Shown here in pieces: positions 1 through 64,000 of a stretch of 64,000 bases of DNA. Source of the DNA: Spirosoma aureum. GTDB lineage: Bacteria > Bacteroidota > Bacteroidia > Cytophagales > Spirosomataceae. The position numbers and the translations under genes are program-made. The stretch covers positions 2,626,501 to 2,690,500 of the forward strand of contig NZ_CP050063.1 of NCBI RefSeq assembly GCF_011604685.1. The letters are read 5' to 3'. The notes beneath the pieces are model-generated. The model was not told where the DNA came from. It worked only from the letters and a program-made list of their open reading frames with translations, and did not search any database. Positions within the stretch are counted from its first letter, which is position 1. The number at the start of each line of letters is the position of its first letter.

Positions 1-252
1 GGTGGAATTTATTTTTTTATTACTCCCATCTGTAATACTCCATGTAATTTGGTCAGAAATGTCAGCAACTTCTCCAGATAATGAAAAAATATATTTATTT
101 AGATCGCTTGCATCTACAACTGAGGATAAACCCGCTGGTTTAATGCAAGTCTTTGTAGGTTCAGCTTCTTTTTTACAGGATATTAAACTGTTCAATAGCA
201 TAAAAAGCAAAATGAACTGTAAGCCTTTGGTAGTAATTATTTTGTTTAACAT
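1..252 (-). CDS. Putative lipoprotein, 3' part outside window
   Basis: Reading the minus strand from the ATG at 252 gives 84 uninterrupted codons to the window edge. The protein begins with a short basic N-terminus (MLNKIITTKG), a hydrophobic stretch (residues 11-24) and a lipobox LISC with Cys26, followed by a charged, Thr-rich linker. This is a clear lipoprotein signal peptide, and in Bacteroidota such proteins usually sit in the outer membrane. Residues 55-80 (IFSLSGEVADISDQITWSI...) resemble a beta-rich domain but I cannot name it. The function is unknown. It lies left of the repressor gene and may be cargo of the element. Confidence 0.6.
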   Translation of the reverse strand, partial: MLNKIITTKGLQFILLFMLLNSLISCKKEAEPTKTCIKPAGLSSVVDASDLNKYIFSLSGEVADISDQITWSITDGSNKKINST

Positions 253-303
253 AAATTTATAGTTCTTATTTTTTTAATTTGGTAAAATTAGGAATAAGAT
301 AAA

Positions 304-789
304 TTAAATTTCATCTTCCAAGAAGAAAGCTTTGATAAAGCGTATCAAATTTTCTTGAGTTTCTTTCTCGCCTGACGATGCTAGAACTTCTCTAGCAAAC
401 AGTTTTACTTTCTTATCATTTTCCTTTTTCTGTATTGTCATCTCTTCATACAACTTAAACTGTGTATAGAGGTGATCATATTTCTGTTCGAAGGACTTCA
501 AATCTGCACGCACTCCAATTACCTCCCGTAACCTCTCTTTTAATTCAGCATTCATTTTTTCCAACTCCTTTACTCGTTCACTAGTTTCGCTACTTCCATA
601 GCCTAGTAATTCAGGCGTTGAAACACCCAGTGCAGACGCGATTTCCTCAATCCGTTCTAGTGTCAATTTCTTACCCTTCTTTTCAATCTTGGCGTAGTTT
701 GACACATCCACTCCTAAGGCCGTAGCCATCTCACTAAGCTTGATTCGCTTACTCTCTCGCAGTGCCTTTATATGCTCTGATAATTCCAT
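304..789 (-). CDS. XRE-family HTH repressor with C-terminal coiled coil
   Basis: 161 aa. Residues 1-65 form a Cro/C1-type helix-turn-helix (LSEHIKALRESKRIKLSEMA, then the recognition helix in VDVSNYAKIEKKGKK), ending with the usual ALGVSTPELLGYG. Residues 70-125 are rich in E, K, L and R and look like a coiled coil, probably for dimerisation. It is transcribed away from the small DNA-binding protein and integrase genes, the normal position of a lysogeny-type repressor in integrative elements and phages. It probably binds the repeats in 802-910 and controls both divergent promoters; that role is inferred from position. Confidence 0.85.
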   Translation of the reverse strand: MELSEHIKALRESKRIKLSEMATALGVDVSNYAKIEKKGKKLTLERIEEIASALGVSTPELLGYGSSETSERVKELEKMNAELKERLREVIGVRADLKSFEQKYDHLYTQFKLYEEMTIQKKENDKKVKLFAREVLASSGEKETQENLIRFIKAFFLEDEI

Positions 790-801
790 ACCCCAAACTT
801 A

Positions 802-908
802 TTGGTTTTATTCGAACAATTCGTTGGTAATAATTTGCCAATATAATGGCAATAATTACTTGTGTTGTTGGTTTTATATTGCCATGTTTGTGGCCTAAAT
901 AAACCAAT
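802..908. promoter_or_regulatory. Divergent control region with operator-like repeats
   Basis: The 124-bp spacer between the repressor and the rightward genes holds a TTGCCA-N6-TGGCAA inverted repeat (835-852) and a third TTGCCA half site (879-884). It also has two exact TTGGTTTTAT direct repeats (802-811, 868-877) and an inverted relative, ATAAACCAAT, just before the downstream start. This density of short symmetric sites between divergently transcribed regulators is typical of an operator. Which protein binds which site is not shown by the sequence. Confidence 0.55.
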
Positions 909-913
909 TGAAA

Positions 914-1132
914 ATGTTAGGCACGAAGAGCACTACTACTTTAAGCGTTGCTATTCATGATTATGAGCAGCGTAGCAACCTCAAATTCACGCCAGACGAG
1001 AAGTTTTATGATCGTATTGGTATTAACCGGATACGGTTCTGGCAACTCGTCAAGGGCAAAAAGCGAATGTTTACGGATGAAGCCCAAGCATTAGCCAATT
1101 ACTTCGGTATTACTGTCACTGATCTTCTCTAA
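914..1132 (+). CDS. Small HTH-like DNA-binding protein, possible excisionase or Cro-like regulator
   Basis: 72 aa from the ATG at 914; a TTG two codons upstream is possible but less likely. The sequence has an alpha-helical, DNA-binding look: NRIRFWQLVKGKKRMFTDEA followed by QALANYFGITVTDLL, the end of a Cro/XRE-like fold. It lies 20 bp upstream of the integrase gene and on the same strand, so it is likely co-transcribed with it. Position and size fit either an excisionase/directionality factor or the Cro-type counterpart of the divergent repressor. I cannot separate these options. Confidence 0.65.
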   Translation: MLGTKSTTTLSVAIHDYEQRSNLKFTPDEKFYDRIGINRIRFWQLVKGKKRMFTDEAQALANYFGITVTDLL

Positions 1133-1152
1133 CCCTTTAACCCACCCTAACG

Positions 1153-2442
1153 ATGCAAAAGCAACTTATCAGAAAACGGCTTACCAACAAGGTTACTGTG
1201 AGTCCGCGCAAGCTGGAACGTACTCCTGAATTTTCAGTCATTTTTATTCCGCGTAAACTTGGCCGAAAAAGCAAATCAGCGCCTATTTACTGTCGGTTGA
1301 CTTATGCCGGTCAACGAACCATGTTTGCAACGGGCGTTCATTGCACCCTGGCTGATTTTGATGCCAAAGCAGTAACCATTAACGGCCAGCCTGATCAAAC
1401 GCGAGTCTTACAAGCCCTGAAAGCGCAAGCTGAAAGGGGCTTTTCCGATTTACGGGTAACAGGACGAAAAATTAGTACCAGTGCTATTCGTGACTTGGCA
1501 CTAGGTAAAACCCTGACCTTTGAGCAAGTCCCTATTTTGGTCGTTGCTTTTAAGCATTTTTTAGATGAACGCTCTAAACCCGAAGTCCAGACGGGCGATA
1601 TTGATTTAGATACGCATAAACAGCATGAGCGTTGGGCGATTCGCATTGCTGAATACTTCGTAAAACAGTATGGCTCTAATTGTGAGCTGAATCAAGTCAA
1701 ACCGGCTGATGCAAAGGGCTTATTGATCGACCTCAAACAGCAAAGTAAGCACTGTCACAATTATGCTGAAAAGATCGTTCAGCATACCAAACGGATACTG
1801 AATTACGCAGTAGAAAAAGAATGGATTAGCCGTAATCCATTCATGAATTACCGCGCTCGTCGGGAATTTAAAAAAGGTGAGTTTCTGACGGCTGAAGAAT
1901 TAAGCCTGATCGAAGAAAGCCGGTTAGCTAGTCCGGTCCTGAACCGTATCCGCTCAATCTTCTTATTCCAGTGTTATACTGGACTTGCTTACAAGGATGT
2001 GGCGCAACTCCGACAAAGCCACATTCTCACCGATAAGGAAACCGGCTGGCAGTATATCAAAAAAGAACGGGAAAAAAGCGGGGTTACTCAGATAGTACCC
2101 CTTACCCCACAAGCACTGGCGATTCTGGAACACTACCGGGAGGATAAGGACTGCAAGCGAACGGGCTTGCTCTTACCCATTCCCTCTAACCAGAAAACCA
2201 ATGGCTATCTGCAACAAATTGCTGCCTGTCTCAATATCTCCAAGATTGTCCGCACCCACGTAGCCCGACGTACCTTCTCCAATTTGCTCAAGGCAAAGGG
2301 CATGGACGTGAAAAACATATCGGTGATGTTAGGCCATACCAACACGGCCATGACTGAACGGCACTATCTGGATATTTCACCCGCTATGGTCATTAAGAAC
2401 ATGCAACGGGTCATTCGGGTAGCGAAATTAAAACAGGCATGA
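1153..2442 (+). CDS. Tyrosine site-specific recombinase (integrase), IntDOT-like
   Basis: 429 aa. Residues 25-110 resemble the arm-binding domain of Bacteroidota integrases, about 130-235 the SAM-like core-binding domain, and about 245-425 the catalytic domain. Catalytic residues visible are Lys308, the HxxR box at His369-Arg372, His395 in MLGHT and the nucleophile Tyr405 in ERHYLDI. The usual first arginine (TGLR) is Ala279 here (CYTGLAYKDV); loss of Arg I is known for CTnDOT-type integrases. The start is the ATG at 1153, and the stop overlaps the next gene as ATGA. It should integrate and, with a partner, excise the element. Confidence 0.93.
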   Translation: MQKQLIRKRLTNKVTVSPRKLERTPEFSVIFIPRKLGRKSKSAPIYCRLTYAGQRTMFATGVHCTLADFDAKAVTINGQPDQTRVLQALKAQAERGFSDLRVTGRKISTSAIRDLALGKTLTFEQVPILVVAFKHFLDERSKPEVQTGDIDLDTHKQHERWAIRIAEYFVKQYGSNCELNQVKPADAKGLLIDLKQQSKHCHNYAEKIVQHTKRILNYAVEKEWISRNPFMNYRARREFKKGEFLTAEELSLIEESRLASPVLNRIRSIFLFQCYTGLAYKDVAQLRQSHILTDKETGWQYIKKEREKSGVTQIVPLTPQALAILEHYREDKDCKRTGLLLPIPSNQKTNGYLQQIAACLNISKIVRTHVARRTFSNLLKAKGMDVKNISVMLGHTNTAMTERHYLDISPAMVIKNMQRVIRVAKLKQA

Positions 2443-2651
2443 GTAAGCTCTATCCACTCTTGACGCTGGAACGAATGCCCGAAATCTTTGATGCAGAAGA
2501 AATAAGAGAGCTAATGGCCTTGCTGATCGTGTCGTTAGTCAGATCGAAAGAGTTTCATCATCTGACTCGCCACCAACAAGCCTACACCATTGATTTCTGC
2601 ACCAGTGTACAAGCCCTTTTACTACGGGCTTACGATTCTCCCCATTCATAA
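2439..2651 (+). CDS. Small conserved-type hypothetical protein coupled to integrase
   Basis: 70 aa, starting at an ATG that overlaps the integrase stop (ATGA), so translation is probably coupled. It is mostly helical with hydrophobic and acidic residues (LERMPEIFDAEEIRELMALLIVS cut into short helices) and no Cys pairs, membrane segment or known motif. A strong hairpin follows directly, closing the integrase operon. I do not recognise the family. A role in recombination or in counteracting the integrase is only suggested by the coupling. Confidence 0.6.
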   Translation: MSKLYPLLTLERMPEIFDAEEIRELMALLIVSLVRSKEFHHLTRHQQAYTIDFCTSVQALLLRAYDSPHS

Positions 2652-2653
2652 GA

Positions 2654-2685
2654 AAAGGCACTTGCGTTGGCGCGCAAGTGCCTTT
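2654..2685 (+). terminator. Terminator-like hairpin after the integrase operon
   Basis: A perfect 13-bp stem (AAAGGCACTTGCG / CGCAAGTGCCTTT) with a 6-nt loop lies three bases after the small gene's stop. It separates the integrase unit from the replication genes. The T tract is only three long, so termination strength is uncertain. Confidence 0.7.
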
Positions 2686-2738
2686 AGTCAATTTCAGTGC
2701 TGGTTAATCGCTACTAACCCGCTTTGGTATACAAGTCT

Positions 2739-3818
2739 ATGAATTTATCCGACCTTTTACAAACCCGCCTAACTGATGCCAGCAATGTTCCTCCTATTGA
2801 GACAACGATCACCGTCAAGGACGGGATTTTTGCCATTAAAGGAGATATTTCGTTTGTCTCTGGTATGGCAAAATCGGGCAAGTCAACCATTTGCCGCTAC
2901 ATCATAGCTACGGCCCTGATGGAAACGATACCGGACGATTTCGATTCGTTAAGCATTCGCTCCATCTACTGTGAAGGCCGTCCGGTGGTCTATATTGATA
3001 CCGAGCAACCCAAAGCCTTTACGATGAAGGCGAAAGACGAAATCAAACGGCTTTTGCGAACCGAAACCCTTCCTGAAAATCTGCACATTTTCAATTGGCG
3101 GCATCAGACCTATAAGGAAAACCGGGAAGCAATTCAATTGCTGTTTGATCACTTCACCGATTCGGCTTTATGGGTTGTGGATGGTATCACCGATTTTCTG
3201 AGTACGGCCAATGACGAAGAGAAAAGTAATGAATTGATTAACTTTTTCATGCGCTACTCGACCAGCCTAAACACGACTATTGTTCTACTCATCCATGAAA
3301 TTCAAAATACGGGCAAGTTGCGGGGGCATTTAGGCAGTGAAGCCGAACGAAAGTGCGGGGGGGCTATTTCTATTCGCAAAGACCGGGAAACCAAAACGCA
3401 TTGGATACAACCCAAATTAATTCGAGGGTCAGGTGATTTTGATAGCCACGCCTTCCAGTACGACGAAGACCAAAAAGGGTTTGTGTCTCTGTCCGATGCC
3501 AAGTCCAAAGAATTACGTACCCAACTCGATAAGCAGGAAAGCCGACTAGCCGAACTTCACCGTTTGGCTCAAGCCATTTATGGCGAAGAAATCCGCATTA
3601 CGCGCACCGAGTTGAAAAAGGGTTTACGGCAACACATATCCCGCAAGCCCGGACAGGGAGACGAAGCCTATGACAAGGTAATTCAGCGAACCATTAAAGA
3701 CATGCTGGATAACTATAATATCATTACCAACCTGGGCGAACCCAAGGACTCCTTCAAGTATCTGTGCGAAGTAGAGCCAGCCCCCAGCATGTTAAGCCTG
3801 TTTCTGAATGGCAAATAG
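2739..3818 (+). CDS. RecA-like (RepA/AAA_25 type) replication ATPase
   Basis: 359 aa from the ATG at 2739; a TTG at 2724 is in frame but weaker. Walker A is GMAKSGKST (residues 42-50), an acidic pair lies in YIDTEQP (87-91), Walker B is ALWVVDG with Asp148, and LLIHEIQ (183-189) resembles the sensor segment of hexameric helicases. Residues 245-359 are a charged, probably winged-helix C-terminus. This arrangement matches RepA-like ATPases on plasmids and mobilisable elements of Bacteroidota. Together with the primase-like gene and the repeats between them it suggests that the excised element replicates. Helicase activity itself is inferred. Confidence 0.8.
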   Translation: MNLSDLLQTRLTDASNVPPIETTITVKDGIFAIKGDISFVSGMAKSGKSTICRYIIATALMETIPDDFDSLSIRSIYCEGRPVVYIDTEQPKAFTMKAKDEIKRLLRTETLPENLHIFNWRHQTYKENREAIQLLFDHFTDSALWVVDGITDFLSTANDEEKSNELINFFMRYSTSLNTTIVLLIHEIQNTGKLRGHLGSEAERKCGGAISIRKDRETKTHWIQPKLIRGSGDFDSHAFQYDEDQKGFVSLSDAKSKELRTQLDKQESRLAELHRLAQAIYGEEIRITRTELKKGLRQHISRKPGQGDEAYDKVIQRTIKDMLDNYNIITNLGEPKDSFKYLCEVEPAPSMLSLFLNGK

Positions 3819-3829
3819 GACAAAAGACA

Positions 3830-4136
3830 AGACGGACGGGCGAATACATGTATTTCCGTCCGTCTCTTTATAAAGGACGGACAGGACAGCTATATATAGG
3901 GGGTTTGTCCTGTCTGTCCAGTCCAAAAAGGAGTTTGTCCGTCCACATCTAGAATTGGACAGAGCCAAGAAGAATAGACCGCTGAAAGAAAAAGCAACTG
4001 TGGTTTTGTAGAAAATTTGGCAAATCGGCCAAAAGTAAGGCGAAAACAAAATATTATTTGTCGCCCAAAACTGGACATTCAGGACGGACAGGACAAACCC
4101 CTATACATAGTGAAAGTTGTCCGTCCGTGTCCGTCC
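3830..4136. repeat. GGACGGACA iteron-like cluster, candidate replication origin
   Basis: The roughly 400-bp gap between the ATPase and primase genes is dominated by one motif. GGACGGACAGGACA occurs at 3875-3888 and 4082-4095, and its complement TGTCCGTCC at 3936-3944, 4118-4126 and 4128-4136, with a one-base variant at 3911-3919. AGACGGACGG/CCGTCCGTCT (3830-3839/3856-3865) flank the palindrome AATACATGTATT. A 29-30-bp imperfect inverted repeat pairs 3890-3919 with 4082-4110 (two mismatches and one indel). Repeats of this kind between a replicative ATPase and a primase are what an iteron origin looks like. The alternative is an autoregulatory operator for the primase gene. Confidence 0.6.
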
Positions 4137-4214
4137 GGTGATTTGTCCCCATTTCAGACAGGCCCAAAAAAGCGCACCAAATTTCATTCTGTTTCACTTA
4201 ATCAATTTCCACCG

Positions 4215-5096
4215 ATGTATTTTGATCAAGCCACCGTAAATCAACTAAAAGAAACCCCCATTACCAGTTACCTGCATAGCTTGGGGATTGAACCGGTCCG
4301 TTCGTCCGGTCAGGAGCTTATTTACTGCTCCCCCTTGACGGGTGAACGCAGTCCATCATTTTATGTCAACCCGAAAAAGAATCGGTTTAATTGCTTTAGC
4401 AGTGGCGAGAAAGGCGACGTGATCCGGCTGGTTAGTTTAGTGGAAAAAATTCCCTTCAAACCCGCCTGTGAACGACTCTGTGGCTTCGACGCTGAACAAC
4501 CCCCTTCCTTTTCTTTCAGCGGTCTATCTATTGCCCCTACAACCCCAAAAACCGACGAGTCGTCAGCTATGACCTTGCTCGACGAACGAGCCTTATTTAA
4601 TCGCGTCCTGATGGATTATGTCATGAGCCGGGGTATTCCACCCACCTTCGCCAAACGATACCTCTATGAGATTCGCTACCTCAATAAAAACCGGGCCTAT
4701 TACGCTGTCGGTTTCAAGACCGATAAGGATAGCTACGCTTTACGCTCCAAGCTCTTTAAAGGCTGGTTAGGTGTCAGTGCCATCCGAACCATTCCGGTAG
4801 CAGGCTCCGACGAAATTGATTTGTTTGAAGGCTTTTTTGATTTTCTGTCTTACCTAACCATGAACCTGTTCGTACGTCCGGTTTGCACGACGATCATTCT
4901 TAATTCCACAACCAACCTCAAGCAAGCTCTGTCGGCACTGGAAGGCGCGAAACGCATCAACTGTTATTTTGACAATGACACTGCCGGACGTGCGGCCTAT
5001 GGCAAATTACAGGCCGTTGGTTTCCCTGTTAAAGACCGCTCAAGTCTATACGCTAATCACAAGGATTTGAATGAGCTACTACAGCAAAAGTCTTAA
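4215..5096 (+). CDS. CHC2/Toprim primase-like protein
   Basis: 293 aa when started at the ATG at 4215; the in-frame extension upstream runs through the repeat cluster and is unlikely to be translated. Residues 30-75 resemble the CHC2 zinc finger (SPSFYVNPKKNRFNCF), but only Cys38 and Cys60 remain of the usual CxxH...CxxC set. The Toprim domain follows, with Glu205 in LFEGFFDF and the DxD pair Asp253/Asp255 in YFDNDTAGRAA. Such primase-like proteins are common in Bacteroidota mobile elements. It probably primes replication with the upstream ATPase. The degenerate zinc site raises the question whether it binds metal. Confidence 0.82.
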   Translation: MYFDQATVNQLKETPITSYLHSLGIEPVRSSGQELIYCSPLTGERSPSFYVNPKKNRFNCFSSGEKGDVIRLVSLVEKIPFKPACERLCGFDAEQPPSFSFSGLSIAPTTPKTDESSAMTLLDERALFNRVLMDYVMSRGIPPTFAKRYLYEIRYLNKNRAYYAVGFKTDKDSYALRSKLFKGWLGVSAIRTIPVAGSDEIDLFEGFFDFLSYLTMNLFVRPVCTTIILNSTTNLKQALSALEGAKRINCYFDNDTAGRAAYGKLQAVGFPVKDRSSLYANHKDLNELLQQKS

Positions 5097-5234
5097 TAGG
5101 CTTTTGGGAGGCTTTTTAAGGGCTTCCGGCATGGTTTTGCCCGATTAGGAGCAGCTTATCATGTGCTTATACATTGCTTATGCAGCGATTATACAAAACT
5201 TATCGAGTCCAATTCACTACTTAACTTTATCCCA

Positions 5235-5432
5235 ATGGAAGAACCAACCAAATCTAAACCCGTACGTAATTTCAAATATGAACGCGCCGAACGCTATGGG
5301 GAGCGGGTGTACTATCAAAAGATCTGTTTACACTGTAACGGTAAGTACGAAAGTATCAGGATGGATTCGGCCTTTTGTTGTCATCGATGCGCAAAGGCGG
5401 CCAGGAGGAAAAAAAATAATAAGTATAACTAA
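5235..5432 (+). CDS. Small zinc-finger protein
   Basis: 65 aa from the ATG at 5235. An in-frame start at 5163 exists, but its extra N-terminus looks non-coding. Two Cys pairs, CLHC (residues 32-35) and CCHRC (51-55), are spaced like a treble-clef or zinc-ribbon finger, and the C-terminus is a basic KAARRKKNNKYN tail. It may bind DNA or RNA. Its last codons run into the 38-bp palindrome that separates it from the convergent caspase gene. It is the last rightward gene of the replication module. Its function is unknown; a regulator or mobilisation accessory protein is possible. Confidence 0.6.
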   Translation: MEEPTKSKPVRNFKYERAERYGERVYYQKICLHCNGKYESIRMDSAFCCHRCAKAARRKKNNKYN

Positions 5433-5466
5433 AGATAAGGATGGAAATTTCCATCCTTATCTTTAG
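5429..5466. terminator. 38-bp perfect palindrome, bidirectional terminator
   Basis: Left arm CTAAAGATAAGGATGGAAA is followed immediately by its exact complement, with no unpaired loop in the symmetric form. It sits between the stop of the zinc-finger gene and the stop of the convergent caspase gene, overlapping the end of the former. Position and symmetry fit termination in both directions and insulation of the cargo operon. Confidence 0.75.
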
Positions 5467-5467
5467 T

Positions 5468-6973
5468 CTATGTTAAGGAATTTATAAACTGTTCAATAAT
5501 AGAAATGGTATCTACTATTTTACTGTGGCCTTCAATACTAATTTTCAATCTACTTTCTTTGATAAAAAATTCATATACTATCTTGTCATTTGTTGTATAT
5601 TTAATAGTTTCTTTTATGTCATCTTCCACCAAACTACCTTTTTTTTCTTCAACTGAATCTTCAAATTCGCTAACTAAACTCTCAAAGCTATTTTCATTAT
5701 ACTGAACTGGAAAATAAGCCACCTTAAGGGCCACAGGGAATATATAGTCAAAATTAAATGGTAAACTTTCTTTAGGTGCTTTTAGAGATAGTTGGCGTTT
5801 TATGAAGGCATATTTGATATAATTATTGCTTTGCTGTATTGATATTCTATAAACAAAATAGTCAGTTATAATTTCGCCTTCGCCCAGTGTGATTCGATCA
5901 ATATTTTTTATGATACCTTTTCTCCTTAAGTTTAAAACATCTTTAATTTTCAAGTAAATTGCCTGAAGCTCTTCAAGTATAAATGTTTGAAATACTGAAA
6001 TGACAAATATTTTTGCACTAGACGAATTACCATCAGGAGGATAATGACTTCTCTTAAATCCAGGGGCTTTTTCTACTAACATTAATGATTCATCAACTAA
6101 AGTAATATCCTTTGAAAGTAGCTTTAGATCAACGTATTCATCAGCTATAGCTTCATTTGGATTTGAAACTTCTTCGTTATATTCAAAAATTACAAATGAA
6201 TTTGATGTATTTATAGTTGCATAGGGTGTCTGACTATATTTAATATTAGTTTTTGTTGCAATAAAGTCTTGAACAGATGACTTCAAATAGTCTCTAAGCG
6301 AAGTGTCTGTAAGCTGCCCATTTATCAATGCACTCCTATTCCGACCACTTAGCCCTTGAAATAAAAAATATGACCATATCCCATTTTGTAATGTGTCATC
6401 TGAGTATGATTTCTCAGTCGGGGAGCATGCATAATAAATTGCATGGTAGGGTATATCTTTTACGTACTTTTCTAGCCCTCTAGAGGATAATTCACCAATA
6501 GACTCTCTAGAAGTAAGTTTGTCTTTTAACTCTTTAGCGCATGCATCTAAAAAAATCAAGCTCTGTTTACACTTTGATTTACTTAAGGGAGCTAAAACTA
6601 GCTCATTTAATGATAGAGTTGTGTCCGTAAGATTTTGGATACTGGAATCCCAAGCCGTAAGCCTATTACCATGTCCTGCTTCATAGAAACCATGACCTGC
6701 ATAATAGAAAATAAATCGATCAGTTTCAGTAAGGTTTCTAATGAGATATTGTATCTCATCATTTAGGGCTGTATTGGAAGCAAGGCTGTCAACTCTAATA
6801 TGAATATTTTCTTCTTTAACACCTAGTGAACTAATTAAAACATTTTGAAAATCTTCAGCATCTTTTAGTGCGTACTTAACTGAAGTAATCTCAGAAAAAC
6901 GATAGCTTTCTATCGCAATAATTATTGCGATAGTATCTTTAATAATCACCTGTCCAATATTGGTAATATCCAC
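5468..6973 (-). CDS. Caspase-like (peptidase C14) protein
   Basis: 501 aa. Residues 12-265 form a caspase-like fold: IIAIESYRF start, ALKDAEDF, the catalytic histidine in YYAGHGFYE (His94) and the catalytic cysteine in IFLDACAKE (Cys145), then YYACSPTEKSYS and GIWSYFLFQGL, which are typical of bacterial metacaspase/peptidase C14 proteins. Residues 290-501 are a separate domain, beta-rich with acidic stretches, that I do not recognise. The gene starts 11 bp after the HNH gene on the same strand, so the two are co-transcribed. In several defence systems a caspase-like protease is the effector activated by a partner; here that role is inferred from the context. Confidence 0.85.
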   Translation of the reverse strand: MDITNIGQVIIKDTIAIIIAIESYRFSEITSVKYALKDAEDFQNVLISSLGVKEENIHIRVDSLASNTALNDEIQYLIRNLTETDRFIFYYAGHGFYEAGHGNRLTAWDSSIQNLTDTTLSLNELVLAPLSKSKCKQSLIFLDACAKELKDKLTSRESIGELSSRGLEKYVKDIPYHAIYYACSPTEKSYSDDTLQNGIWSYFLFQGLSGRNRSALINGQLTDTSLRDYLKSSVQDFIATKTNIKYSQTPYATINTSNSFVIFEYNEEVSNPNEAIADEYVDLKLLSKDITLVDESLMLVEKAPGFKRSHYPPDGNSSSAKIFVISVFQTFILEELQAIYLKIKDVLNLRRKGIIKNIDRITLGEGEIITDYFVYRISIQQSNNYIKYAFIKRQLSLKAPKESLPFNFDYIFPVALKVAYFPVQYNENSFESLVSEFEDSVEEKKGSLVEDDIKETIKYTTNDKIVYEFFIKESRLKISIEGHSKIVDTISIIEQFINSLT

Positions 6974-6984
6974 AGTAAAATCTT

Positions 6985-7941
6985 TTAATTTTGTTCAAAA
7001 TTATTATTTATTATAGATTGTAAATAAATCAAATCGCTTACATCTTGGAGACGATGTATCATACTATGGCAATTTGAACAAAGTACTATAAAATCCGTCT
7101 GAGCATTCAATGAAATCTTCTCACCAATTAATTTTGAGAGAGGCTTCAAGTGGTGAGCCTCAATAAAATCTTTTCCAAGGATACCATACTTACTTTCAAA
7201 GTTAAATCCACATCCTTTACACGTGTAACCTTGAATATCTTTTACTTTTTTAACAAGTTTTGCGTTTCTTTCTATACGTTTATGTAATCTTATTTTTTGT
7301 AAATTTTCTACTCCTAAATAATTTTCTTCGTTTGATTCTTTATCATATTGAGAAATTGAAATTAATTCATTATAGAATAATGAATCATATGCTTTAATAA
7401 TATGTAATATATCGTTACATAGCTCTGAATCAGTTGGAAGGTCTACTAAAGGATAATATTTTGCAATAATATTACCAGACTCATACAGCGATGCTAAATC
7501 TGAATTTATACTGTTCGTACTAGTTAAACATATTTTCTTTTCCTTAAAAACTATATTATTTAAATCTAACTGCATTCTATAATCTTCTGCCTTCAGCTCT
7601 AATACTTTCTTTGCGCCTTTTCTGTATTTTTCTTTAATTTCAGTTACACCTTGATTCAGTGATAAATAAAATCCGCTCATATCACTTTTAAAAAGAAAAA
7701 CTGGATAGTATCCTGATTGAGCACTACTAGTAATAAAAGTATCAAATATGGCTATCCATGGGATTATAGTCCAGTTCCCAGCGCCAGCAGACCCTTTAAT
7801 TAAATATCTATCATTATTAATAAACTTTGAAATTATATCTGGTAACGTATGTCTGATGGTTTTTGCTAGAGGGTGTCCAGTAAATCGTTGCGAATATGCT
7901 ATTGTGTACTTTTTAAGCACCTCTTCAAAATAGACTATCAT
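6985..7941 (-). CDS. McrB-N-like (DUF3578) domain fused to HNH endonuclease
   Basis: 318 aa. Residues 10-180 match the McrB N-terminal-like domain (DUF3578): GHPLAKTIRHTLP, YLIKGSAGAGNWTIIPWIAI, SGYYPVFLF and GFYLSLNQGVTEI are its hallmarks. Residues 225-300 are an HNH nuclease with zinc cysteines Cys241/Cys244 (CKGC) and Cys288/Cys291 (LCSNCH), the catalytic EAHHL (His263/His264) and a final His296. This architecture is known from type IV, modified-DNA restriction enzymes such as ScoMcrA-like proteins. It is the first gene of an operon with the caspase gene. It may sense or cut modified phage DNA. Base use is AT-rich, unlike the core genes. Confidence 0.85.
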   Translation of the reverse strand: MIVYFEEVLKKYTIAYSQRFTGHPLAKTIRHTLPDIISKFINNDRYLIKGSAGAGNWTIIPWIAIFDTFITSSAQSGYYPVFLFKSDMSGFYLSLNQGVTEIKEKYRKGAKKVLELKAEDYRMQLDLNNIVFKEKKICLTSTNSINSDLASLYESGNIIAKYYPLVDLPTDSELCNDILHIIKAYDSLFYNELISISQYDKESNEENYLGVENLQKIRLHKRIERNAKLVKKVKDIQGYTCKGCGFNFESKYGILGKDFIEAHHLKPLSKLIGEKISLNAQTDFIVLCSNCHSMIHRLQDVSDLIYLQSIINNNFEQN

Positions 7942-8001
7942 TATGATATATACCTAAAAGCAGTTATATAAAAAGTGATACCGCGTATCTAAAAGTTAAT
8001 T

Positions 8002-8019
8002 AGGATACAAAAGGATACA
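8002..8019. repeat. Short tandem repeat near the element-tRNA junction
   Basis: Two AGGATACA units start 10 bp apart (8002 and 8012), between the cargo operon and the tRNA terminator. The tract is AT-rich and could be an arm-type integrase site or chance. Confidence 0.3.
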
Positions 8020-8030
8020 TTCTAAACTAA

Positions 8031-8064
8031 AAAAAGCACTCAAATCGCTGATTATGAGTGCTTT
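8031..8064 (-). terminator. tRNA-Ser terminator
   Basis: A 10-bp stem (AAAGCACTCA / TGAGTGCTTT) with a 12-nt loop lies 14 bp beyond the 3' end of tRNA-Ser. Read on the minus strand it ends in a run of seven T, a standard Rho-independent terminator. If the tRNA is the att site, this terminator may have been brought in by the element. Confidence 0.8.
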
Positions 8065-8077
8065 AATTTTTCTTTTG

Positions 8078-8162
8078 CAGAGAGAGAGGGATTCGAACCC
8101 CCGGACCTGTGACAGTCTTCGGTTTTCAAGACCGACGCAATCGACCACTCTGCCATCTCTCT
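8078..8162 (-). tRNA. tRNA-Ser (anticodon UGA)
   Basis: 85 nt. The acceptor stem is AGAGAGA/TCTCTCT with discriminator G, the anticodon arm is TCGGT-CTTGAAA-ACCGA with anticodon TGA, a long variable arm marks a class II tRNA, and the T arm is GGGGG-TTCGAAT-CCCTC. No CCA is encoded. A strong promoter lies directly upstream. Its 3' end faces the integrase-bearing region. Confidence 0.95.
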
Positions 8163-8171
8163 TTCTGGGTG

Positions 8172-8201
8172 CAAATATACAACCCTTTTGAGATTTGTCA
8201 A
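8172..8201 (-). promoter_or_regulatory. Promoter of tRNA-Ser
   Basis: On the minus strand, TTG (8199-8201) is followed after 19 bp by TATATTTG (8172-8179), a perfect match to the Bacteroidota -7 box TAnnTTTG, about ten bases before the tRNA 5' end. It is among the clearest promoters in the window and supports the phylum assignment. Confidence 0.75.
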
Positions 8202-8232
8202 CCCATACCGGGCCAATTTCCGGCAAAAGCCG

Positions 8233-8240
8233 TAATTTTG
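8233..8240 (+). promoter_or_regulatory. Possible -7 box of purL
   Basis: TAATTTTG matches TAnnTTTG exactly about 100 bp before the purL start. No good TTG is seen 17-21 bp upstream, so this is only a candidate. Confidence 0.3.
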
Positions 8241-8337
8241 AGGAGTCATTTCAATACATGAATGGTTCGCTTGTTGACTCATAAACGGCTAAACGGCTAG
8301 TACTCAACTACGCAACCAGTCAACAATTAATCTTCCC

Positions 8338-10566
8338 GTGGACGCTACCGAATCGCTACCCTCGCTTGAAACCGCCCGTAAACTGGGCCTCCTGCCCGAC
8401 GAATTTGACCGTATTGCCCAAATTCTGGGCCGTCGGCCAAATTTTACTGAACTGAGTATCTTCTCGGTGATGTGGTCGGAACACTGCTCCTACAAAAACT
8501 CGATCGTCTGGCTCAAAACATTGCCGCGCGACTCAGATCGGATGCTGGCGAAAGCTGGAGATGAAAATGCCGGATTAGTTGACATTGGCGACGGCCTGGC
8601 CTGCTCGTTCAAAATCGAATCTCATAATCATCCGTCCGCACTGGAACCCTATCAGGGTGCTGCAACGGGCGTGGGCGGTATCAACCGCGATATCTTTACG
8701 ATGGGTGCACGCCCGATTGCTCAGCTTAACTCGCTCCGTTTCGGTAGTCTCGATCTGGCCAAAACCAAGCGATTGCTGCGCGGTGTCGTGAAAGGTATCG
8801 GCGATTATGGCAACGCATTTGGCATTCCGACCGTTGGTGGTGAGCTGTATTTCGATGAGTGCTACAATACAAATCCGCTTGTCAATGCGTTCTCCGCAGG
8901 CATTGTTGAGGTCGGAAAAGTAGCCAAAGCGACCTCCTATGGTGTCGGCAACCCCGTATTTATCGTTGGTTCGGCAACGGGTAAAGATGGTATTCACGGG
9001 GCAACGTTTGCGTCGGAAGATATATCGGCAGCATCGACCGATAAGCTACCAGCCGTACAGGTAGGTGACCCCTTTATGGAAAAACTGCTGCTCGAAGCTA
9101 CGCTCGAAATCATTGCAACGGGCTATGTGATCGGTATTCAGGACATGGGAGCCGCCGGCATCATCTGTTCAACGTCCGAAATGAGTGCGAAGGGTGAGCA
9201 TGGCATGATCATCGACCTCGACAAAGTGCCAACTCGTCAGCTCAATATGGCCCCATTCGAAATTCTACTTTCGGAATCGCAGGAACGCATGCTCGTTGTG
9301 ATCGAGAAGGGCAAAGAAGACGTTATTCAGGGCATTTTTGATAAGTGGGATTTAAATTGTGCCCAGATTGGTGAAGTTACCGATACTCAGCGGCTTCATT
9401 TCTACCGGTATGGCGAACTGGTAGCCGATGTTCCGGCCTATGATCTTGTGCTGGGTGGTGGTGCTCCTCAATACCATCGCGAATACCGCGAACCAGCATA
9501 CATTAAAGAGTTTGCCAAATTTGACCCCTCGGATGTCGATGATCTGGAAAAGGATGAGCTAAAAAAAGTAGCGCAGCATTTGTTGACTCACCCAAATATC
9601 TGTTCCCGCAAGTGGGTCTATCAGCAATATGATTCTACAGTCGGAACGGCAAACCGCAGTACCAATGCACCTTCTGATGCTGCTGTCGTGCGTGTAAAAG
9701 GATCGGATAAATCAATTGTTATTACGGTCGATTGCAACAGCCGTTACGTCAATGCCAATCCTCGTCAGGGGGCAATGATCGCCGTGGCAGAAGCCGCCCG
9801 GAACATCGTTTGTTCGGGTGGAGAGCCTATTGCAGTTACTAATAACCTGAATTTCGGCAACCCGTATGTGCCGGAAGTCTACTGGCAGTTTGTTGAGGCC
9901 GTTCAGGGTATGGGCGAAGCCTGCCGCCGGTTCAGTACGCCCGTTACGGGAGGTAATGTCAGTTTTTACAACCAAAGCTCCGACGATGGCCCGGTGTTCC
10001 CAACGCCAACGATTGGTATGCTGGGTCTGATGGAACACCCCAGCCACCGAATGACACTCGATTTTAAAAATGAAGATGATCTGATTTATCTGGTTGGCCC
10101 TTCAACCGATGACATTGCCTCGTCGGAATATCTGTATTCATACAAGGGCATTAAAGCTTCTCCAGCACCGAACTTCGACTTTGAGACCGAGTGGCGTATC
10201 CAGGAATCGATCAAAACAATGATTCGAAATGGCTGGATCAAATCTGCCCATGACATATCGGACGGTGGCCTGTTCGTAACCCTGGCCGAATCGGCAATGG
10301 CGGGCGACAAAGGATTCCAGATCGAAACCGATGACCGCTATCGTACGGATGCATTCCTGTTTGGTGAAAGCCAGAGCCGGGTCGTTATTTCGATCTCGCC
10401 TGACCAGCAACAACACGTTGAAGGATATCTGGATGATACGATTCTGCCCTTTGCCTTTTTGGGAAAAGTAACCGCTGGTGGTTTCGTCGTCGACGATATA
10501 GCCGTACTAACCCTGGCCGAAGCAAAAGACAGCTACGATAACGCTCTAGGTAAAATTATGAGCTAA
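8338..10566 (+). CDS. purL: Phosphoribosylformylglycinamidine synthase subunit PurL
   Basis: 742 aa, the length of small PurL that works with separate PurS and PurQ. It converts FGAR, glutamine-derived ammonia and ATP to FGAM in purine synthesis. Visible family signatures are [13 protein letters not shown] with catalytic His49, [17 protein letters not shown] and [17 protein letters not shown] nucleotide-binding segments, the central QDMGAAGI, and the second-half DISDGGL. The start is GTG at 8338 ([10 protein letters not shown]). It is followed after 14 bp by gmhA on the same strand, so the two are probably co-transcribed. It is an ordinary core gene with the first GC-richer composition right of the element. 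Confidence 0.97.
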
Positions 10567-10580
10567 CTGCTCCAATACGA

Positions 10581-11138
10581 ATGAATAAAGCCTATTTTGA
10601 AACCTATCTCGAACGGCAGAAAGCTGCCTATGATGCTATCCCTATTGATCAGGTAGAACATATTATCAATCTGATCAAAAAATGCTGGGAAGAAGATCGT
10701 CAGCTCTTTGCGTTCGGGAATGGAGGTAGCGCGTCGAATGTTTCGCATTTTATTACCGATCTTGGCAAAAGCGCATCCGATCGGATGGGGAAACGGTTCC
10801 GTTGCTTATCCCTGAATGAAAGTATTTCGTGGATTACGGCCCTTGGCAATGACTATGCCTACGAGGATGTGTATGTCCAGCAATTGCACAATTATGCGCA
10901 ACCCGGCGATCTGGTACTAACGTTGAGCGTTAGTGGAAACTCGCCCAATGTGGTAAAAGCGATTCACTGGGCGAAGGAAAATGGCTTAACAACCATTGCC
11001 CTGGTTGGTGGCAAGGGCGGTCGGCTCGCTGCCATTGCCGATGAAGTCATTATTGTTCAGGACGAACACTATGGCCGTGTTGAAGACGCCCAGATGACCA
11101 TCTGCCACATGCTGTGCTATGGGTTTATTGAATCATAA
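10581..11138 (+). CDS. gmhA: D-sedoheptulose-7-phosphate isomerase, SIS domain
   Basis: 185 aa, a single SIS domain as usual for GmhA. FGNGGSASNVSHFITDL carries the phosphosugar-binding loop and a zinc-ligand histidine, followed by VLTLSVSGNSPNVVKA and ALVGGKGG; the C-terminal HYGRVEDAQMTICHML holds the second metal site residues. It makes D-glycero-D-manno-heptose 7-phosphate for LPS or S-layer heptose. It sits 14 bp behind purL and is closed by a strong hairpin. Another phosphosugar isomerase of the SIS family is the only serious alternative. Confidence 0.88.
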   Translation: MNKAYFETYLERQKAAYDAIPIDQVEHIINLIKKCWEEDRQLFAFGNGGSASNVSHFITDLGKSASDRMGKRFRCLSLNESISWITALGNDYAYEDVYVQQLHNYAQPGDLVLTLSVSGNSPNVVKAIHWAKENGLTTIALVGGKGGRLAAIADEVIIVQDEHYGRVEDAQMTICHMLCYGFIES

Positions 11139-11144
11139 TGAATT

Positions 11145-11176
11145 GAGAAGAGACGCGCTATCCTGCGTCTCTTCTC
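11145..11176. terminator. Terminator between gmhA and the convergent oxidoreductase gene
   Basis: A perfect 12-bp stem GAGAAGAGACGC / GCGTCTCTTCTC with an 8-nt loop lies between two convergent stop codons (11138 and 11178). Confidence 0.75.
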
Positions 11177-11177
11177 A

Positions 11178-11888
11178 TCATGAATAGCGATCATTACGCC
11201 AGGGATATGCCGTGTTTGAATAACCACGCTCTTCCCAGAAACCGAGCTGATTTTTAGTCAAAAACTCAATGCGTTTGATCCATTTAGAGCCTTTCCAGGC
11301 GTAGAGCTGGGGTGTAATCATACGCAGTGGTCCACCATGTTCGCGGGCCAAAGGCTGACCATCGGCCGTATGAACCAGCAACACATCGGGCTTGAGCGCT
11401 TCCTCGAGCGACAGATTGGTCGAATAACCATCATATCCGTAGCACATTACATGCGTTGTGGTACTTTTCGGATCGACCAGAGCAGCCAGGTCCATAAACC
11501 GAACTCCAACCCACGGAACGTCCAGCCGCGACCAGGTGGTTACGCAGTGAAAATCGCTGGTATCCTCAACCTGTGGTAATGCCATCAGGTCTTCCCATTT
11601 CAGCCGAATCGGGTTCTCTACTTCTCCATCAATGTTGAGTTGCCATTTGTCGAGCGGAATACTGGGCTGATAACCAAGGTCGAGGACGGGCCATTTTGTT
11701 GTGACTGTCTGCCCGATGGGTATTGTGGGCATGCCGTGTCGGTTTGGTAAACCCGATCCGCGTGGCTGCTCATCGGTCATGGATGGCGTTTGCGCCATTT
11801 TCTCTTCGAACCGACGCTTCAGTTTCATCCGTGCATCGATAATCCGATCGAGCTTATCAGGGTTTTCAGAGGATGTATTGGCTTCCAT
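11178..11888 (-). CDS. Sulfite oxidase-like molybdopterin oxidoreductase
   Basis: 236 aa. The oxidoreductase molybdopterin-binding domain covers about residues 60-225. Cys115 in FHCVTTWS is the expected molybdenum ligand, followed by WVGVRFMDL, CYGYDGYSTNLSL, LAREHGGPLRMITPQLY and WKGSKWIKRIEF, all typical of the SUOX/YedY superfamily. There is no Tat or Sec signal; residues 1-60 are charged and disordered, so this is a cytosolic SUOX-like enzyme rather than periplasmic MsrP. No heme domain is present. The substrate is unknown. It faces gmhA and is preceded by a 23-bp stem hairpin after pheA. Confidence 0.85.
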   Translation of the reverse strand: MEANTSSENPDKLDRIIDARMKLKRRFEEKMAQTPSMTDEQPRGSGLPNRHGMPTIPIGQTVTTKWPVLDLGYQPSIPLDKWQLNIDGEVENPIRLKWEDLMALPQVEDTSDFHCVTTWSRLDVPWVGVRFMDLAALVDPKSTTTHVMCYGYDGYSTNLSLEEALKPDVLLVHTADGQPLAREHGGPLRMITPQLYAWKGSKWIKRIEFLTKNQLGFWEERGYSNTAYPWRNDRYS

Positions 11889-11920
11889 ACAGATACCATT
11901 TTTAGTAAAACTCGGATTTT

Positions 11921-11982
11921 CGCTCAGAACCGTGCCACGGTTACTGATGCTGTTCCTGGTAACCGTGGCACGGTTCTGAGCG
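11921..11982. repeat. 23-bp perfect inverted repeat with CCGTGCCACGGTT core
   Basis: Arms 11921-11943 and 11960-11982 are exact complements around a 16-nt loop. It lies five bases after the pheA stop and 32 bp before the oxidoreductase start, so it can end pheA transcription. The core ACCGTGCCACGGTT is itself nearly palindromic and recurs in the hairpin at 58810-58887, which suggests a dispersed repeat family rather than an isolated terminator. Confidence 0.75.
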
Positions 11983-11987
11983 ACTGC

Positions 11988-13061
11988 TTAGGCCACCCGT
12001 ACGTAACTTCCCAGCAGTTTTACTTCGGCCGCATGATGATTTAGAATTTCCTGCAAATCCGGGTCGTCAGAATGACCTTCACATTCAATCAGGAACCAAT
12101 AGCGAAATGTTGCCCCTTCGCGCAGGGGGCGGCTTTCGATTTTGGTCAGGTTAATATTCCGGGCATTGAATTCCTGCAGGAACTCGGCCAATACACCCGG
12201 CGATTCGGTGTTAGGCAGCTTGGCAATGATTGTTGTTTTATCGCTGCCACTCGGCTGATTTTTAAAATCTTTGGCCAGAATCAGGAACCGGGTGCGGTTC
12301 AGATCACTATCTTCAATATTGTCGAATAAAACAGGAACATCGAACAGTTTGGCCGCAATGTGCGAACAGACAGCTGCCGTATGTGGATTTTGGGCAGCCA
12401 GTTTAGCCGCTCTTGATGTCGATTCGACCGGAACCAGTTCCGCCTGCAAACCCTCAAAGGAATCGTTAAGGAACTTGCTGCACTGCCGAAATGCAATATC
12501 CTTGGAATAGATCTGCGTGATTTCGGCCAGATTTTCGGTCTGGGTCGCAAAAGTAAAGTGGACAGGAATCTGAACCTCGGCTGCAATGGTCAGGTCTTTT
12601 TCGAGCAGCAGGTCGATCGCTTCTTCGACGATACCCTCCTGATTATTTTCGATCGGAATGACACCAAACCTGACCCGTCCTGTTTCTACACTCTCGAATA
12701 CCGATCGGATGGTTGGCAAAGCCATGTAGGCACTCATCGCCCCGAAACGGCTTTCGGCGGCCTGGTGTGTAAAACTTCCTTCCGGACCTAAATAGGCGAC
12801 CCGCTCCGGTAATTCAAGATTGCGCGATACCGCAAAGATTTCCAGAAAGATAGCCTCAATCGCCGGGCGATTCATCAGGCCGTTGTTCTTCGTCTGCAAA
12901 CGGTCTATTATTTGCTTCTCGCGCTCAGGGCGATAAATAACGGCGTTTGTCGAACGTTTGAGTTCGCCAACCCGACGCACAAGTTCCATTCGCTGGTTGA
13001 GGAGTGTCAGGAGTTGATCATCAAGCGCGTCGATGTCATTACGGAGGGATTCGAGAGTCAT
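11988..13061 (-). CDS. pheA: Bifunctional chorismate mutase / prephenate dehydratase
   Basis: 357 aa. Residues 1-85 are an AroQ chorismate mutase (LRNDIDALDDQLLTLLNQRM, then ELKRS and RPEREKQII). Residues 88-265 are prephenate dehydratase (VAYLGPEGSFTHQAA, GVIPIENNQEGIV, and the catalytic TRF in DLNRTRFLIL). Residues 275-357 are an ACT domain with the ESRP motif used in phenylalanine feedback. It converts chorismate to phenylpyruvate. An exact TAnnTTTG promoter lies about 60 bp upstream inside an inverted repeat, so transcription may be controlled there. Confidence 0.96.
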   Translation of the reverse strand: MTLESLRNDIDALDDQLLTLLNQRMELVRRVGELKRSTNAVIYRPEREKQIIDRLQTKNNGLMNRPAIEAIFLEIFAVSRNLELPERVAYLGPEGSFTHQAAESRFGAMSAYMALPTIRSVFESVETGRVRFGVIPIENNQEGIVEEAIDLLLEKDLTIAAEVQIPVHFTFATQTENLAEITQIYSKDIAFRQCSKFLNDSFEGLQAELVPVESTSRAAKLAAQNPHTAAVCSHIAAKLFDVPVLFDNIEDSDLNRTRFLILAKDFKNQPSGSDKTTIIAKLPNTESPGVLAEFLQEFNARNINLTKIESRPLREGATFRYWFLIECEGHSDDPDLQEILNHHAAEVKLLGSYVRVA

Positions 13062-13104
13062 TTTTTGTCAGTCGCGTGCCGTCATCTGCCAGCACAATAA
13101 AAAA

Positions 13105-13153
13105 GCAGTAAGCAGTATACTGCAAAAGTACACTGCCTACTGCCTCCTGCAAA
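13105..13153 (-). promoter_or_regulatory. pheA promoter embedded in an inverted repeat
   Basis: On the minus strand TTTG (13150-13153), a 19-bp spacer and TACTTTTG (13123-13130) form an exact Bacteroidota promoter. The same DNA holds an imperfect 16-bp dyad, arms 13105-13120 and 13128-13143 with two mismatches, so the -7 box lies at its centre. The dyad also follows the parE stop, so it may serve as parE terminator, as operator for pheA, or both. Confidence 0.6.
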
Positions 13154-13160
13154 CTCTTGA

Positions 13161-15059
13161 CTAAACTAAAGCCGCATCTTCTATATCTTTCTCGATGCGC
13201 AGGTTGTCGATAATAAACCGCTGACGATCGGGGGTGTTCTTACCCATGTAGTAGCTGAGCAATTTTGGGACGGATGTTTCTTTCTCCATGATCACCGGTT
13301 CCAGGCGCATGTTTTCGCCGATAAACAGCCCGAATTCTTCCGGTGAAATCTCACCCAGACCCTTGAATCGGGTGATTTCGGTTTTTTTGCCCCCTCTCAA
13401 CAGCTTGTTGATCGCGTTCTGCTTTTCTTCATCTGAGTAACAATAGGTCGTCTCCTTATGGTTTTTAGGGTTACGTACCCGAAACAATGGCGTCTCAAGA
13501 ATATACAGGTGGCCATTACGAACCAGATCCGGAAAAAATTGCAGGAAGAATGTCAACATCAAGAGTCGAATATGCATTCCATCGACATCGGCATCGGTGG
13601 CAATCACAATTCGATTGTAGCGAAGCCCCTCCAGCCCGTCTTCAATGTCGAGCGCGTGCTGAAGCAGGTTAAATTCTTCGTTTTCATACACGACTTTCTT
13701 GGTGAGACCAAAACAATTCAGGGGTTTACCCCGCAAGCTGAATACGGCCTGCGACTGAACGTTACGTGATTTTGTGATCGAACCACTGGCCGAATCGCCT
13801 TCGGTAATGAAAAGCGTTGACTGATAGCGGTCTTCGGCTTTCAAATCAGGCAGATGATTGCGGCAGTCGCGAAGTTTTTTATTGTGAAGACTTGCTTTTT
13901 TGGCACGATCATTGGCCAATTTTTTTATACCGGCGAGTTCCTTCCGTTCCCGCTCTGATTGTTCGATACGTTTCTTGAGCGCATCACGAACAGAGGGGTT
14001 CATGTGCAGGAAATCGTCAAGCCGTTCTTTGACGAAATCTTTAACAAATGAGTTGACCGATTGGGCATTCGACTCGGGTGACATATTGATCGAACCAAGC
14101 TTCGTTTTGGTCTGCGATTCGAACACTGGCTCCTGTACGCGAATACTTACGGCTGCAATTATTGACGCTCTGACATCGGCTACGTCATAATTCTTGTCAA
14201 AGTGTTTGCGAATGGTTTCAACGATTGCTTCGCGCAATGCCTGAAGGTGCGTTCCACCCTGGGTAGTATACTGACCATTAACGAATGAATAATATTCTTC
14301 GCCATACTGGTTACCATGCGTCATGGCAATTTCCAGGTCATTACCCTTCAGGTGAATGATCGGGTAACGCAGTGAGTCTTCGTCTTTTTTGGTCTTGTCA
14401 CGAAGAAGATCTAGCAAACCATTTTGTGAAACGTATTTTTGCTTATTGAATGTAATTGTCAGACCTGCATTCAGATAGCAGTAGTTCCAGATCATGTTCT
14501 CCAGAAACTGCGGTATATAATGAAAATGCTTAAATACAGTATCGTCTGGTTCAAAACAAATAAGGGTTCCGTTCCGCTCGCTGGTTGGTTCTTCGCCCTG
14601 ATTTTTAAGGATACCCCGTTCAAATTCAGCCCAAACGGTGCGTCCCTCGCGGAAAGCCTGTACCCGAAAGTAACCCGACAACGCATTGACCGCTTTCGTA
14701 CCGACTCCGTTGAGGCCAACCGATTTCTGAAAAGCACCGGAGTCGTATTTTCCACCGGTATTGATTTTGGAGACAACTTCAACAACTTTACCAAGCGGAA
14801 TGCCCCGGCCGTAGTCGCGAACTTCAACCCGGTGATCGGTAACACGCACGTCGATGTTCTTTCCGAAACCCATCACGTGTTCATCGATGCAGTTGTCGAT
14901 CGTTTCTTTAATCAGGACGTAGATGCCGTCATCGGCGGCAGCGCCATCGCCAAGTTTGCCAATATACATGCCCGGCCGAAGGCGGATGTGTTCGCGCCAA
15001 TCGAGTGAACGGATACTGTCTTCGTTGTACTGTACGGGCTGATTTGCCTGTTCTGTCAT
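13161..15059 (-). CDS. parE: DNA topoisomerase IV subunit B
   Basis: 632 aa, the normal length for type IIA B subunits without inserts. The GHKL ATPase domain covers residues 30-220: RLRPGMYIG, the Asn56 region [19 protein letters not shown] and [14 protein letters not shown] transducer domain follows, then Toprim with Glu420 in [10 protein letters not shown] and the acidic triad in [11 protein letters not shown] (489-497). The C-terminal [12 protein letters not shown] is conserved. It decatenates chromosomes with ParC, which is not in the window. GyrB is the alternative; the [13 protein letters not shown] variant and the lysine-rich linker resemble Bacteroidota ParE more. No clear promoter is seen in the 250 bp to the right. 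Confidence 0.88.
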
Positions 15060-15311
15060 GGACGGTTTATAGGTAATTTAAGAACGAACGAATGGTTTTA
15101 CATACCAAAGTTCAAATTAATACATTAGAAAAATCATACCTATAGCAGGCATGGGAATAAAAGACTCCGGATAGTAAGAAATCGTTCATAATCCGGCAAA
15201 AGTTCATTTACTTTGCCGACTGAACATAAGAAACGTACTACACAGGCAATTATGTCGTTACATACAGGCCCTTTTAACTGATTGGTCAGCAGCCTTCGAC
15301 ATCTTAAAAAT

Positions 15312-17936
15312 ATGCAAAAAATCCGAAATAATCACAACTTCGTGTTAAAATATTTTTATGACATTACGGCGCAATTCTCGCGCCAACTGAGCGCCGGTCT
15401 GGCCGTGATGAGTTTAGGCCTGGTTAGTCTTTCGGTACAGGCTCAGGTTGCTCCGGCCGCCGGAACAGGGAGCGGAGCCGGAACAACAACCTCCCCTAGT
15501 TCCGGTCGCGCCGGTAGCACGCCAGCCGCCACACAGGGTGCTACAACAGGGCAGGGGACAGCTCTCCCTCAGGGTGTCAATATTAACAATTTGCCCGCCA
15601 ATATACAGCAGCAGATCAAACAACAGGGTGGGCAGATCCCCGGCAAAAACGTTACTACTGGCCGCACAACCTCCCAGCCGACGAATCAGACGGAACGGAC
15701 GAATGCAACCGTTCCAGGCGATACCAGCGACACGGGGCCAACAACCAGTGCAGAGGTAATTGAAGATGGATACGAACGGGCACGGCGTCGTGAAAAAGAG
15801 GAAAAGCGCCAGAAGTTATTTGGCTATACGCTCTTCAACGATCCGGCCATGAAAGAGGCTTTCCAGCCAAATATAAGTATTGCAACTCCCCGAAATTATA
15901 TAGTGGGCCCAGGGGATCAGCTCAATATCCGGCTTTATGGCTATTCTGAGTTTGATTTTACCCAAAAGGTATCGCCAGAAGGCGCTGTTTATTTTGCGAA
16001 TCAAACGGGAATTGGACCAGTCTACGTATCTGGCCTCACTGTTGAGCAGGCCAGAGCGCGGATGATTAGTCGCTTATCGTCAAAATTTGTTGGCTTACGA
16101 AACTCATCCTATGGCCCCGCCAATACGTTTCTGGAAGTATCATTGGGTAGCATACGTAGCATTCGGGTAACGGTAACGGGGGATGCTGTTCGGCCAGGTA
16201 CATATACGCTCTCATCCCTATCGACGGTGATGAATGCAATCTATCAGGCGGGCGGTCCTAATGAACTCGGCTCGTTCCGGAAGGTGCAGCTGATACGCAA
16301 TAACAAAGTTGTTGCCAACCTCGATTTGTACGACTACCTGCTGAATGGCACACAACAGAATGATTTCCGCCTGCAGGACAACGACAACATTCGGTTCACA
16401 ACGTATCTTGTACGAGTTGAAATTATCGGAACCGTGAAGCGCAATAACATCTTCGAGATGTTGCCCGGTGAAACGTTCGACCGACTTTTATTCTACGCGG
16501 GTGATTTTGCCGCCAATGCTTACAAAGGCCGGGTAAAAGTAAAGCGCCTTACCGACCGTGAGCTGAAAGTGATTGATGTAACGGCAGCCGAGTTCAAGTC
16601 ATTTACCATGCAGGATGGCGATGAAGTGACAGTAGAACAATTGCTGGATCGTTTCGAAAACCAGGTAACCATCGAAGGTGCTGTTTACCGGCCAGGGCAA
16701 TTTTCGCTTGATCAGAACAAGACACTTAAAGACCTTATTCGCTCGGCAGAAGGGCTCAAAGGGGATGCCTTCCAGGGACGTGTGAATATTGTCAGAACGC
16801 GCGAAGATCTGGCGATAGAAAATATCACGGTTAATCTGGCCGACATCATGGCCGGAACTGCCCCCGACATTCAACTTCAGCGCGAAGATCAGATCATCAT
16901 TACGTCGCGCTTTGATTTAACCGAACAAGCTGGTGTATCGGTACAGGGTGAAGTGAATCTGCCCATGGAAGGTATTCCTTACATGGCCAACATGACCCTG
17001 GAAGATGCACTGTTACGGGCGGGTGGCCTGAAAGAATCAGCAGCGGCTTCATTGGTTGAGGTTGTGCGTCGGAAGAAAGACGTTGACCCTCGTTCGACTT
17101 CTGCGCAGGTAGCTGAAACCTTCCGATTTAATGTTAACCGGGATTTATCGATCAATGCCGATGAGAACCGGTTTATTCTGCAACCTTTCGACCAGATTCT
17201 CGTTCGTAAGTCGCCTAATTACCTTGTACAGACCTATGCGAATGTAGAAGGTGAAGTTATTGTGCCGGGTGCTTACCCGATTCGGAGTAAAGACCAGAAG
17301 ATCTCCGATTTGGTCAGCCTGTCGGGTGGATTAACTCCTCAGGCTTATGTTGAAGGGGCAACGCTGATCCGGCGCGTACAGCTTAGTGCTGATGAACTGG
17401 CCCGGCGGCAAAAATCAGTTGATGATCTGGCCGAAGCAGCGACTTCGGGCAAAGCAGTTGTAGAAACCGAAACCTTGTCTGCCGACAAGCCGGAGTCCAT
17501 CGGTATCAATCTGAAGAAGATTCTGGCAAAACCCGGATCGTCAGAAGATATTCTGGTTCAGGAAGGCGACATTCTTCGCATTCCCAAAATATTGGAAACG
17601 GTACGTATTCAGGGCGAAGTGCTGCTGCCAACAACGGTAAAGTATCGTTCTGGTCAAAACTTTCAGGACTACATATCTCAGTCAGGTGGTTTCACGTCTA
17701 AATCGCAGCGTCGGAAGTCGTTTATCGTCTATGCCAATGGCTCTGTAGACCGCACACGAAAGTTCATGTTCTTCAACATTTATCCACGTGTCGAGCCTGG
17801 TTCCGAAGTTATTATCCCGAAAAAGACGGGTACTCCTCTGACCCCGCAGCAAATATTAAGTTCAACAGCCGGTACGATCTCGTCACTTTTATCAGTGATC
17901 GGATTAGTTATCGCCCTAAGTCGAGTTGGCAATTAA
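15312..17936 (+). CDS. Wza-like polysaccharide export protein with about six SLBB domains
   Basis: 874 aa from the ATG at 15312; a TTG at 15282 is in frame. A signal peptide (about residues 20-46, ending VSVQAQ-like) is followed by a Gly/Thr/Gln/Ala-rich low-complexity stretch to about 125. The Poly_export domain (NYIVGPGDQLNIRLYGYSEF) is next, then about six SLBB repeats marked by VTGDAVRPGTY, IIGTVKRNN, IEGAVYRPGQF, VQGEVNLPMEG, VEGEVIVPGAY and IQGEVLLPTTV. A hydrophobic C-terminus (SSLLSVIGLVIAL) may insert in the outer membrane. It should form the export channel of the locus. Normal Wza is about 380 aa; this long multi-SLBB form is usual in Bacteroidota. A weak TTACTTTG box at 15208-15215 may be its promoter. 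Confidence 0.9.
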   Translation: MQKIRNNHNFVLKYFYDITAQFSRQLSAGLAVMSLGLVSLSVQAQVAPAAGTGSGAGTTTSPSSGRAGSTPAATQGATTGQGTALPQGVNINNLPANIQQQIKQQGGQIPGKNVTTGRTTSQPTNQTERTNATVPGDTSDTGPTTSAEVIEDGYERARRREKEEKRQKLFGYTLFNDPAMKEAFQPNISIATPRNYIVGPGDQLNIRLYGYSEFDFTQKVSPEGAVYFANQTGIGPVYVSGLTVEQARARMISRLSSKFVGLRNSSYGPANTFLEVSLGSIRSIRVTVTGDAVRPGTYTLSSLSTVMNAIYQAGGPNELGSFRKVQLIRNNKVVANLDLYDYLLNGTQQNDFRLQDNDNIRFTTYLVRVEIIGTVKRNNIFEMLPGETFDRLLFYAGDFAANAYKGRVKVKRLTDRELKVIDVTAAEFKSFTMQDGDEVTVEQLLDRFENQVTIEGAVYRPGQFSLDQNKTLKDLIRSAEGLKGDAFQGRVNIVRTREDLAIENITVNLADIMAGTAPDIQLQREDQIIITSRFDLTEQAGVSVQGEVNLPMEGIPYMANMTLEDALLRAGGLKESAAASLVEVVRRKKDVDPRSTSAQVAETFRFNVNRDLSINADENRFILQPFDQILVRKSPNYLVQTYANVEGEVIVPGAYPIRSKDQKISDLVSLSGGLTPQAYVEGATLIRRVQLSADELARRQKSVDDLAEAATSGKAVVETETLSADKPESIGINLKKILAKPGSSEDILVQEGDILRIPKILETVRIQGEVLLPTTVKYRSGQNFQDYISQSGGFTSKSQRRKSFIVYANGSVDRTRKFMFFNIYPRVEPGSEVIIPKKTGTPLTPQQILSSTAGTISSLLSVIGLVIALSRVGN

Positions 17937-17949
17937 ATCATATCAGGAT

Positions 17950-19062
17950 ATGAGTTCAACAAACCTGACACCAACAGATCCTAACGGAATGGTTACGCGG
18001 ACAATACCCCCTGACCAGATTTCGCCGAAGTCGCTTGTAGTCCGTATTTTTAAGCTTAAGGAAGTTGCCCGGCGCAACTGGAAGCTACTGTTAATCCTGA
18101 CAGCGATTGGCGGGGTAATTGGGTTTATTTATGATATGACCCACAAGAAGCAACCTGTTTTTAATGCGACAATGACCTTCAACCTCGGAGGAGGTAGCAG
18201 CAGCAATACCTTCGGGGACCTGAGTGCACTGGCTGGTGCTTTTGGATTAAGCCAGGGCGCGCCCGATGCCAGCATTTTCGTAGGCGATAACTTTCTGATC
18301 TATGCCAAATCAAGGCCGGTCGTGGAAAAGACGCTGATGAAAACCGTTAAAATCAACGACCGGGACACCTTGCTGATCGATTATTATATCCGGCACAGCG
18401 GCATTCGGGACGAAGAATGGGAAGACAGCGATACATTACGATCATTTTACTTTGGCAAAAGCAAGAAGCCCGAAGAGTATAGCAAGCTTGAGCGCATTGC
18501 CATGTCGCAGATCTATACCCGTATTAAAGGCGAAATGAGTGTGACGCAACCTGAGCGGAAGTCGTCGTTCATGGAATTGCGTTGTGCGATGCAGGATGAA
18601 ATGCTGGCGGCTAAGTTTCTGGATAATCACCTGACAACAATCGAGCAGGATTACCGCCAGAAGCAAACGAAAAAAACGAGCGAAATGTACCAGTTGCTCC
18701 GTTTCCGGGCCGATTCTATTGCCAGTATCCTGAATGGTACAGAAAACAAACTGGCTCAGTATATGGACCAGAACCAGCAAATGGTGGTGGCGCAGGGGCA
18801 GATCATGCAAACGAAGCTGACCCGCAATTCTACATTCCTGAGTACCATTTACTATCAGGCCGTTCAGAGCGCTGATAATATGCGTTTATCGCTTATTCGG
18901 GAAGCGCCCCTGTTCACCGTTATTGAGCCGGTAGAATTGCCACTTTATAAGGAGACTATTACGCCGGTTGGTATGCAGGCTGGAATTGCCTTAGGGTTGA
19001 TTCTGGCTTTTATCGTTATATTTTTACGGGAGGCTTATCGTTCCGTGATGCGGGAAGGCTAG
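17950..19062 (+). CDS. Wzz-type polysaccharide co-polymerase
   Basis: 370 aa from the ATG at 17950, just 11 bp after the exporter stop; an in-frame TTG start would overlap it. There are two membrane helices: residues about 45-65 (LLLILTAIGGVIGFIY) and 340-362 (AGIALGLILAFIVIF). The periplasmic part between them is charged and helical with FGDLSALAGAFGLSQ near the start, typical of Wzz/PCP proteins. A C-terminal kinase domain is absent. It likely sets chain length or couples the exporter to the inner-membrane machinery. It is co-transcribed with the exporter gene. Confidence 0.83.
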   Translation: MSSTNLTPTDPNGMVTRTIPPDQISPKSLVVRIFKLKEVARRNWKLLLILTAIGGVIGFIYDMTHKKQPVFNATMTFNLGGGSSSNTFGDLSALAGAFGLSQGAPDASIFVGDNFLIYAKSRPVVEKTLMKTVKINDRDTLLIDYYIRHSGIRDEEWEDSDTLRSFYFGKSKKPEEYSKLERIAMSQIYTRIKGEMSVTQPERKSSFMELRCAMQDEMLAAKFLDNHLTTIEQDYRQKQTKKTSEMYQLLRFRADSIASILNGTENKLAQYMDQNQQMVVAQGQIMQTKLTRNSTFLSTIYYQAVQSADNMRLSLIREAPLFTVIEPVELPLYKETITPVGMQAGIALGLILAFIVIFLREAYRSVMREG

Positions 19063-19107
19063 TGATTTGTAGTTTCGGCTACTATTCACTACCGACTAAC
19101 CACTACC

Positions 19108-19938
19108 ATGAAAACACACGAAGTACTTATAGAACCCGGTCGCGCAGAGCGGCACTATTGGAGCGATTTGTGGCGAAATCGCGAATTGCTGTACATTTTG
19201 TCGATGCGTGATGTATCGGTTCGGTATAAGCAAACGGCTCTTGGCACAGCCTGGGGTTTAATCCGGCCGCTGACGACCATGCTTATTATGGTATTTGTCT
19301 TCAGCAAGATTGCCAAACTACCAGCCGACCCCGGTGTACCTTACCCACTGATGGTATTAGGTGGGATTACGGTCTGGACCTTTTTTTCCACGGCTTTTAC
19401 GCAAATCAGCAACAGTGTTACCCTAAATTCGAATCTGGTCACGAAGGTCTATTTCCCGAGGCTGATCATGCCAATTAGCTCGGTGGCCGTGAGTTTTCTG
19501 GATTTTTTAGTATCATTGGGTTTATTCATCTTACTGGCAATCTGGTATCGGTTTATGCCCGACTGGCATCTGATTCTTGTGCCCGTATTTGTGGTACTAG
19601 CAGCTCTGGCGGCTTTTGCTTTTGGATTGTTTTTTGCGGTCATCAATGTCCGATTCCGTGATATAGGTCAGTTGATTCCGTTTATTGTACAGGTTGGTTT
19701 CTATGCCTGCCCAATTGCGTATAGCAGCCGGTTAGTTGCCGGAGAAAGTTGGTATCCGCTTTATATTCTTAACCCATTAGTGGGCATTATTGATGGCTTT
19801 CGTTGGGCGTTACTCGGCGAAAAAGCGTATTTTAATCCAGACAGTTTAGTAGCCTCCGTTATTATTGTAGGCATTTGCTTAAGTTTGTCTCTTTACTTTT
19901 TCCGTAAACGCGAGAACACATTTGTTGATGATATATAA
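19108..19938 (+). CDS. ABC-2 polysaccharide/O-antigen export permease (Wzm/TagG type)
   Basis: 276 aa with six predicted membrane helices. Family signs are the amphipathic N-terminus RNRELLYILSMRDVSVRYKQTALGTAWGLIRPL, seen here in pieces, the VYFPRLIMPIS segment and the C-terminal YILNPLVGIIDGFRWALLG. It forms the membrane pore that exports lipid-linked polysaccharide with the ATPase encoded 86 bp downstream. A strong hairpin lies between the two genes, which is unusual for subunits needed in equal amounts. Confidence 0.92.
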   Translation: MKTHEVLIEPGRAERHYWSDLWRNRELLYILSMRDVSVRYKQTALGTAWGLIRPLTTMLIMVFVFSKIAKLPADPGVPYPLMVLGGITVWTFFSTAFTQISNSVTLNSNLVTKVYFPRLIMPISSVAVSFLDFLVSLGLFILLAIWYRFMPDWHLILVPVFVVLAALAAFAFGLFFAVINVRFRDIGQLIPFIVQVGFYACPIAYSSRLVAGESWYPLYILNPLVGIIDGFRWALLGEKAYFNPDSLVASVIIVGICLSLSLYFFRKRENTFVDDI

Positions 19939-19949
19939 TAGCCATTAAT

Positions 19950-20001
19950 TGACGGTCATTGCTGGTTAGTTTCAGATGGAACTAACCAGCAATGACCGTC
20001 A
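19950..20001. terminator. 22-bp stem hairpin inside the ABC exporter operon
   Basis: TGACGGTCATTGCTGGTTAGTT pairs perfectly with 19980-20001 around an 8-nt loop. It starts 11 bp after the permease stop and ends 23 bp before the ATPase start. No long T tract follows on the plus strand, so it may stabilise or attenuate mRNA rather than stop transcription fully. Confidence 0.6.
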
Positions 20002-20024
20002 TTCATGACTAATAACCACAAGCT

Positions 20025-21281
20025 ATGTCCGTCATTACTGTAGAAAATATAAGTAAACAATACATTATTGACCACCAGAAGGGCAAGGGCGTTAATACCT
20101 TGCGTGACGTATTAACTGAAAACTTCCGGCAGTTCTTCGGTGGCAAGAAAGCACAGGAAACTACCACACGAGAAGAATTTTGGGCGTTACGCGACGTAAG
20201 TTTCTCTATTGAACAGGGAGATCGCGTTGGTATTGTTGGGCATAACGGCGCGGGCAAATCCACCCTTCTGAAAATCCTGAGTAAAATTATTGAGCCTACA
20301 ACAGGTTCTGTACGTATAAAAGGACGAGTTGCTTCTCTGCTTGAAGTTGGCACCGGGTTTCACCCGGAGCTAACCGGCCGCGAAAACATTTACCTCAATG
20401 GTTCGCTGCTGGGCATGAGTCGAAATGAGATTCGGAAGCAATTTGATGAAATTGTTGCCTTTGCCGGTGTCGAAAAATTTCTGGATACACCCGTTAAGCG
20501 GTACTCATCAGGCATGTATGTTCGTCTGGGATTTGCGATTTCGGCTCACCTCGATCCGGAAATTATGATCGTGGATGAAGTACTGGCAGTCGGTGATGCT
20601 GAATTTCAGAAAAAGAGTCTGGGCAAAATGCGCGATAACTCAGCGAGCGGCCGGACAATTCTGTTTGTGAGCCACAACCTGACTGCCGTTCAGGCGCTTT
20701 GCAACAAAACACTTTATTTTGAAAAAGGGCAACTGCTTGAACAGGGTGAAACAAATCAGGTAATTGCCACTTATTTAAGTAAAGTGTCCAAAACCCGGCT
20801 CCTTCGGCAGTGGGATTCCCCAGAAGAAGCTCCAGGTAACGATTATGTCCGGATCAAGCGAATTGAATTGGTTCCGGATTATCAGGATGAATTGACTCAT
20901 ATTGATGTGCGGACGCCCATGAAATTCCGGTTCGAGTTCTGGAATATGATGGATCGTGCCAATCTAAACCTGTCGATGCACCTTAACTCCCTGACCGGAG
21001 AATGTATTTTCAACGTCGGCACACAATCGAAGCCTTACGAAAAAGGATTAATCGCTGGTGAGTGTACCATTCCAGGGTATTTTCTTAATGACGGTTCTTA
21101 CACAATCTCGGTAATGGTTGTGAAAGATACGGTTACCCCCTTATACGTTATGGAAGAAGGAATTACCTTCGAGGTGGAAGACTATCGCGAGGGTATTGCC
21201 TGGTACGGGAAATGGCCGGGCTACGTTCGACCACAGTTCCCTTTCGAGATGGGTATGTTGGAACCAGCATCTATAAAATGA
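20025..21281 (+). CDS. ABC polysaccharide export ATPase with Wzt-like C-terminal domain
   Basis: 418 aa. Residues 1-245 are the ABC domain: Walker A GHNGAGKST (72-80), the family-typical LEVGTGFHPELTGRENIYLNG, signature YSSGMYVRLGF and Walker B EIMIVDEVLAVGD. Residues 265-418 are a beta-rich extension like the Wzt C-terminal carbohydrate-binding domain that recognises the finished, capped polysaccharide (MKFRFEFWNM, ECTIPGYFLNDGSYTI). It pairs with the upstream permease. The presence of this domain implies that substrate selection depends on the non-reducing end of the glycan. Confidence 0.93.
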   Translation: MSVITVENISKQYIIDHQKGKGVNTLRDVLTENFRQFFGGKKAQETTTREEFWALRDVSFSIEQGDRVGIVGHNGAGKSTLLKILSKIIEPTTGSVRIKGRVASLLEVGTGFHPELTGRENIYLNGSLLGMSRNEIRKQFDEIVAFAGVEKFLDTPVKRYSSGMYVRLGFAISAHLDPEIMIVDEVLAVGDAEFQKKSLGKMRDNSASGRTILFVSHNLTAVQALCNKTLYFEKGQLLEQGETNQVIATYLSKVSKTRLLRQWDSPEEAPGNDYVRIKRIELVPDYQDELTHIDVRTPMKFRFEFWNMMDRANLNLSMHLNSLTGECIFNVGTQSKPYEKGLIAGECTIPGYFLNDGSYTISVMVVKDTVTPLYVMEEGITFEVEDYREGIAWYGKWPGYVRPQFPFEMGMLEPASIK

Positions 21282-21382
21282 GTTTTCGCAATCCGACGTA
21301 GTTATTTTTCGTTTTCTGATCATTTTATGGCTTTGACTGGAAATTAGTTACGTAGGATCATTGAAAACGATAAACTTGACCG

Positions 21383-22477
21383 ATGATTAACGTCACCAAA
21401 TCATATCTGCCAGACCTTGAGGAGTATACAAACTACCTGAAAGGTATCTGGGAGCGCGTACATTTAACCAACGACGGCCCCTTATTACGTGAGCTGGAGG
21501 GGAAAATGAAAGAATTTCTGGGCGTAAAGCACCTGAAATTTTGCACCAATGGCACGGTTGTCCTTCAAATGGCCCTTAAAGCGCTGGACATCACGAAAGA
21601 AGTCATTACAACTCCATTTTCGTACGTAGCAACGACCAATGCGCTGCTGTGGGAAGGGTGTACGCCTGTTTTTGCGGACATTCGACCTGACGATTTCTGT
21701 ATTGATCCGGGCAAAATCGAATCATTGATTACCGAGAATACGCAGGCCATCATGGCTACTCATGTTTATGGGAATGCCTGCCGGATCGAGCAGATTCAGG
21801 CGATAGCCGAAAAACATAACCTCAAGGTTATTTATGATGCTGCTCACACCTTTGGATCGTCGTATAATGGCCGTTCGATCCTTAGTTATGGCGATGTCAG
21901 TACCTGTAGTTTCCATGCCACAAAGGTTTTCCATACGGTCGAAGGCGGCTGTATTGTTACCGACGATGATGCCCTGGCCGAAAAACTACATTTCTATCGT
22001 TCGTTTGGTCATCGCAACGACGATTATTATAGCATTGGTATCAACGCAAAGAATTCGGAGTTTCACGCAGCAATGGGCCTGTGTGTTTTGCCTAAAGTTC
22101 CGCACTTGATCGCGGCCCGGAAGCAGGTTTTTAGCTGGTACGATGACCGGTTAAACTTTGAACGCATTACCCGACCAACGCTTACATCGGGGGTTGATTA
22201 CAACTATGCCTATTATCCGGTTGTATTCGACTCAGAAGCGACTTTGCTCCGTGTTTCAGATGCCCTTAAAGCACAGGAAATTGTTCCCCGGCGCTATTTT
22301 TACCCCTCGCTCAATACCCTGCCATTTTCCATTGGGCATGAACCCTGTCCGGTTTCTGAGGATGTTTCATTGCGGGTACTATGTCTGCCGCTCTATCCTG
22401 ATCTACCAGAAGAAGATGTTGACCGGATAGCCGCCATTGTAAACGAAGCCGTTGCCGTCATAACTGAACCCGTATAA
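21383..22477 (+). CDS. DegT/DnrJ/EryC1-family sugar aminotransferase
   Basis: 364 aa, usual family length. The PLP lysine is Lys181 in SFHATKVFHTVEGG and the cofactor Asp is Asp152 in VIYDAAHTFG; FCTNGTVVLQMAL and TTPFSYVATTNAL shape the cofactor site. It transfers an amino group to a keto-deoxy nucleotide sugar. It stands before WbqC and NeuD-like genes, so an N-acylated amino sugar in the polysaccharide is likely. It resembles FdtB/RfbE-like enzymes, but the sugar cannot be read from the sequence. Confidence 0.88.
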   Translation: MINVTKSYLPDLEEYTNYLKGIWERVHLTNDGPLLRELEGKMKEFLGVKHLKFCTNGTVVLQMALKALDITKEVITTPFSYVATTNALLWEGCTPVFADIRPDDFCIDPGKIESLITENTQAIMATHVYGNACRIEQIQAIAEKHNLKVIYDAAHTFGSSYNGRSILSYGDVSTCSFHATKVFHTVEGGCIVTDDDALAEKLHFYRSFGHRNDDYYSIGINAKNSEFHAAMGLCVLPKVPHLIAARKQVFSWYDDRLNFERITRPTLTSGVDYNYAYYPVVFDSEATLLRVSDALKAQEIVPRRYFYPSLNTLPFSIGHEPCPVSEDVSLRVLCLPLYPDLPEEDVDRIAAIVNEAVAVITEPV

Positions 22478-22518
22478 TGAACTGACTGGCCGCTTTTGTC
22501 AATCTTTCATTATTTATT

Positions 22519-24615
22519 ATGACTGTCTTCTATCTCATTCCATTTCTTCTTTTCATTTTTTACCTCGGGCGACTTGCGGCTGGTATCTGCCGTAAATCGT
22601 TGACGGAGTGGTTACTGACAACATTTTTGCTGGGGGCTGGTAGTGTAATCTTAACCGGATTTATCCTGTCGGCATTATACCAAACGGCCAATACCCCTGT
22701 TTGGGCCGTGTCGGTTTTTGTTACAGCAACAGTTATCAGTCTGATCTTAAAGCGAGTAACCACAATCGGCACGCCGGAGCAGATCAATCGCCCCAACCAG
22801 CGACCATTTTCCGTTTCGCGGCTGATTCGCCAACGCCAGAAAACGTTTGGGCAGTGGTTTGGCGGGTTAAATCCCTACGCAAAATTTCTGTTTTCACTAC
22901 TTTTTGGGACGCTATCCATCATTGCCGTTACGAACCTGCTGATTGTACTTTTCACGGTTCCTAATGAATGGGATAGTATGACCGGTCACCTGAATCGGGT
23001 CATGCAGTATGTGCAGCGGGGAACAATGAGGCATTTTGGCGGTACGAACTGGAATATAGATACATATCCCAAGAGTGTTTGTACGCTCCAGATTTATTCG
23101 TTTCTCATGACGGGTCGCTTTGAGAATGGATTCAAGTTTATTCATCATGTAAGCTACTGGACCGCTATTGTGTCTGTATTCGGGATCGTGAAACGAATAG
23201 GCGCTAACCGGCCCGAAAGCACGGCATTATCAGCGAGTTTTTTCTGTGCGTTAGCCTACTCCCTGTTACCCGATTTTCTGATGCAGGCCATCACAACCGA
23301 AACGGATATTGTGCTTACCGCTTACTTAAGCGTTCTGCTCTATATGCTTTTCACGTATCGGCAAACGCAGGATAATCGCTATCTCTGGCTGGCCGGTATG
23401 GCGTTTGGTATTGCTTTCGGTCATAAAATCACCTTTGCCCTACTGCTTCCATCGGTGTTTACCATTATGGTCTACACTGTCTTTTTGTCGCCATCACTGG
23501 CAATCACCTTCGGGCGGACCTGGCGATTGGCAACGGCTATTGCCGTTTCGGTTTGTTTATGGACACTGCCAACGGGCTATTTAAAGAATATTGCCGTATT
23601 TGGCCACCCAATTGGACCACCAACAGCGCTGAAGCACCAATCTGTAGAGCGAGCGGGAACATTCAGAAATCTGATCGAGCAGGGGAGCCGGAATGTGATT
23701 CGCTACGGCTATGATCATATCAATTTAGACGGTATCCGGAACCTCAAAGTCGGCGCTGACGTGAATCATGTGATGCGGCAACCGCTTGTTGTACTGGAGG
23801 ATAAATTACACATGCGTCTGGATGAAGAGACCGATTTCTCCATTCAGCCATTTGCCTTCGATCGTCGGTTTGTTTTCTATAATGCCAATCCTTATTGGGG
23901 CGTGTTCGGCTTCGGGTTGATCTTTCCCTTACTGTTTTTGGTACTGATTGGCTTTATTCGATCAACACCCCACATTTTTCTTGGTATCGCCTTATTACTT
24001 CATTTTGCAGCGCTGTCTTACTCCGCACCCTATGATCCGTTTAAAGGGCGTTATTTTATTGAGACTGGCCTCTTTGGTGTAACCTTTCTGGCACTGGTAT
24101 TCTTACACCCGCGAACAACTGTAGATATACCCGGACGACCAATCTGGAAAAGTTACGTCGGTTTGATCACCATACTAGGTTGTATTTCGGCGTTGCTTAG
24201 CGTATTTTTCAATACACGGGCTTTGCCGTTTGCCTGGACTTCGTTAGATGGAAAATCGTTTTCGTCTGCCTTCGCAACCGATCGAATGCGGCAGTTAACA
24301 CTTGGACGCCCGGATATTTATGTAGCCTATAAGCGTTTCGATGAGCTTGTTCCCGATTCGGCTACCGTTGCGCTTGGTACCATCAACGATGATTATGAGT
24401 ATCCACTTTATGGACCCGACTTATCGCGTCGGCTAATTGCCATCAATCCTTTTGAGCAGGGTCTGAAACCTATTCCCAAAAACGCCGACTATCTGTTTTT
24501 CGATAAAAGTGTGATACCGCCTAAACCCGGCGACATTCGTTTAGGTACCGACACAACCATGCGCCGGGAGGTGATTGTACCGGCAGAGGATTATTATTTA
24601 CGTAAATTACACTGA
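22519..24615 (+). CDS. Large membrane protein, probable GT-C glycosyltransferase
   Basis: 698 aa with about twelve membrane helices in residues 1-580 and a soluble C-terminal 110 residues. The first large outer loop carries NEWDSMTGHLNRVMQYVQRG, acidic residues placed like the catalytic Asp/Glu of GT-C enzymes that use polyprenyl-phosphate sugars. TETDIVLTAYL and HKITFALLLPS lie on later helices. It shows no transporter motif. It may add a side-chain sugar in the periplasm. The assignment rests on topology and the loop, not on a named family. Confidence 0.6.
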   Translation: MTVFYLIPFLLFIFYLGRLAAGICRKSLTEWLLTTFLLGAGSVILTGFILSALYQTANTPVWAVSVFVTATVISLILKRVTTIGTPEQINRPNQRPFSVSRLIRQRQKTFGQWFGGLNPYAKFLFSLLFGTLSIIAVTNLLIVLFTVPNEWDSMTGHLNRVMQYVQRGTMRHFGGTNWNIDTYPKSVCTLQIYSFLMTGRFENGFKFIHHVSYWTAIVSVFGIVKRIGANRPESTALSASFFCALAYSLLPDFLMQAITTETDIVLTAYLSVLLYMLFTYRQTQDNRYLWLAGMAFGIAFGHKITFALLLPSVFTIMVYTVFLSPSLAITFGRTWRLATAIAVSVCLWTLPTGYLKNIAVFGHPIGPPTALKHQSVERAGTFRNLIEQGSRNVIRYGYDHINLDGIRNLKVGADVNHVMRQPLVVLEDKLHMRLDEETDFSIQPFAFDRRFVFYNANPYWGVFGFGLIFPLLFLVLIGFIRSTPHIFLGIALLLHFAALSYSAPYDPFKGRYFIETGLFGVTFLALVFLHPRTTVDIPGRPIWKSYVGLITILGCISALLSVFFNTRALPFAWTSLDGKSFSSAFATDRMRQLTLGRPDIYVAYKRFDELVPDSATVALGTINDDYEYPLYGPDLSRRLIAINPFEQGLKPIPKNADYLFFDKSVIPPKPGDIRLGTDTTMRREVIVPAEDYYLRKLH

Positions 24616-24657
24616 TTCGCGATATGAACAGATCGCGATCATAAACCGTAATAGCCA

Positions 24658-25359
24658 ATGACCTTAGCCATCATGCAGCCCTATTTCCTGCCCTATATTG
24701 GCTATATGCAGTTGATGAACGCCGTTGACACATTCGTGCTGTATGACGATGTGGCGTTTATTAACCGGGGGTGGATCAATAGAAATAAACTGCTCATTAA
24801 CGGTCAGGAGTACTTGTTTACGATTCCGTTAAAAGACGCCAGCCAGAACAAACGCATCAACGAAGTGCATTTGGCCGATGATCCTAAATGGCGCAGTAAA
24901 CTACTAAAAACCATTGAACAGGGTTATCGGAAAGCGCCGTATTATGGAACGGTAATGCCGCTAACCGAAAAAATTATCAATTTTACGACCGATTCAATCG
25001 CTGATCTGATTCATTTCAGCCTTGTCGAACTAAACCAGTATCTCGGTCTGACAACCCGGTTGGTAAAATCATCTACGATCTATTCGAATACCCATCTGAA
25101 AGCTCAGGAGCGGATTCTGGATATTTGCCGACAGGAAAACGCATCGCGTTATATTAATCCGATCGGTGGAACCGAATTGTATGATAAACCTACGTTTACG
25201 CAGGCAGGTATTGAACTGAATTTTATTAAGACAAACCGGGTCGAATACCCTCAGTTTAGTCGCACTGAATTTATTCCGTGGCTATCTATTTTGGATACCC
25301 TAATGTTCAACGACGTAGCCGCCGTTCGGACTATGTTAGGAGCGTATGAGTTAGTTTAA
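24658..25359 (+). CDS. WbqC family protein
   Basis: 233 aa. The N-terminus LAIMQPYFLPYIGYMQLMNA and VDTFVLYDDVAFINRGWINR are the family signature, as are INPIGGTELYD and FIPWLSILDTLMFN near the end. WbqC proteins recur in O-antigen and capsule loci next to amino-sugar genes; the reaction has been proposed to be an acyl or aminoacyl transfer, but I cannot confirm it from sequence. It lies between the GT-C gene and the NeuD-like gene, on the same strand. Confidence 0.88.
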   Translation: MTLAIMQPYFLPYIGYMQLMNAVDTFVLYDDVAFINRGWINRNKLLINGQEYLFTIPLKDASQNKRINEVHLADDPKWRSKLLKTIEQGYRKAPYYGTVMPLTEKIINFTTDSIADLIHFSLVELNQYLGLTTRLVKSSTIYSNTHLKAQERILDICRQENASRYINPIGGTELYDKPTFTQAGIELNFIKTNRVEYPQFSRTEFIPWLSILDTLMFNDVAAVRTMLGAYELV

Positions 25360-25445
25360 CAAAGAGTGAAAGAGCAAAAGCCTGAACGAACCTCTCGTGT
25401 TCACCCTCATTGTTTTCTCTCTTTCGCTCGTCCACTCGATAAAAA

Positions 25446-26099
25446 ATGGCAAAGATTATCATTTTCGGGGTGATGGATACCGCCGAATTGGCTCATTTCT
25501 ACCTGACCCACGACTCCGAACACGACGTTGTGGCTTTCACTGTCAGCCGGGAATATCTGACTGATCCGGAATTTCACGGATTGCCGGTAGTCGCTTTTGA
25601 AGACGTAGAAACGTTATTCCCTCCTCAGGATTACAAGTTTTTTGCGCCAATGACAGGCCGGGGTATGAATCGCAATCGCGAACGGATTTACCTCGAAGCC
25701 AAAGGTAAGGGCTACGAATTCATCTCCTATATTAGCTCTAAAGCAACACTGTTTGGTAACCAGATTGGCGAAAACTGCTTTATTCTGGAAGACAATACCA
25801 TTCAGCCATTCACAACGATCGGTAATAACGTCGTGCTGTGGAGCGGCAATCACATTGGTCATCACGGGCAGATAAAAGACCATGTCTTCTTTACGTCGCA
25901 TGTGGTTATGTCGGGCCACTGTGTCATTGAACCCTATTGTTTCTTTGGCGTAAACAGCACCATTCGCGATTTTCTGCATATCGCAACGGGCACACTTGTC
26001 GGTATGGCAACTGCGGTCTATAAAGACACCGACGAATGGGGTGTTTATATTGGGAACCCAGCTAAAAAACTCCCTACGCCCAGCCACGAAACCTATTGA
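25446..26099 (+). CDS. NeuD/PglD-like sugar O- or N-acyltransferase, hexapeptide repeat
   Basis: 217 aa. An N-terminal Rossmann-like PglD_N domain (residues 1-80, IIIFGVMDTAELAHFYL) is followed by a left-handed beta-helix with hexapeptide repeats (NCFILEDNTIQPFTTIGNNVVLWSGNHIGHH in parts; IATGTLVGMATAV; VYIGNPAKKL). His near GNHIGHHGQIKD is a good candidate for catalysis. It probably acetylates the sugar made by the aminotransferase two genes upstream. Confidence 0.85.
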   Translation: MAKIIIFGVMDTAELAHFYLTHDSEHDVVAFTVSREYLTDPEFHGLPVVAFEDVETLFPPQDYKFFAPMTGRGMNRNRERIYLEAKGKGYEFISYISSKATLFGNQIGENCFILEDNTIQPFTTIGNNVVLWSGNHIGHHGQIKDHVFFTSHVVMSGHCVIEPYCFFGVNSTIRDFLHIATGTLVGMATAVYKDTDEWGVYIGNPAKKLPTPSHETY

Positions 26100-26169
26100 A
26101 AGTTCACGGATACGGCTATTCATAGCGATTAAAACCGTAGGCTGAAAACAATAAACTACAAACCGCACG

Positions 26170-27354
26170 CTGAAAAAGTTACTGTTAATCGGTCATGATG
26201 CCAATCGTGCCGGGGCGCAACTTGTGTTGCTAAACCTGATGCGACTTCTGAAAGTAGAAGGCTTCCAGATGCATTTGTTGTTAGGTGAAGGAGGTCCACT
26301 GCTTGATGAATACCGTTCGATCTGTACGGTTACTATTTGGCCAGCCCCTGATCGATATGTTATGGGCGCTGTGGCCGATAAAATTCTGGGAAAACTGGGC
26401 TTATGGGATCGGTTTTATCAACAACAGATGCAGGAGCGCCAACAGGCAATTCGCGCCAGTCTGGGGTTGGATTCTATAGATTTGGTACTGGTCAATACGG
26501 TTACCAGCAGTCGTTGGTTTGGCCAGCTAGGCATTCCAGACAAAACACCCGTTGTAACATTCGTTCATGAATTGGATATGTCGGTGCGGATGTATACCCA
26601 ACCCGATGAACTGGCGTACCTGCTGCATCGAACCAATCACCTGCTGGCTGTATCGCGGGCAACCGCACGCTACTACGAAGAGCAACATGGCTTTGACCCT
26701 GCCCGTATTACGCTTTTCACCCTTATCGACACCCCGGCACTCGAGCGAAATGTACAGCACGCCCGCCAGCAACCGACTATCTATAAGACCCTAGGTTTAC
26801 CCGACGATGCGCTGATTGTTGGAGGCTGTGGTAATGCCGAATGGCGTAAGGGCAATGATTTATTTGTAACACTTGCCCGGCAGGTAATTGGCCGGGGGCC
26901 AGAGGCATCCATTCATTTTGTATGGGTTGGCGTTCCGCCCGGATCGCTTCGTGACGATTTGCTGCTGGACATTCGAAAAGCAGGTATGGAACAACGCGTT
27001 CACCTGATTCCACCAACGCCCGACGTACTGCGCTACATGAGCCATTTCGATGTTTTTGTACTCTGTTCGCGCGAAGATCCATACCCACTCGTCGTATTTG
27101 AAGCCGGTTTGAGCGAAGTGCCCGTTGTTTGTTTTAATGGGGCAGGGGGCTCTCCCGAACTGGTCGAAACAGACGGTGGTTTTGTAGTACCTTACCTGGA
27201 TCTTGATGCCATGAGCAAGTGCATTCTGGATTTGCTCAATCAGCCAGAACAGCGTCGGGCAATGGGCAAACGGCTTAGCGAAAAGATACTCGAACGTCAT
27301 CCGGCACATCAAAGCGTTGAAACTCTTGTAACTTTGTTCCAGCAACTAACCTAG
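26170..27354 (+). CDS. GT4 glycosyltransferase with unclear start codon
   Basis: 394 aa if it starts at CTG 26170; the first usual start (GTG 26224) gives 376 aa. The coding frame plainly continues upstream of that GTG: LKKLLLIGHDANRAGAQLVL is the expected first strand and loop of a GT-B enzyme, but between the stop at 26152 and 26224 there is no ATG, GTG or TTG. The C-terminal half has GGCGNAEWRKGNDLF and the donor-site EDPYPLVVFEAGLSEVPVV (EX7E). It is a retaining glycosyltransferase of the polysaccharide locus; sugar unknown. Confidence 0.8.
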   Translation: MKKLLLIGHDANRAGAQLVLLNLMRLLKVEGFQMHLLLGEGGPLLDEYRSICTVTIWPAPDRYVMGAVADKILGKLGLWDRFYQQQMQERQQAIRASLGLDSIDLVLVNTVTSSRWFGQLGIPDKTPVVTFVHELDMSVRMYTQPDELAYLLHRTNHLLAVSRATARYYEEQHGFDPARITLFTLIDTPALERNVQHARQQPTIYKTLGLPDDALIVGGCGNAEWRKGNDLFVTLARQVIGRGPEASIHFVWVGVPPGSLRDDLLLDIRKAGMEQRVHLIPPTPDVLRYMSHFDVFVLCSREDPYPLVVFEAGLSEVPVVCFNGAGGSPELVETDGGFVVPYLDLDAMSKCILDLLNQPEQRRAMGKRLSEKILERHPAHQSVETLVTLFQQLT

Positions 27355-27387
27355 AATCATACACATGCTACAGGCTGATCGAGTAGT

Positions 27388-28530
27388 ATGTGCCAAACCG
27401 TAGACGCCCGAATGTCCAAGATTCCTTCTGGCCATATGCCTCAGTTAGATTCCCTGCGGACATTTGCTGTTCTGTTGGTAATCATTTATCACTGGTTTCC
27501 AACTGGCGAAGGATTTAATCGGCTCCCCAACGGCACCATTGGCGTGATGGTATTTTTTGTGATCAGTGGTTTTCTGATCACGCGCATTCTTATTGACAAT
27601 CGCAACCGGATTCAGGCGGGCCAGAGTAAACTCACCGATACATATCGCAATTTCTTTGTTCGGCGCGCCCTACGGATTTTTCCGCTGTATTATTTCGCCA
27701 TTACGCTTGTCTGGTTCGCCTTTCCGCAAACGTCGGACGTTGATGAACACCCACTATATTACTATCTATACGGCTACAACATTTTACTGAATAAAACGGG
27801 GAACTGGGCCGATATTCTGTCGCCCTTCTGGACGCTTGGCGTCGAAGAACAATTGTATTTTGTCTGGCCCTGGGTTGTCTTATTGACGCCAAGATCTTCA
27901 TTTCGGTGGGTTATTGCCGGTATGGTCGTTATTGGTGTCTTATTTCGTGGTTACGGCTATATGCAGGGCAACCTGGATGGCGTTTTGACCCCTGCCAGTT
28001 TTGATGCCTTTGGTTTGGGCGCTCTGTGGGCTTATATAGTTTCGGAGCGCCCTGACGCACTTCCCGATTTTTTGAAAAAATTATCTGTTGCGGCTGCTTT
28101 GTCTTTACTCGGTTTTATTGCGCTACAGTTTTTGCCGGGCGATCATGTTCTTGTCGTTTTGTTTCAGCGTTTATTTATTGCTGCACTAGCCTTATTCATT
28201 ATTGTTCGGGCCAGTATGGGCATTAAAGGGCCTGTTGGCCAAGTGCTCAACAACAAGGCGTTACAATATGTAGGGCGGATAAGCTACGGTATTTATGTTT
28301 TTCACATGCTTGTGCCCGGATTTGTTACTCCGTTTATCATGAAGGTATTTAACCGTTTCGGGTTCTCCTTAACGTTAGGTTACTGGTCTCACCGCTTTGT
28401 TAGTCTACTGGCCTTACTGGTTGTGGCCTCACTCTCGTGGTATCTGTTTGAAAAGCCAATTAATGAATTGAAACGATATTTTTCTTACACTAAACCAGTC
28501 GGGAAGTCGGTCGGTCAATCGGTGGGCTAG
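27388..28530 (+). CDS. Acyltransferase 3 (OafA/YrhL-like) membrane protein
   Basis: 380 aa with ten membrane helices. The family start is plain: MPQLDSLRTFAVLLVIIYHWF with the conserved His, then IGVMVFFVISGFLITRIL, FFVRRALRIFPLYYF and SPFWTLGVEEQLYFVWP. These enzymes move acyl groups, usually acetyl, across the inner membrane to sugars. It lacks the SGNH domain found in larger OafA. It may O-acetylate the exported polysaccharide. The ATG at 27388 could be replaced by ATG 27412 or 27436. Confidence 0.92.
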   Translation: MCQTVDARMSKIPSGHMPQLDSLRTFAVLLVIIYHWFPTGEGFNRLPNGTIGVMVFFVISGFLITRILIDNRNRIQAGQSKLTDTYRNFFVRRALRIFPLYYFAITLVWFAFPQTSDVDEHPLYYYLYGYNILLNKTGNWADILSPFWTLGVEEQLYFVWPWVVLLTPRSSFRWVIAGMVVIGVLFRGYGYMQGNLDGVLTPASFDAFGLGALWAYIVSERPDALPDFLKKLSVAAALSLLGFIALQFLPGDHVLVVLFQRLFIAALALFIIVRASMGIKGPVGQVLNNKALQYVGRISYGIYVFHMLVPGFVTPFIMKVFNRFGFSLTLGYWSHRFVSLLALLVVASLSWYLFEKPINELKRYFSYTKPVGKSVGQSVG

Positions 28531-28582
28531 TATAGAAACAGCCTGAACCATTTTTTACCAGACCGGCTTACTATCTGTAGTT

Positions 28583-29590
28583 ATGACACTCGCTTTTACC
28601 ATCTGTTCTGTTAATTATCTAGCCCAGGCCCGAACACTGGGCGATTCATTAAAAGCAACAAATCCAGATTACCAGTACATAATCGGTCTGGTTGACAAGC
28701 TCAGCGTAGCCAATCTACCCGCTGACCTTATGCCCGACTATTCGATGCTTGAGGTAGATCAGATCGGTATCCCCGATTTCGAGGCCATGTGCGATCGGTA
28801 CGATATTACCGAACTCAATACAGCCGTTAAACCATTTTACATCGACTTTTTCATTAAAAACAACCCGAATGTCACCGAAATTATTTATTTTGACCCTGAC
28901 ATTATCGTTTATCAGCCGCTGCAAAAATTAAATCAGGATCTGCAACAATATAGTCTGGTGTTAACACCTCATACGTGTTCGCCTACACCAGACTGGGAAC
29001 GCCCCAATGAACAACATCATTTGAGCACCGGTATCTTTAACCTCGGGTTCATTGGCCTGCGGAATGACTCAACTGCCAAAGCCTTTGTTGACTGGTGGAA
29101 AGATCGGTTAGTCTATGAATGCCGGATCGATCTGTGTAATGGTCTTTTCGTAGACCAGCATTGGGTTAATTTTGCCCCGGTTTATTATGACAATGTTCTG
29201 ATTGATCGACATCCGGGTTATAATGTTGCCTACTGGAATATGCATGAACGGTACCTCTCTGCTGACTCCGATGGACAGTGGCGGGTGAACCAAACGGAGT
29301 TTTTGCAGTTTTTCCATTATAGTGGCTACAATCCTGATCGGCCGGATGAAGTCTCTAAATACCAGACGCGGTATAGTCTTGCAGATTCAGAAACACCAGG
29401 CAAGGAACGTCCAGATGCAAAACCGCTGTTTGATCTGTATCGAAATCGGTTATTAACAAACCATAACGATCTGTATCGACAATACCCTTGTGTTTACATA
29501 AAACCCCCGAAAATATTGCGGTATAAACGGGTAAGAAAGGCTTTAAACGCCCCATTTAATCAACTAATTGCGCTGTTAGAAAATCAATAA
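28583..29590 (+). CDS. GT-A glycosyltransferase, GT8-like, with DPD motif
   Basis: 335 aa. FTICSVNYLAQARTLGDSLK opens a GT8-like Rossmann half, and IIYFDPDIIVYQPL holds Asp104-Pro105-Asp106, the metal-binding DxD. HLSTGIFNLGFIGLR and CNGLFVDQHWVNF follow as in related transferases. It is soluble. Two bases separate its stop from the next gene, so it is the head of a tight block. The gene at 32501 is a divergent paralogue in which the second Asp is Asn. Confidence 0.82.
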   Translation: MTLAFTICSVNYLAQARTLGDSLKATNPDYQYIIGLVDKLSVANLPADLMPDYSMLEVDQIGIPDFEAMCDRYDITELNTAVKPFYIDFFIKNNPNVTEIIYFDPDIIVYQPLQKLNQDLQQYSLVLTPHTCSPTPDWERPNEQHHLSTGIFNLGFIGLRNDSTAKAFVDWWKDRLVYECRIDLCNGLFVDQHWVNFAPVYYDNVLIDRHPGYNVAYWNMHERYLSADSDGQWRVNQTEFLQFFHYSGYNPDRPDEVSKYQTRYSLADSETPGKERPDAKPLFDLYRNRLLTNHNDLYRQYPCVYIKPPKILRYKRVRKALNAPFNQLIALLENQ

Positions 29591-29591
29591 T

Positions 29592-30626
29592 ATGGCTTCG
29601 TGGTCGAACCAACGGGCACTTTGGACTTACCGTTATCATAAATACATCCACATTATCGGTAAATACCGGTCAGTTGTGTGGAAGTACTTATACTTACGTT
29701 GGCTAAAATACAAGGCAGCTGACCGGCCATTGGTGGCTATTGTTTTGTCAGAGCAAATGGGCGATATTATTGCCTGTGAGCCCGTCGCTCGTGAAGTTCG
29801 CCAGCGTCACCCCAATGCTTATATCATCTGGCTCGTTCGGAAGCAATACGTCGAACTGGTTGAACACCACCCCGACCTCGATGGTTACCTGATCGAAAAA
29901 TGCCCCAGTGAACGCATCTATTTATTACGAACGGGCATTTTCGATAAAGTTTACAACATGCATATTTCACACCGCAAGTGTAAATATTGCCCGGAAGACC
30001 CCGTTAACCCCACGGCCGATCAGATTGGCCTCACTTTCGATAACTATTATCACCGTGGCGATTTGTTATATATGTTTTCGCAAGCTGCGGGTTTACCTGC
30101 CATGACAGCCGATCCGAAAATGTATATTCCGGAGTCGATTCGCCAGCGAGTGGCCGCTTTACGCCTTCAGGAGTCACCCATTGTCATCCACTGCCAGTCT
30201 AGCCACATCATGCGTGACTGGCCAGCGGAAAACTGGAACCGGCTCGTAAAATGGCTGTTGGATACCTATCCCTATCCCGTTATCGAGATTGGCCTGCAAC
30301 CCGTTGTTACCGAAGAGCACCCTAATTTTCGGAATCTCTGCGGTCAATTAAGCCTGCTTGAAACAGCAGAAGTTATTCGAAATGCTCATTTATTTATCGG
30401 TATCGACAGTGGTCCGGCACATATGGCCAATGCAAATGGAGCCAATGGTATTATTTTGCTTGGACAATTATTCGACTTTGTCGATTATCTTCCTTACTCA
30501 GGTCGGTATAAACGCGGAGAAGGCATCACTATTCTGAATAATTATGGCCACCCCTGTTCCGAACTTCCCTATGGATGGGTACAGGATGCTGCCCTGCAGC
30601 GGTTAGGCCAACCGAAACTCGTATGA
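29592..30626 (+). CDS. GT9 family glycosyltransferase (heptosyltransferase-like)
   Basis: 344 aa. Typical GT9 features are VLSEQMGDIIACEPVAREVR near residue 52, IVIHCQSSH, WPAENWNRLVKWL, and the C-terminal HLFIGIDSGPAHMANANG. E. coli WaaC/WaaF relatives transfer ADP-heptose; gmhA elsewhere in the window shows heptose can be made, but use of it here is not proven. A cysteine pair KCKYC (about 130) is an extra. Its stop overlaps the next start as ATGA. Confidence 0.88.
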   Translation: MASWSNQRALWTYRYHKYIHIIGKYRSVVWKYLYLRWLKYKAADRPLVAIVLSEQMGDIIACEPVAREVRQRHPNAYIIWLVRKQYVELVEHHPDLDGYLIEKCPSERIYLLRTGIFDKVYNMHISHRKCKYCPEDPVNPTADQIGLTFDNYYHRGDLLYMFSQAAGLPAMTADPKMYIPESIRQRVAALRLQESPIVIHCQSSHIMRDWPAENWNRLVKWLLDTYPYPVIEIGLQPVVTEEHPNFRNLCGQLSLLETAEVIRNAHLFIGIDSGPAHMANANGANGIILLGQLFDFVDYLPYSGRYKRGEGITILNNYGHPCSELPYGWVQDAALQRLGQPKLV

Positions 30627-31450
30627 AGCATCAAAGTCCGGTAAGTGTCGGTATCGTCATTCCCGTTTATAAATCTTCATTGACTGATTATGAGCAAATT
30701 GCGTTAAAGCAATGCATGAAAGTTTTAGGTCACTACCCAGTTTTGTTGGCGGCTCCTGATTCGCTCGATATTTCACTTTACCAGAATTTATACCCTATTT
30801 TGCAGGTAAGAAGGTTTGACGATCGTTTTTTCGTAGATATTCAGGCTTACAACAAATTGATGTTGTCTGAGGTCTTCTACAGGGCCTTTACTGATCTGGA
30901 GTACATTCTGATACATCAGTTAGATGCCTTTGTATTCAGCGATGAACTGACGGATTGGTGCCAAAAAGGGTACGATTATATTGGGGCCCCCTGGCTTCGG
31001 GATCGGGATTATACCGGTTGGGGCGACGAAGTCTGGTTCAGAACGAAGCAACGAATTGCACTATTGATTGATCTGAAGAAACCTGATGGGGTAACACCCC
31101 GAGAAATAACTAGTTTGAACAGGGTTGGCAATGGTGGTTTTTCTTTACGGCGAGTCCCTGCCATGCTCCGATGGCTGCGTGTTTTTAAAGGTCGAATTGC
31201 CAGGTATGAAAAAAGTCATGATTATCGATACAACGAAGACATATTTTGGAGCGTTGAGGTAAATCGATATCTTCCCTTATTACGTATTCCTGATTACCGC
31301 ACAGCGATGCGATTTGCCATTGAATTTTACCCGCAACGGGCAGTTGAACAATATAATAATGGGCAACTACCGTTCGGATGCCATGCCTGGGACATCCATG
31401 GCACGGACTACTGGCGACCTATTTTTGCTCAGTACGGTTACCAAATTTGA
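30623..31450 (+). CDS. DUF5672 family protein, probable glycosyltransferase
   Basis: 275 aa starting at ATG 30623 in the ATGA overlap; an upstream in-frame start would run into the GT9 gene. VGIVIPVYKSSLTDYEQIAL, EYILIHQLDAFVFSDEL and YDYIGAPWL, then NGGFSLRRVPAMLRWL and YNEDIFWS are the DUF5672 hallmarks. The family has a GT-A-like fold and occurs in polysaccharide loci. The H-x-L-D-A segment stands where a DxD would be expected. Confidence 0.82.
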   Translation: MKHQSPVSVGIVIPVYKSSLTDYEQIALKQCMKVLGHYPVLLAAPDSLDISLYQNLYPILQVRRFDDRFFVDIQAYNKLMLSEVFYRAFTDLEYILIHQLDAFVFSDELTDWCQKGYDYIGAPWLRDRDYTGWGDEVWFRTKQRIALLIDLKKPDGVTPREITSLNRVGNGGFSLRRVPAMLRWLRVFKGRIARYEKSHDYRYNEDIFWSVEVNRYLPLLRIPDYRTAMRFAIEFYPQRAVEQYNNGQLPFGCHAWDIHGTDYWRPIFAQYGYQI

Positions 31451-31459
31451 CAGTTAAGA

Positions 31460-32482
31460 ATGAAAACTCCGGTTCGACCGACTATATCCATTGCCTTGTG
31501 CACCTATAATGGTGAGTCCTACCTGCCTGCGCAATGGCAAAGTCTGCTCGATCAGCAACAATTGCCCGATGAGGTCGTTGTGTGTGATGACCGATCTACA
31601 GACGGAACCGTTTCCCTGCTCGAACGCCTTGCCGCCGAAGCGCCTTTCCCCGTGCGGATTTTAGTTAACAAGGTTCAGTTAGGGTCCAATAAAAATTTTG
31701 AGCGTGTTCTGTCAGAATGCACTGGCGAATTGATCTTCATTTGTGATCAGGACGATTATTGGTTTCCCAATAAGCTCAGCGTCATGACTGAGTATATGAG
31801 CAATCATCCTGAAGATCAGCTTGCCTTCTGCGATGCCTGGGTAACCGACGAACATTTGCAGGGCCGGCAGAATCGATTCTGGACATGGATTCGATTTGAT
31901 AAAGTGGCCCAGAAGCGATGGAAAAATGGTGAAATGATGGAAGTGATGCTGGATGGGAACCGCGTTATGGGATGCGCTACGGTTATTCGCAAGGCTTTTC
32001 TGAGCAAAGTATTGCCTATCCCCGACGATGTGCCGGGCTATATCTATGATGGCTGGATTGGGCTCGTGGCAGCGGCTTACAACAAAATCCAGTACATCGA
32101 TCAACCCTTGCAGTTATACCGAACTCATGTTCAACAACAAGTTGGTGTTCGACAGGAAGAACCACCCGAACGAGTTCGATTGCGTGATCGTTTTGCCCGA
32201 CACCGCGCCCAGAAACTGGCACCTTTGCGCGATAAACAGGCGAAATTAGCTACCATTAGCCGTTTACTGGCTCAACGGGTTACGACTAATGCGCCTGGTT
32301 TGCCGCAGCTTCATCGGCGGCTTTCTCATTTTACAATGCGTAGTTGCTTACCTCACGACAGGCTGCGACGGCTAAAACCTGTCTTGAATAGCCTTCAGCA
32401 AGGTAATTATAAACGATATGCCGACGCTGCCGCCAACTGGTATGCTCCTTATTTGGCGGCTCTTGGCGATGTGCTCGAATAA
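31460..32482 (+). CDS. GT2 glycosyltransferase
   Basis: 340 aa. The nucleotide-sugar half is clear: ISIALCTYNGESYLPAQWQS, VVCDDRSTDGT, and ELIFICDQDDYWFPNKL, where CDQDD is the metal-binding site of rhamnosyl-type GT2 enzymes. The C-terminal 100 residues are basic and helical. It lies 9 bp after the DUF5672 gene in the same operon. The sugar is unknown; similar proteins are often annotated rhamnosyltransferases. Confidence 0.9.
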   Translation: MKTPVRPTISIALCTYNGESYLPAQWQSLLDQQQLPDEVVVCDDRSTDGTVSLLERLAAEAPFPVRILVNKVQLGSNKNFERVLSECTGELIFICDQDDYWFPNKLSVMTEYMSNHPEDQLAFCDAWVTDEHLQGRQNRFWTWIRFDKVAQKRWKNGEMMEVMLDGNRVMGCATVIRKAFLSKVLPIPDDVPGYIYDGWIGLVAAAYNKIQYIDQPLQLYRTHVQQQVGVRQEEPPERVRLRDRFARHRAQKLAPLRDKQAKLATISRLLAQRVTTNAPGLPQLHRRLSHFTMRSCLPHDRLRRLKPVLNSLQQGNYKRYADAAANWYAPYLAALGDVLE

Positions 32483-32500
32483 ATTAGTTCTGTATCTGCT

Positions 32501-33517
32501 GTGCTGATAACCATTTGTACAATCCGCCAACTGCCTCAGGCTCTGGCGTTAGGCGAAAGTTTTGCTAAATATGCATCTATTGGCAAGACGCCCCCAATTG
32601 TTATTGGTTTGGCCGATGACCCCGCTCATTTGCCTGCCGATTTTAGATCACCTTACCCGTTGTGGCTGGCTGGCGAAGTGCTGCTGCCGGAGCAATTGGG
32701 GAAATTATCAGCCCAATATACACCAACTGAATTAGCGGCTGCCTGTAAGCCCGCCTTCATTCAGGAAGCATTCCGGCGTTTTCCTGATGAGGAAACAGTC
32801 CTGTACGCAGACCCGAATGTACTATTTTTAAGCACCCTTACCCCCGTATGGAATCGGCTTAGTTCAGCTAATGTCCTGCTAACACCGCACATAACCCGAT
32901 CTCCAACTGATTCAGCCAAAGTAGAGCAGGATTGGCCGGATGAAAAATTCTTTCAGAATATTGGCTTGTATAGTGCTGACTTTCTGGCCTTTCGTCGATC
33001 AGATGAAACAAACAAACTCTTGGCGTGGTGGCGGGACCGTGTCGAAGAACGTGCGTACATCGATTTCTGCAATGGATTGTGTACCGACCAGATTTGGTTA
33101 ATGCATGCGCCTGTCTTTTTTCAGCATGTAGTGATTGTAAAAGATGCTGCATGGCACGTTGCTTTGTGGAATTTACCGCAACGGCAGGTAAAGCAGGAAG
33201 CTGATCGCTGGAAAGTAAGCGGTAGTGAAGAGCCCCTATTGTTTATCAACGCCAAAGGGCTCTATAATCCTGACGAAGGTTTTTTTTCGAATCAAAACCG
33301 GCTTAAACTGGCCGACAGACCTGATGCATCTTTGCTGGTTGCAGCCTATAAAAAGGCCGTTTCCTCTTACCTTAGTCCAGTTCTGACAGCTATTAGTCCG
33401 ACTTATGGCCAGCAGCCAGAGCCTGTGGTGCTCAGAGGCTGGCGCCGGGCAACGGTTGATACCATGCGAGCCATTACGCAATTTGTCGACAATGTGCCCT
33501 TACCCGTTCTACGATAG
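32501..33517 (+). CDS. GT8-like glycosyltransferase paralogue with DPN in place of DPD
   Basis: 338 aa, start GTG at 32501. It aligns along its length with the protein at 28583: ITICTIRQLPQALALGESF, TPTELAAACKPAFI, TVLYADPNVLFL and CNGLCTDQIWLMHAPVF match position for position. At residues 104-106 the paralogue's Asp-Pro-Asp becomes Asp-Pro-Asn, so the second metal ligand is altered. It may have a changed metal or donor need, or be inactive. The gene shows no frameshift and keeps normal codon use, so it is probably functional in some role. Confidence 0.78.
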   Translation: MLITICTIRQLPQALALGESFAKYASIGKTPPIVIGLADDPAHLPADFRSPYPLWLAGEVLLPEQLGKLSAQYTPTELAAACKPAFIQEAFRRFPDEETVLYADPNVLFLSTLTPVWNRLSSANVLLTPHITRSPTDSAKVEQDWPDEKFFQNIGLYSADFLAFRRSDETNKLLAWWRDRVEERAYIDFCNGLCTDQIWLMHAPVFFQHVVIVKDAAWHVALWNLPQRQVKQEADRWKVSGSEEPLLFINAKGLYNPDEGFFSNQNRLKLADRPDASLLVAAYKKAVSSYLSPVLTAISPTYGQQPEPVVLRGWRRATVDTMRAITQFVDNVPLPVLR

Positions 33518-33622
33518 ATCCGTTGACTAGGACAATCAGGTATAATCTTGGCTTTATCGCTATAAGTTGTATTTTTGCAGGCGTATTTTCTCAGAAAAAT
33601 ACAAACTATCTGATTTTTGTTC

Positions 33623-34726
33623 ATGAACGTTTTATACGACCATCAATGCTTTACAGGCCTAACATATGGAGGAGTATCCAGGTATTTCTTCGACTTGATG
33701 AGTTCGTTTTCCAGCCGTTCCGACATAGAATTTGAGCTTTCGCTGCGTTTATCCAATAATGAATACCTAAATAAGGCGTCATTCAGCCGCCATTTGCGCT
33801 ATCGGCAGCTGGCTCACTGGCGTAATGTGAATCGGGCCGCTTCTCTCCTAAATCGACTGTATAGCCTACAGCGCGTTAAGTCAGGGCAGTTTGACGTGTT
33901 TCATCCGACGTATTACCATCGCTATTTTTTAAATTCCATCAATAAAAAACCTTTCGTACTAACGTTTCATGATGCGACCAGCGAACGCTACGGGAAGCTT
34001 TATCCTGACGTTGGCGAAGGTTTGTACGAGGTAAAAAAGCAGTTATTGCATCGGGCAGATAGGATTATTTCGGTCTCGGAGTTTTCCAAGCAGGAAATTC
34101 TTCGCTTTTTCCCGATACAGCCCGATAAAATCAGTGTCATTCATTTGGGCACTAATTTTAAGGATAACTCCATGCATCATGCGCCCCGTTCATTCGCATT
34201 TCCTTATTTGCTTTTTGTCGGGAAACGAGGGTTATACAAAAATTTCAACGTTTTTTTTCGGGCCATCAGGCCAATATTAAGCCGTTACCCCGATTTACAT
34301 CTCGTTTGTGCGGGCGGTGGTGCATTCACAGCCGAAGAGCAGGCTTCCTTCTACGCAGCCCGACTGAGTGAACGTGTTCACTACCGACCAATCACCGATG
34401 CCAGTTTATTTGGCCTTTATCAGTACGCGCAGGCTTTTGTTTTTCCATCCCTTAACGAAGGATTTGGTATTCCTGTGCTCGAAGCATTCAGCGCAGGTTG
34501 TCCGGTCATTGCCAGTAACAGAAGCTCGTTGCCCGAAGTCGCTGCCGACGCGGCCGTTTATTTCGACCCCGAAGATGACGAGTCAATTGCCAATGCTGTA
34601 GATCAGGTTGTTATGAACGACAGCGTACGTGTCGAACTCCGTCGGAAAGGCACGGAGCGGCTAAACGATTTTTCGTGCGAACAAACGGCTCGCCAAACCC
34701 TTGCCGTCTATCAATCACTCCTGTAA
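33623..34726 (+). CDS. GT4 glycosyltransferase
   Basis: 367 aa from the ATG at 33623. MNVLYDHQCFTGLTYGGVSRYF forms the N-terminal GT-B loop, HDATSERYGKLYP the acceptor side, LLFVGKRGLYKNFNVFFRA the donor domain start, and FVFPSLNEGFGIPVLEAFSAGCPVI in pieces the EX7E donor site. It resembles mannosyl- or rhamnosyl-transferring GT4 members, but specificity is not readable. It ends 4 bp before the next gene's ATG. Confidence 0.92.
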   Translation: MNVLYDHQCFTGLTYGGVSRYFFDLMSSFSSRSDIEFELSLRLSNNEYLNKASFSRHLRYRQLAHWRNVNRAASLLNRLYSLQRVKSGQFDVFHPTYYHRYFLNSINKKPFVLTFHDATSERYGKLYPDVGEGLYEVKKQLLHRADRIISVSEFSKQEILRFFPIQPDKISVIHLGTNFKDNSMHHAPRSFAFPYLLFVGKRGLYKNFNVFFRAIRPILSRYPDLHLVCAGGGAFTAEEQASFYAARLSERVHYRPITDASLFGLYQYAQAFVFPSLNEGFGIPVLEAFSAGCPVIASNRSSLPEVAADAAVYFDPEDDESIANAVDQVVMNDSVRVELRRKGTERLNDFSCEQTARQTLAVYQSLL

Positions 34727-34730
34727 ACTC

Positions 34731-35624
34731 ATGACTCGTTCCGATAATTCGCTTTCTTCGTTCGTTGCGCAGCCTTATCAACCGCTCGCGTCAAACGATG
34801 GCCGATCTTATCCAAAACTAACAGTTGTGACTCCTTCCTACAATCAGGTCGATTATTTAGAGCGTACGATCCTGAGTGTACTCAACCAACATTATCCGAA
34901 CCTTGAGTATTTTGTTATTGATGGCGGCTCAACAGACGGTAGTTTAGAAATTATCAAAAAATACGAACCCTTTCTGGCGGGCTGGGTAAGCGAGAAAGAC
35001 CGGGGGCAAACGGATGCGATCAATAAAGGCTTTCGGATGGCAACGGGCGACTATGTGGCCTTTCAAAATTCTGATGATGTATTTGCGCCCAATGCTTTTA
35101 TCCGCGTAGCTGAGGCCTGGCGGAAAGCGCCGGAAACTGATGTTTTTTTTGGCGATATGTACATTACTGACGAGCAGGACGTTATTCTCGAAGAACTTCG
35201 CGCTCCGGAGTTTTGTATTGAATGCCAGATTTATGAAGGAATGCAGGTTTTTAACCAGTCGCTCTTTATCAAACGGGAACGCCTGAACCAGTTTGGCTTA
35301 CTGGATGAGAGCCTTCGCTTTGTGATCGATTATGAGATTGTCTCTCGTCTGGGTGTTCAGGCGGGTGTTCGATTCCGGCACGTTGATGGCTTCTGGGGAG
35401 GATTTCGCGTTCAGCCCAATGCAAAATCCTCGACCATCCGTAGTGTTGGCCTTTCAGAACATCAAGTAGTCAAAGAAAAATACCGGACTCAGCTACAAAG
35501 TTCGCTGGGAGAATCATTCTGGCATCGGTATTGCCGGTTACGTAAATTGTTGACTTTTGCATTGCAGGGTGAGTTTGGTTACGTTCGGCATCGGTTACAG
35601 TTGCGCCGGGCTAATCAGAAATAG
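34731..35624 (+). CDS. GT2 glycosyltransferase
   Basis: 297 aa from the ATG at 34731; a longer reading would overlap the previous gene. TVVTPSYNQVDYLERTILSV, FVIDGGSTDGSLEII, SEKDRGQTDAINKGF and FQNSDDVFAPNAF are GT2 signatures with SDD as metal site. It resembles the enzyme at 44784 (VIDGGSTDG, DKG...AINKG), so the two are probably related members of one subfamily. It is a cytoplasmic sugar transferase of the locus. Confidence 0.9.
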   Translation: MTRSDNSLSSFVAQPYQPLASNDGRSYPKLTVVTPSYNQVDYLERTILSVLNQHYPNLEYFVIDGGSTDGSLEIIKKYEPFLAGWVSEKDRGQTDAINKGFRMATGDYVAFQNSDDVFAPNAFIRVAEAWRKAPETDVFFGDMYITDEQDVILEELRAPEFCIECQIYEGMQVFNQSLFIKRERLNQFGLLDESLRFVIDYEIVSRLGVQAGVRFRHVDGFWGGFRVQPNAKSSTIRSVGLSEHQVVKEKYRTQLQSSLGESFWHRYCRLRKLLTFALQGEFGYVRHRLQLRRANQK

Positions 35625-35709
35625 TTTCTGAGTTGTCATACACCATTTGCTGGTTATAGGAATTCAAACGGTTTTCTACCATCAGTAAATTATAAACCAT
35701 ACAGTATCT

Positions 35710-37089
35710 ATGAGCGGTTTTATTCGTTTTTTGCAGACGCTCGACTACATGCGCATTGTGTTGGGTATTTGCATTCTAGTGGATGGGTACCCACTCATTT
35801 TCTTCTTCCGGGAAACACTGAAGCTGGCACCTGGCAGCACGGCTTTCACGGCCGCTGCGCTGGCCGGAGGTTTAGTACTGATGGTGCCATTTACCCTGTT
35901 CAGGCGTTTGTATCGACCAAACGTCACAATGTTCTGGATGGGCGTTGGCTTTATTTTACTTAGTATTTTCTACATGTACGTCTATATGGGTGATCCGGGT
36001 TTTAAGGATTACACCAAAGACATGATTTACTACGCCTACGTTTTCATTTTCCTTTTTCTGCTGATCAACATTCCGAACGATATTGCCCGGGTGTTCATTC
36101 CGGTTGTCATTTTATTCACATTAGTATCAAATCTGGGCCTTGTTTATTCGTTGGCAACGAATCCTACCTGGGTTATTGGCCAACGGGCAACGATTACGCT
36201 GGGAGACAGTGATGATGGATCAGGCAACCCACATGCCTTCGCCCGGAATGCGTTTATGGGCGTGGTGGCCTGCGTTATTTGGGCATTACGGCCTCAAACC
36301 GGGCTTCTTTTTCGCCTGATTTCCTTGTTTTCGGGTGTTTTAAGTCTTGCCATTCTGATACTGACTCAAACCCGGTCCGGTATTCTGGCCTTACTTATTG
36401 CACTGGCGTTCTTTATGTTTTACAATGTCCGTCCAGCACAAGTACGCATGGCGGTTCGGGGTATTTTTCGTCCGATACCCATCATTACCATCATTCTCGG
36501 AATCGTCGGTATCGTTATATTTTTCCAGCGATTTAGCGATACCTACGGAATTCTTTACAGCTACGTACTAGCCTTTGCGGAGCGAAATCTTGAGAATATA
36601 TACGCCCTGCTGGGCCTGAAAGCAAAAGGAGTAGCCTATAAGGCGACGCTGGATGCTTCGGCTGCCAACCGCTCAGTCAGCGCAAACTTCCTGTCAAATG
36701 TTCTGGTCGGTCATATCTATATGCTTATTTTAGGATTTGGCTATAAGTATTTGTATCTCGATATACCGATCGTTGAAGCCCTTACAAATCTGGGCGTACT
36801 GGGTTTTGTACTTTTTGCGGGGGTTAATGGCATGACCTTCTATCATGTCCAGAAAATCATGCGGACAAACCCGAACCCAATGAGCACGTTTCTGGCCTAT
36901 TTCTATATGCTCATTTTTGTCATGTTGTTCACCAATGGCCGACCGTATGAAATTGCCTTTTGGTTCCCTCTCGCCCTCATGATTCGATTTATGGGCGTCG
37001 AGCATTTATTTCCTGCTTATCTATCCGACCATCCGCCGGTTAAGGAAAGTGAGCAATTTGTTGTCGTTCCAAATGCTCAGTCGGCCTGA
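35710..37089 (+). CDS. O-antigen ligase/polymerase-like (WaaL/Wzy) membrane protein
   Basis: 459 aa with about ten to twelve membrane helices. LILTQTRSGILALLIAL carries the conserved T-x-[ST]-R-x-G region of the Wzy_C family, and a large outer loop (about residues 275-340) follows as in ligases. It could polymerise repeat units or attach polysaccharide to lipid A. Since an ABC exporter is present and no Wzx is seen, a ligase role is at least as likely. Its TGA stop overlaps the next gene's ATG (TGATG). Confidence 0.8.
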   Translation: MSGFIRFLQTLDYMRIVLGICILVDGYPLIFFFRETLKLAPGSTAFTAAALAGGLVLMVPFTLFRRLYRPNVTMFWMGVGFILLSIFYMYVYMGDPGFKDYTKDMIYYAYVFIFLFLLINIPNDIARVFIPVVILFTLVSNLGLVYSLATNPTWVIGQRATITLGDSDDGSGNPHAFARNAFMGVVACVIWALRPQTGLLFRLISLFSGVLSLAILILTQTRSGILALLIALAFFMFYNVRPAQVRMAVRGIFRPIPIITIILGIVGIVIFFQRFSDTYGILYSYVLAFAERNLENIYALLGLKAKGVAYKATLDASAANRSVSANFLSNVLVGHIYMLILGFGYKYLYLDIPIVEALTNLGVLGFVLFAGVNGMTFYHVQKIMRTNPNPMSTFLAYFYMLIFVMLFTNGRPYEIAFWFPLALMIRFMGVEHLFPAYLSDHPPVKESEQFVVVPNAQSA

Positions 37090-38282
37090 TGCGGATTCTG
37101 ATTGTTCATAACATCCTCTGGGCACACTATAAATCCAGTGTGTTTCAGGCTCTACAACGGTTAGTCGACCAACAACCGGATGTAACTGTACAGGTTATCC
37201 AGATAGCCCGTAATGAACGTTCGCGCGCTGGTCTCGAAGCGGAAACGGATGGAAATGCACCGTCGTATACGTATAACTACGAGCTTCTTTTCGATCGTTT
37301 TCTCGAAGATGTCAGTCTTTTCGAGCGAGCTCGTGCCTTGCTGCAACGGGCAAAAGCCTATCGTCCAGACGTTATTAACCTGACCGGTTATTACGATCCG
37401 GCTCAACTTCTGCTCTTATTTTGGGCGAATGCTAATGGTGTCCGTGTTATCATGCAAAATGAAAGTACGGCCGTCGATCACCAGCGAGGGGGCTGGAAAG
37501 AGCGCTTCAAACGATGGGTATTCAGCCGATGTGATGGATTCTTCTGTTTTGGTAGTCAATCGGCCGACTATATGATCGGACTGGGCGTTCCATCCGATCG
37601 AGTTCTGGTCCGAAAAAACGCGGTCGATAATAATACACTTCGATTAGTATACGAACAGGCTCTATTTACCCGCGCTGCCCAACAGAAAGAGCTGGGATTA
37701 CGGCCTAAAAATTTCATTTTCATTGGCCGATTGATCGAATTCAAAAACTTGCCCATGCTCTTGTCGGCCTATTCTGATGCGTTGGCAGAGTCACCGCACG
37801 CGGCTGACTGGGGTTTGATCATACTCGGTGATGGTGATGAACGGGATAAATTAATCAGGCAAATAGATACGCTGGGCCTAACCGGTAAAGCAAAGCTTCT
37901 GCCCGGACGTCCCTGGTTTCAGGTGCCCGAGGTTATGGCTCTGAGTAATGTACTGGTCCTGCCAAGTCGCTCTGAACCCTGGGGGCTTGTCGTCAACGAA
38001 GCGATGGCCTGTGGTTTACCTGTCATTGTATCGGATCGGTGTGGCTGCGTTATTGATTTAGTTCATGACGGGCGGAACGGCTTTGTTTTTGACCCAAATC
38101 AGCCAGTTCAATTGACCAAACTGCTCGCCCAGTTCATGAACGACGCGGTCGATAGTGACAAACTGGGCGAAGCGGCTAAGCACTATATTGCTCCTTATTC
38201 ACCCGAAGCTGTTGGGCAGGAAATGCTCGATGGTTTCAAACGGGTCGTCTTAACGAATCAAAACACACCAGTTTTATCTTAA
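37089..38282 (+). CDS. GT4 glycosyltransferase
   Basis: 397 aa. MRILIVHNILWAHYKSSVFQ starts the GT-B N-domain; NFIFIGRLIEFKNLPMLLSA opens the donor domain and NVLVLPSRSEPWGLVVNEAM is the EX7E donor site. Translation is probably coupled to the preceding polymerase/ligase gene through the TGATG overlap. Sugar specificity is unknown. Confidence 0.92.
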   Translation: MRILIVHNILWAHYKSSVFQALQRLVDQQPDVTVQVIQIARNERSRAGLEAETDGNAPSYTYNYELLFDRFLEDVSLFERARALLQRAKAYRPDVINLTGYYDPAQLLLLFWANANGVRVIMQNESTAVDHQRGGWKERFKRWVFSRCDGFFCFGSQSADYMIGLGVPSDRVLVRKNAVDNNTLRLVYEQALFTRAAQQKELGLRPKNFIFIGRLIEFKNLPMLLSAYSDALAESPHAADWGLIILGDGDERDKLIRQIDTLGLTGKAKLLPGRPWFQVPEVMALSNVLVLPSRSEPWGLVVNEAMACGLPVIVSDRCGCVIDLVHDGRNGFVFDPNQPVQLTKLLAQFMNDAVDSDKLGEAAKHYIAPYSPEAVGQEMLDGFKRVVLTNQNTPVLS

Positions 38283-38298
38283 TTCTTTTCTCTGGTCA

Positions 38299-39450
38299 AT
38301 GAAGATCTTTCTCCCCATCGGCTCCTTTTATCCTGCTCAGATTGGCGGTCCTGATAACATTATGTATTGGCATGCCAAGGCATTAGTCAAACGGGGGCAT
38401 GAGGTTTGGGTAGCAACAACGGATGATGGAGTCGGGAGTGATGTAGCAACAGATAAGTGGTTAAATACAGATTACGGCAAGGTTATTTATGTAAAGACTG
38501 CAATCCATTATGCGCCGGTTAAATTATTTCTGGCATCGTTAAAGCCGCTATTGCGTTGTGATGTCATTCACCTTTCCGCGATGTATTACCCCATTTCGTG
38601 GTTGCTGGCTCCACTGGCCATTCTATTGGGTAAAAAAATCGTCTGGACACCTCATGGCGAACTCGATCCGGATGCGATGATCTATAGCAAAGGCAGGAAA
38701 CAGGTCGTGCTGAAATTGATCCGGTGGATGAGCAAACGGGTTGTTTTTCATTCAACCTGCGACGCAGAAACCGATTATGTACGGAATCAATTTGGCTCCG
38801 ATGTGCGCATTGTCCAGATGCCTTATTTCATGGAATTAACGGATACGCTTCATCGAACACCCGAAAATTATTGGCTGTATGTAGGTCGGATTCACCCTAA
38901 AAAAGCAATTGAACGGTTAATCGAAGCACTTCCTTTAGTTACGACTAAAAAGCGGCTTAAGATCATAGGCGACCATAACAATGATTATGGAAATGAGCTG
39001 GTAGCACTGGCTAAACAACTGGGATGCAGCGATCAAGTTGATTTTCTGGGACATAAACGAGGAGAGGAGAAATACCAGCTGATGGCCAATGCCTACTGCA
39101 TGGTGATGCCTTCGCATACTGAAAACTTCGGTATTGTTGTCACCGAGGCACTGACGCAGGGAACGCCCGTTATCGCATCGCTCGGAACGCCCTGGAAAAT
39201 CCTGAACGACCGTCAGGCTGGTTTCTGGTCATCCAATGAAGTTAAGCCGTTGGCTGAAACTCTTAATAAAATGGCAGATCTGGACGACGATACCTACGCT
39301 ATGTATCGAGCTAATGCCGCTAAACTGGTCGAGGAATTTGATATTGAGAAGAACATCTACAAGTGGGAGACCATCTATCAACAGCTGATCAGAAAGCAAC
39401 CACTTGTTGATATACAACTTAAACCGTCACCTGTTTCTGAGCTACCTTAG
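38299..39450 (+). CDS. GT4 glycosyltransferase
   Basis: 383 aa. MKIFLPIGSFYPAQIGGPDN has the GPDN loop of GT4 enzymes, WTPHGELDPDAM the middle acceptor site, YVGRIHPKKAIERLIEAL the donor domain start and VMPSHTENFGIVVTEALTQG the EX7E motif. It follows the previous gene by 16 bp. Its 3' end overlaps the convergent deacetylase gene by 32 bp, so the last eleven codons are shared in antisense. Confidence 0.92.
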   Translation: MKIFLPIGSFYPAQIGGPDNIMYWHAKALVKRGHEVWVATTDDGVGSDVATDKWLNTDYGKVIYVKTAIHYAPVKLFLASLKPLLRCDVIHLSAMYYPISWLLAPLAILLGKKIVWTPHGELDPDAMIYSKGRKQVVLKLIRWMSKRVVFHSTCDAETDYVRNQFGSDVRIVQMPYFMELTDTLHRTPENYWLYVGRIHPKKAIERLIEALPLVTTKKRLKIIGDHNNDYGNELVALAKQLGCSDQVDFLGHKRGEEKYQLMANAYCMVMPSHTENFGIVVTEALTQGTPVIASLGTPWKILNDRQAGFWSSNEVKPLAETLNKMADLDDDTYAMYRANAAKLVEEFDIEKNIYKWETIYQQLIRKQPLVDIQLKPSPVSELP

Positions 39451-40273
39451 TCCAGTCTACCTGCCGGTCGGCTTCTGTCAAATCAACAAATGGAAACTCG
39501 ATAAGGAGTTGTTTGAGCTTAGGCAGGCAGTTTTTGAGCCCGTAGTATGATTTGAATCGCCGGGCCCGGCTCAGGCCGGGAATCATTGGCTGTTCAGCAT
39601 CGAAATCGCGGGGGTGAAAATACGTCATCACATAAGGTGATCGATTCATCAGCCCCCGAATTGCCCGGTAGGGAAGAAGCCGGAAGTAGCCACCACCCGA
39701 AAAAATCAGATCCTGGCCCAGAATTGCCGCTGTGTTAATAGGAAATTCTTTTAGTAAGGTGCCACCTACATTAAGATAACCCGGCTCGAACATACCCAGC
39801 GACGCATCGCCACCGTGTGCACGACGGGCAGAGAATACGGAGCAGTCAATTTCGATACCCTGCTCTACTAAAATCGGGAACACCCAGCGATTAAATTCTT
39901 TAATCGAAAAACCCGGGGCCCGGTACGATCGAACTTTCTTGCCCGTAATATCCTGCAAGTGCTTGATAGACCGTTCCAGATCAGACTGAAATTCAGCCGG
40001 TGTTTGTTCGTAGGCAAGCTGATGCGCATACGAATGGGTGGCAATTTCATAGCCCGCGGCATCAATCCGGCGAATAACGTCCGGGTGTTTATCGGCCACC
40101 CAGCCTAAGCAAAAAAACGTTGCCCGACTGTTCGTCTCTTCTAAAAGCTGGAAGATACGGTCCATATTTTCGTATATGCGCGTTTCGTAACGACCCCATT
40201 CAGCTTCGGTACGTGTCGACGCATTATCCAGAATATGAAACCACTCTTCTATATCAAATGTCAGGATATTCAT
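39419..40273 (-). CDS. Polysaccharide deacetylase (NodB-like, DUF3473-type)
   Basis: 284 aa from the ATG at 40273 (MNILTFDIEEWFHILDN); a further ten residues upstream are possible. The NodB domain has Asp-Glu in FDIEEWF, SRATFFCLGWVADKHPDVI, the metal histidines in THSYAHQLAYEQ, and RAPGFSIKEFNRW. YFHPRDFDAEQP fits the DUF3473 C-terminal part. This subgroup occurs with exopolysaccharide and exosortase loci and removes N-acetyl groups from the glycan. It is the first minus-strand gene after a long plus-strand run. Confidence 0.9.
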   Translation of the reverse strand: MNILTFDIEEWFHILDNASTRTEAEWGRYETRIYENMDRIFQLLEETNSRATFFCLGWVADKHPDVIRRIDAAGYEIATHSYAHQLAYEQTPAEFQSDLERSIKHLQDITGKKVRSYRAPGFSIKEFNRWVFPILVEQGIEIDCSVFSARRAHGGDASLGMFEPGYLNVGGTLLKEFPINTAAILGQDLIFSGGGYFRLLPYRAIRGLMNRSPYVMTYFHPRDFDAEQPMIPGLSRARRFKSYYGLKNCLPKLKQLLIEFPFVDLTEADRQVDWTKVAQKQVTV

Positions 40274-40361
40274 AAAGATCAATAGCCAATCCGAATCAGT
40301 CAATAATGCTACTGGCTACTTTAGGTTGCAGCAGCTATTGGCCAATAATTGACGGCTGAAA

Positions 40362-41126
40362 TTAGTAAAAACGCTTTCCAGCCGCGAGAAATTCTTTAAC
40401 GTCATTGCGAGTTGGGAACGTAAAATAGGTCATCTGAGCAGCATCATTTTCGATAAGCTCATACTTGCCTGAGTGAATTTTGTCGATGGATTCCAGGATA
40501 GCATCCATGCCCATTTTTTTCGTCACGTCAATTAATGCGGCCTGGCTCATCCCACCAATTTCAAGCTTATTCTGTACCAGAATTGGCCCACTGTCAATTC
40601 CTTCATCCACAAAGAAAACCGATACACCCGTATGCGTTTCCCCGTTTTTCAATACCCAGAACGAGGGCATCAGGCCACGGTATTTGGGTAAAAGCGCCGT
40701 ATGAAGGTTAATGCAACCATGGGTAGCCACATCAAGCAACTTACGCTTAAAGATCTGATTACCAGCAATAGATACTAGCAAATCGGGTTTATAGGCCCGA
40801 ATTTTTTCCAGGTTTTCGTCCTTGTTGATGTTTCCTTCGATCTGAATCAGCGGAATACCCCGATCAGCCAGCACTTTTCTGACGTTATTCCGACTGTCCA
40901 GTTTAGAGGTTACGAACTTAAACCCATAACGCAGAAAAAATGGCAGACCAAAAATGTCGTATGTCTTCTTGATTTTATCCTTAAAACTTTCTCGCTTCCC
41001 AAACGGCGATACGTCGAACACCACCGTAGCAACTACTTCGGCATAAGGTGGCAGTTTTTTCAGCAGATAATCAATATTTCGGGCGAGGTAGAACGGATCG
41101 TCCTGCGTCAGAATCACAAGGCGCAT
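40362..41126 (-). CDS. Formyltransferase-family protein
   Basis: 254 aa. The folate-dependent formyltransferase core has the triad segment GCINLHTALLPKYRG (Asn and His) and VFFVDEGIDSGPIL (Asp). Upstream residues 1-90 are not those of Met-tRNA formyltransferase and the C-terminal tRNA-binding domain is missing. Similar stand-alone proteins in surface-sugar loci formylate amino sugars such as Qui4N or Fuc3N. With the DegT aminotransferase in the same locus, an N-formylated sugar is plausible. It begins 65 bp from the SGNH gene on the same strand. Confidence 0.82.
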   Translation of the reverse strand: MRLVILTQDDPFYLARNIDYLLKKLPPYAEVVATVVFDVSPFGKRESFKDKIKKTYDIFGLPFFLRYGFKFVTSKLDSRNNVRKVLADRGIPLIQIEGNINKDENLEKIRAYKPDLLVSIAGNQIFKRKLLDVATHGCINLHTALLPKYRGLMPSFWVLKNGETHTGVSVFFVDEGIDSGPILVQNKLEIGGMSQAALIDVTKKMGMDAILESIDKIHSGKYELIENDAAQMTYFTFPTRNDVKEFLAAGKRFY

Positions 41127-41191
41127 AAATTGTTAAATAGGTTGTTGATCACAAAACTACGCAATCCAGCGTAAAGCAACGCTCCATTTAA

Positions 41192-43177
41192 TCAACGCAC
41201 CACAATCTTATGACGAAGTGTCTGACCATCGGTGGTTTCCAGATCAGCAATATAAATACCCGGAGCAGCCTCGTCGAGTCCAATCGATAATTCACCCTGA
41301 GCCTTACCGCGCCAGTCTTTCACTAACCTACCCATCAAATCTCGCACGGAAACAGTGCTGATTGTCAGGTTTTTAGTTTCGATCCGTAGCGTGCGATCCG
41401 TTGAGATGGGGTTCGGGTACAGTCGAACAGGTGGTTCGGCTTCAGCTAAACCCAATATGAGTGGTTGTGAAACAGCGATATTGCTATAGCCTGATTCTGA
41501 CGTACTGCTATAGGCCCGCAAGCGGTAATAATAAGTACCGAACGGATCGGGCAGGTTGTTATCAAGGTATGTTACAGTGGTTCCACTTAAGGCTGTGAGA
41601 CTCTTAAAAGCGGTTCTATTCCCGTCACTTCGTTCCAGAATAATGGTCTGCGCTGCGGCCGCTGCGGTCCAGCTAAGCTGAATTTGCTTATCAGAAACGG
41701 GTTTAGCGGCCAGCGTTGTTACGGTTGCGATTGCATCGGCAATGGGCACTCCATCAAAACTAAAAGCCCGCATTCCCCGCGTATTTTTGAGTGTTGGCCC
41801 ATTATAAAATGGCGATAAGACATCGGAAAAATAGGCGGGCAAATAGCGTAGAAATTTTGCCGATGCGGGTTGTTTAAGGCTTAGCGTTACGCGATTGCCA
41901 TTGACAGAACCACCCGAAAGAAGTCCAGCCTTACCATCCAGATAAAAAAGATCTTTCATTTCCCGACTGCCCAATTTCTCCCCCGTTGCAAAGTTATAGT
42001 AAGCCGTATCTTTCCATACCATCTGCATTTCGTTGTCGAAAGCCAGTGTAATCGAGTCTTTCCGTAGGTTATAAAACGCCTTTTTAATATCTGGCGAATT
42101 AATCTGAACGGTGTCTTTGGAGCCATAGAAATCACGGGCTATCTGCCGGAACTGCTCAAAGGCCAATTGCTGGTGTCCTGGTGGATCATAGTGGATACCG
42201 TCGTACCCACTTGCCCCAATGGTAGCAATGGCCTCAACGTTGGCAAACAGATATTTTGCACGTCGCTGAAAGTCGCGCAGGGCCGCGGCTCCCTCCACTT
42301 TATCAGCCAGAATATTGATCTGACCAACGTATATCCGGGCATTTCCATAGTCTTCATGGAACTGATCATAAAGCGTTTTAAACTTGGCATCGTAACCTTC
42401 GGGGTCATTACCAGCCTCATCCTCGCCCTGTTTCCAGATAATCGCTTTCACTTTTTTATCGACACCAGCCCACTGGGCCCGAAATAGTAATCGTCCATAA
42501 AAAGTACTCAGATCAGCATGATTGGCTGGATTTCGTGCGCCAAGGGCCACAATTCCGGTTCCACCATAAGCTCCGTTCAGCACAAGCGTTGGAATACCAT
42601 ACTGTTCCAGGATTAACCGCTGGAGAGTAAGGCCAAATCCACCTACGCTACCATAGGGGTCTTTGGCCGCATACCAGCTCATGTCGTTGGGAATATCCGT
42701 CGATCCGTATACGTAGGTAGCGTTTCGAAGGTATTTATCGTCGAAATTAAAGGCGTAATAGGTATCAAGCCCTGCCAACGCAAGCGCATTGGACTGGCCA
42801 TGTAGTAGATACACATCGCCACAGACGATGCGCTTCCGATCGGCAACCAGCACTGAATCAGTGCCTTTATAGAGAAATACCCGAAACTGATACTCGGCTC
42901 GTTCCGCTTTAATGGAACCAGTTAGTTTAAAGGGCGTGTTAGTGCCGGAAATAAATGTCTGACTAACTACTTTCGACAATTTTCCTTCACGAAGTACCTG
43001 CATACCAACTTTTGTATAGCCAGCAGTAACAATTGTTCCACTAACTACTACATCGGCCTGGCCTGCCGCATCCCGGGGATAAAGTTGAAGGTCTCGTGGT
43101 AGTTGATCAAAATTTACCTGAGCCGAAGCAGTAAAATAGCATAAAAACAATACAAGGCAGGGGTAGAGGAACTTCAT
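41192..43177 (-). CDS. Secreted SGNH/sialate O-acetylesterase-like hydrolase with T9SS sorting domain
   Basis: 661 aa. The signal peptide is residues 1-19 (LVLFLCYFTASAQ). The esterase block I is LLHGQSNALAL near residue 130, with IWKQGEDEAGN as the later conserved block and YDGIHYDPPGHQQLA holding the catalytic Asp-x-x-His. Residues about 490-575 look like a fibronectin type III domain, and the last 75 residues (LYPNPISTDRTLRI ... GIYIADLETTDGQTLRHKIVVR in parts) form a type A T9SS sorting signal. It should be secreted and may deacetylate a surface or environmental glycan. Confidence 0.85.
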   Translation of the reverse strand: MKFLYPCLVLFLCYFTASAQVNFDQLPRDLQLYPRDAAGQADVVVSGTIVTAGYTKVGMQVLREGKLSKVVSQTFISGTNTPFKLTGSIKAERAEYQFRVFLYKGTDSVLVADRKRIVCGDVYLLHGQSNALALAGLDTYYAFNFDDKYLRNATYVYGSTDIPNDMSWYAAKDPYGSVGGFGLTLQRLILEQYGIPTLVLNGAYGGTGIVALGARNPANHADLSTFYGRLLFRAQWAGVDKKVKAIIWKQGEDEAGNDPEGYDAKFKTLYDQFHEDYGNARIYVGQINILADKVEGAAALRDFQRRAKYLFANVEAIATIGASGYDGIHYDPPGHQQLAFEQFRQIARDFYGSKDTVQINSPDIKKAFYNLRKDSITLAFDNEMQMVWKDTAYYNFATGEKLGSREMKDLFYLDGKAGLLSGGSVNGNRVTLSLKQPASAKFLRYLPAYFSDVLSPFYNGPTLKNTRGMRAFSFDGVPIADAIATVTTLAAKPVSDKQIQLSWTAAAAAQTIILERSDGNRTAFKSLTALSGTTVTYLDNNLPDPFGTYYYRLRAYSSTSESGYSNIAVSQPLILGLAEAEPPVRLYPNPISTDRTLRIETKNLTISTVSVRDLMGRLVKDWRGKAQGELSIGLDEAAPGIYIADLETTDGQTLRHKIVVR

Positions 43178-43310
43178 TAGCTTTTTCCTGTCTAAAAAAA
43201 GTGATAGTATTGCAGTACGAATCAGTACTAAAACGTTCTCGTAAAAATAATCGGATTTCGGTATCGAAGGATGCTTTCTAAAGCTATTTTAACAGACGTA
43301 TTACTTGGGC

Positions 43311-44228
43311 ATGGCCGACGTATCAGTCATTATTCTAACACACAACGAAGAGAAACATATTGCCCGGTGTTTGCAGAGCCTGCATCCGTTTACCGATAAA
43401 GTATTCATTGTTGACTCCTTTTCAACGGATCGAACCGTTGAGATTGCGCGTTCGCTGGGGGCAACCGTTGTACAAAATCCCTGGGTCAATTATGCTATAC
43501 AATTCAACTACGGAATTGATAATACGCCGTTTAAGACGGCCTGGCTCATGCGGATGGATGCCGACGAGTATGTATTGCCAGAGCTAGCCGAAGAAATCAA
43601 CCAGCGTCTGGTAACATTATCGGAAGACATCTCGGGCATATATGTTAAGCGACGAGTATTGTTTTTTGACAAATGGATACGGCATGGTTCTTATTATCCA
43701 ATTTGGTTGCTTAGACTATGGCGACGCCAACAAGGTATTTGTGAGGAAACCTGGATGGATGAGCATATCAAGTTATCACAGGGAAAATCTATTCAGTTTC
43801 AGCATGACTTAGTAGACCACAATCTTAACGATTTGACCTGGTGGACACAAAAACATAATAATTATGCCATTCGTGAAGTCATTGATTTACTTAATATTAA
43901 GTATAATTTTGATAAAACTCAACGTGTAGAACCAAAACTGTTTGGATCGCAGGAACAACGTATCCGGTACTTAAAAATACAATATGCTTCATTGCCCTTG
44001 TTTACCCGGCCATTTTTGTATTTTTTCTATCGATACTTTGTTCGGTTAGGTTTCTTAGATGGTCAGAAAGGCCTGATCTGGCACTTTTTGCAAGGACTTT
44101 GGTACCGGTTTCTGGTAGATGCCAAAATGTTTGAAGTCTATTTCCATGCAGGGCGCGACAAGCAGGCGATTATTCAATTTTTCCGAACACACTATGGCAA
44201 AGACCTTAGCCCAAACAACCGACCCTGA
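43311..44228 (+). CDS. GT2 glycosyltransferase, WaaE/KdtX-like
   Basis: 305 aa from the ATG at 43311. VSVIILTHNEEKHIARCLQS, VFIVDSFSTDRTVEIA and LMRMDADEYVLPEL (metal site DAD) are the WaaE/KdtX-type GT2 signature. The C-terminal FTRPFLYFFYRYFVRLGF is an amphipathic or membrane-associated segment also common in that group. It likely adds a sugar close to the lipid carrier or core. The next gene overlaps by 35 bp. Confidence 0.88.
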   Translation: MADVSVIILTHNEEKHIARCLQSLHPFTDKVFIVDSFSTDRTVEIARSLGATVVQNPWVNYAIQFNYGIDNTPFKTAWLMRMDADEYVLPELAEEINQRLVTLSEDISGIYVKRRVLFFDKWIRHGSYYPIWLLRLWRRQQGICEETWMDEHIKLSQGKSIQFQHDLVDHNLNDLTWWTQKHNNYAIREVIDLLNIKYNFDKTQRVEPKLFGSQEQRIRYLKIQYASLPLFTRPFLYFFYRYFVRLGFLDGQKGLIWHFLQGLWYRFLVDAKMFEVYFHAGRDKQAIIQFFRTHYGKDLSPNNRP

Positions 44229-44787
44229 ACAGGCGGTCGGCCGTACGGACCTATCGCTTTTCGACAATAGTTGGTATAAACCGGGCCCGCGCTGGAAAAT
44301 CGTTCTGTGGTTTCTTGTTAATGCAATTACGTTAAATACTTATTTGCCAATTCCTGTTGCTATTAAACGGTTCATTTTGAAGCTATTTGGGGCGAAACTG
44401 GGTATTGGGGTTGTGATTAAACCGGCGGTCAACATCAAATACCCCTGGTTACTTCAGGTGGGTAACCACGTCTGGATTGGAGAGAAGGTATGGATTGACA
44501 ACTTAAGCCAGGTCATTATTGGCGACAATGCCTGCCTTTCGCAGGGGGCTATGCTATTGACAGGAAACCATAACTACCGTCGGTCAACCTTCGATCTGAC
44601 AGCCCTACCAATAACGCTCGATGATGGGGTTTGGATTGGTGCTAAAGCTGTTGTCTGCCCGGGTGTTCACTGCCATTCTCATTCGGTATTGGCGGTTAAC
44701 TCAGTCGCCACGCGCTCGCTGGATGCATACGGAATTTATCAGGGGAACCCGGCCGTTTGGGTTCGAAAACGAGACATCACTGCGTGA
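44194..44787 (+). CDS. WcaF-like acetyltransferase, hexapeptide repeat
   Basis: 197 aa from the ATG at 44194; the start overlaps the previous gene by 35 bp. SWYKPGPRWKIVLWFLVNAI and LPIPVAIKRFILKLFGAKLG are typical of the WcaF/NodL-related colanic-acid acetyltransferases. The beta-helix repeats are IKPAVNIKYPW, VWIGEKVWIDN, ACLSQGAMLLTGNHNY (with the catalytic His) and VWIGAKAVVCPGV. It probably O-acetylates the repeat unit. Its stop overlaps the following GTG start (GTGA). Confidence 0.9.
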   Translation: MAKTLAQTTDPEQAVGRTDLSLFDNSWYKPGPRWKIVLWFLVNAITLNTYLPIPVAIKRFILKLFGAKLGIGVVIKPAVNIKYPWLLQVGNHVWIGEKVWIDNLSQVIIGDNACLSQGAMLLTGNHNYRRSTFDLTALPITLDDGVWIGAKAVVCPGVHCHSHSVLAVNSVATRSLDAYGIYQGNPAVWVRKRDITA

Positions 44788-45563
44788 AAGTATCTATCAT
44801 TACGGTTGTGTTCAATGGAGCCGAACACATCCGAGACTGTATCGAATCAATACTGAACCAAACCTATAACGATATTGAGTACATTGTTGTGGATGGTGGT
44901 TCAACGGATGGAACCATTGAGCTTGTTCGCTCGTATGGTACAAAAATTGCACGATTTGTCTCTGAACCAGACAAAGGCTTATACGATGCCATGAATAAAG
45001 GCATACAAATGGCTACTGGTGAGGTGATAGGTCTGCTCAATGCCGATGATTTTTATCGGCACAATCAGGTAATTGAGCACATGGTCACTACTTTTGAACG
45101 TACGGGCAGTGATGCTGTTTATGGTGACATGATTTACGTCGACCGAACTGATATTCAGAAGCTTAAGCGTTACTGGCGATCAGGTTGGTACCATGAGAAT
45201 GCTTTTTTATGGGGCTGGATGCCCGGTCATCTATCGTTTTTTGCAAAGCGATGGCTGTACGAGCAGCACGGTCTCTTCAGGCTGGATATGAAGAGTGCTG
45301 CTGACTACGAATTGCTATTGAGGTTCATTCACAAAAATAAGGCCAAACTTGCTTATATGGATGAAGTTACAATTGTTATGCGAGCTGGTGGCATTAGTAA
45401 TAGCAGTCTAAAGAATCGACTTCGTGCTAACCGTGAAGACCGGATAGCCTGGGAATTAAACGGATTAACCCCTTATTTTTTTACGCTATGGCTAAAACCT
45501 CTACGAAAACTCAGGCAGTATATTACTAAACCACCCGCATTGCCTGGCACCACCATAAAGTAG
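44784..45563 (+). CDS. GT2 glycosyltransferase
   Basis: 259 aa from GTG 44784 in the GTGA overlap; the ATG further upstream would extend far into the previous gene. VSIITVVFNGAEHIRDCIES, YIVVDGGSTDGTIELV, PDKGLYDAMNKGIQ and LLNADDFYRHNQV (ADD metal site) are visible. This subfamily is common in capsule and O-antigen loci. It is the last soluble transferase before the initiating enzyme gene. Confidence 0.92.
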   Translation: MKVSIITVVFNGAEHIRDCIESILNQTYNDIEYIVVDGGSTDGTIELVRSYGTKIARFVSEPDKGLYDAMNKGIQMATGEVIGLLNADDFYRHNQVIEHMVTTFERTGSDAVYGDMIYVDRTDIQKLKRYWRSGWYHENAFLWGWMPGHLSFFAKRWLYEQHGLFRLDMKSAADYELLLRFIHKNKAKLAYMDEVTIVMRAGGISNSSLKNRLRANREDRIAWELNGLTPYFFTLWLKPLRKLRQYITKPPALPGTTIK

Positions 45564-45756
45564 TACATAGAACCGTTCGCTCAAATTATACTTGCCTTCT
45601 TAGGTAAAGAATAGATTTTTACAAAGATTCTGAATACTCTGCACATCGTTTTGCGCATAAATGTTGTCCACACGTTATACTTGAATGGGCTTTGTCTGGT
45701 AAACTGCTCTACTAAAGGGTCCAATCGGTGATCTAATCGCCTAACTTAAAAGCCTT

Positions 45757-46965
45757 ATGAATCTTGATTTGTTAATTGCCTATCTACTAAATAAATTTGA
45801 TGATGAACTGTTCAAGCTTGGCTTGTATCAGTGCATCTTGTCATTTTTAGTTGCCTGCTTCGTCGCAGTCGTGTCAATTCCTGTTGTCATTAAAATCTCT
45901 GAGTTAAAATCGCTCATGGAGAAACCCGGTGAACGACGGTCACATACGACGCCCACGCCAACTTTTGGCGGTATTGCCATTTTCGCAGCCATCCTGATCG
46001 CTTATTTTCTATGGCCTAGTATTGATCAGACCGATGTATACCGAACAGACTTGTCTGTGGCAGGCATGACTATCCTTTTTTTCATCGGGATTAAAGACGA
46101 TTTGGTCGGCATTGACCCTAATAAAAAAATACTCTTTCAGATTCTGGCAGCTATGATCCTGATCTTCTTCGGTGATCTGAAAGTCGATTATTTATACGGG
46201 ATTATGGGGTTCCACCATATCGAAGAGATTATTAGTATTCTGCTTACCTGTTTCATTTTTATCGCTCTGACTAATGCCATTAACCTCATCGACGGTATTG
46301 ATGGGCTGGCCGCAGGCATTGCAACGATTGCCAGCGGAACATTTGGAACCTGGTTCTTACTGACGAACCACTTCACAATGGCTTGTCTGGCATTTACTTT
46401 GACAGGTGCCTTATTAGGCTTTTTACGGTTCAATTTTTCGAAGACCAGTAAAATTTTCATGGGCAATACGGGCTCATTAATTATCGGTTTTATGCTGGCG
46501 TTCTTCGCGGTGCGTTTTGTCAGTCTTAATGCGTCATACCGATTTGAACCAACTGCCTTTTTCAATGCGCCAATTATTGCCATCGTTATTCTGATTGTTC
46601 CTATTTTCGATACGCTACGCGTGTTTCTGGTACGTATTCTGGCTCGGCGGTCGCCTTTCTCAGCTGACCGAAACCACATGCACCATATTCTGTTAGACAA
46701 TGGTCTATCACACGCACAGGCAACAGCCGTACTTTGTGGAGCCTCGTTACTGAATACACTTCTCTTCTTTTTACTGCACCGGAACATCACCAATACACAG
46801 TCGCTATTGATTCTGGGGGCCTTATTTGGGCTCTATATGATAGCGAGTTTTACACTAAAGATGCGCGCCATGTATGTATCAACACACCCGCGTCGTCGTC
46901 GGGCTGTTCTGCGTCGAGAACTACAAAGCGGCATTATTGGCCGACGTATCGTTGATTATCTTTAA
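45757..46965 (+). CDS. Polyprenyl-phosphate sugar-1-phosphate transferase (WecA/TagO-like)
   Basis: 402 aa with about eleven membrane helices. Conserved motifs of the MraY/WecA superfamily are MEKPGERRSHTTPTPTFGG, the paired acidic residues in GIKDDLVGID, the catalytic NLIDGIDGLAAG, MGNTGSLIIGF and the loop RRSPFSADRNHMHH. It attaches the first sugar phosphate, usually GlcNAc-1-P, to undecaprenyl phosphate. It is a proper initiating enzyme for the polysaccharide genes upstream, separated from them by 193 bp, and is closed by a 70-bp palindrome. Confidence 0.93.
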   Translation: MNLDLLIAYLLNKFDDELFKLGLYQCILSFLVACFVAVVSIPVVIKISELKSLMEKPGERRSHTTPTPTFGGIAIFAAILIAYFLWPSIDQTDVYRTDLSVAGMTILFFIGIKDDLVGIDPNKKILFQILAAMILIFFGDLKVDYLYGIMGFHHIEEIISILLTCFIFIALTNAINLIDGIDGLAAGIATIASGTFGTWFLLTNHFTMACLAFTLTGALLGFLRFNFSKTSKIFMGNTGSLIIGFMLAFFAVRFVSLNASYRFEPTAFFNAPIIAIVILIVPIFDTLRVFLVRILARRSPFSADRNHMHHILLDNGLSHAQATAVLCGASLLNTLLFFLLHRNITNTQSLLILGALFGLYMIASFTLKMRAMYVSTHPRRRRAVLRRELQSGIIGRRIVDYL

Positions 46966-46969
46966 GAAA

Positions 46970-47039
46970 AGACTTAGTTGCTTAACAGAAAGCCCCTTTA
47001 GATGCATCTAAAGGGGCTTTCTGTTAAGCAACTAAGTCT
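46970..47039. terminator. 70-bp perfect palindrome after the initiating transferase gene
   Basis: Positions 46970-47004 are exactly complementary to 47005-47039 with no mismatch and no loop in the symmetric form; the centre reads GATGCATC. It begins four bases after the stop codon. The inner part AAAGCCCCTTTAGATG / CATCTAAAGGGGCTTT is a standard terminator, while the outer half extends far beyond what termination needs. The remaining 250 bp to the next gene show nothing else except a -7 box. Confidence 0.8.
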
Positions 47040-47292
47040 CGAACGATAGACCGACCTCTGTTCATTCAGAACGAACGTGAGTGAAGAACTTGAGGTTGAC
47101 TAGTTCGGGTTAAAAAACAGAAACGGAATAGTGTAAAAGAAGCAGGTATCGACTTTTGCAACACCCACTGGTATACGTTAAGCCAGTAAGAATACTAATT
47201 TCCTTACGAAGGATTTTCAACCACAGACAAGGCTGTTCTTTGCCTATTCATTGGATTAAAGGTAATCAACTAGATTTCGTTGGCAGGATAGT

Positions 47293-47300
47293 TATCTTTG
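47293..47300 (+). promoter_or_regulatory. -7 box of the HAD hydrolase gene
   Basis: TATCTTTG is an exact match to TAnnTTTG, 36 bp before the chosen ATG. A TTG at the usual distance is not seen, so the promoter call rests on the -7 box alone. Confidence 0.4.
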
Positions 47301-47336
47301 GGTTCCGGTTTAGCTAACTTTTACCTCCGGCTGCGA

Positions 47337-47975
47337 ATGAATTCTGCAAATAATACCTCAACGCTCAAAAATCTCATATTTGACCTCGGCGACGTTATTA
47401 TCCCGATTGACCTGACTGCTCCCGTCCGCAACTTTGCAATGCTTTCTAACTTGCCCGAGGCCGAAGTACAGGCTATCTGGAAGCAGTACGATATCCTGAA
47501 TAAGTACGAAACGGGCCTTGTCGATGACAACGCTTTCCGGACTCACGTACGGCAGGTGCTAAAAAATGACTCCTGGGCCGATGAGGTTATCGATACCGCC
47601 TGGAATACGGTATTACTCGACCTTCCGGTCGAACGTATCGAACGCATTAAAGAACTGAAGCAGAATTACCGACTTTTTCTGTTAAGTAATACGAGCCCGA
47701 TTCATATCCGCCAGGTCAACCATGTGCTCTCGGAAATGAATCAGCCGACGCTTGAGGAACTCTTCGAGCAAGTATTCTATTCCTATGAAGTCCGGCTGGC
47801 CAAACCGTCTCCCGAAATTTATCAGTACGTTCTGGCCGAGGCAGGATTAGCCGCCGAAGAAACGGCTTTCTTTGATGATAATGCCGCGAATATCCGGGCA
47901 GCTCTGGAGTTAGGGATTCAGGCAGTTCATGTGCAGACACCAAAAACTATTTTGGATTACTTAAAAGATATATGA
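47337..47975 (+). CDS. HAD family phosphatase (YihX-like)
   Basis: 212 aa from the ATG at 47337. Motif I is LIFDLGDVIIPID, where the second Asp of DxD is Gly, as in the YihX/HAD-IA group; motif II is LFLLSNTS, the motif III Lys is in RLAKPSPEIYQ and motif IV is AFFDDNAANI. The cap inserts after motif I. YihX relatives dephosphorylate glucose-1-phosphate and other small phosphoesters. The substrate is unproven. Confidence 0.85.
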   Translation: MNSANNTSTLKNLIFDLGDVIIPIDLTAPVRNFAMLSNLPEAEVQAIWKQYDILNKYETGLVDDNAFRTHVRQVLKNDSWADEVIDTAWNTVLLDLPVERIERIKELKQNYRLFLLSNTSPIHIRQVNHVLSEMNQPTLEELFEQVFYSYEVRLAKPSPEIYQYVLAEAGLAAEETAFFDDNAANIRAALELGIQAVHVQTPKTILDYLKDI

Positions 47976-48047
47976 TGTATGAACTAAAATGTATGACAAT
48001 TCCAGATCATGCAACCAGTTGAATACACCCTATAGCATACAGCATTA

Positions 48048-49199
48048 ATGAGCCAACGTACCAAAACGTACCTCCTCCACGGAGGTCTTTTTTTAGTTAC
48101 TCTGATTACTACCACTATGGCCGGGGCCGAGTGGATGTTCGGTCGGTTGTTCATACCGATCGAAAAAATGAAGACGCTTGGCTGGGAGGAGTTTGTAGCT
48201 GGCTTTCAGTTTTCGATTCCCTTTCTAGCCATTCTGACTGTCCATGAATTTGGTCATTATTTTACCGCAAAAGCCAATAAAGTTCGCGTAACACTGCCCT
48301 ATTACATTCCGCTGTGGCTGGGAATCGGACAGAGTATTGGAACACTGGGGGCATTTATCAGGATTAAAGATTATATCAACAGCCGCAAAAAATATTTCGA
48401 TATTGGTATTGCCGGGCCATTGGCTGGGTTTGCGCTGGCATTGGTTGTCTTGTGGTATGGATTTACCCACTTGCCGCCACCGGAGTATATCTTTACAATT
48501 CACCCCGAATACCAGAAGTGGGGGCTTGATTACGGGCAGTATGCGTACCGGAATCTGCCACCAGGTGGAGCGGTAGGGCTGGGCGATAATTTGCTGTTCA
48601 ACTTTTTTAAGACCTACGTAGCCGATCCTGCGCGTGTGCCGCACCCCTATGAGATGATCCACTACCCCTATCTAATGGCGGGTTATCTGGCTTTGTTTTT
48701 CACCTCGCTTAACTTAATTCCGATTGGGCAATTAGATGGCGGCCATATTCTTTATGCCTTAATAGGCCGGGATTTATATCGGTGGGTGGCACCAGCCTTA
48801 TTCATCGTTTTTGCGTTTTATGCCGGATTAGGCTTGTTTAAACCGTCGGATTTTGCTGTACCGACTAACGAGGCATTTTTTTCTGAACTAGGCTCCTTTG
48901 GCTTATATGTTGGCTTCCTGTATCTGGCTTTTTCACGGATCAGTGAGAATCGGATGACCTCGTGGCTTATTACGCTTAGCGTTGTGGCGACACAACTGGT
49001 CTTTTCCTGGATTCAGCCGCAATGGGAAGGTTACTCTGGTTTTCTCGTATTTGTCTTCGTATTGGGTCGATTCCTTGGCATCTACCATCCCGAAACCGAG
49101 TTACAGGAGCCGCTGGATGCTAAACGTAAGATTCTGGGTTGGCTAGCCTTAGTTGTTTTTGTACTGTGTTTTAGCCTGAAGCCGTTTTTGGTAACATAG
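48048..49199 (+). CDS. Site-2 protease family intramembrane metalloprotease (M50)
   Basis: 383 aa with about eight membrane helices. The zinc site is HEFGH (residues 66-70) in a hydrophobic helix, and the third ligand is Asp230 in NLIPIGQLDGGHIL, both signatures of M50. There is no PDZ domain. The extra GIGQSIGTLGAFIRIKDY segment is like the EGY/plant-type group. It may act in regulated membrane proteolysis or remnant signal-peptide removal. It is 73 bp from the HAD gene. Confidence 0.9.
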   Translation: MSQRTKTYLLHGGLFLVTLITTTMAGAEWMFGRLFIPIEKMKTLGWEEFVAGFQFSIPFLAILTVHEFGHYFTAKANKVRVTLPYYIPLWLGIGQSIGTLGAFIRIKDYINSRKKYFDIGIAGPLAGFALALVVLWYGFTHLPPPEYIFTIHPEYQKWGLDYGQYAYRNLPPGGAVGLGDNLLFNFFKTYVADPARVPHPYEMIHYPYLMAGYLALFFTSLNLIPIGQLDGGHILYALIGRDLYRWVAPALFIVFAFYAGLGLFKPSDFAVPTNEAFFSELGSFGLYVGFLYLAFSRISENRMTSWLITLSVVATQLVFSWIQPQWEGYSGFLVFVFVLGRFLGIYHPETELQEPLDAKRKILGWLALVVFVLCFSLKPFLVT

Positions 49200-49219
49200 C
49201 TAAGCTCGCAAACCATCAA

Positions 49220-49915
49220 CTATAGAATACCCTCATCCGCAAAGCTGAAATAGGCTTTGTCCGTAAAAATCAGGTGATCGAGCACGGGAATTTCCAGGAG
49301 CCGCCCAGCCTCTTTAAGCTTTCGGGTCAGGTCTTTGTCGGCCTGAGAAGGCAGTAGATTGCCAGAAGGATGGTTATGAAGTAAGATCATTGACGAGGCC
49401 AGGTGCTCGATGGCTTGCTTGAAAATAATTCTGGTATCGGCAACTGTGCCCGATATGCCTCCTGAACTGATCTGTACGGGCCGAAGAATTTCATTAGCCC
49501 GATTCATCAGTAAAATCCAGAACTCTTCGTGGGGCTTGTCGATCAAGTGTGGAATCATTTCGTTGTAGGCATCGCGCGAGCAGGTAACACGTGCCCGTTG
49601 GGGCCGATCCTGCTCTTTACGCCTGCGACCCAGTTCAAGGGCAGCCACAATACTGATTGCTTTGGCCTCGCCGATACCCCGAAATTTAGATAGTTCTTTA
49701 ATGCTGAGCTTGGCCAGTTCGTTGAGATTATTATCAACGCTTTTGAGAATGATTTTCGCTACATCAACGGCCGTCAGATCAATGGTGCCTGAGTTAATCA
49801 GAATGGCGATCAATTCGGCTTCAGACAGGGCTGCTTTGCCCTTCAGCATTAGTTTTTCGCGCGGGCGGTCTTCCTCTGCCCAGCTTTGAATCGTACCGGA
49901 GGTTGCGTAAATCAT
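49220..49915 (-). CDS. radC: RadC family JAB-domain protein
   Basis: 231 aa, full length. Residues 1-100 are the UPF0758 N-terminal part with a helix-hairpin-helix (LSKFRGIGEAKAISIVAALELGRR). The MPN/JAB metal site is in LLHNHPSGN (His180, His182) with Asp193. The family is common in bacteria; a DNA-repair role was once proposed and is not supported well. It is downstream of rpsT and ends convergent to the M50 gene. Confidence 0.92.
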   Translation of the reverse strand: MIYATSGTIQSWAEEDRPREKLMLKGKAALSEAELIAILINSGTIDLTAVDVAKIILKSVDNNLNELAKLSIKELSKFRGIGEAKAISIVAALELGRRRKEQDRPQRARVTCSRDAYNEMIPHLIDKPHEEFWILLMNRANEILRPVQISSGGISGTVADTRIIFKQAIEHLASSMILLHNHPSGNLLPSQADKDLTRKLKEAGRLLEIPVLDHLIFTDKAYFSFADEGIL

Positions 49916-49960
49916 GGAAACGAGTTAGTTACGGACGAGCTTTTCGTTTCCAAAGTGCAT

Positions 49961-49992
49961 AAAAAAACCCTATCCACCAAAAGATAAGGTTT
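49961..49992 (-). terminator. rpsT terminator
   Basis: On the minus strand AAACCTTATC pairs with GATAGGGTTT (one G-T pair) around an 8-nt loop and is followed by a T tract. It lies 46 bp after the rpsT stop and before radC. Confidence 0.7.
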
Positions 49993-50038
49993 CATTATCG
50001 GTAAAAATGTTACTATGCAGGAATAGGACGTCTAAAGC

Positions 50039-50305
50039 CTAAGCTGCTGCCGTTTTCAGACCATTCACCAAACGAGCCAGTTTCGATTTGTTGTTGGCTG
50101 CTTTGTTTTTGTGGATGATATTGCGCTTAGCAAGTTTGTCCAAAGCAGACGAAACCGACTTGAACAATTCAACCGCCATTGCGTGGTCGGTGGTGGTACG
50201 TAGTTTTTTTACCATGTTCCGGGTCGTTACGTGCTGGTAACGGTTCAACAACCGCTTCTTGGCGCTCGACCGGATTGCTTTTTTTGCTGACTTATGGTTT
50301 GCCAT
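50039..50305 (-). CDS. rpsT: 30S ribosomal protein S20
   Basis: 88 aa, fully helical and basic: MANHKSAKKAIRSSAKKRL, RYQHVTTRNMVKKLR and RNIIHKNKAANNKSKLARLV are conserved S20 features, the last binding 16S rRNA. A strong TAnnTTTG promoter lies 40 bp upstream and a terminator follows, so it is monocistronic. Confidence 0.97.
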   Translation of the reverse strand: MANHKSAKKAIRSSAKKRLLNRYQHVTTRNMVKKLRTTTDHAMAVELFKSVSSALDKLAKRNIIHKNKAANNKSKLARLVNGLKTAAA

Positions 50306-50345
50306 TTGTATGTAATATAAAAATCGTTGTCGCGATAAGAGGGCG

Positions 50346-50376
50346 CAAAAATACGAAATTCGGATGGAACAGTCAA
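50346..50376 (-). promoter_or_regulatory. rpsT promoter
   Basis: On the minus strand TTG (50374-50376), 20 bp, TATTTTTG (50346-50353). The match to the Bacteroidota consensus is exact. The -33 box lies in the loop of the hairpin that ends the upstream Dabb gene. Confidence 0.75.
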
Positions 50377-50393
50377 TAGCTCCATCCGAATTT
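50356..50393 (-). terminator. Dabb gene terminator hairpin overlapping the rpsT promoter
   Basis: A perfect 13-bp stem AAATTCGGATGGA / TCCATCCGAATTT with a 12-nt loop lies 17 bp after the Dabb stop on the minus strand. It covers the -33/-7 spacer of the rpsT promoter. Confidence 0.65.
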
Positions 50394-50410
50394 CTAGAAG
50401 TTTTGCCTAT

Positions 50411-50809
50411 TTATGGACGAATATCTGCATTGACGACCAAGGTTTTATCCCAAATTCCCTGGTTCTGTGCAACAAACTGTTTGTAGACAGCACTTTGCTC
50501 AAACGTCTTGATGTCGGCTTCGCTCTGAAAGGTCAGATAATGGACCACATCATAGTCTGCAACGGCCTGATTAGGCAAAATTGTCTTACCAGACGTATAA
50601 CCAACGATCTGTGGAATTTCGTGCTTTAGGGCCGCAAAACCATTCATATGCTGTTCAACAGCTGCGTTTTCAACCCCTTTTTTGAATTTTATACACACAA
50701 CTTGCTGTTTCTGGGCTTTTCTGGCAGGTGAGTAGGCACCATAGATTGTCAAAGCAAAAGCGCACATCAGCACAACAATGAGAGCGTAACCTCGTGATTT
50801 AGCATTCAT
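50411..50809 (-). CDS. Dabb (stress-responsive A/B barrel) domain protein, membrane-anchored or secreted
   Basis: 132 aa. Residues 8-28 (ALIVVLMCAFALTIYGAY) are a signal anchor or signal peptide, and residues 35-130 form a dimeric alpha/beta-barrel Dabb domain (VVCIKFKKGVENAAVEQHMNGF, DVVHYLTFQSEADIKTFEQSAVYKQFV). The domain's function is generally unknown. It is a stand-alone gene, followed by a hairpin. Confidence 0.82.
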   Translation of the reverse strand: MNAKSRGYALIVVLMCAFALTIYGAYSPARKAQKQQVVCIKFKKGVENAAVEQHMNGFAALKHEIPQIVGYTSGKTILPNQAVADYDVVHYLTFQSEADIKTFEQSAVYKQFVAQNQGIWDKTLVVNADIRP

Positions 50810-50912
50810 GATTATTTGATATTTTTCTGTTTTTCGGAATTTTATTTTGAATTACGTGGTGCTTTTTTCGAATAGTTAAATGTTTTAGTCTTAAAGTACC
50901 ACGTTTTATCAA

Positions 50913-51986
50913 ATGTACAACGGTTTTATTTGGTTGGCCCTGTCCGTCCAGTTTTTTGTGGAAAGTTTATTGAGTGGTAAGCCGGTATACGAAAAAATAA
51001 CCCCCCAAAGCGAGGTTTATCAGGACGGGATTTCTTGGAAAAAGTCAATTTGTCATCAGCCGCCACAGCTTCAGCCTATGTGGGGATTTTATGCGCATCA
51101 GCAGATTAATCGGCTGGCTGTATTTACGCTCCCAACCGAAATGATGCCATTCTTTAAAAAACATATCGGCTTTCTGGCCGACAATGCTGTCAATCCCGAT
51201 AAACGCCGATATGCGGTAGTAGGGGAGGCCCCGCGTCATTTTATTGACCTTGATGCTTACCCTGATACGTCAGTAACGACACTTCCGCGTTTCTATAAAG
51301 AAGCAACGGAGCGATATGGTGAAGATACGCTTGCTTTACACGGACTTGTACCCTGGCAGATACAACTGACTAAGTACCAGCTAACCGAAGCATTCAGGCA
51401 ACGTAATGTCCGCCGAATTCTGCGCGTTGCTGCTGATTTGGGTCATTATATTGCTGATGCCAATGTGCCTTTACACACGACCCGTAACTACAATGGCCAG
51501 TTGACAAACCAACAAGGTATTCATGGCTTTTGGGAGTCGCGTTTGCCTGAGTTGTTCAGTGTCGACTACGATTTTCTAACCGGACAGGCCACTTACCTCA
51601 ACTCGCCCCAGAAAGTAGCCTGGCGCGCGGTGTTCAATGCAAATGCTGCGCTAGACTCGGTTTTGCGGTTTGAGGAGAAACTGACCGAAGAGATAGGCGA
51701 AACACGTAAATTCGGTTTTGAGGATCGGAATGGACTTTCCACAAAAGTTTATTCGTCCGATTTCTCGCAGAAATACCATGATCGCCTGCGTGGTCAGGTG
51801 GAGCGACAAATGCGGGCATCGATCAGGATGGTTGGTGATTTTTGGTACACATGCTGGGTCGACGCTGGTCAGCCAGATCTGAAAGCACTGGCGGATTATC
51901 AACTCACCGAACAGGAGACGAAAGAAGAGAATGAAGAAAAGAAAAGCTGGCTAAAACGATTGTTTTCGGTACGAAGTGAGGATTGA
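50913..51986 (+). CDS. Zinc-dependent phospholipase C / S1-P1 nuclease-like hydrolase
   Basis: 357 aa. WGFYAHQQINRLAVF (about residue 57) supplies the first Trp/His pair, RHFIDLDAY an Asp, DLGHYIADANVPLHTTRNY the H-x3-D/H pairs, and GIHGFWESRLPEL the last His/Glu. These are the zinc ligands of the PLC/P1 nuclease superfamily. Bacteroidota homologues are annotated zinc-dependent phospholipase C. A signal peptide is not strong (residues 1-20 hydrophobic). The C-terminus is charged and probably unstructured. Confidence 0.75.
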   Translation: MYNGFIWLALSVQFFVESLLSGKPVYEKITPQSEVYQDGISWKKSICHQPPQLQPMWGFYAHQQINRLAVFTLPTEMMPFFKKHIGFLADNAVNPDKRRYAVVGEAPRHFIDLDAYPDTSVTTLPRFYKEATERYGEDTLALHGLVPWQIQLTKYQLTEAFRQRNVRRILRVAADLGHYIADANVPLHTTRNYNGQLTNQQGIHGFWESRLPELFSVDYDFLTGQATYLNSPQKVAWRAVFNANAALDSVLRFEEKLTEEIGETRKFGFEDRNGLSTKVYSSDFSQKYHDRLRGQVERQMRASIRMVGDFWYTCWVDAGQPDLKALADYQLTEQETKEENEEKKSWLKRLFSVRSED

Positions 51987-52005
51987 TCTGATCTGGATCT
52001 AACGC

Positions 52006-52036
52006 AAAAAAGCCACCTGAGAAGGTGGCTTTTTTT
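52006..52036. terminator. Bidirectional terminator
   Basis: AAAAAAGCCACCT pairs with AGGTGGCTTTTTT around a 4-nt loop, with A and T tracts on both sides, between two convergent genes. Confidence 0.88.
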
Positions 52037-52055
52037 ACAACAATCAACTTGACTG

Positions 52056-54122
52056 TTATCGTGCTACTTCAATATTTACACGGCGTCCTTTGATCGTATT
52101 GCCTTCCATAACGTCAAGAACGCGGTTGGCTACTTCTTTAGGGACATCAACGTAAGTGAATTTGTCGAAGATATCGATGCTGCCAATGGTATTGCCTGGA
52201 ATATTGGCTTCGCCAGCAATGGCACCAACAATATCGCCCGGCCGAACGTAATCCTTACGGCCAATGCTCACCATCAGACGAGTCATGTTCGCGTCACGTT
52301 CACGGGGTGCCCGTTGTTCGTCACGGTCAAAGTAAGGCTTACGGTCGCGGTCTGGAGCATCAGAACGTCTGGCCCGATCACCGAATGCAGGCCGGTCGCG
52401 GTTGCCACCCCGATCACCAAAAGCAGGCCGGTCGCGGTTTCCACCCCGATCGCCATAAGACGGCCGGTCTCTATCGCCAAAACGGGAACCTCCGCGGTCA
52501 CCACCACGGCGATCATCGAAGCGGCCCGGCGCATCGCCACGGCCACGATCGGCGTACTTGTCACGGCCCGACCGACGATCATCTTCCAGACCAAGATTTT
52601 GATCGGCAAATTCGTTTTTCTCGAGACCCATGCTGCGTTTCACCAGAGCTGCCACGATTTGTTCGGTCGAGAAGCCTGCGTGTTGCAGTTGGGTAAGCAT
52701 ATCCGAATACAGGTTCAGATCCTGGCTTTCCTGAATCGTCTGCTGAATTTGCTCAATAAAGCGAGCTTTCCGAACGCCAACGATGTCTTCAAAAGACGGA
52801 ATTACACCTTTTTCAACCTTTACTTTGGTATAGGTCTGAATTTCGCGGAAACGATATTTTTCGTCACGACCAACCATCGAGAACGCCCGGCCTGATTTGC
52901 CAGCGCGGCCCGTCCGGCCAATACGGTGTACGTAATATTCTTCGTCGAGCGGAATGTCGAAGTTGATAACAGCATCGACGTCATCTACGTCGATACCACG
53001 AGCGGCTACGTCAGTAGCAACCAGAATGCTGGTCGTACCGGCACGGAACTTACTCATGACGTTATTCCGCTGTGCCTGACGAAGGTCACCATGTAGGCCT
53101 TCTGCCTGATAACCGCGAATTTGCAGATCTTCAACGATCTCGTCGACCTTGCGTTTCGTATTACAGAATACGAGCAATAGTTTCAGGTCATACATGTCGA
53201 TCAGACGGCACATGACCTCAACTTTTGCTTTTGGCTTCACTTCAAAATACACCTGCTCGATATTGGTATTGGTCAGTTCTCGTTTGACGACCTTTACCAG
53301 AACAGGGTCTTTCTGGAATTTCTGAGTGATCTGCATGATCGGCTTCGACATCGTAGCCGAGAACAGGATCGTCTGCCGCTCTTCGGGCATGTCGTCCAGA
53401 ATGTTCTCGATGTCTTCGCGGAAGCCCATATCCAGCATTTCATCGGCCTCATCAAGAATCATCATCTTGACGTGGTCGAGTTTAAGCGTATTGCGTTCCA
53501 TGTGGTCCATAACACGACCGGGTGTTCCGATCACGATATGAACTCCACTTTTAAGGGACCGGATCTGCCGTTCGATGGAATCACCCCCATAAATCGCTTC
53601 GATACGGACACCCCGTTTGTATTTAGCTAGTTTTTTGATTTCTTCTGCTACCTGCAGAGCCAGTTCACGGGTTGGGCAAAGAATAAGTACCTGTACTGCA
53701 CGGTCCTGAACATCAATCAGATCAAGAGCAGGAATACCAAAAGCGGCTGTTTTACCAGTTCCAGTTTGAGCCTGACCAATAACGTCGCGACCTGCCAGAA
53801 TTGGTGGAATCGCTTCCGCCTGAATTGGCGATGGGCTAATGAAGCCCATATCGGTAACAGCCCGTAATAGGTCTTCTGAAATATCAAGGCTTGAGAAAAG
53901 GATCTGGTTAGGATCGACTTTAGGCGTACCGGTTGCGTCGGGTGTGGTGGCAGCTACTGGTGTATCTTCCACAGAAATAACTTCCGCCACAGCGTTCTCT
54001 ACTTCTGTATTGGCTACAGGTGTTTCCAGATCGTTATTGTCTGTTTGTGCCATTTCCATTACCGATTGATCCACGGTCAGCGTTTCGTCCTGACTATCAG
54101 TGTTCGTTTTTTTCGTTTTCAT
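52056..54122 (-). CDS. DEAD-box RNA helicase with Arg/Gly-rich tail and DbpA-like RNA-binding domain
   Basis: 688 aa. After an acidic N-terminus (1-70), the helicase core has the Q motif, AQTGTGKTAAFG (motif I), LDEADEMLDMGF (DEAD), SATMS (III), VATDVAARGIDV and HRIGRTGRAG (VI). Residues about 525-605 are Arg/Gly/Asp-rich with repeats of the type DRGGNRDRPAFG. The last 75 residues (MTRLMVSIGRKDYVRPGDIV ... DIFDKFTYVDVPKEVAN in parts) form a DbpA-like RNA-binding domain. It resembles CsdA/DeaD, which unwinds RNA in cold and ribosome assembly. A long leader precedes it. Confidence 0.93.
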   Translation of the reverse strand: MKTKKTNTDSQDETLTVDQSVMEMAQTDNNDLETPVANTEVENAVAEVISVEDTPVAATTPDATGTPKVDPNQILFSSLDISEDLLRAVTDMGFISPSPIQAEAIPPILAGRDVIGQAQTGTGKTAAFGIPALDLIDVQDRAVQVLILCPTRELALQVAEEIKKLAKYKRGVRIEAIYGGDSIERQIRSLKSGVHIVIGTPGRVMDHMERNTLKLDHVKMMILDEADEMLDMGFREDIENILDDMPEERQTILFSATMSKPIMQITQKFQKDPVLVKVVKRELTNTNIEQVYFEVKPKAKVEVMCRLIDMYDLKLLLVFCNTKRKVDEIVEDLQIRGYQAEGLHGDLRQAQRNNVMSKFRAGTTSILVATDVAARGIDVDDVDAVINFDIPLDEEYYVHRIGRTGRAGKSGRAFSMVGRDEKYRFREIQTYTKVKVEKGVIPSFEDIVGVRKARFIEQIQQTIQESQDLNLYSDMLTQLQHAGFSTEQIVAALVKRSMGLEKNEFADQNLGLEDDRRSGRDKYADRGRGDAPGRFDDRRGGDRGGSRFGDRDRPSYGDRGGNRDRPAFGDRGGNRDRPAFGDRARRSDAPDRDRKPYFDRDEQRAPRERDANMTRLMVSIGRKDYVRPGDIVGAIAGEANIPGNTIGSIDIFDKFTYVDVPKEVANRVLDVMEGNTIKGRRVNIEVAR

Positions 54123-54478
54123 TAACTTGGGAAAAATGTAGAATTAATCATCCAAGCGAAGACGAGTCAGTGCCTGTGAACGGCGCGATAATGCGAGAAT
54201 TGCCCAACGAACGATTGCCCCAACGACCCAACAAGGACCACACTCCCGACCTATCTACAGGGAGAAGACAACAAACCAACAACTGGCCCGAACAATTAGA
54301 CGATTAGCCCACGCGCAAGTGCCCCACCCGGGAGCGTCCACACAGAAACCCATCCTGTACATCCATACCGGACTCTGTCAGACCTAACTCAGCGTGTAAA
54401 AAGGAGAGAAACAGAGATACGACGGATGTCGCTTGTAAAATCTAGTGCAAAAGTAAGAAAAGATTCTTTGAAAAGCAA
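54123..54478 (-). promoter_or_regulatory. Promoter and long 5' leader of the DEAD-box helicase gene
   Basis: The 525-bp gap 54123-54647 holds no convincing gene. On the minus strand, TTG (54476-54478), 20 bp, TACTTTTG (54448-54455) is an exact promoter. Transcription from about 54440 would give a leader of some 315 nt before the helicase ATG. The leader is GC-richer than the flanking promoter region. Long structured leaders are typical of cold-induced RNA helicase genes; I did not fold it. The rest of the gap (54479-54647) is AT-rich and shows nothing else. Confidence 0.55.
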
Positions 54479-54647
54479 GTGAGCGCTTTAATAATTGTAT
54501 TTATTTTAGAATCGGGTTTGTCGGGGGCTATTTCTTCGCTCAATGATACCTAAAATAAACATTCTGCAATTTTGTGGATGCAGATGGAAAGAAAATCGTT
54601 TATCAATCATAAATTACTACTGGCTGGAACCTTATCAAGTTGATACG

Positions 54648-54878
54648 ATGAACTCAACCATTGGTAAATATATCATACTAATCGGAATCGGTCTGGTTCT
54701 GGTTGGCCTCGTCGTCTATTTTCTGGGCGATAAACTGAACTGGTTAGGTCGTTTGCCCGGCGACATTCGAATTGACAATAAAAACGGTGGTGTGTTTTAT
54801 TTTCCCATAGTCACCTGTATCGTTGTCAGCGTAGTATTGAATCTACTTATCGTTCTGATCCGTCGTTTTTTCGGGTAG
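54648..54878 (+). CDS. DUF2905 family small membrane protein
   Basis: 76 aa from the ATG at 54648; the longer in-frame reading upstream is unlikely. Two membrane helices (residues 6-24 and 51-70) flank NWLGRLPGDIRIDNKNGGVF, the family signature, followed by YFPIVTC. The function is unknown. Its 3' end overlaps the convergent gene by 32 bp. Confidence 0.85.
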   Translation: MNSTIGKYIILIGIGLVLVGLVVYFLGDKLNWLGRLPGDIRIDNKNGGVFYFPIVTCIVVSVVLNLLIVLIRRFFG

Positions 54879-56409
54879 TCGCATCGGCAGGTTTGGCGGG
54901 TGACGTCTCAGGCGTGTAAGTCAGTTTATTCAGATAGAAGACTTCACGTTGGCTGGCGTAGTTTTTCGACGGAGCGATTTTCTGGAAACCATAAGCCAGA
55001 AAATGCCGGTCATACCAAGCCATCAAATTTTCGTGGGCCGTAAATGTTATTTTTTCATCCTGTGTATTGGTCTGAAGTTTAAACTTCTCTGTTTCCTTTA
55101 ACACTTTGCTTCCCTGAATAACTTCCGTAGTGATTTCACCGTCGTTGGGGTAAGCCAGTACCATGCGGTCTCCCTGGTGCGAAACCTGTACCATTTCAGT
55201 CAATTCAGGACTAAGAAGCTCCTTAATCGGAAGACAGTTGTCCCAGAGAAGTTTGCCCTGTATGTCGAAACCACAAATGAATGCATGTGTATAGCGATAA
55301 CCCTCGTAGCGGTCGGCCCCACGCAAATAGCCGCCATAAGCTAATGTGTTGCCGCGATATTGGGGGTAATAGACCTCTGCGACCATCGTTAAGCCGTCGG
55401 GTGTGGGTTGCAAATCATGAACAAGCAAACGATAATGGAATTTGTAGTCCTTACCTTCTTCTTTCTTTTTCAAGGCTCTGGCCAACAGTTTCTGCTGCCG
55501 ATGGGGTTTTAAGTAATTGAAAAAATTCTGTAGCTGCGAAAACTCGATGTACTGAATATTGTTAACCGCTTCAGCCGACGCATCAACCTGATCACTATGA
55601 TGAATGCGGGTTACATAGATACCCTGAGAATAGGGCGTACAATCCGTCGAATAATTGCCAACCAGAATCGATTCATTTCTATTGACCGGCAGGAGTTTCC
55701 CGGAGATCAGGGTGTATTTGGCTTTGTCAAAATCGACCGTTCGGAGCAGCTTGCTGTCATAAGTGTAGGTTCTGATCGAAAACCGGCAACTGCGTTTAGT
55801 CGAATGAACCAGCACATTAACTTCCTGCCGGATTTCGTCAATTTCCAGGCTGCTGATTTCCATGTGATTGACATACATACCTGGCAGCACTTTGGTGGAG
55901 CTATCGAAGAACGAAAACGACATGACGACTGGGCGTCCGTGGTGATAGCCACCAATATAAGCCTGGCTTCCCATGACTTTAAACTGCTGTATGTCAAACT
56001 GGTCGATTAAGTTGCCCTCGAAAGTTTCAATAACCCCATCGTCGAGATGCAGGCGTAAAAACTGGAAATGATCCGTATCGTATTCACGGAAAAGGTGATA
56101 TACGTATTGATTGTTGTCGTAGGAAAGTACGGGCCGGAATTTGATGTCCTGTTTGAATTCGGTTCGCCAAATCTGTTTAAGCTCCGTATTATACCGCTGA
56201 AAGTTGAATTTGTTGGGTGTATTATCGTAATAATTTCCTGTCTGAATGGTCATTAAAACGCCCCGCTCGGCCAGCGGTGTTATATCGAACGATTCGGCCT
56301 CATTGGGATCAGACGGAATCTCGATCCGCAGCGACTGGGCCAGTTGAGCCCATACCGGACGCAGCGAGATGAACAGAAGCAGGCAGATTATAGATAGAAT
56401 TCGAGACAT
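54847..56409 (-). CDS. Secreted hypothetical protein, beta-propeller-like
   Basis: 520 aa. Signal peptide residues 1-21 (ILSIICLLLFISLRPVWAQ). The rest is rich in beta strands with repeated aromatic patterns (FRPVLSYDNNQYVYHLFREYD, FICGFDIQGKLLWDNCLPIK) like a WD/PQQ-type propeller seen in other Bacteroidota exported proteins. There is no catalytic motif or sorting domain. I do not recognise the family. It overlaps the DUF2905 gene tail to tail. Confidence 0.7.
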   Translation of the reverse strand: MSRILSIICLLLFISLRPVWAQLAQSLRIEIPSDPNEAESFDITPLAERGVLMTIQTGNYYDNTPNKFNFQRYNTELKQIWRTEFKQDIKFRPVLSYDNNQYVYHLFREYDTDHFQFLRLHLDDGVIETFEGNLIDQFDIQQFKVMGSQAYIGGYHHGRPVVMSFSFFDSSTKVLPGMYVNHMEISSLEIDEIRQEVNVLVHSTKRSCRFSIRTYTYDSKLLRTVDFDKAKYTLISGKLLPVNRNESILVGNYSTDCTPYSQGIYVTRIHHSDQVDASAEAVNNIQYIEFSQLQNFFNYLKPHRQQKLLARALKKKEEGKDYKFHYRLLVHDLQPTPDGLTMVAEVYYPQYRGNTLAYGGYLRGADRYEGYRYTHAFICGFDIQGKLLWDNCLPIKELLSPELTEMVQVSHQGDRMVLAYPNDGEITTEVIQGSKVLKETEKFKLQTNTQDEKITFTAHENLMAWYDRHFLAYGFQKIAPSKNYASQREVFYLNKLTYTPETSPAKPADATTRKNDGSER

Positions 56410-56507
56410 ATAATCGAATTTACGAAGTCCGGTTTCTATTTATGAGATATTAGAGCAAAAATCTTACCGCACGGCGAATTGGCCTGAAAATAGAACGCAA
56501 CAAATCA

Positions 56508-57314
56508 CTACACTTGCCACCGTTTTTTCAGGTAATCTTTCATGAAAACGTTAATATCCCATTGACTGGCAATTGGTTGTTGGGTATACGGGAGTGTTGG
56601 CAGATAACCCGCCGGACCAAACTCACAGGTAACGGTCAGGGTAGGGGTATTGGCCTTTTGCAGACGGGCGCGGATGGCATCCCACCATTTTGCATGACTT
56701 TCGAGCGCATCTTTCCATTCAGGTGCGCGCGTATCATTGACCTGCGGGCCTTCTGGATGCCCGACACGACAGTGAATATGATCACTGACCGCAATGGCTC
56801 GGTTAACGTTCTCCATCTGATCGCTCAGGTAAGACTCCGCTACATTAACCCAGTGCGAATAATCGGCAGTTAAGCGAAGTTCGGGAACTTTGAGCAGGTA
56901 GTATTGTATAGCCGGGGCACTGTATGAGAACCGCCCCCGGTGGGTTTCGTGCAGAATGCGAACTCCCGTTTGTTTCTGAACGTCAGTTGCCACCTGAATC
57001 AGCTCGATATTCTGCTCGAAGGTAAAATAGTCGTGGCCGGTATGAGCATTAATAAACAGCGGCTTATACGACGCAATGTCGAGGAGGTCGTCGTGGTATT
57101 TCTTTTTGTGTTCGATAAAATTGCTGCCTCCGCCAAAGGCCATCAGAATTAACTCAAGGCCATTATCGTACATGACCTGAACGGCCTCATTGCGTTTGTC
57201 GGGACCAGCAGAAATTTCCATGCCGTCGTAACCGGCGGTTTTCACGCGACGGGCGGCTTCTGTGTAGGAGAGGCTTTCCATACCCCACATCGGGCAGAAA
57301 AAGAGGGTTTTCAA
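56508..57314 (-). CDS. Sugar phosphate isomerase/epimerase-like TIM-barrel protein
   Basis: 268 aa. MWGMESLSYTEAARRVKTAGYDGMEIS begins an xylose-isomerase-like TIM barrel, INAHTGHDYFTFEQNIELI carries His, RILHETHRGRFSYS the metal Glu-x-His, LRLTADYSHWV an Asp, HIHCRVGHPEGPQ the His pair and TVTCEFGPAG the final Glu. These are the metal ligands of the AP endonuclease 2 family. Substrate unknown. Confidence 0.85.
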   Translation of the reverse strand: MKTLFFCPMWGMESLSYTEAARRVKTAGYDGMEISAGPDKRNEAVQVMYDNGLELILMAFGGGSNFIEHKKKYHDDLLDIASYKPLFINAHTGHDYFTFEQNIELIQVATDVQKQTGVRILHETHRGRFSYSAPAIQYYLLKVPELRLTADYSHWVNVAESYLSDQMENVNRAIAVSDHIHCRVGHPEGPQVNDTRAPEWKDALESHAKWWDAIRARLQKANTPTLTVTCEFGPAGYLPTLPYTQQPIASQWDINVFMKDYLKKRWQV

Positions 57315-57663
57315 GAGTGTAAGGCCTTAGTTTATAGGGTCAAAGTTGATAGAAAAAAATAGGCTAAAAAGCAGTCAGAATTTTAGTTTATGCTCGTGGT
57401 ATGGTTCATAAATGCGTCGATGCTCAACGCCAAATCCCTCACTGGTTGTAAAGTTATCAGGGAAGGATGTTGTTTAGCCACTCAATACCAGGTCGGTACA
57501 CTTAATTTTTAGCTGGTAAAAGGTGTCTGTGATTGAAAGCGTTGCTACATAATTAGCTTTTTTTTCACAATATCCCCAACTTTACCCACTGAAACCAGAT
57601 AGGTTGGCCGGTCAGTTTTTCGGCAAACTATTTCTTGAACGAATCCAAAAATTAGCCCTAATC
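57315..57663. other. Divergent intergenic region upstream of fba
   Basis: 349 bp between the minus-strand isomerase gene and fba. It is AT-rich with several T and A tracts. An 8/8 TAnnTTTG is not present on either strand; the nearest are CAACTTTG on the minus strand and TAGCTTTT on the plus strand. I see no gene, tRNA or strong hairpin. Confidence 0.5.
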
Positions 57664-58743
57664 ATGAGCGAAGTAGCCACTCGTTTTGCGCCCGGCGTTG
57701 TTACCGGAGAAGGCGTCACCGAAATTTTCCGCCACGCCAACGAAAATGATTACGCCCTGCCTGCCGTCAATGTTGTCGGCACAGACTCCGTCAATGCCGT
57801 GTTGGAAACGGCCAAAGCTGTTAATTCGCCGGTAATCATCCAGTTCTCGAACGGTGGTGGTATTTTTTACGCTGGGAAAAGCCTTCCCAACGACAAACAA
57901 CAGGCTGCCATTGCTGGCTCCATTTCCGGGGCGCTGCACGTTCATCATGTGGCCGAACTCTACGGTGTACCGGTGATTCTGCATACCGACCACTGCGCTA
58001 AAAAACTGTTGCCGTGGATTGACGGTCTGCTCGATGCTGGCGAAAAACATTTCGACCAAACAGGTAAGCCACTGTATTCGTCGCATATGCTCGACTTATC
58101 GGAAGAGCCAATCGAAGAAAATATTGAAATATGCTCGAAATACTTCGAACGGATGGCCAAAATTGGCATGACGCTTGAAATTGAGCTTGGTGTAACGGGT
58201 GGTGAAGAAGACGGCGTCGACAATTCCGATGTTGATGATTCGAAATTGTATACGCAGCCTTCTGAAGTAGCCTACGCCTACGAAGAATTGAGCAAAATCT
58301 CGCCAAACTTCACAATCGCGGCTGCTTTTGGGAACGTACACGGTGTGTATAAGCCTGGTAATGTGAAGCTGTCGCCAATCATTCTGGACAACTCACAGAA
58401 ATACATTCAGGAGAAATACGCTACGGGTCCACTCCCGGTTAACTTCGTGTTCCACGGTGGTTCGGGATCGAGTCGTGAGGAGATTCGGGAAGCGATCCGC
58501 TACGGAGCCGTGAAAATGAATATCGACACCGATATGCAGTGGGCCATGTGGGAAGGTATTCTGAAATACTACAAAGCGAAGGAAGGTTATCTGCAATCGC
58601 AGTTGGGCAACCCCGAAGGGGCTGATTCACCGAACAAAAAATACTACGATCCACGCGTATGGCTTCGTAAAGGCGAAGAAAGCATGGTTCAACGTCTGAA
58701 AATTGCGTTCGAAGATCTGAACTGCATCAATCGACTGGCGTAA
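57664..58743 (+). CDS. fbaA: Class II fructose-bisphosphate aldolase
   Basis: 359 aa from the ATG at 57664; an upstream in-frame start would add 20 residues outside the family. HTDHCAKK contains the catalytic Asp109 and zinc ligand His110, in the same numbering as the E. coli enzyme. GVTGGEEDGVDN, AAFGNVHGVY (second zinc His), FHGGSGSSREEI (third His) and KMNIDTDMQWAMW follow. It cleaves fructose-1,6-bisphosphate in glycolysis. Two hairpins follow its stop. Confidence 0.97.
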   Translation: MSEVATRFAPGVVTGEGVTEIFRHANENDYALPAVNVVGTDSVNAVLETAKAVNSPVIIQFSNGGGIFYAGKSLPNDKQQAAIAGSISGALHVHHVAELYGVPVILHTDHCAKKLLPWIDGLLDAGEKHFDQTGKPLYSSHMLDLSEEPIEENIEICSKYFERMAKIGMTLEIELGVTGGEEDGVDNSDVDDSKLYTQPSEVAYAYEELSKISPNFTIAAAFGNVHGVYKPGNVKLSPIILDNSQKYIQEKYATGPLPVNFVFHGGSGSSREEIREAIRYGAVKMNIDTDMQWAMWEGILKYYKAKEGYLQSQLGNPEGADSPNKKYYDPRVWLRKGEESMVQRLKIAFEDLNCINRLA

Positions 58744-58755
58744 TTAGATTTTCCT

Positions 58756-58808
58756 ATAAACTAAAAACGGCCGTACTGATGAATTTCGTACGGCCGTTTT
58801 TAGTTTAT
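58756..58808. terminator. fba terminator
   Basis: A 21-bp perfect stem with GGCCGTAC at its inner end and AAACTAAAAAC/GTTTTTAGTTT at its base, with an 11-nt loop, begins 12 bp after the fba stop. Confidence 0.85.
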
Positions 58809-58809
58809 T

Positions 58810-58887
58810 ATAGGCCTCACTGATAGCCGTGCCACGGTTTGTTTATCAACCAGTAGTAACTGTGGCACGGCTATCAGTGAGGCCTAT
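58810..58887. repeat. 30-bp inverted repeat with the CCGTGCCACGGTT core
   Basis: Arms 58810-58839 and 58858-58887 pair with one mismatch around an 18-nt loop. The segment GCCGTGCCACGGTT matches the core of the hairpin at 11921-11982. It lies directly behind the fba terminator and 23 bp before the end of the convergent lipoprotein gene, so two hairpins fill the spacer. Confidence 0.75.
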
Positions 58888-58909
58888 ATTGGTAAGTCGT
58901 GTTTTTAAG

Positions 58910-59434
58910 TTATTTCGCCTTAGCTATCAATTGAAGACTTTTGGGCTGAGGTTCTTTCATAAAATCGAAATTGTCGAGCGATGTCAGCAATATATAGGCT
59001 AGCGCTGCTATCGTTTGACCTTCATTATCAGGTGTCTTCGTCACATTCACATTTACACTAGCTATTTCGAGGGCTGTGCTGGAAAGTGTATTCACTGTCC
59101 AGTGCGACTCTATTTTGTCTGTATCGATCAGGGCCAAAGTTTTATCGGTTAGTGTCCATTTTCCTGTTGTTTGTTTTCCCTGCTCTAAATAAGAATAGGT
59201 GCCATCTTTATTGATAGTTACAGTATTGTCGTCACCGAACATATTGGCATTACTTGGTGGAATCACATACAACTTGGCATCGGTCTTGACTGTAAGTTCA
59301 GAAAAAGTCCATTTCCGGATTAGTAATTCGGCGTTGTTATCAGTTGGGGTGACGGTGCTATCGTCGGACTTGGAACACCCTGCGAGTGTCATTGCCAGAA
59401 ACGTAAAGTACAGTAAATAGTGTTTGCGTGTCAT
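58910..59434 (-). CDS. Lipoprotein with lipocalin-like domain
   Basis: 174 aa from the ATG at 59434; a start further up gives an odd extension. Basic MTRKHY, hydrophobic LLYFTFLAMTLAGC with lipobox LAGC (Cys20), then SKSDDSTV. Residues 35-125 (LLIRKWTFSEL, TVTINKDGTYSYLEQGKQTTGKWTLTDKTLALID in parts) resemble the lipocalin-like DUF4923/DUF5004-type barrels common in Bacteroidota. The C-terminus KEPQPKSLQLI is unique. Role unknown. Confidence 0.75.
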   Translation of the reverse strand: MTRKHYLLYFTFLAMTLAGCSKSDDSTVTPTDNNAELLIRKWTFSELTVKTDAKLYVIPPSNANMFGDDNTVTINKDGTYSYLEQGKQTTGKWTLTDKTLALIDTDKIESHWTVNTLSSTALEIASVNVNVTKTPDNEGQTIAALAYILLTSLDNFDFMKEPQPKSLQLIAKAK

Positions 59435-59543
59435 TGTAAATGGTAGAATGAAAAAATGATAACTGATTGGCATATTTATGATTACTGCGCCAAAGATATA
59501 CATCGAAGTATATTAAATATAGTATAATTAGATAATTATATAC

Positions 59544-59585
59544 AAGTAAAAGGTGTATGGTTTGAAAGCCATACACCTTTTACTT
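59544..59585 (-). terminator. DoxX gene terminator
   Basis: AAGTAAAAGGTGTATGG pairs perfectly (17 bp) with CCATACACCTTTTACTT around an 8-nt loop, 34 bp after the DoxX stop on the minus strand. Confidence 0.8.
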
Positions 59586-59619
59586 TATAATGCACTATCC
59601 AGAAACAATCGCGGAGTGT

Positions 59620-60030
59620 TCAATTAGTAGCAGAAACTACCATTGATTGATTAAAATAAGGCCCACTGAATACTTTTCTGAACATGAAGTAAGTTACCGT
59701 TACCATAATGAACGCAACAATAGCGTCGACAGTAGCTGAAAAGCCAAATACACTGAGTTTGGAGGCAAAGGCAAAAATGATATCAAAAAATATACCGGCA
59801 AACACCCATTCTTTTAACCTAAGCAGTTTGTCTGGAACCAGCAATACAGCCACGCCCAGTAGTTTGGCCACACCCAGCACGTAAATAAAATAGACCGGGT
59901 AGCCTAACGCCAGTGTGATGTCCCAAACAATCGGGTTCCGGGTAACTTCAAAAAAACCGCTTGCACCAAACCACAGGGAGGTTAGCGCCGTTCCGATCCA
60001 ATAAATTGTTTTTGCTGTTTTGGTCGTCAT
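59620..60030 (-). CDS. DoxX-like family membrane protein
   Basis: 136 aa with four membrane helices. YWIGTALTSLWFGASGFFEV, YPVYFIYVLGVAKLLGVAVLL, LKEWVFAGIFFDIIFAFAS and VDAIVAFIMVTVTYFMFR match the DoxX-like (DoxX_2) family, which includes thiosulfate:quinone reductase subunits and many redox-linked membrane proteins. Function unknown. It has its own terminator. Confidence 0.85.
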   Translation of the reverse strand: MTTKTAKTIYWIGTALTSLWFGASGFFEVTRNPIVWDITLALGYPVYFIYVLGVAKLLGVAVLLVPDKLLRLKEWVFAGIFFDIIFAFASKLSVFGFSATVDAIVAFIMVTVTYFMFRKVFSGPYFNQSMVVSATN

Positions 60031-60478
60031 GATTTCTTCTTTTTTTGTTCAAAATTTGTTCTTAGCCGTTGGATGGCATAGGTATTTGAACGCTAACCGG
60101 ACAAAATGAAAGCTGGAATAGACATTCTTAAGACCTGTTTATCATGTAGGAATAATCCCATCCCACTGGCGATGAGCTTTCGTTACCCCGTAGATGTGAG
60201 CCTATTTAACTATTCAATTTAACCAGAAAGCATACTGAGTTGAATCCGCAAAGACCGCAAAGGAATTTATCCAAAGACTTACCGCCCTTTGCGAGTTTGC
60301 CTTCGTTTGCTTTGCGGTTAAATGGAGCCTCAGTAGAGCTATAGAGAAATTTGACCCACAGATTTGTATTTTAATTTGCTGAAAACCAGTTTTTTCGCCC
60401 GATAAAATACGGGAAATTACCCGTGCAGCTGTGTTCTTGAAGGCTTACCTTTAGATGACTTTTAACCTTTAAGAACCC
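60031..60478. other. Intergenic region with CCGCAAAG repeats
   Basis: 448 bp between divergent genes. CCGCAAAG occurs at 60246-60253 and 60255-60262, and CTTTGCGG, its complement, at 60310-60317, with CTTTGCGA at 60287-60294; the four can form an imperfect stem. Similar CGCAAAG-rich tracts are common between genes in this phylum. A weak promoter for the peptidase gene (TTTG at 60350, 17 bp, TTAATTTG at 60371) is possible. I see no gene. Confidence 0.5.
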
Positions 60479-62257
60479 ATGGCCTTCTTCTTTGATTCAC
60501 ACATTCATCCCTCGCTGAAAAAGCAGTTTGCTAACCCCGTTGAAGTACCTGTTTCAGGTCTTCCGACGGTTAACCCCTGGCGAACAACCGATACAAAGGA
60601 ATTTTTAAAAGCACTTAATCCACTGGTTAAATGTTTACTAAGGCCATTCGTTGAGAGCTCCCTGGCTTCTCAGGCATCGCTGACTCAGTTAACGGAAAAC
60701 AATTATAAACTAGCTATTCTGGTACTTTTCGCACCCGATAAAGGCATCCTCGAATTGATCAGAAGTAATAAAGGCTTCTATGATATTGTCACAAACGGCG
60801 GCTTCGGGAATATATTGACAAAAGGGCGTTTTGATAGTTTAGCTGGAAAAGATGCTACAGATCTAGACAAAATAGACCCTTTTTCTGTCATAAAAAATGA
60901 TCTGGACCTACTCTTCAGGGAGAATGCGACCCATCAAAAAATAGAAAAATTAATTGATCGTAATTTTGAGCCTACTGATGCTGATCCGCTCCATGCGGTA
61001 TTTGCAGTAGAAGGACTCCATTGCCTCCGTAATGATCTGAAGGAGACGAATCCAGATACAATTGTCGGCCAGATCACCACCAATCTGGATTCGTTGTTAA
61101 CCAGTGATCATAAAATCATTGCGGTCAACATAGCCCATACTGATTTCAGAAATGACATTTTTGCCAACCAGGCTTATGCCGCCGATGGGTATCGGGAAAA
61201 TGGGTTTCATGAAGATCATTTGCGGCCGATTGGAAACGGATTTACCGCTCTGGGCGAACTAATCGTGAAGGAACTGTATAGCCGGGAGGTTTTGCCTGAT
61301 GTCAAGCACATGAGTTGGCTGGCGCGAAAACAGTTTTATGCGTTTAGAGACAGGGAGTTTGGGAACCATGGAATTGATGCGCCTATTGTTTGCTCTCATG
61401 CTGGATTCACAGGATGCTGGTTTGATCAGCCAGGTGAAGAACGATTCGTAGATTTCATTGTAACCTCAAAGAATAAGCCAAATAGTGATTTAGCCGCTAT
61501 CAGCAATGAGGGTAATTTTCAACGGAAAATCACATTGGGTAAACCCTGTAAACAGTTGGATGGCATAGGGTTCAATGCCAGTACTATAAACCTGTTCAAT
61601 GAAGATATTGTAGCCATTTTTAAGTCCAATGGCCTGATCGGCTTGTCATTGGATCAGCGTATTCTTGGGTATACTGAAATCATATTTGATCAGATCGATG
61701 ACAGCCCGCTTACGGACAATGTCAGCATGAACGCCAGGGGATTACAGGATGTGAACTTGGTTACCGATACCGATTTTATCTCCCAGGCTGAGTTAAAAGC
61801 TGAACCCTTGTTTGGGCAAGTTTCACAAAATGATAATCGGGTAGCCGGATGCGTTAGGCTTGAAACCTTCATACAGTTGCATCCGATTGGGGGCGGCAAT
61901 AGTACAAACGTTAAAGATTTTATCCATCCCCGCCATTTCTATATGCACATACTCCATGCCATGCAACTGGCTGACCGGATCGGCGGAGAAGTGGCTGTTG
62001 AGAAAATGCTCGGGCAAACACTGTGCATTGGATCAGACCTGGATGGCCTTATTGATGGGCTGGAATGCTGCCCTGATGCAACACACATTGGCGAATTCAA
62101 AAATAAATTCGTACAGCAATTCGAATCCTACCTGGAGAATTTCAATGTAAGTCTACCTGCTTCGTTACCTATTGACAAAGTGGCAGATCGGCTATTTTTT
62201 GAAAACGGACGTGATTTTGTCTTTGCCCGGCTGGATGCAATTAATGCGTTACCCTAG
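60479..62257 (+). CDS. Amidohydrolase-like protein, peptidase M19 (renal dipeptidase) type
   Basis: 592 aa, longer than usual M19 (about 350-400). The N-terminal FFDSHIHPSLKKQF has the metal HxH pair, HAVFAVEGLHCL the bridging Glu, CSHAGFTG a His, and CIGSDLDGLID the M19 GSDxDG motif. The extra length is spread over residues 60-150 and 320-420. No signal peptide is seen. It may be a metal-dependent dipeptidase, but other amidohydrolases fit as well. Confidence 0.7.
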   Translation: MAFFFDSHIHPSLKKQFANPVEVPVSGLPTVNPWRTTDTKEFLKALNPLVKCLLRPFVESSLASQASLTQLTENNYKLAILVLFAPDKGILELIRSNKGFYDIVTNGGFGNILTKGRFDSLAGKDATDLDKIDPFSVIKNDLDLLFRENATHQKIEKLIDRNFEPTDADPLHAVFAVEGLHCLRNDLKETNPDTIVGQITTNLDSLLTSDHKIIAVNIAHTDFRNDIFANQAYAADGYRENGFHEDHLRPIGNGFTALGELIVKELYSREVLPDVKHMSWLARKQFYAFRDREFGNHGIDAPIVCSHAGFTGCWFDQPGEERFVDFIVTSKNKPNSDLAAISNEGNFQRKITLGKPCKQLDGIGFNASTINLFNEDIVAIFKSNGLIGLSLDQRILGYTEIIFDQIDDSPLTDNVSMNARGLQDVNLVTDTDFISQAELKAEPLFGQVSQNDNRVAGCVRLETFIQLHPIGGGNSTNVKDFIHPRHFYMHILHAMQLADRIGGEVAVEKMLGQTLCIGSDLDGLIDGLECCPDATHIGEFKNKFVQQFESYLENFNVSLPASLPIDKVADRLFFENGRDFVFARLDAINALP

Positions 62258-62397
62258 GCTGACTTTTACGACTAACTGCCCTAACTGACTAAGGTTCAAT
62301 GCCGTCAATCTGCCTACTGTCTGTACTCAATTACGCTATTGGCCGTATTGTTGGGCCGGGCACTAGTTGGCCCGGTTTCCTTCAGGTCTATACTGCT

Positions 62398-63657
62398 ATG
62401 CATCGATATTTATATGGCCTCATTTTCATCTGTGTGTTGTCCAGTAGCTTTAAAGTTGCTGGACAACCGACGCCTTTGTTTACGCTAAAGCAGGGGAAAA
62501 TTGAAGCCGTTCTCAATAAGGATTCGTCACGGCTGGCGGTCAAAAAATTCCGGAACTATCTCTATAAAAAGCTATATCGTTGGAATGGGTTACAGAACTA
62601 TGTGAGCCCTCCCTTTTCGGAATGGCACCTGGGAAACCAAACAACGCATCGTAATTATTACCTTTCTGCTGATATCAATCCACATTTCTTTCTATTTAAC
62701 GATATGAAAGGAAGTGTAGCGATCGATCTGACTCCCCGGTATATCGTACGAATTCTAAGAGACAGTAGTTACTCGCCCCGCGATCATCAAAATGCAACGT
62801 GGGACCGGTCGTTTCCCGTACGAACGCCCAGCTATTTGCCTGGTGGGACCGTTTACTTTGCGATGCCCAACCTGAATCGTGAAAAACTGGAAGCCTTTAG
62901 CGCTTTTGAGTCGGAAAGCGATCGTTATCTGCCGTATCGTTATTACAGTTTCTCACTTTTCCATCACTCAAATGGTCAGGATGGGAGAAATGATGATCCT
63001 GCGCGTCCGCCCAATCGGAATTTTAACATCTATAATGGTAATTTCTCCGTCAATTTAGTCACTGAGTTAGGCGTTACCTGGGGCTATTGGAAAAAAGGGG
63101 GGCAAACCTCACTGAATGAGTTATCGGCAACGAAAACGAACGTTCATAATTGGGACAAAATCCGGAGCTGGTTTATTGGTGTTGAACATGTGCTGATACC
63201 AGGTGAGCCTTTGCTGAAATGCAACTGTTATAGCCTTGCTAAACTGCATATGCGAGGGCAATGGATTGATGTAGCCCACTATAATGACCCTCAGACCTTA
63301 GGTATCATACCCGATTCGCAGTATGAAAAACAGCGTTTTATTGTCGACGTATCGATCGGTTCCAGTAAATACATAGGCGCGGGTTCGGGCCCGTGGCGAC
63401 TCTGGCCCAATGTCGAGTTTCGATACCACGCTGGTTTTTATCAGGCACTACGTAGTTCAACGACATCGGCTTTCATTGCCGCCGGTTATCGCAGCCAGGA
63501 TATTTATAATATCTATCTCGAAGACAGTTACCCGTTTGTCCAGCTAGGACTTGTCATGGGCTTTAAGGTTCACAATGATCAGCGGGAACCGTTTATGGAT
63601 GGCTGGTTTATTCCCACGAAGCAGGCTAAACAATCGCAACAGGCTAAAAGCCAATAA
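62398..63657 (+). CDS. Outer-membrane phospholipase A-like beta-barrel protein
   Basis: 419 aa from the ATG at 62398, which gives a clean signal peptide (LIFICVLSSSFKVAGQ); a start 99 bp upstream would bury it. Aromatic beta strands dominate, as in outer-membrane barrels. YSFSLFHHSNGQDG holds His189, Ser191 and Asn192-Gly193, aligning with the OMPLA H-x-S-N-G core (His142, Ser144), and RPPNR (Arg203-Arg207) stands where OMPLA has RSWNR with the third catalytic Asn. It may hydrolyse outer-membrane phospholipids. Sequence similarity outside this core is weak to my eye. Confidence 0.55.
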   Translation: MHRYLYGLIFICVLSSSFKVAGQPTPLFTLKQGKIEAVLNKDSSRLAVKKFRNYLYKKLYRWNGLQNYVSPPFSEWHLGNQTTHRNYYLSADINPHFFLFNDMKGSVAIDLTPRYIVRILRDSSYSPRDHQNATWDRSFPVRTPSYLPGGTVYFAMPNLNREKLEAFSAFESESDRYLPYRYYSFSLFHHSNGQDGRNDDPARPPNRNFNIYNGNFSVNLVTELGVTWGYWKKGGQTSLNELSATKTNVHNWDKIRSWFIGVEHVLIPGEPLLKCNCYSLAKLHMRGQWIDVAHYNDPQTLGIIPDSQYEKQRFIVDVSIGSSKYIGAGSGPWRLWPNVEFRYHAGFYQALRSSTTSAFIAAGYRSQDIYNIYLEDSYPFVQLGLVMGFKVHNDQREPFMDGWFIPTKQAKQSQQAKSQ

Positions 63658-63771
63658 GAACGCCATTATAGAATGACAGATTTGCCGGGCCTTTATCGCA
63701 GGTTTGGCTAAAAATTGCGGGGTTCGGGTAGTTAAAATCAAAATATAAACCGTTTCTAAATTCCTACTTCA

Positions 63772-64000
63772 ATGTCTATTAATCTAAATCCTCAACTCAC
63801 GACCGAATATGAGAGTCTGTTTGGCTCTTGTCTGATTAATCCCGTGAAGCAGAACGAAGCCGTAAAAATCAAAAACAAAATAGTGGCCAATAAACCAGTC
63901 TATGAACTGGTGGAGAACGCTACCAGGGTCCCCTGGTTTGTTGTAGCCGTTATCCACAGCTTAGAGGGTGGGCTAAATTTTAAAACTCATTTGCACAACG
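63772..64000 (+). CDS. Lysozyme-like protein, 3' part outside window
   Basis: 76 codons from the ATG at 63772 run to the window edge. VAVIHSLEGGLNFKTHLHN, following VPWFVVA, resembles the catalytic start of a Bacteroidota lysozyme-like family that reads PWY-x-IAVIHxxE-x3-FxTHLHNGDPL in other members; the Glu in HSLEGG is the candidate acid. No signal peptide is visible at the N-terminus. It probably cleaves peptidoglycan. Confidence is limited by truncation. Confidence 0.65.
   Translation, partial: MSINLNPQLTTEYESLFGSCLINPVKQNEAVKIKNKIVANKPVYELVENATRVPWFVVAVIHSLEGGLNFKTHLHN

Follow-up and report, generated by a model that had tools for sequence, protein, structure and literature searches.

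The window analysed here, a stretch of 64,000 nucleotides from Spirosoma aureum, contains two neighbouring open reading frames on the minus strand that are separated by 11 bp. The upstream frame (6985..7941, minus strand, ATG start) encodes a protein of 318 aa, which by Pfam and homologue alignment is an MrcB_N (DUF3578)-HNH nuclease, and the downstream frame (5468..6973, minus strand, GTG start) encodes a protein of 501 aa, in which the same two sources of evidence place a caspase domain ahead of a C-terminal domain (CTD), hereafter the caspase-CTD protein. As such, reading frames and Pfam matches agree with the initial annotation, which had put a DUF3578 and HNH gene in front of a caspase gene at this position, strand and spacing. 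Directly after the caspase stop follows a perfect hairpin (5427..5468, minus strand; 20-nt arms, 100% complementary), which was recovered in the terminator scan as a likely terminator; both genes are thus probably on one transcript, and co-transcription of nuclease and caspase is likely.

The two genes are part of an element of 10.3 kb that is integrated at a tRNA-Ser gene. The target, tRNA-Ser (tga), occupies 8077..8162 on the minus strand, and its last 14 nt belong to the attachment-site repeat that forms the right end of the element (8029..8090). The left copy of this 62-nt direct repeat was found at G000:C1:2624266, that is 10,263 bp leftward and about 2.2 kb outside the window, and the two copies are identical at 56 of 62 positions. 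Between the repeats, and apart from the cargo, the element encodes an HTH repressor-like protein (304..789, minus strand; Pfam), a small HTH-like protein (908..1132, plus strand; match below the Pfam cut-off), a tyrosine integrase (1153..2442, plus strand; PF00589, E 2e-16), an AAA ATPase that we take to be RepA-like (2724..3818, plus strand; weak AAA_25 match, below cut-off), a CHC2-Toprim primase (4017..5096, plus strand; Pfam) and, between primase and cargo, a small open reading frame with Cys/His pairs (5163..5432, plus strand). The core genes have a G+C content of 43-49%, the two cargo genes one of 29% and 32%. With a restriction-type nuclease and a caspase enclosed by a direct repeat at tRNA-Ser, the earlier proposal of defence-type cargo on an integrated element is borne out.

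Two further observations concern the element itself. Its left end, just beyond the window and reaching over the first bases of it, encodes a repeat protein of 710 aa (L156:1121-3253), for which reading by eye is suggestive of a beta-propeller with a lipoprotein-like start and hence of a second cargo. Long-range, perfect or near-perfect inverted repeats (3900-3919 with 4082-4101, and 3974-3992 with 4509-4527 of the window) are located within the primase gene and immediately in front of it, where they possibly represent an origin or a regulatory structure.

Matches to the primase occur in 68 of 150 genomes of the host family, a count that includes the genome of the window; the latter has a second primase-type copy (G000:C1:6339751-6340614), with no tRNA in the 9.9 kb analysed there (L185). 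We compared the stretches 3' of the primase in 20 other copies (L177-L196). These slots hold varied AT-rich genes, a number of the copies have short open reading frames after the primase, and in seven of the 20 the slot is closed by a tRNA gene (L180, L181, L183, L184, L187, L192 and L195). A PADLOC scan at 1e-10 or better, run without a control set on 10 of the 16 cargo open reading frames in six of the seven tRNA-bounded slots, returned defence-type genes in five of the six, namely NsnA (L181), a Pycsar cyclase (L183), a type II methylase with a restriction enzyme (L184), a type II methylase (L187) and a PDC-S41/Nhi/AbiO-like gene (L192); the slot of L195, L195:3469-6108 included, gave no PADLOC match. 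The slot that the pair occupies in the window is thus one in which defence-type genes are frequent. The slot of this element family is also a promising place in which to look for new defence operons, with L195:3469-6108, L182:4614-7550 and L189:3002-5896 as candidates for new defence systems.

In the nuclease, the MrcB_N domain, a predicted reader of modified DNA, covers aa 8-188 (7378..7920, minus strand; PF12102, E 1.8e-52, 178 bits against a cut-off of 25), and the HNH domain covers aa 241-297 (7051..7221, minus strand; PF01844, E 1.9e-5, 25.2 bits against a cut-off of 21.4). H263, H264, N290 and H296 of the HNH domain are invariant in all 27 rows of an alignment hand-picked from 120 matches listed out of 1,112 found. 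The structures of the EcoKMcrB N-domain, which is described as a reader of modified cytosine in the part of the source drawn on here (PMC3874153), gave a weak sequence match to the window nuclease (E 0.0047). By its sequence features the protein is hence classified as carrying an MrcB_N reader domain and an intact HNH motif of the modification-dependent (type IV) type. The family is common, with 1,112 matches at 1e-5, and matches are found in four of 395 genomes of the window's phylum, the window counted, and in no plasmid record at 1e-30. Compared with its 26 relatives in the alignment, the window nuclease has no distinguishing insertion, only its last two residues being extra, which speaks against a gated pro-nuclease; a gated nuclease at this locus was rejected on this ground.

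The caspase (C14) domain of the second protein, with a MALT1-like fold, extends over aa 15-254 of 501 (6212..6931, minus strand; PF00656, E 1.8e-14). The claim that its catalytic dyad is intact stands, as His94 (codon 6692..6694, minus strand) and Cys145 (codon 6539..6541, minus strand) are both conserved without exception in an alignment of homologues (49/49), the rows being hand-picked from 120 matches listed out of 313 found. In a second set of 43 rows, consisting of the window, 28 further loci and 14 homologues, His94 is found in 43/43 and Cys145 in 39/43. D38 and D143 are invariant in this set (43/43); D-x-C is the para/metacaspase signature that goes with a basic P1 residue. The four exceptions at position 145 (L014, L017, L020 and L038; L038 has a Cys one residue ahead) all keep the CTD and are possibly non-catalytic scaffolds.

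Beyond residue 254, no Pfam match above cut-off was obtained. The initial annotation had postulated an unnamed C-terminal domain of about 210 residues, and a real conserved domain is indeed present there, comprising 226 residues (5471..6148, minus strand). It is covered by most of the homologues P0002-P0080, after which the matches drop sharply to caspase-only ones, and even at a threshold as lax as E<=1 no Pfam family matches more than one CTD out of 29. The window protein scores 345.5 bits with a caspase profile and 210 bits with a CTD profile, being itself a row of both. The structural comparison that had been proposed for this domain succeeded in part: the predicted model is of the alpha/beta type with a 30-residue helix, and among the families covered by the fold searches it found no confident match and no clue to a ligand.

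In whole-genome searches, caspase-CTD proteins were found in two of 395 genomes of the window's phylum, the window counted (17 of the 395 match at E<=1e-25, 15 of them in the caspase part only), in one of 291 genomes of its order, which is the window itself (E<=1e-50), and in one of 398 genomes of the L010 phylum, namely the genome of L010 itself (E<=1e-45). The caspase matched no phage record at 1e-5 and two plasmid records at 1e-10, both from Agrobacterium and one of them L085. The genome of the window has two more caspase-domain frames of 407 and 412 aa (G000:C1:2768904-2774573), which are close to each other and match the caspase part of the query only. In the tree, the window protein groups with P0002, P0003 and P0005 (support 100/99) and, as part of a broader group, with L004, L006, L008 and P0008 (99/99).

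With respect to the pairing of the two genes, the 28 other caspase-CTD loci (25 genome contigs, one viral contig, L083, one Agrobacterium plasmid, L085, and one genome, L087) contain no MrcB-HNH gene nearby at E<=1e-3, within flanks that range from almost nothing to 7-10 kb per side; the genome-contig loci were picked by similarity from the best 80 of 440 confirmed matches (at least 592 stretches). Conversely, none of 47 loci fetched by the MrcB-HNH alignment (L109-L155) has a caspase match, although only six of them span most of the profile, and many others match in the HNH part only. These six near-complete loci (L109, L110, L112-L115) have no caspase nearby, with flanks of only about 1.5 kb per side for L109 and L110, a longer fusion protein in L115 and a start missing at the contig end in L114. 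A conserved pair of MrcB-HNH and caspase is therefore rejected within this sample (0/28 and 0/6 loci), and the recurring two-gene system that had been postulated is seen in the window only, so that "system" is here a claim on a single locus. A lack of any adjacent homologues was the refuting outcome named in the initial annotation, and it is what this sample shows. Since the nearest caspase relatives, P0002, P0003 and P0005, lie outside the neighbourhood sample, the pair may yet recur. A literature search by title and start of abstract, the scope of which excluded subscription papers and most preprints, returned nothing on the CTD family or on MrcB_N-HNH with a caspase.

As to the other point that the initial annotation had proposed to check, whether homologues lie in defence islands, caspase-CTD genes stand beside varied defence genes. 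The caspase gene follows HamA and HamB in L004 (PADLOC, E 7.6e-130 and E 0, respectively) and lies inside an Hma operon in L024 (HmaA-caspase-HmaB-HmaC, L024:2200-13972), where it overlaps HmaB by 4 bp; HmaA also precedes it in L083, whose contig ends within the caspase. In L031 (L031:2739-10004), type III Mod and Res genes are followed by the caspase, which is separated from either neighbour by 10 bp, and by a protein that has a cytidine-deaminase zinc motif and a HATPase_c_4 domain. A pP_pnuc nuclease gene is located directly ahead of the caspase in L014, where PADLOC names it Aga_Nuclease, and in L085, with AbiEi near in the former and AbiE and Gabija-type genes near in the latter. Further neighbours are a GajB-like piece and then a KAP ATPase (L005), a convergent Dsr1 (L012), a SIR2 protein (L087), a DUF4062 protein (L007), an FRG protein (L030) and a UvrD helicase (L009), the last being a general helicase that could be discounted. 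Plainly non-defence are the gene for a dehydrogenase of the methanopterin kind that the caspase follows in L038 and the subtilase gene that it precedes in L027. No PADLOC match was obtained for the HATPase neighbour in L010, the neighbours in L029 and L087:3058-4086, and in L008, L012, L017, L037 and L039 the nearest neighbours are on the opposite strand only. HamA in L004 keeps its GEVK motif and Res in L031 its PD...ETK motif, so that the caspase seems to be an addition to working systems of this kind rather than a substitute for a dead nuclease; a lost HamA activity in L004 was rejected on account of the GEVK motif.

Loci that share a partner type are sisters in the tree, as are the caspases of L014 and L085 as well as those of L024 and L083, the latter two diverged (branches 0.32 and 0.43, support 100/100). 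The nearest relatives of the window protein for which the neighbourhood is known have other neighbours. The partner thus changes, yet the linkage of HmaA and caspase has outlasted considerable divergence.

For a comparison with other caspases, neighbours were taken as longest-ORF calls of at least 100 aa, up to two per side, and matched against PADLOC at 1e-15. The 99 family neighbours matched 200 PADLOC families, with at least 16 of the 99 proteins matching in nine loci (L004, L005, L009, L012, L014, L024, L031, L083 and L085); 14 of the 16 were attributed singly, and two in L085 (GajB and Aga_Nuclease) were deduced from the tally and Pfam. Among 99 neighbours of caspases that lack the CTD, two proteins matched one PADLOC family; these controls are 99 of 102 proteins available in 27 hand-picked loci out of 73 caspase-only ones. 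The contrast by protein (at least 16/99 vs 2/99) corresponds to a Fisher p of 0.0008 if neighbours are treated as independent, which they are not, and it is weaker by locus (at least 9/28 vs at most 2/27, Fisher p 0.04); 19 of the 28 caspase-CTD loci have no neighbour-attributable match at 1e-15, with attribution drawn from 25 of the 200 families. Since the controls are taxonomically narrower, being mostly Bacteroidota whereas the family loci span several phyla, and since neighbours are non-independent, we regard the contrast as an indication, not as proof, that the caspase-CTD family is linked to defence. What recurs in the sample is the caspase beside varying DNA-targeting defence modules.

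It would be very improbable, from our point of view, that the caspase-CTD protein is merely a regulatory protease or dead scaffold that is carried passively and has no immune role. To our knowledge, the function of most caspases in prokaryotes has yet to be established, and the four of 28 loci without Cys at position 145 as well as the members with non-defence neighbours would fit such passive carriage. It is, however, at odds with the neighbour contrast to other caspases, with the defence slot and with the 49 of 49 intact dyads of the first alignment.

The caspase-CTD protein is most likely a portable MALT1-like protease effector that is attached to a DNA-targeting gene, with independent action being nearly as likely. 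We regard this family, as an effector that is portable and linked to defence, as a stronger finding than the pair in the window. For the window, we tentatively favour, with somewhat less than even confidence, that the caspase and the adjacent DNA-targeting gene act jointly, as one anti-phage cargo operon of the tRNA-Ser element. One could then envisage that the MrcB_N domain recognises a modified base, with the HNH domain making the cut, resulting in type IV-like restriction as the domain families would suggest, and that the CTD senses the outcome of the partner's attack on DNA, be it broken or processed DNA or a complex of partner and DNA. Such sensing may allow dimerisation of the caspase, followed by cleavage of a cellular protein at a site that probably has a basic residue in P1, and the protease would thereby stop the cell if restriction alone fails. 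Joint action is favoured by the one-strand layout, the single hairpin at the end, the defence neighbours of the family and the habit of the slot; the occurrence of the pair in the window only, the several caspases that look like single genes and a CTD that offers no clue to its ligand count against it, as do the lack of a distinguishing insertion in the nuclease, the non-defence neighbours of some members and the four loci without Cys at position 145.

A plausible, if appreciably less than probable, alternative is that two independent defence genes share slot and transcript, with the MrcB_N-HNH protein acting as a stand-alone enzyme of type IV-like restriction, the caspase-CTD protein being a single-gene sensor-effector, and its nearness to other systems reflecting defence islands. 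The MrcB-HNH family is common and had no caspase nearby at any of the six near-complete loci, for several caspase-CTD genes a partner is not apparent, so that the protein may act alone, and a single protein that combines an effector with a conserved second domain could be sufficient. Harder to reconcile with independence are the tight arrangements, that is the 11-bp spacing in the window and the overlaps of 4 bp or gaps of 10 and 12 bp between caspase and defence genes in L024, L085, L031 and L083, as well as the HmaA-caspase linkage that is kept over diverged sequences and the position of the caspase gene within the Hma operon of L024.

One could speculate further, as a bolder and rather unlikely reading, that caspase-CTD proteins are portable guard proteases that watch unrelated DNA-attacking systems, such as type III and type IV restriction, Hachiman, Hma and the pPIWI-associated nuclease, and kill the cell when an attack on DNA is under way or blocked. 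PrrC is an anticodon nuclease that guards a restriction enzyme, and a guard protease, if real, would be its protease counterpart. If one caspase type, with a single conserved sensor-like domain, moves among restriction enzymes, Hachiman and Hma, this would mean that clearing and suicide layers of immunity are combined as modules; the several natural partners would offer a means to find one shared activating signal.

The following comparison with described systems draws on parts of the respective sources. With McrBC, i.e. DUF3578 type IV restriction as represented by EcoKMcrB, the window nuclease shares the MrcB_N domain. McrBC, however, consists of the McrB GTPase and McrC, whereas the window protein has no GTPase domain and no McrC and carries the HNH domain as a direct fusion; Pfam domains of McrB GTPase and McrC are absent from both proteins and from the seven other element open reading frames scanned. 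The two-gene EACC1-caspase system (PMC7159879) has the caspase domain in common with the window, and the match to the EACC1-associated caspase NF047832 is weak (52.4 bits, far below the cut-off of 140 bits), with no EACC1 gene identified among the element open reading frames scanned. TIR-activated caspase-like immunity (Rousset et al. 2025, via PMC13174449) likewise shares a caspase-like effector of phage defence, and no TIR domain was found among the nine element open reading frames scanned. More generally, bacterial caspase effectors have been described within type III CRISPR, gasdermin, NLR, Thoeris and canu systems (PMC12799240).

The closest known system to the pair is canu (CanABC), in which, as far as the part of PMC12799240 considered here describes it, a MALT1-like caspase activates a gated MBL-type nuclease. 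Both have a MALT1-like caspase that is encoded together with a nuclease in a defence setting, defence islands in the case of canu, and thus a partnership of protease and nuclease. This likeness and the experimental precedent of nuclease activation by a protease in CanAB/CanC and HamMAB (PMC12799240) would support a cascade in which the window caspase cleaves and so activates an adjacent gated pro-nuclease. We nevertheless consider it improbable, since CanC is of the MBL type, contains gating insertions and is encoded downstream of the caspase gene, whereas the window nuclease is an HNH protein that lies upstream and has no insertion. In addition, canu has CanB as a third gene where the window locus has two, and CanA ends in an Ig-like domain, whereas the CTD of the window protein is modelled as alpha/beta with its long helix, a comparison that extends to the families covered by the fold searches. 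A last parallel is offered by the pairs of nuclease and trypsin-like protease that Hachiman, AVAST, Lamassu and DRT have acquired on repeated occasions (PMC12799240). In these pairs the protease is fused to a defence enzyme, whereas the caspase-CTD protein is free-standing with a CTD of its own; what they have in common is a protease that is passed among unrelated defence systems, of which Hachiman is one in either case.
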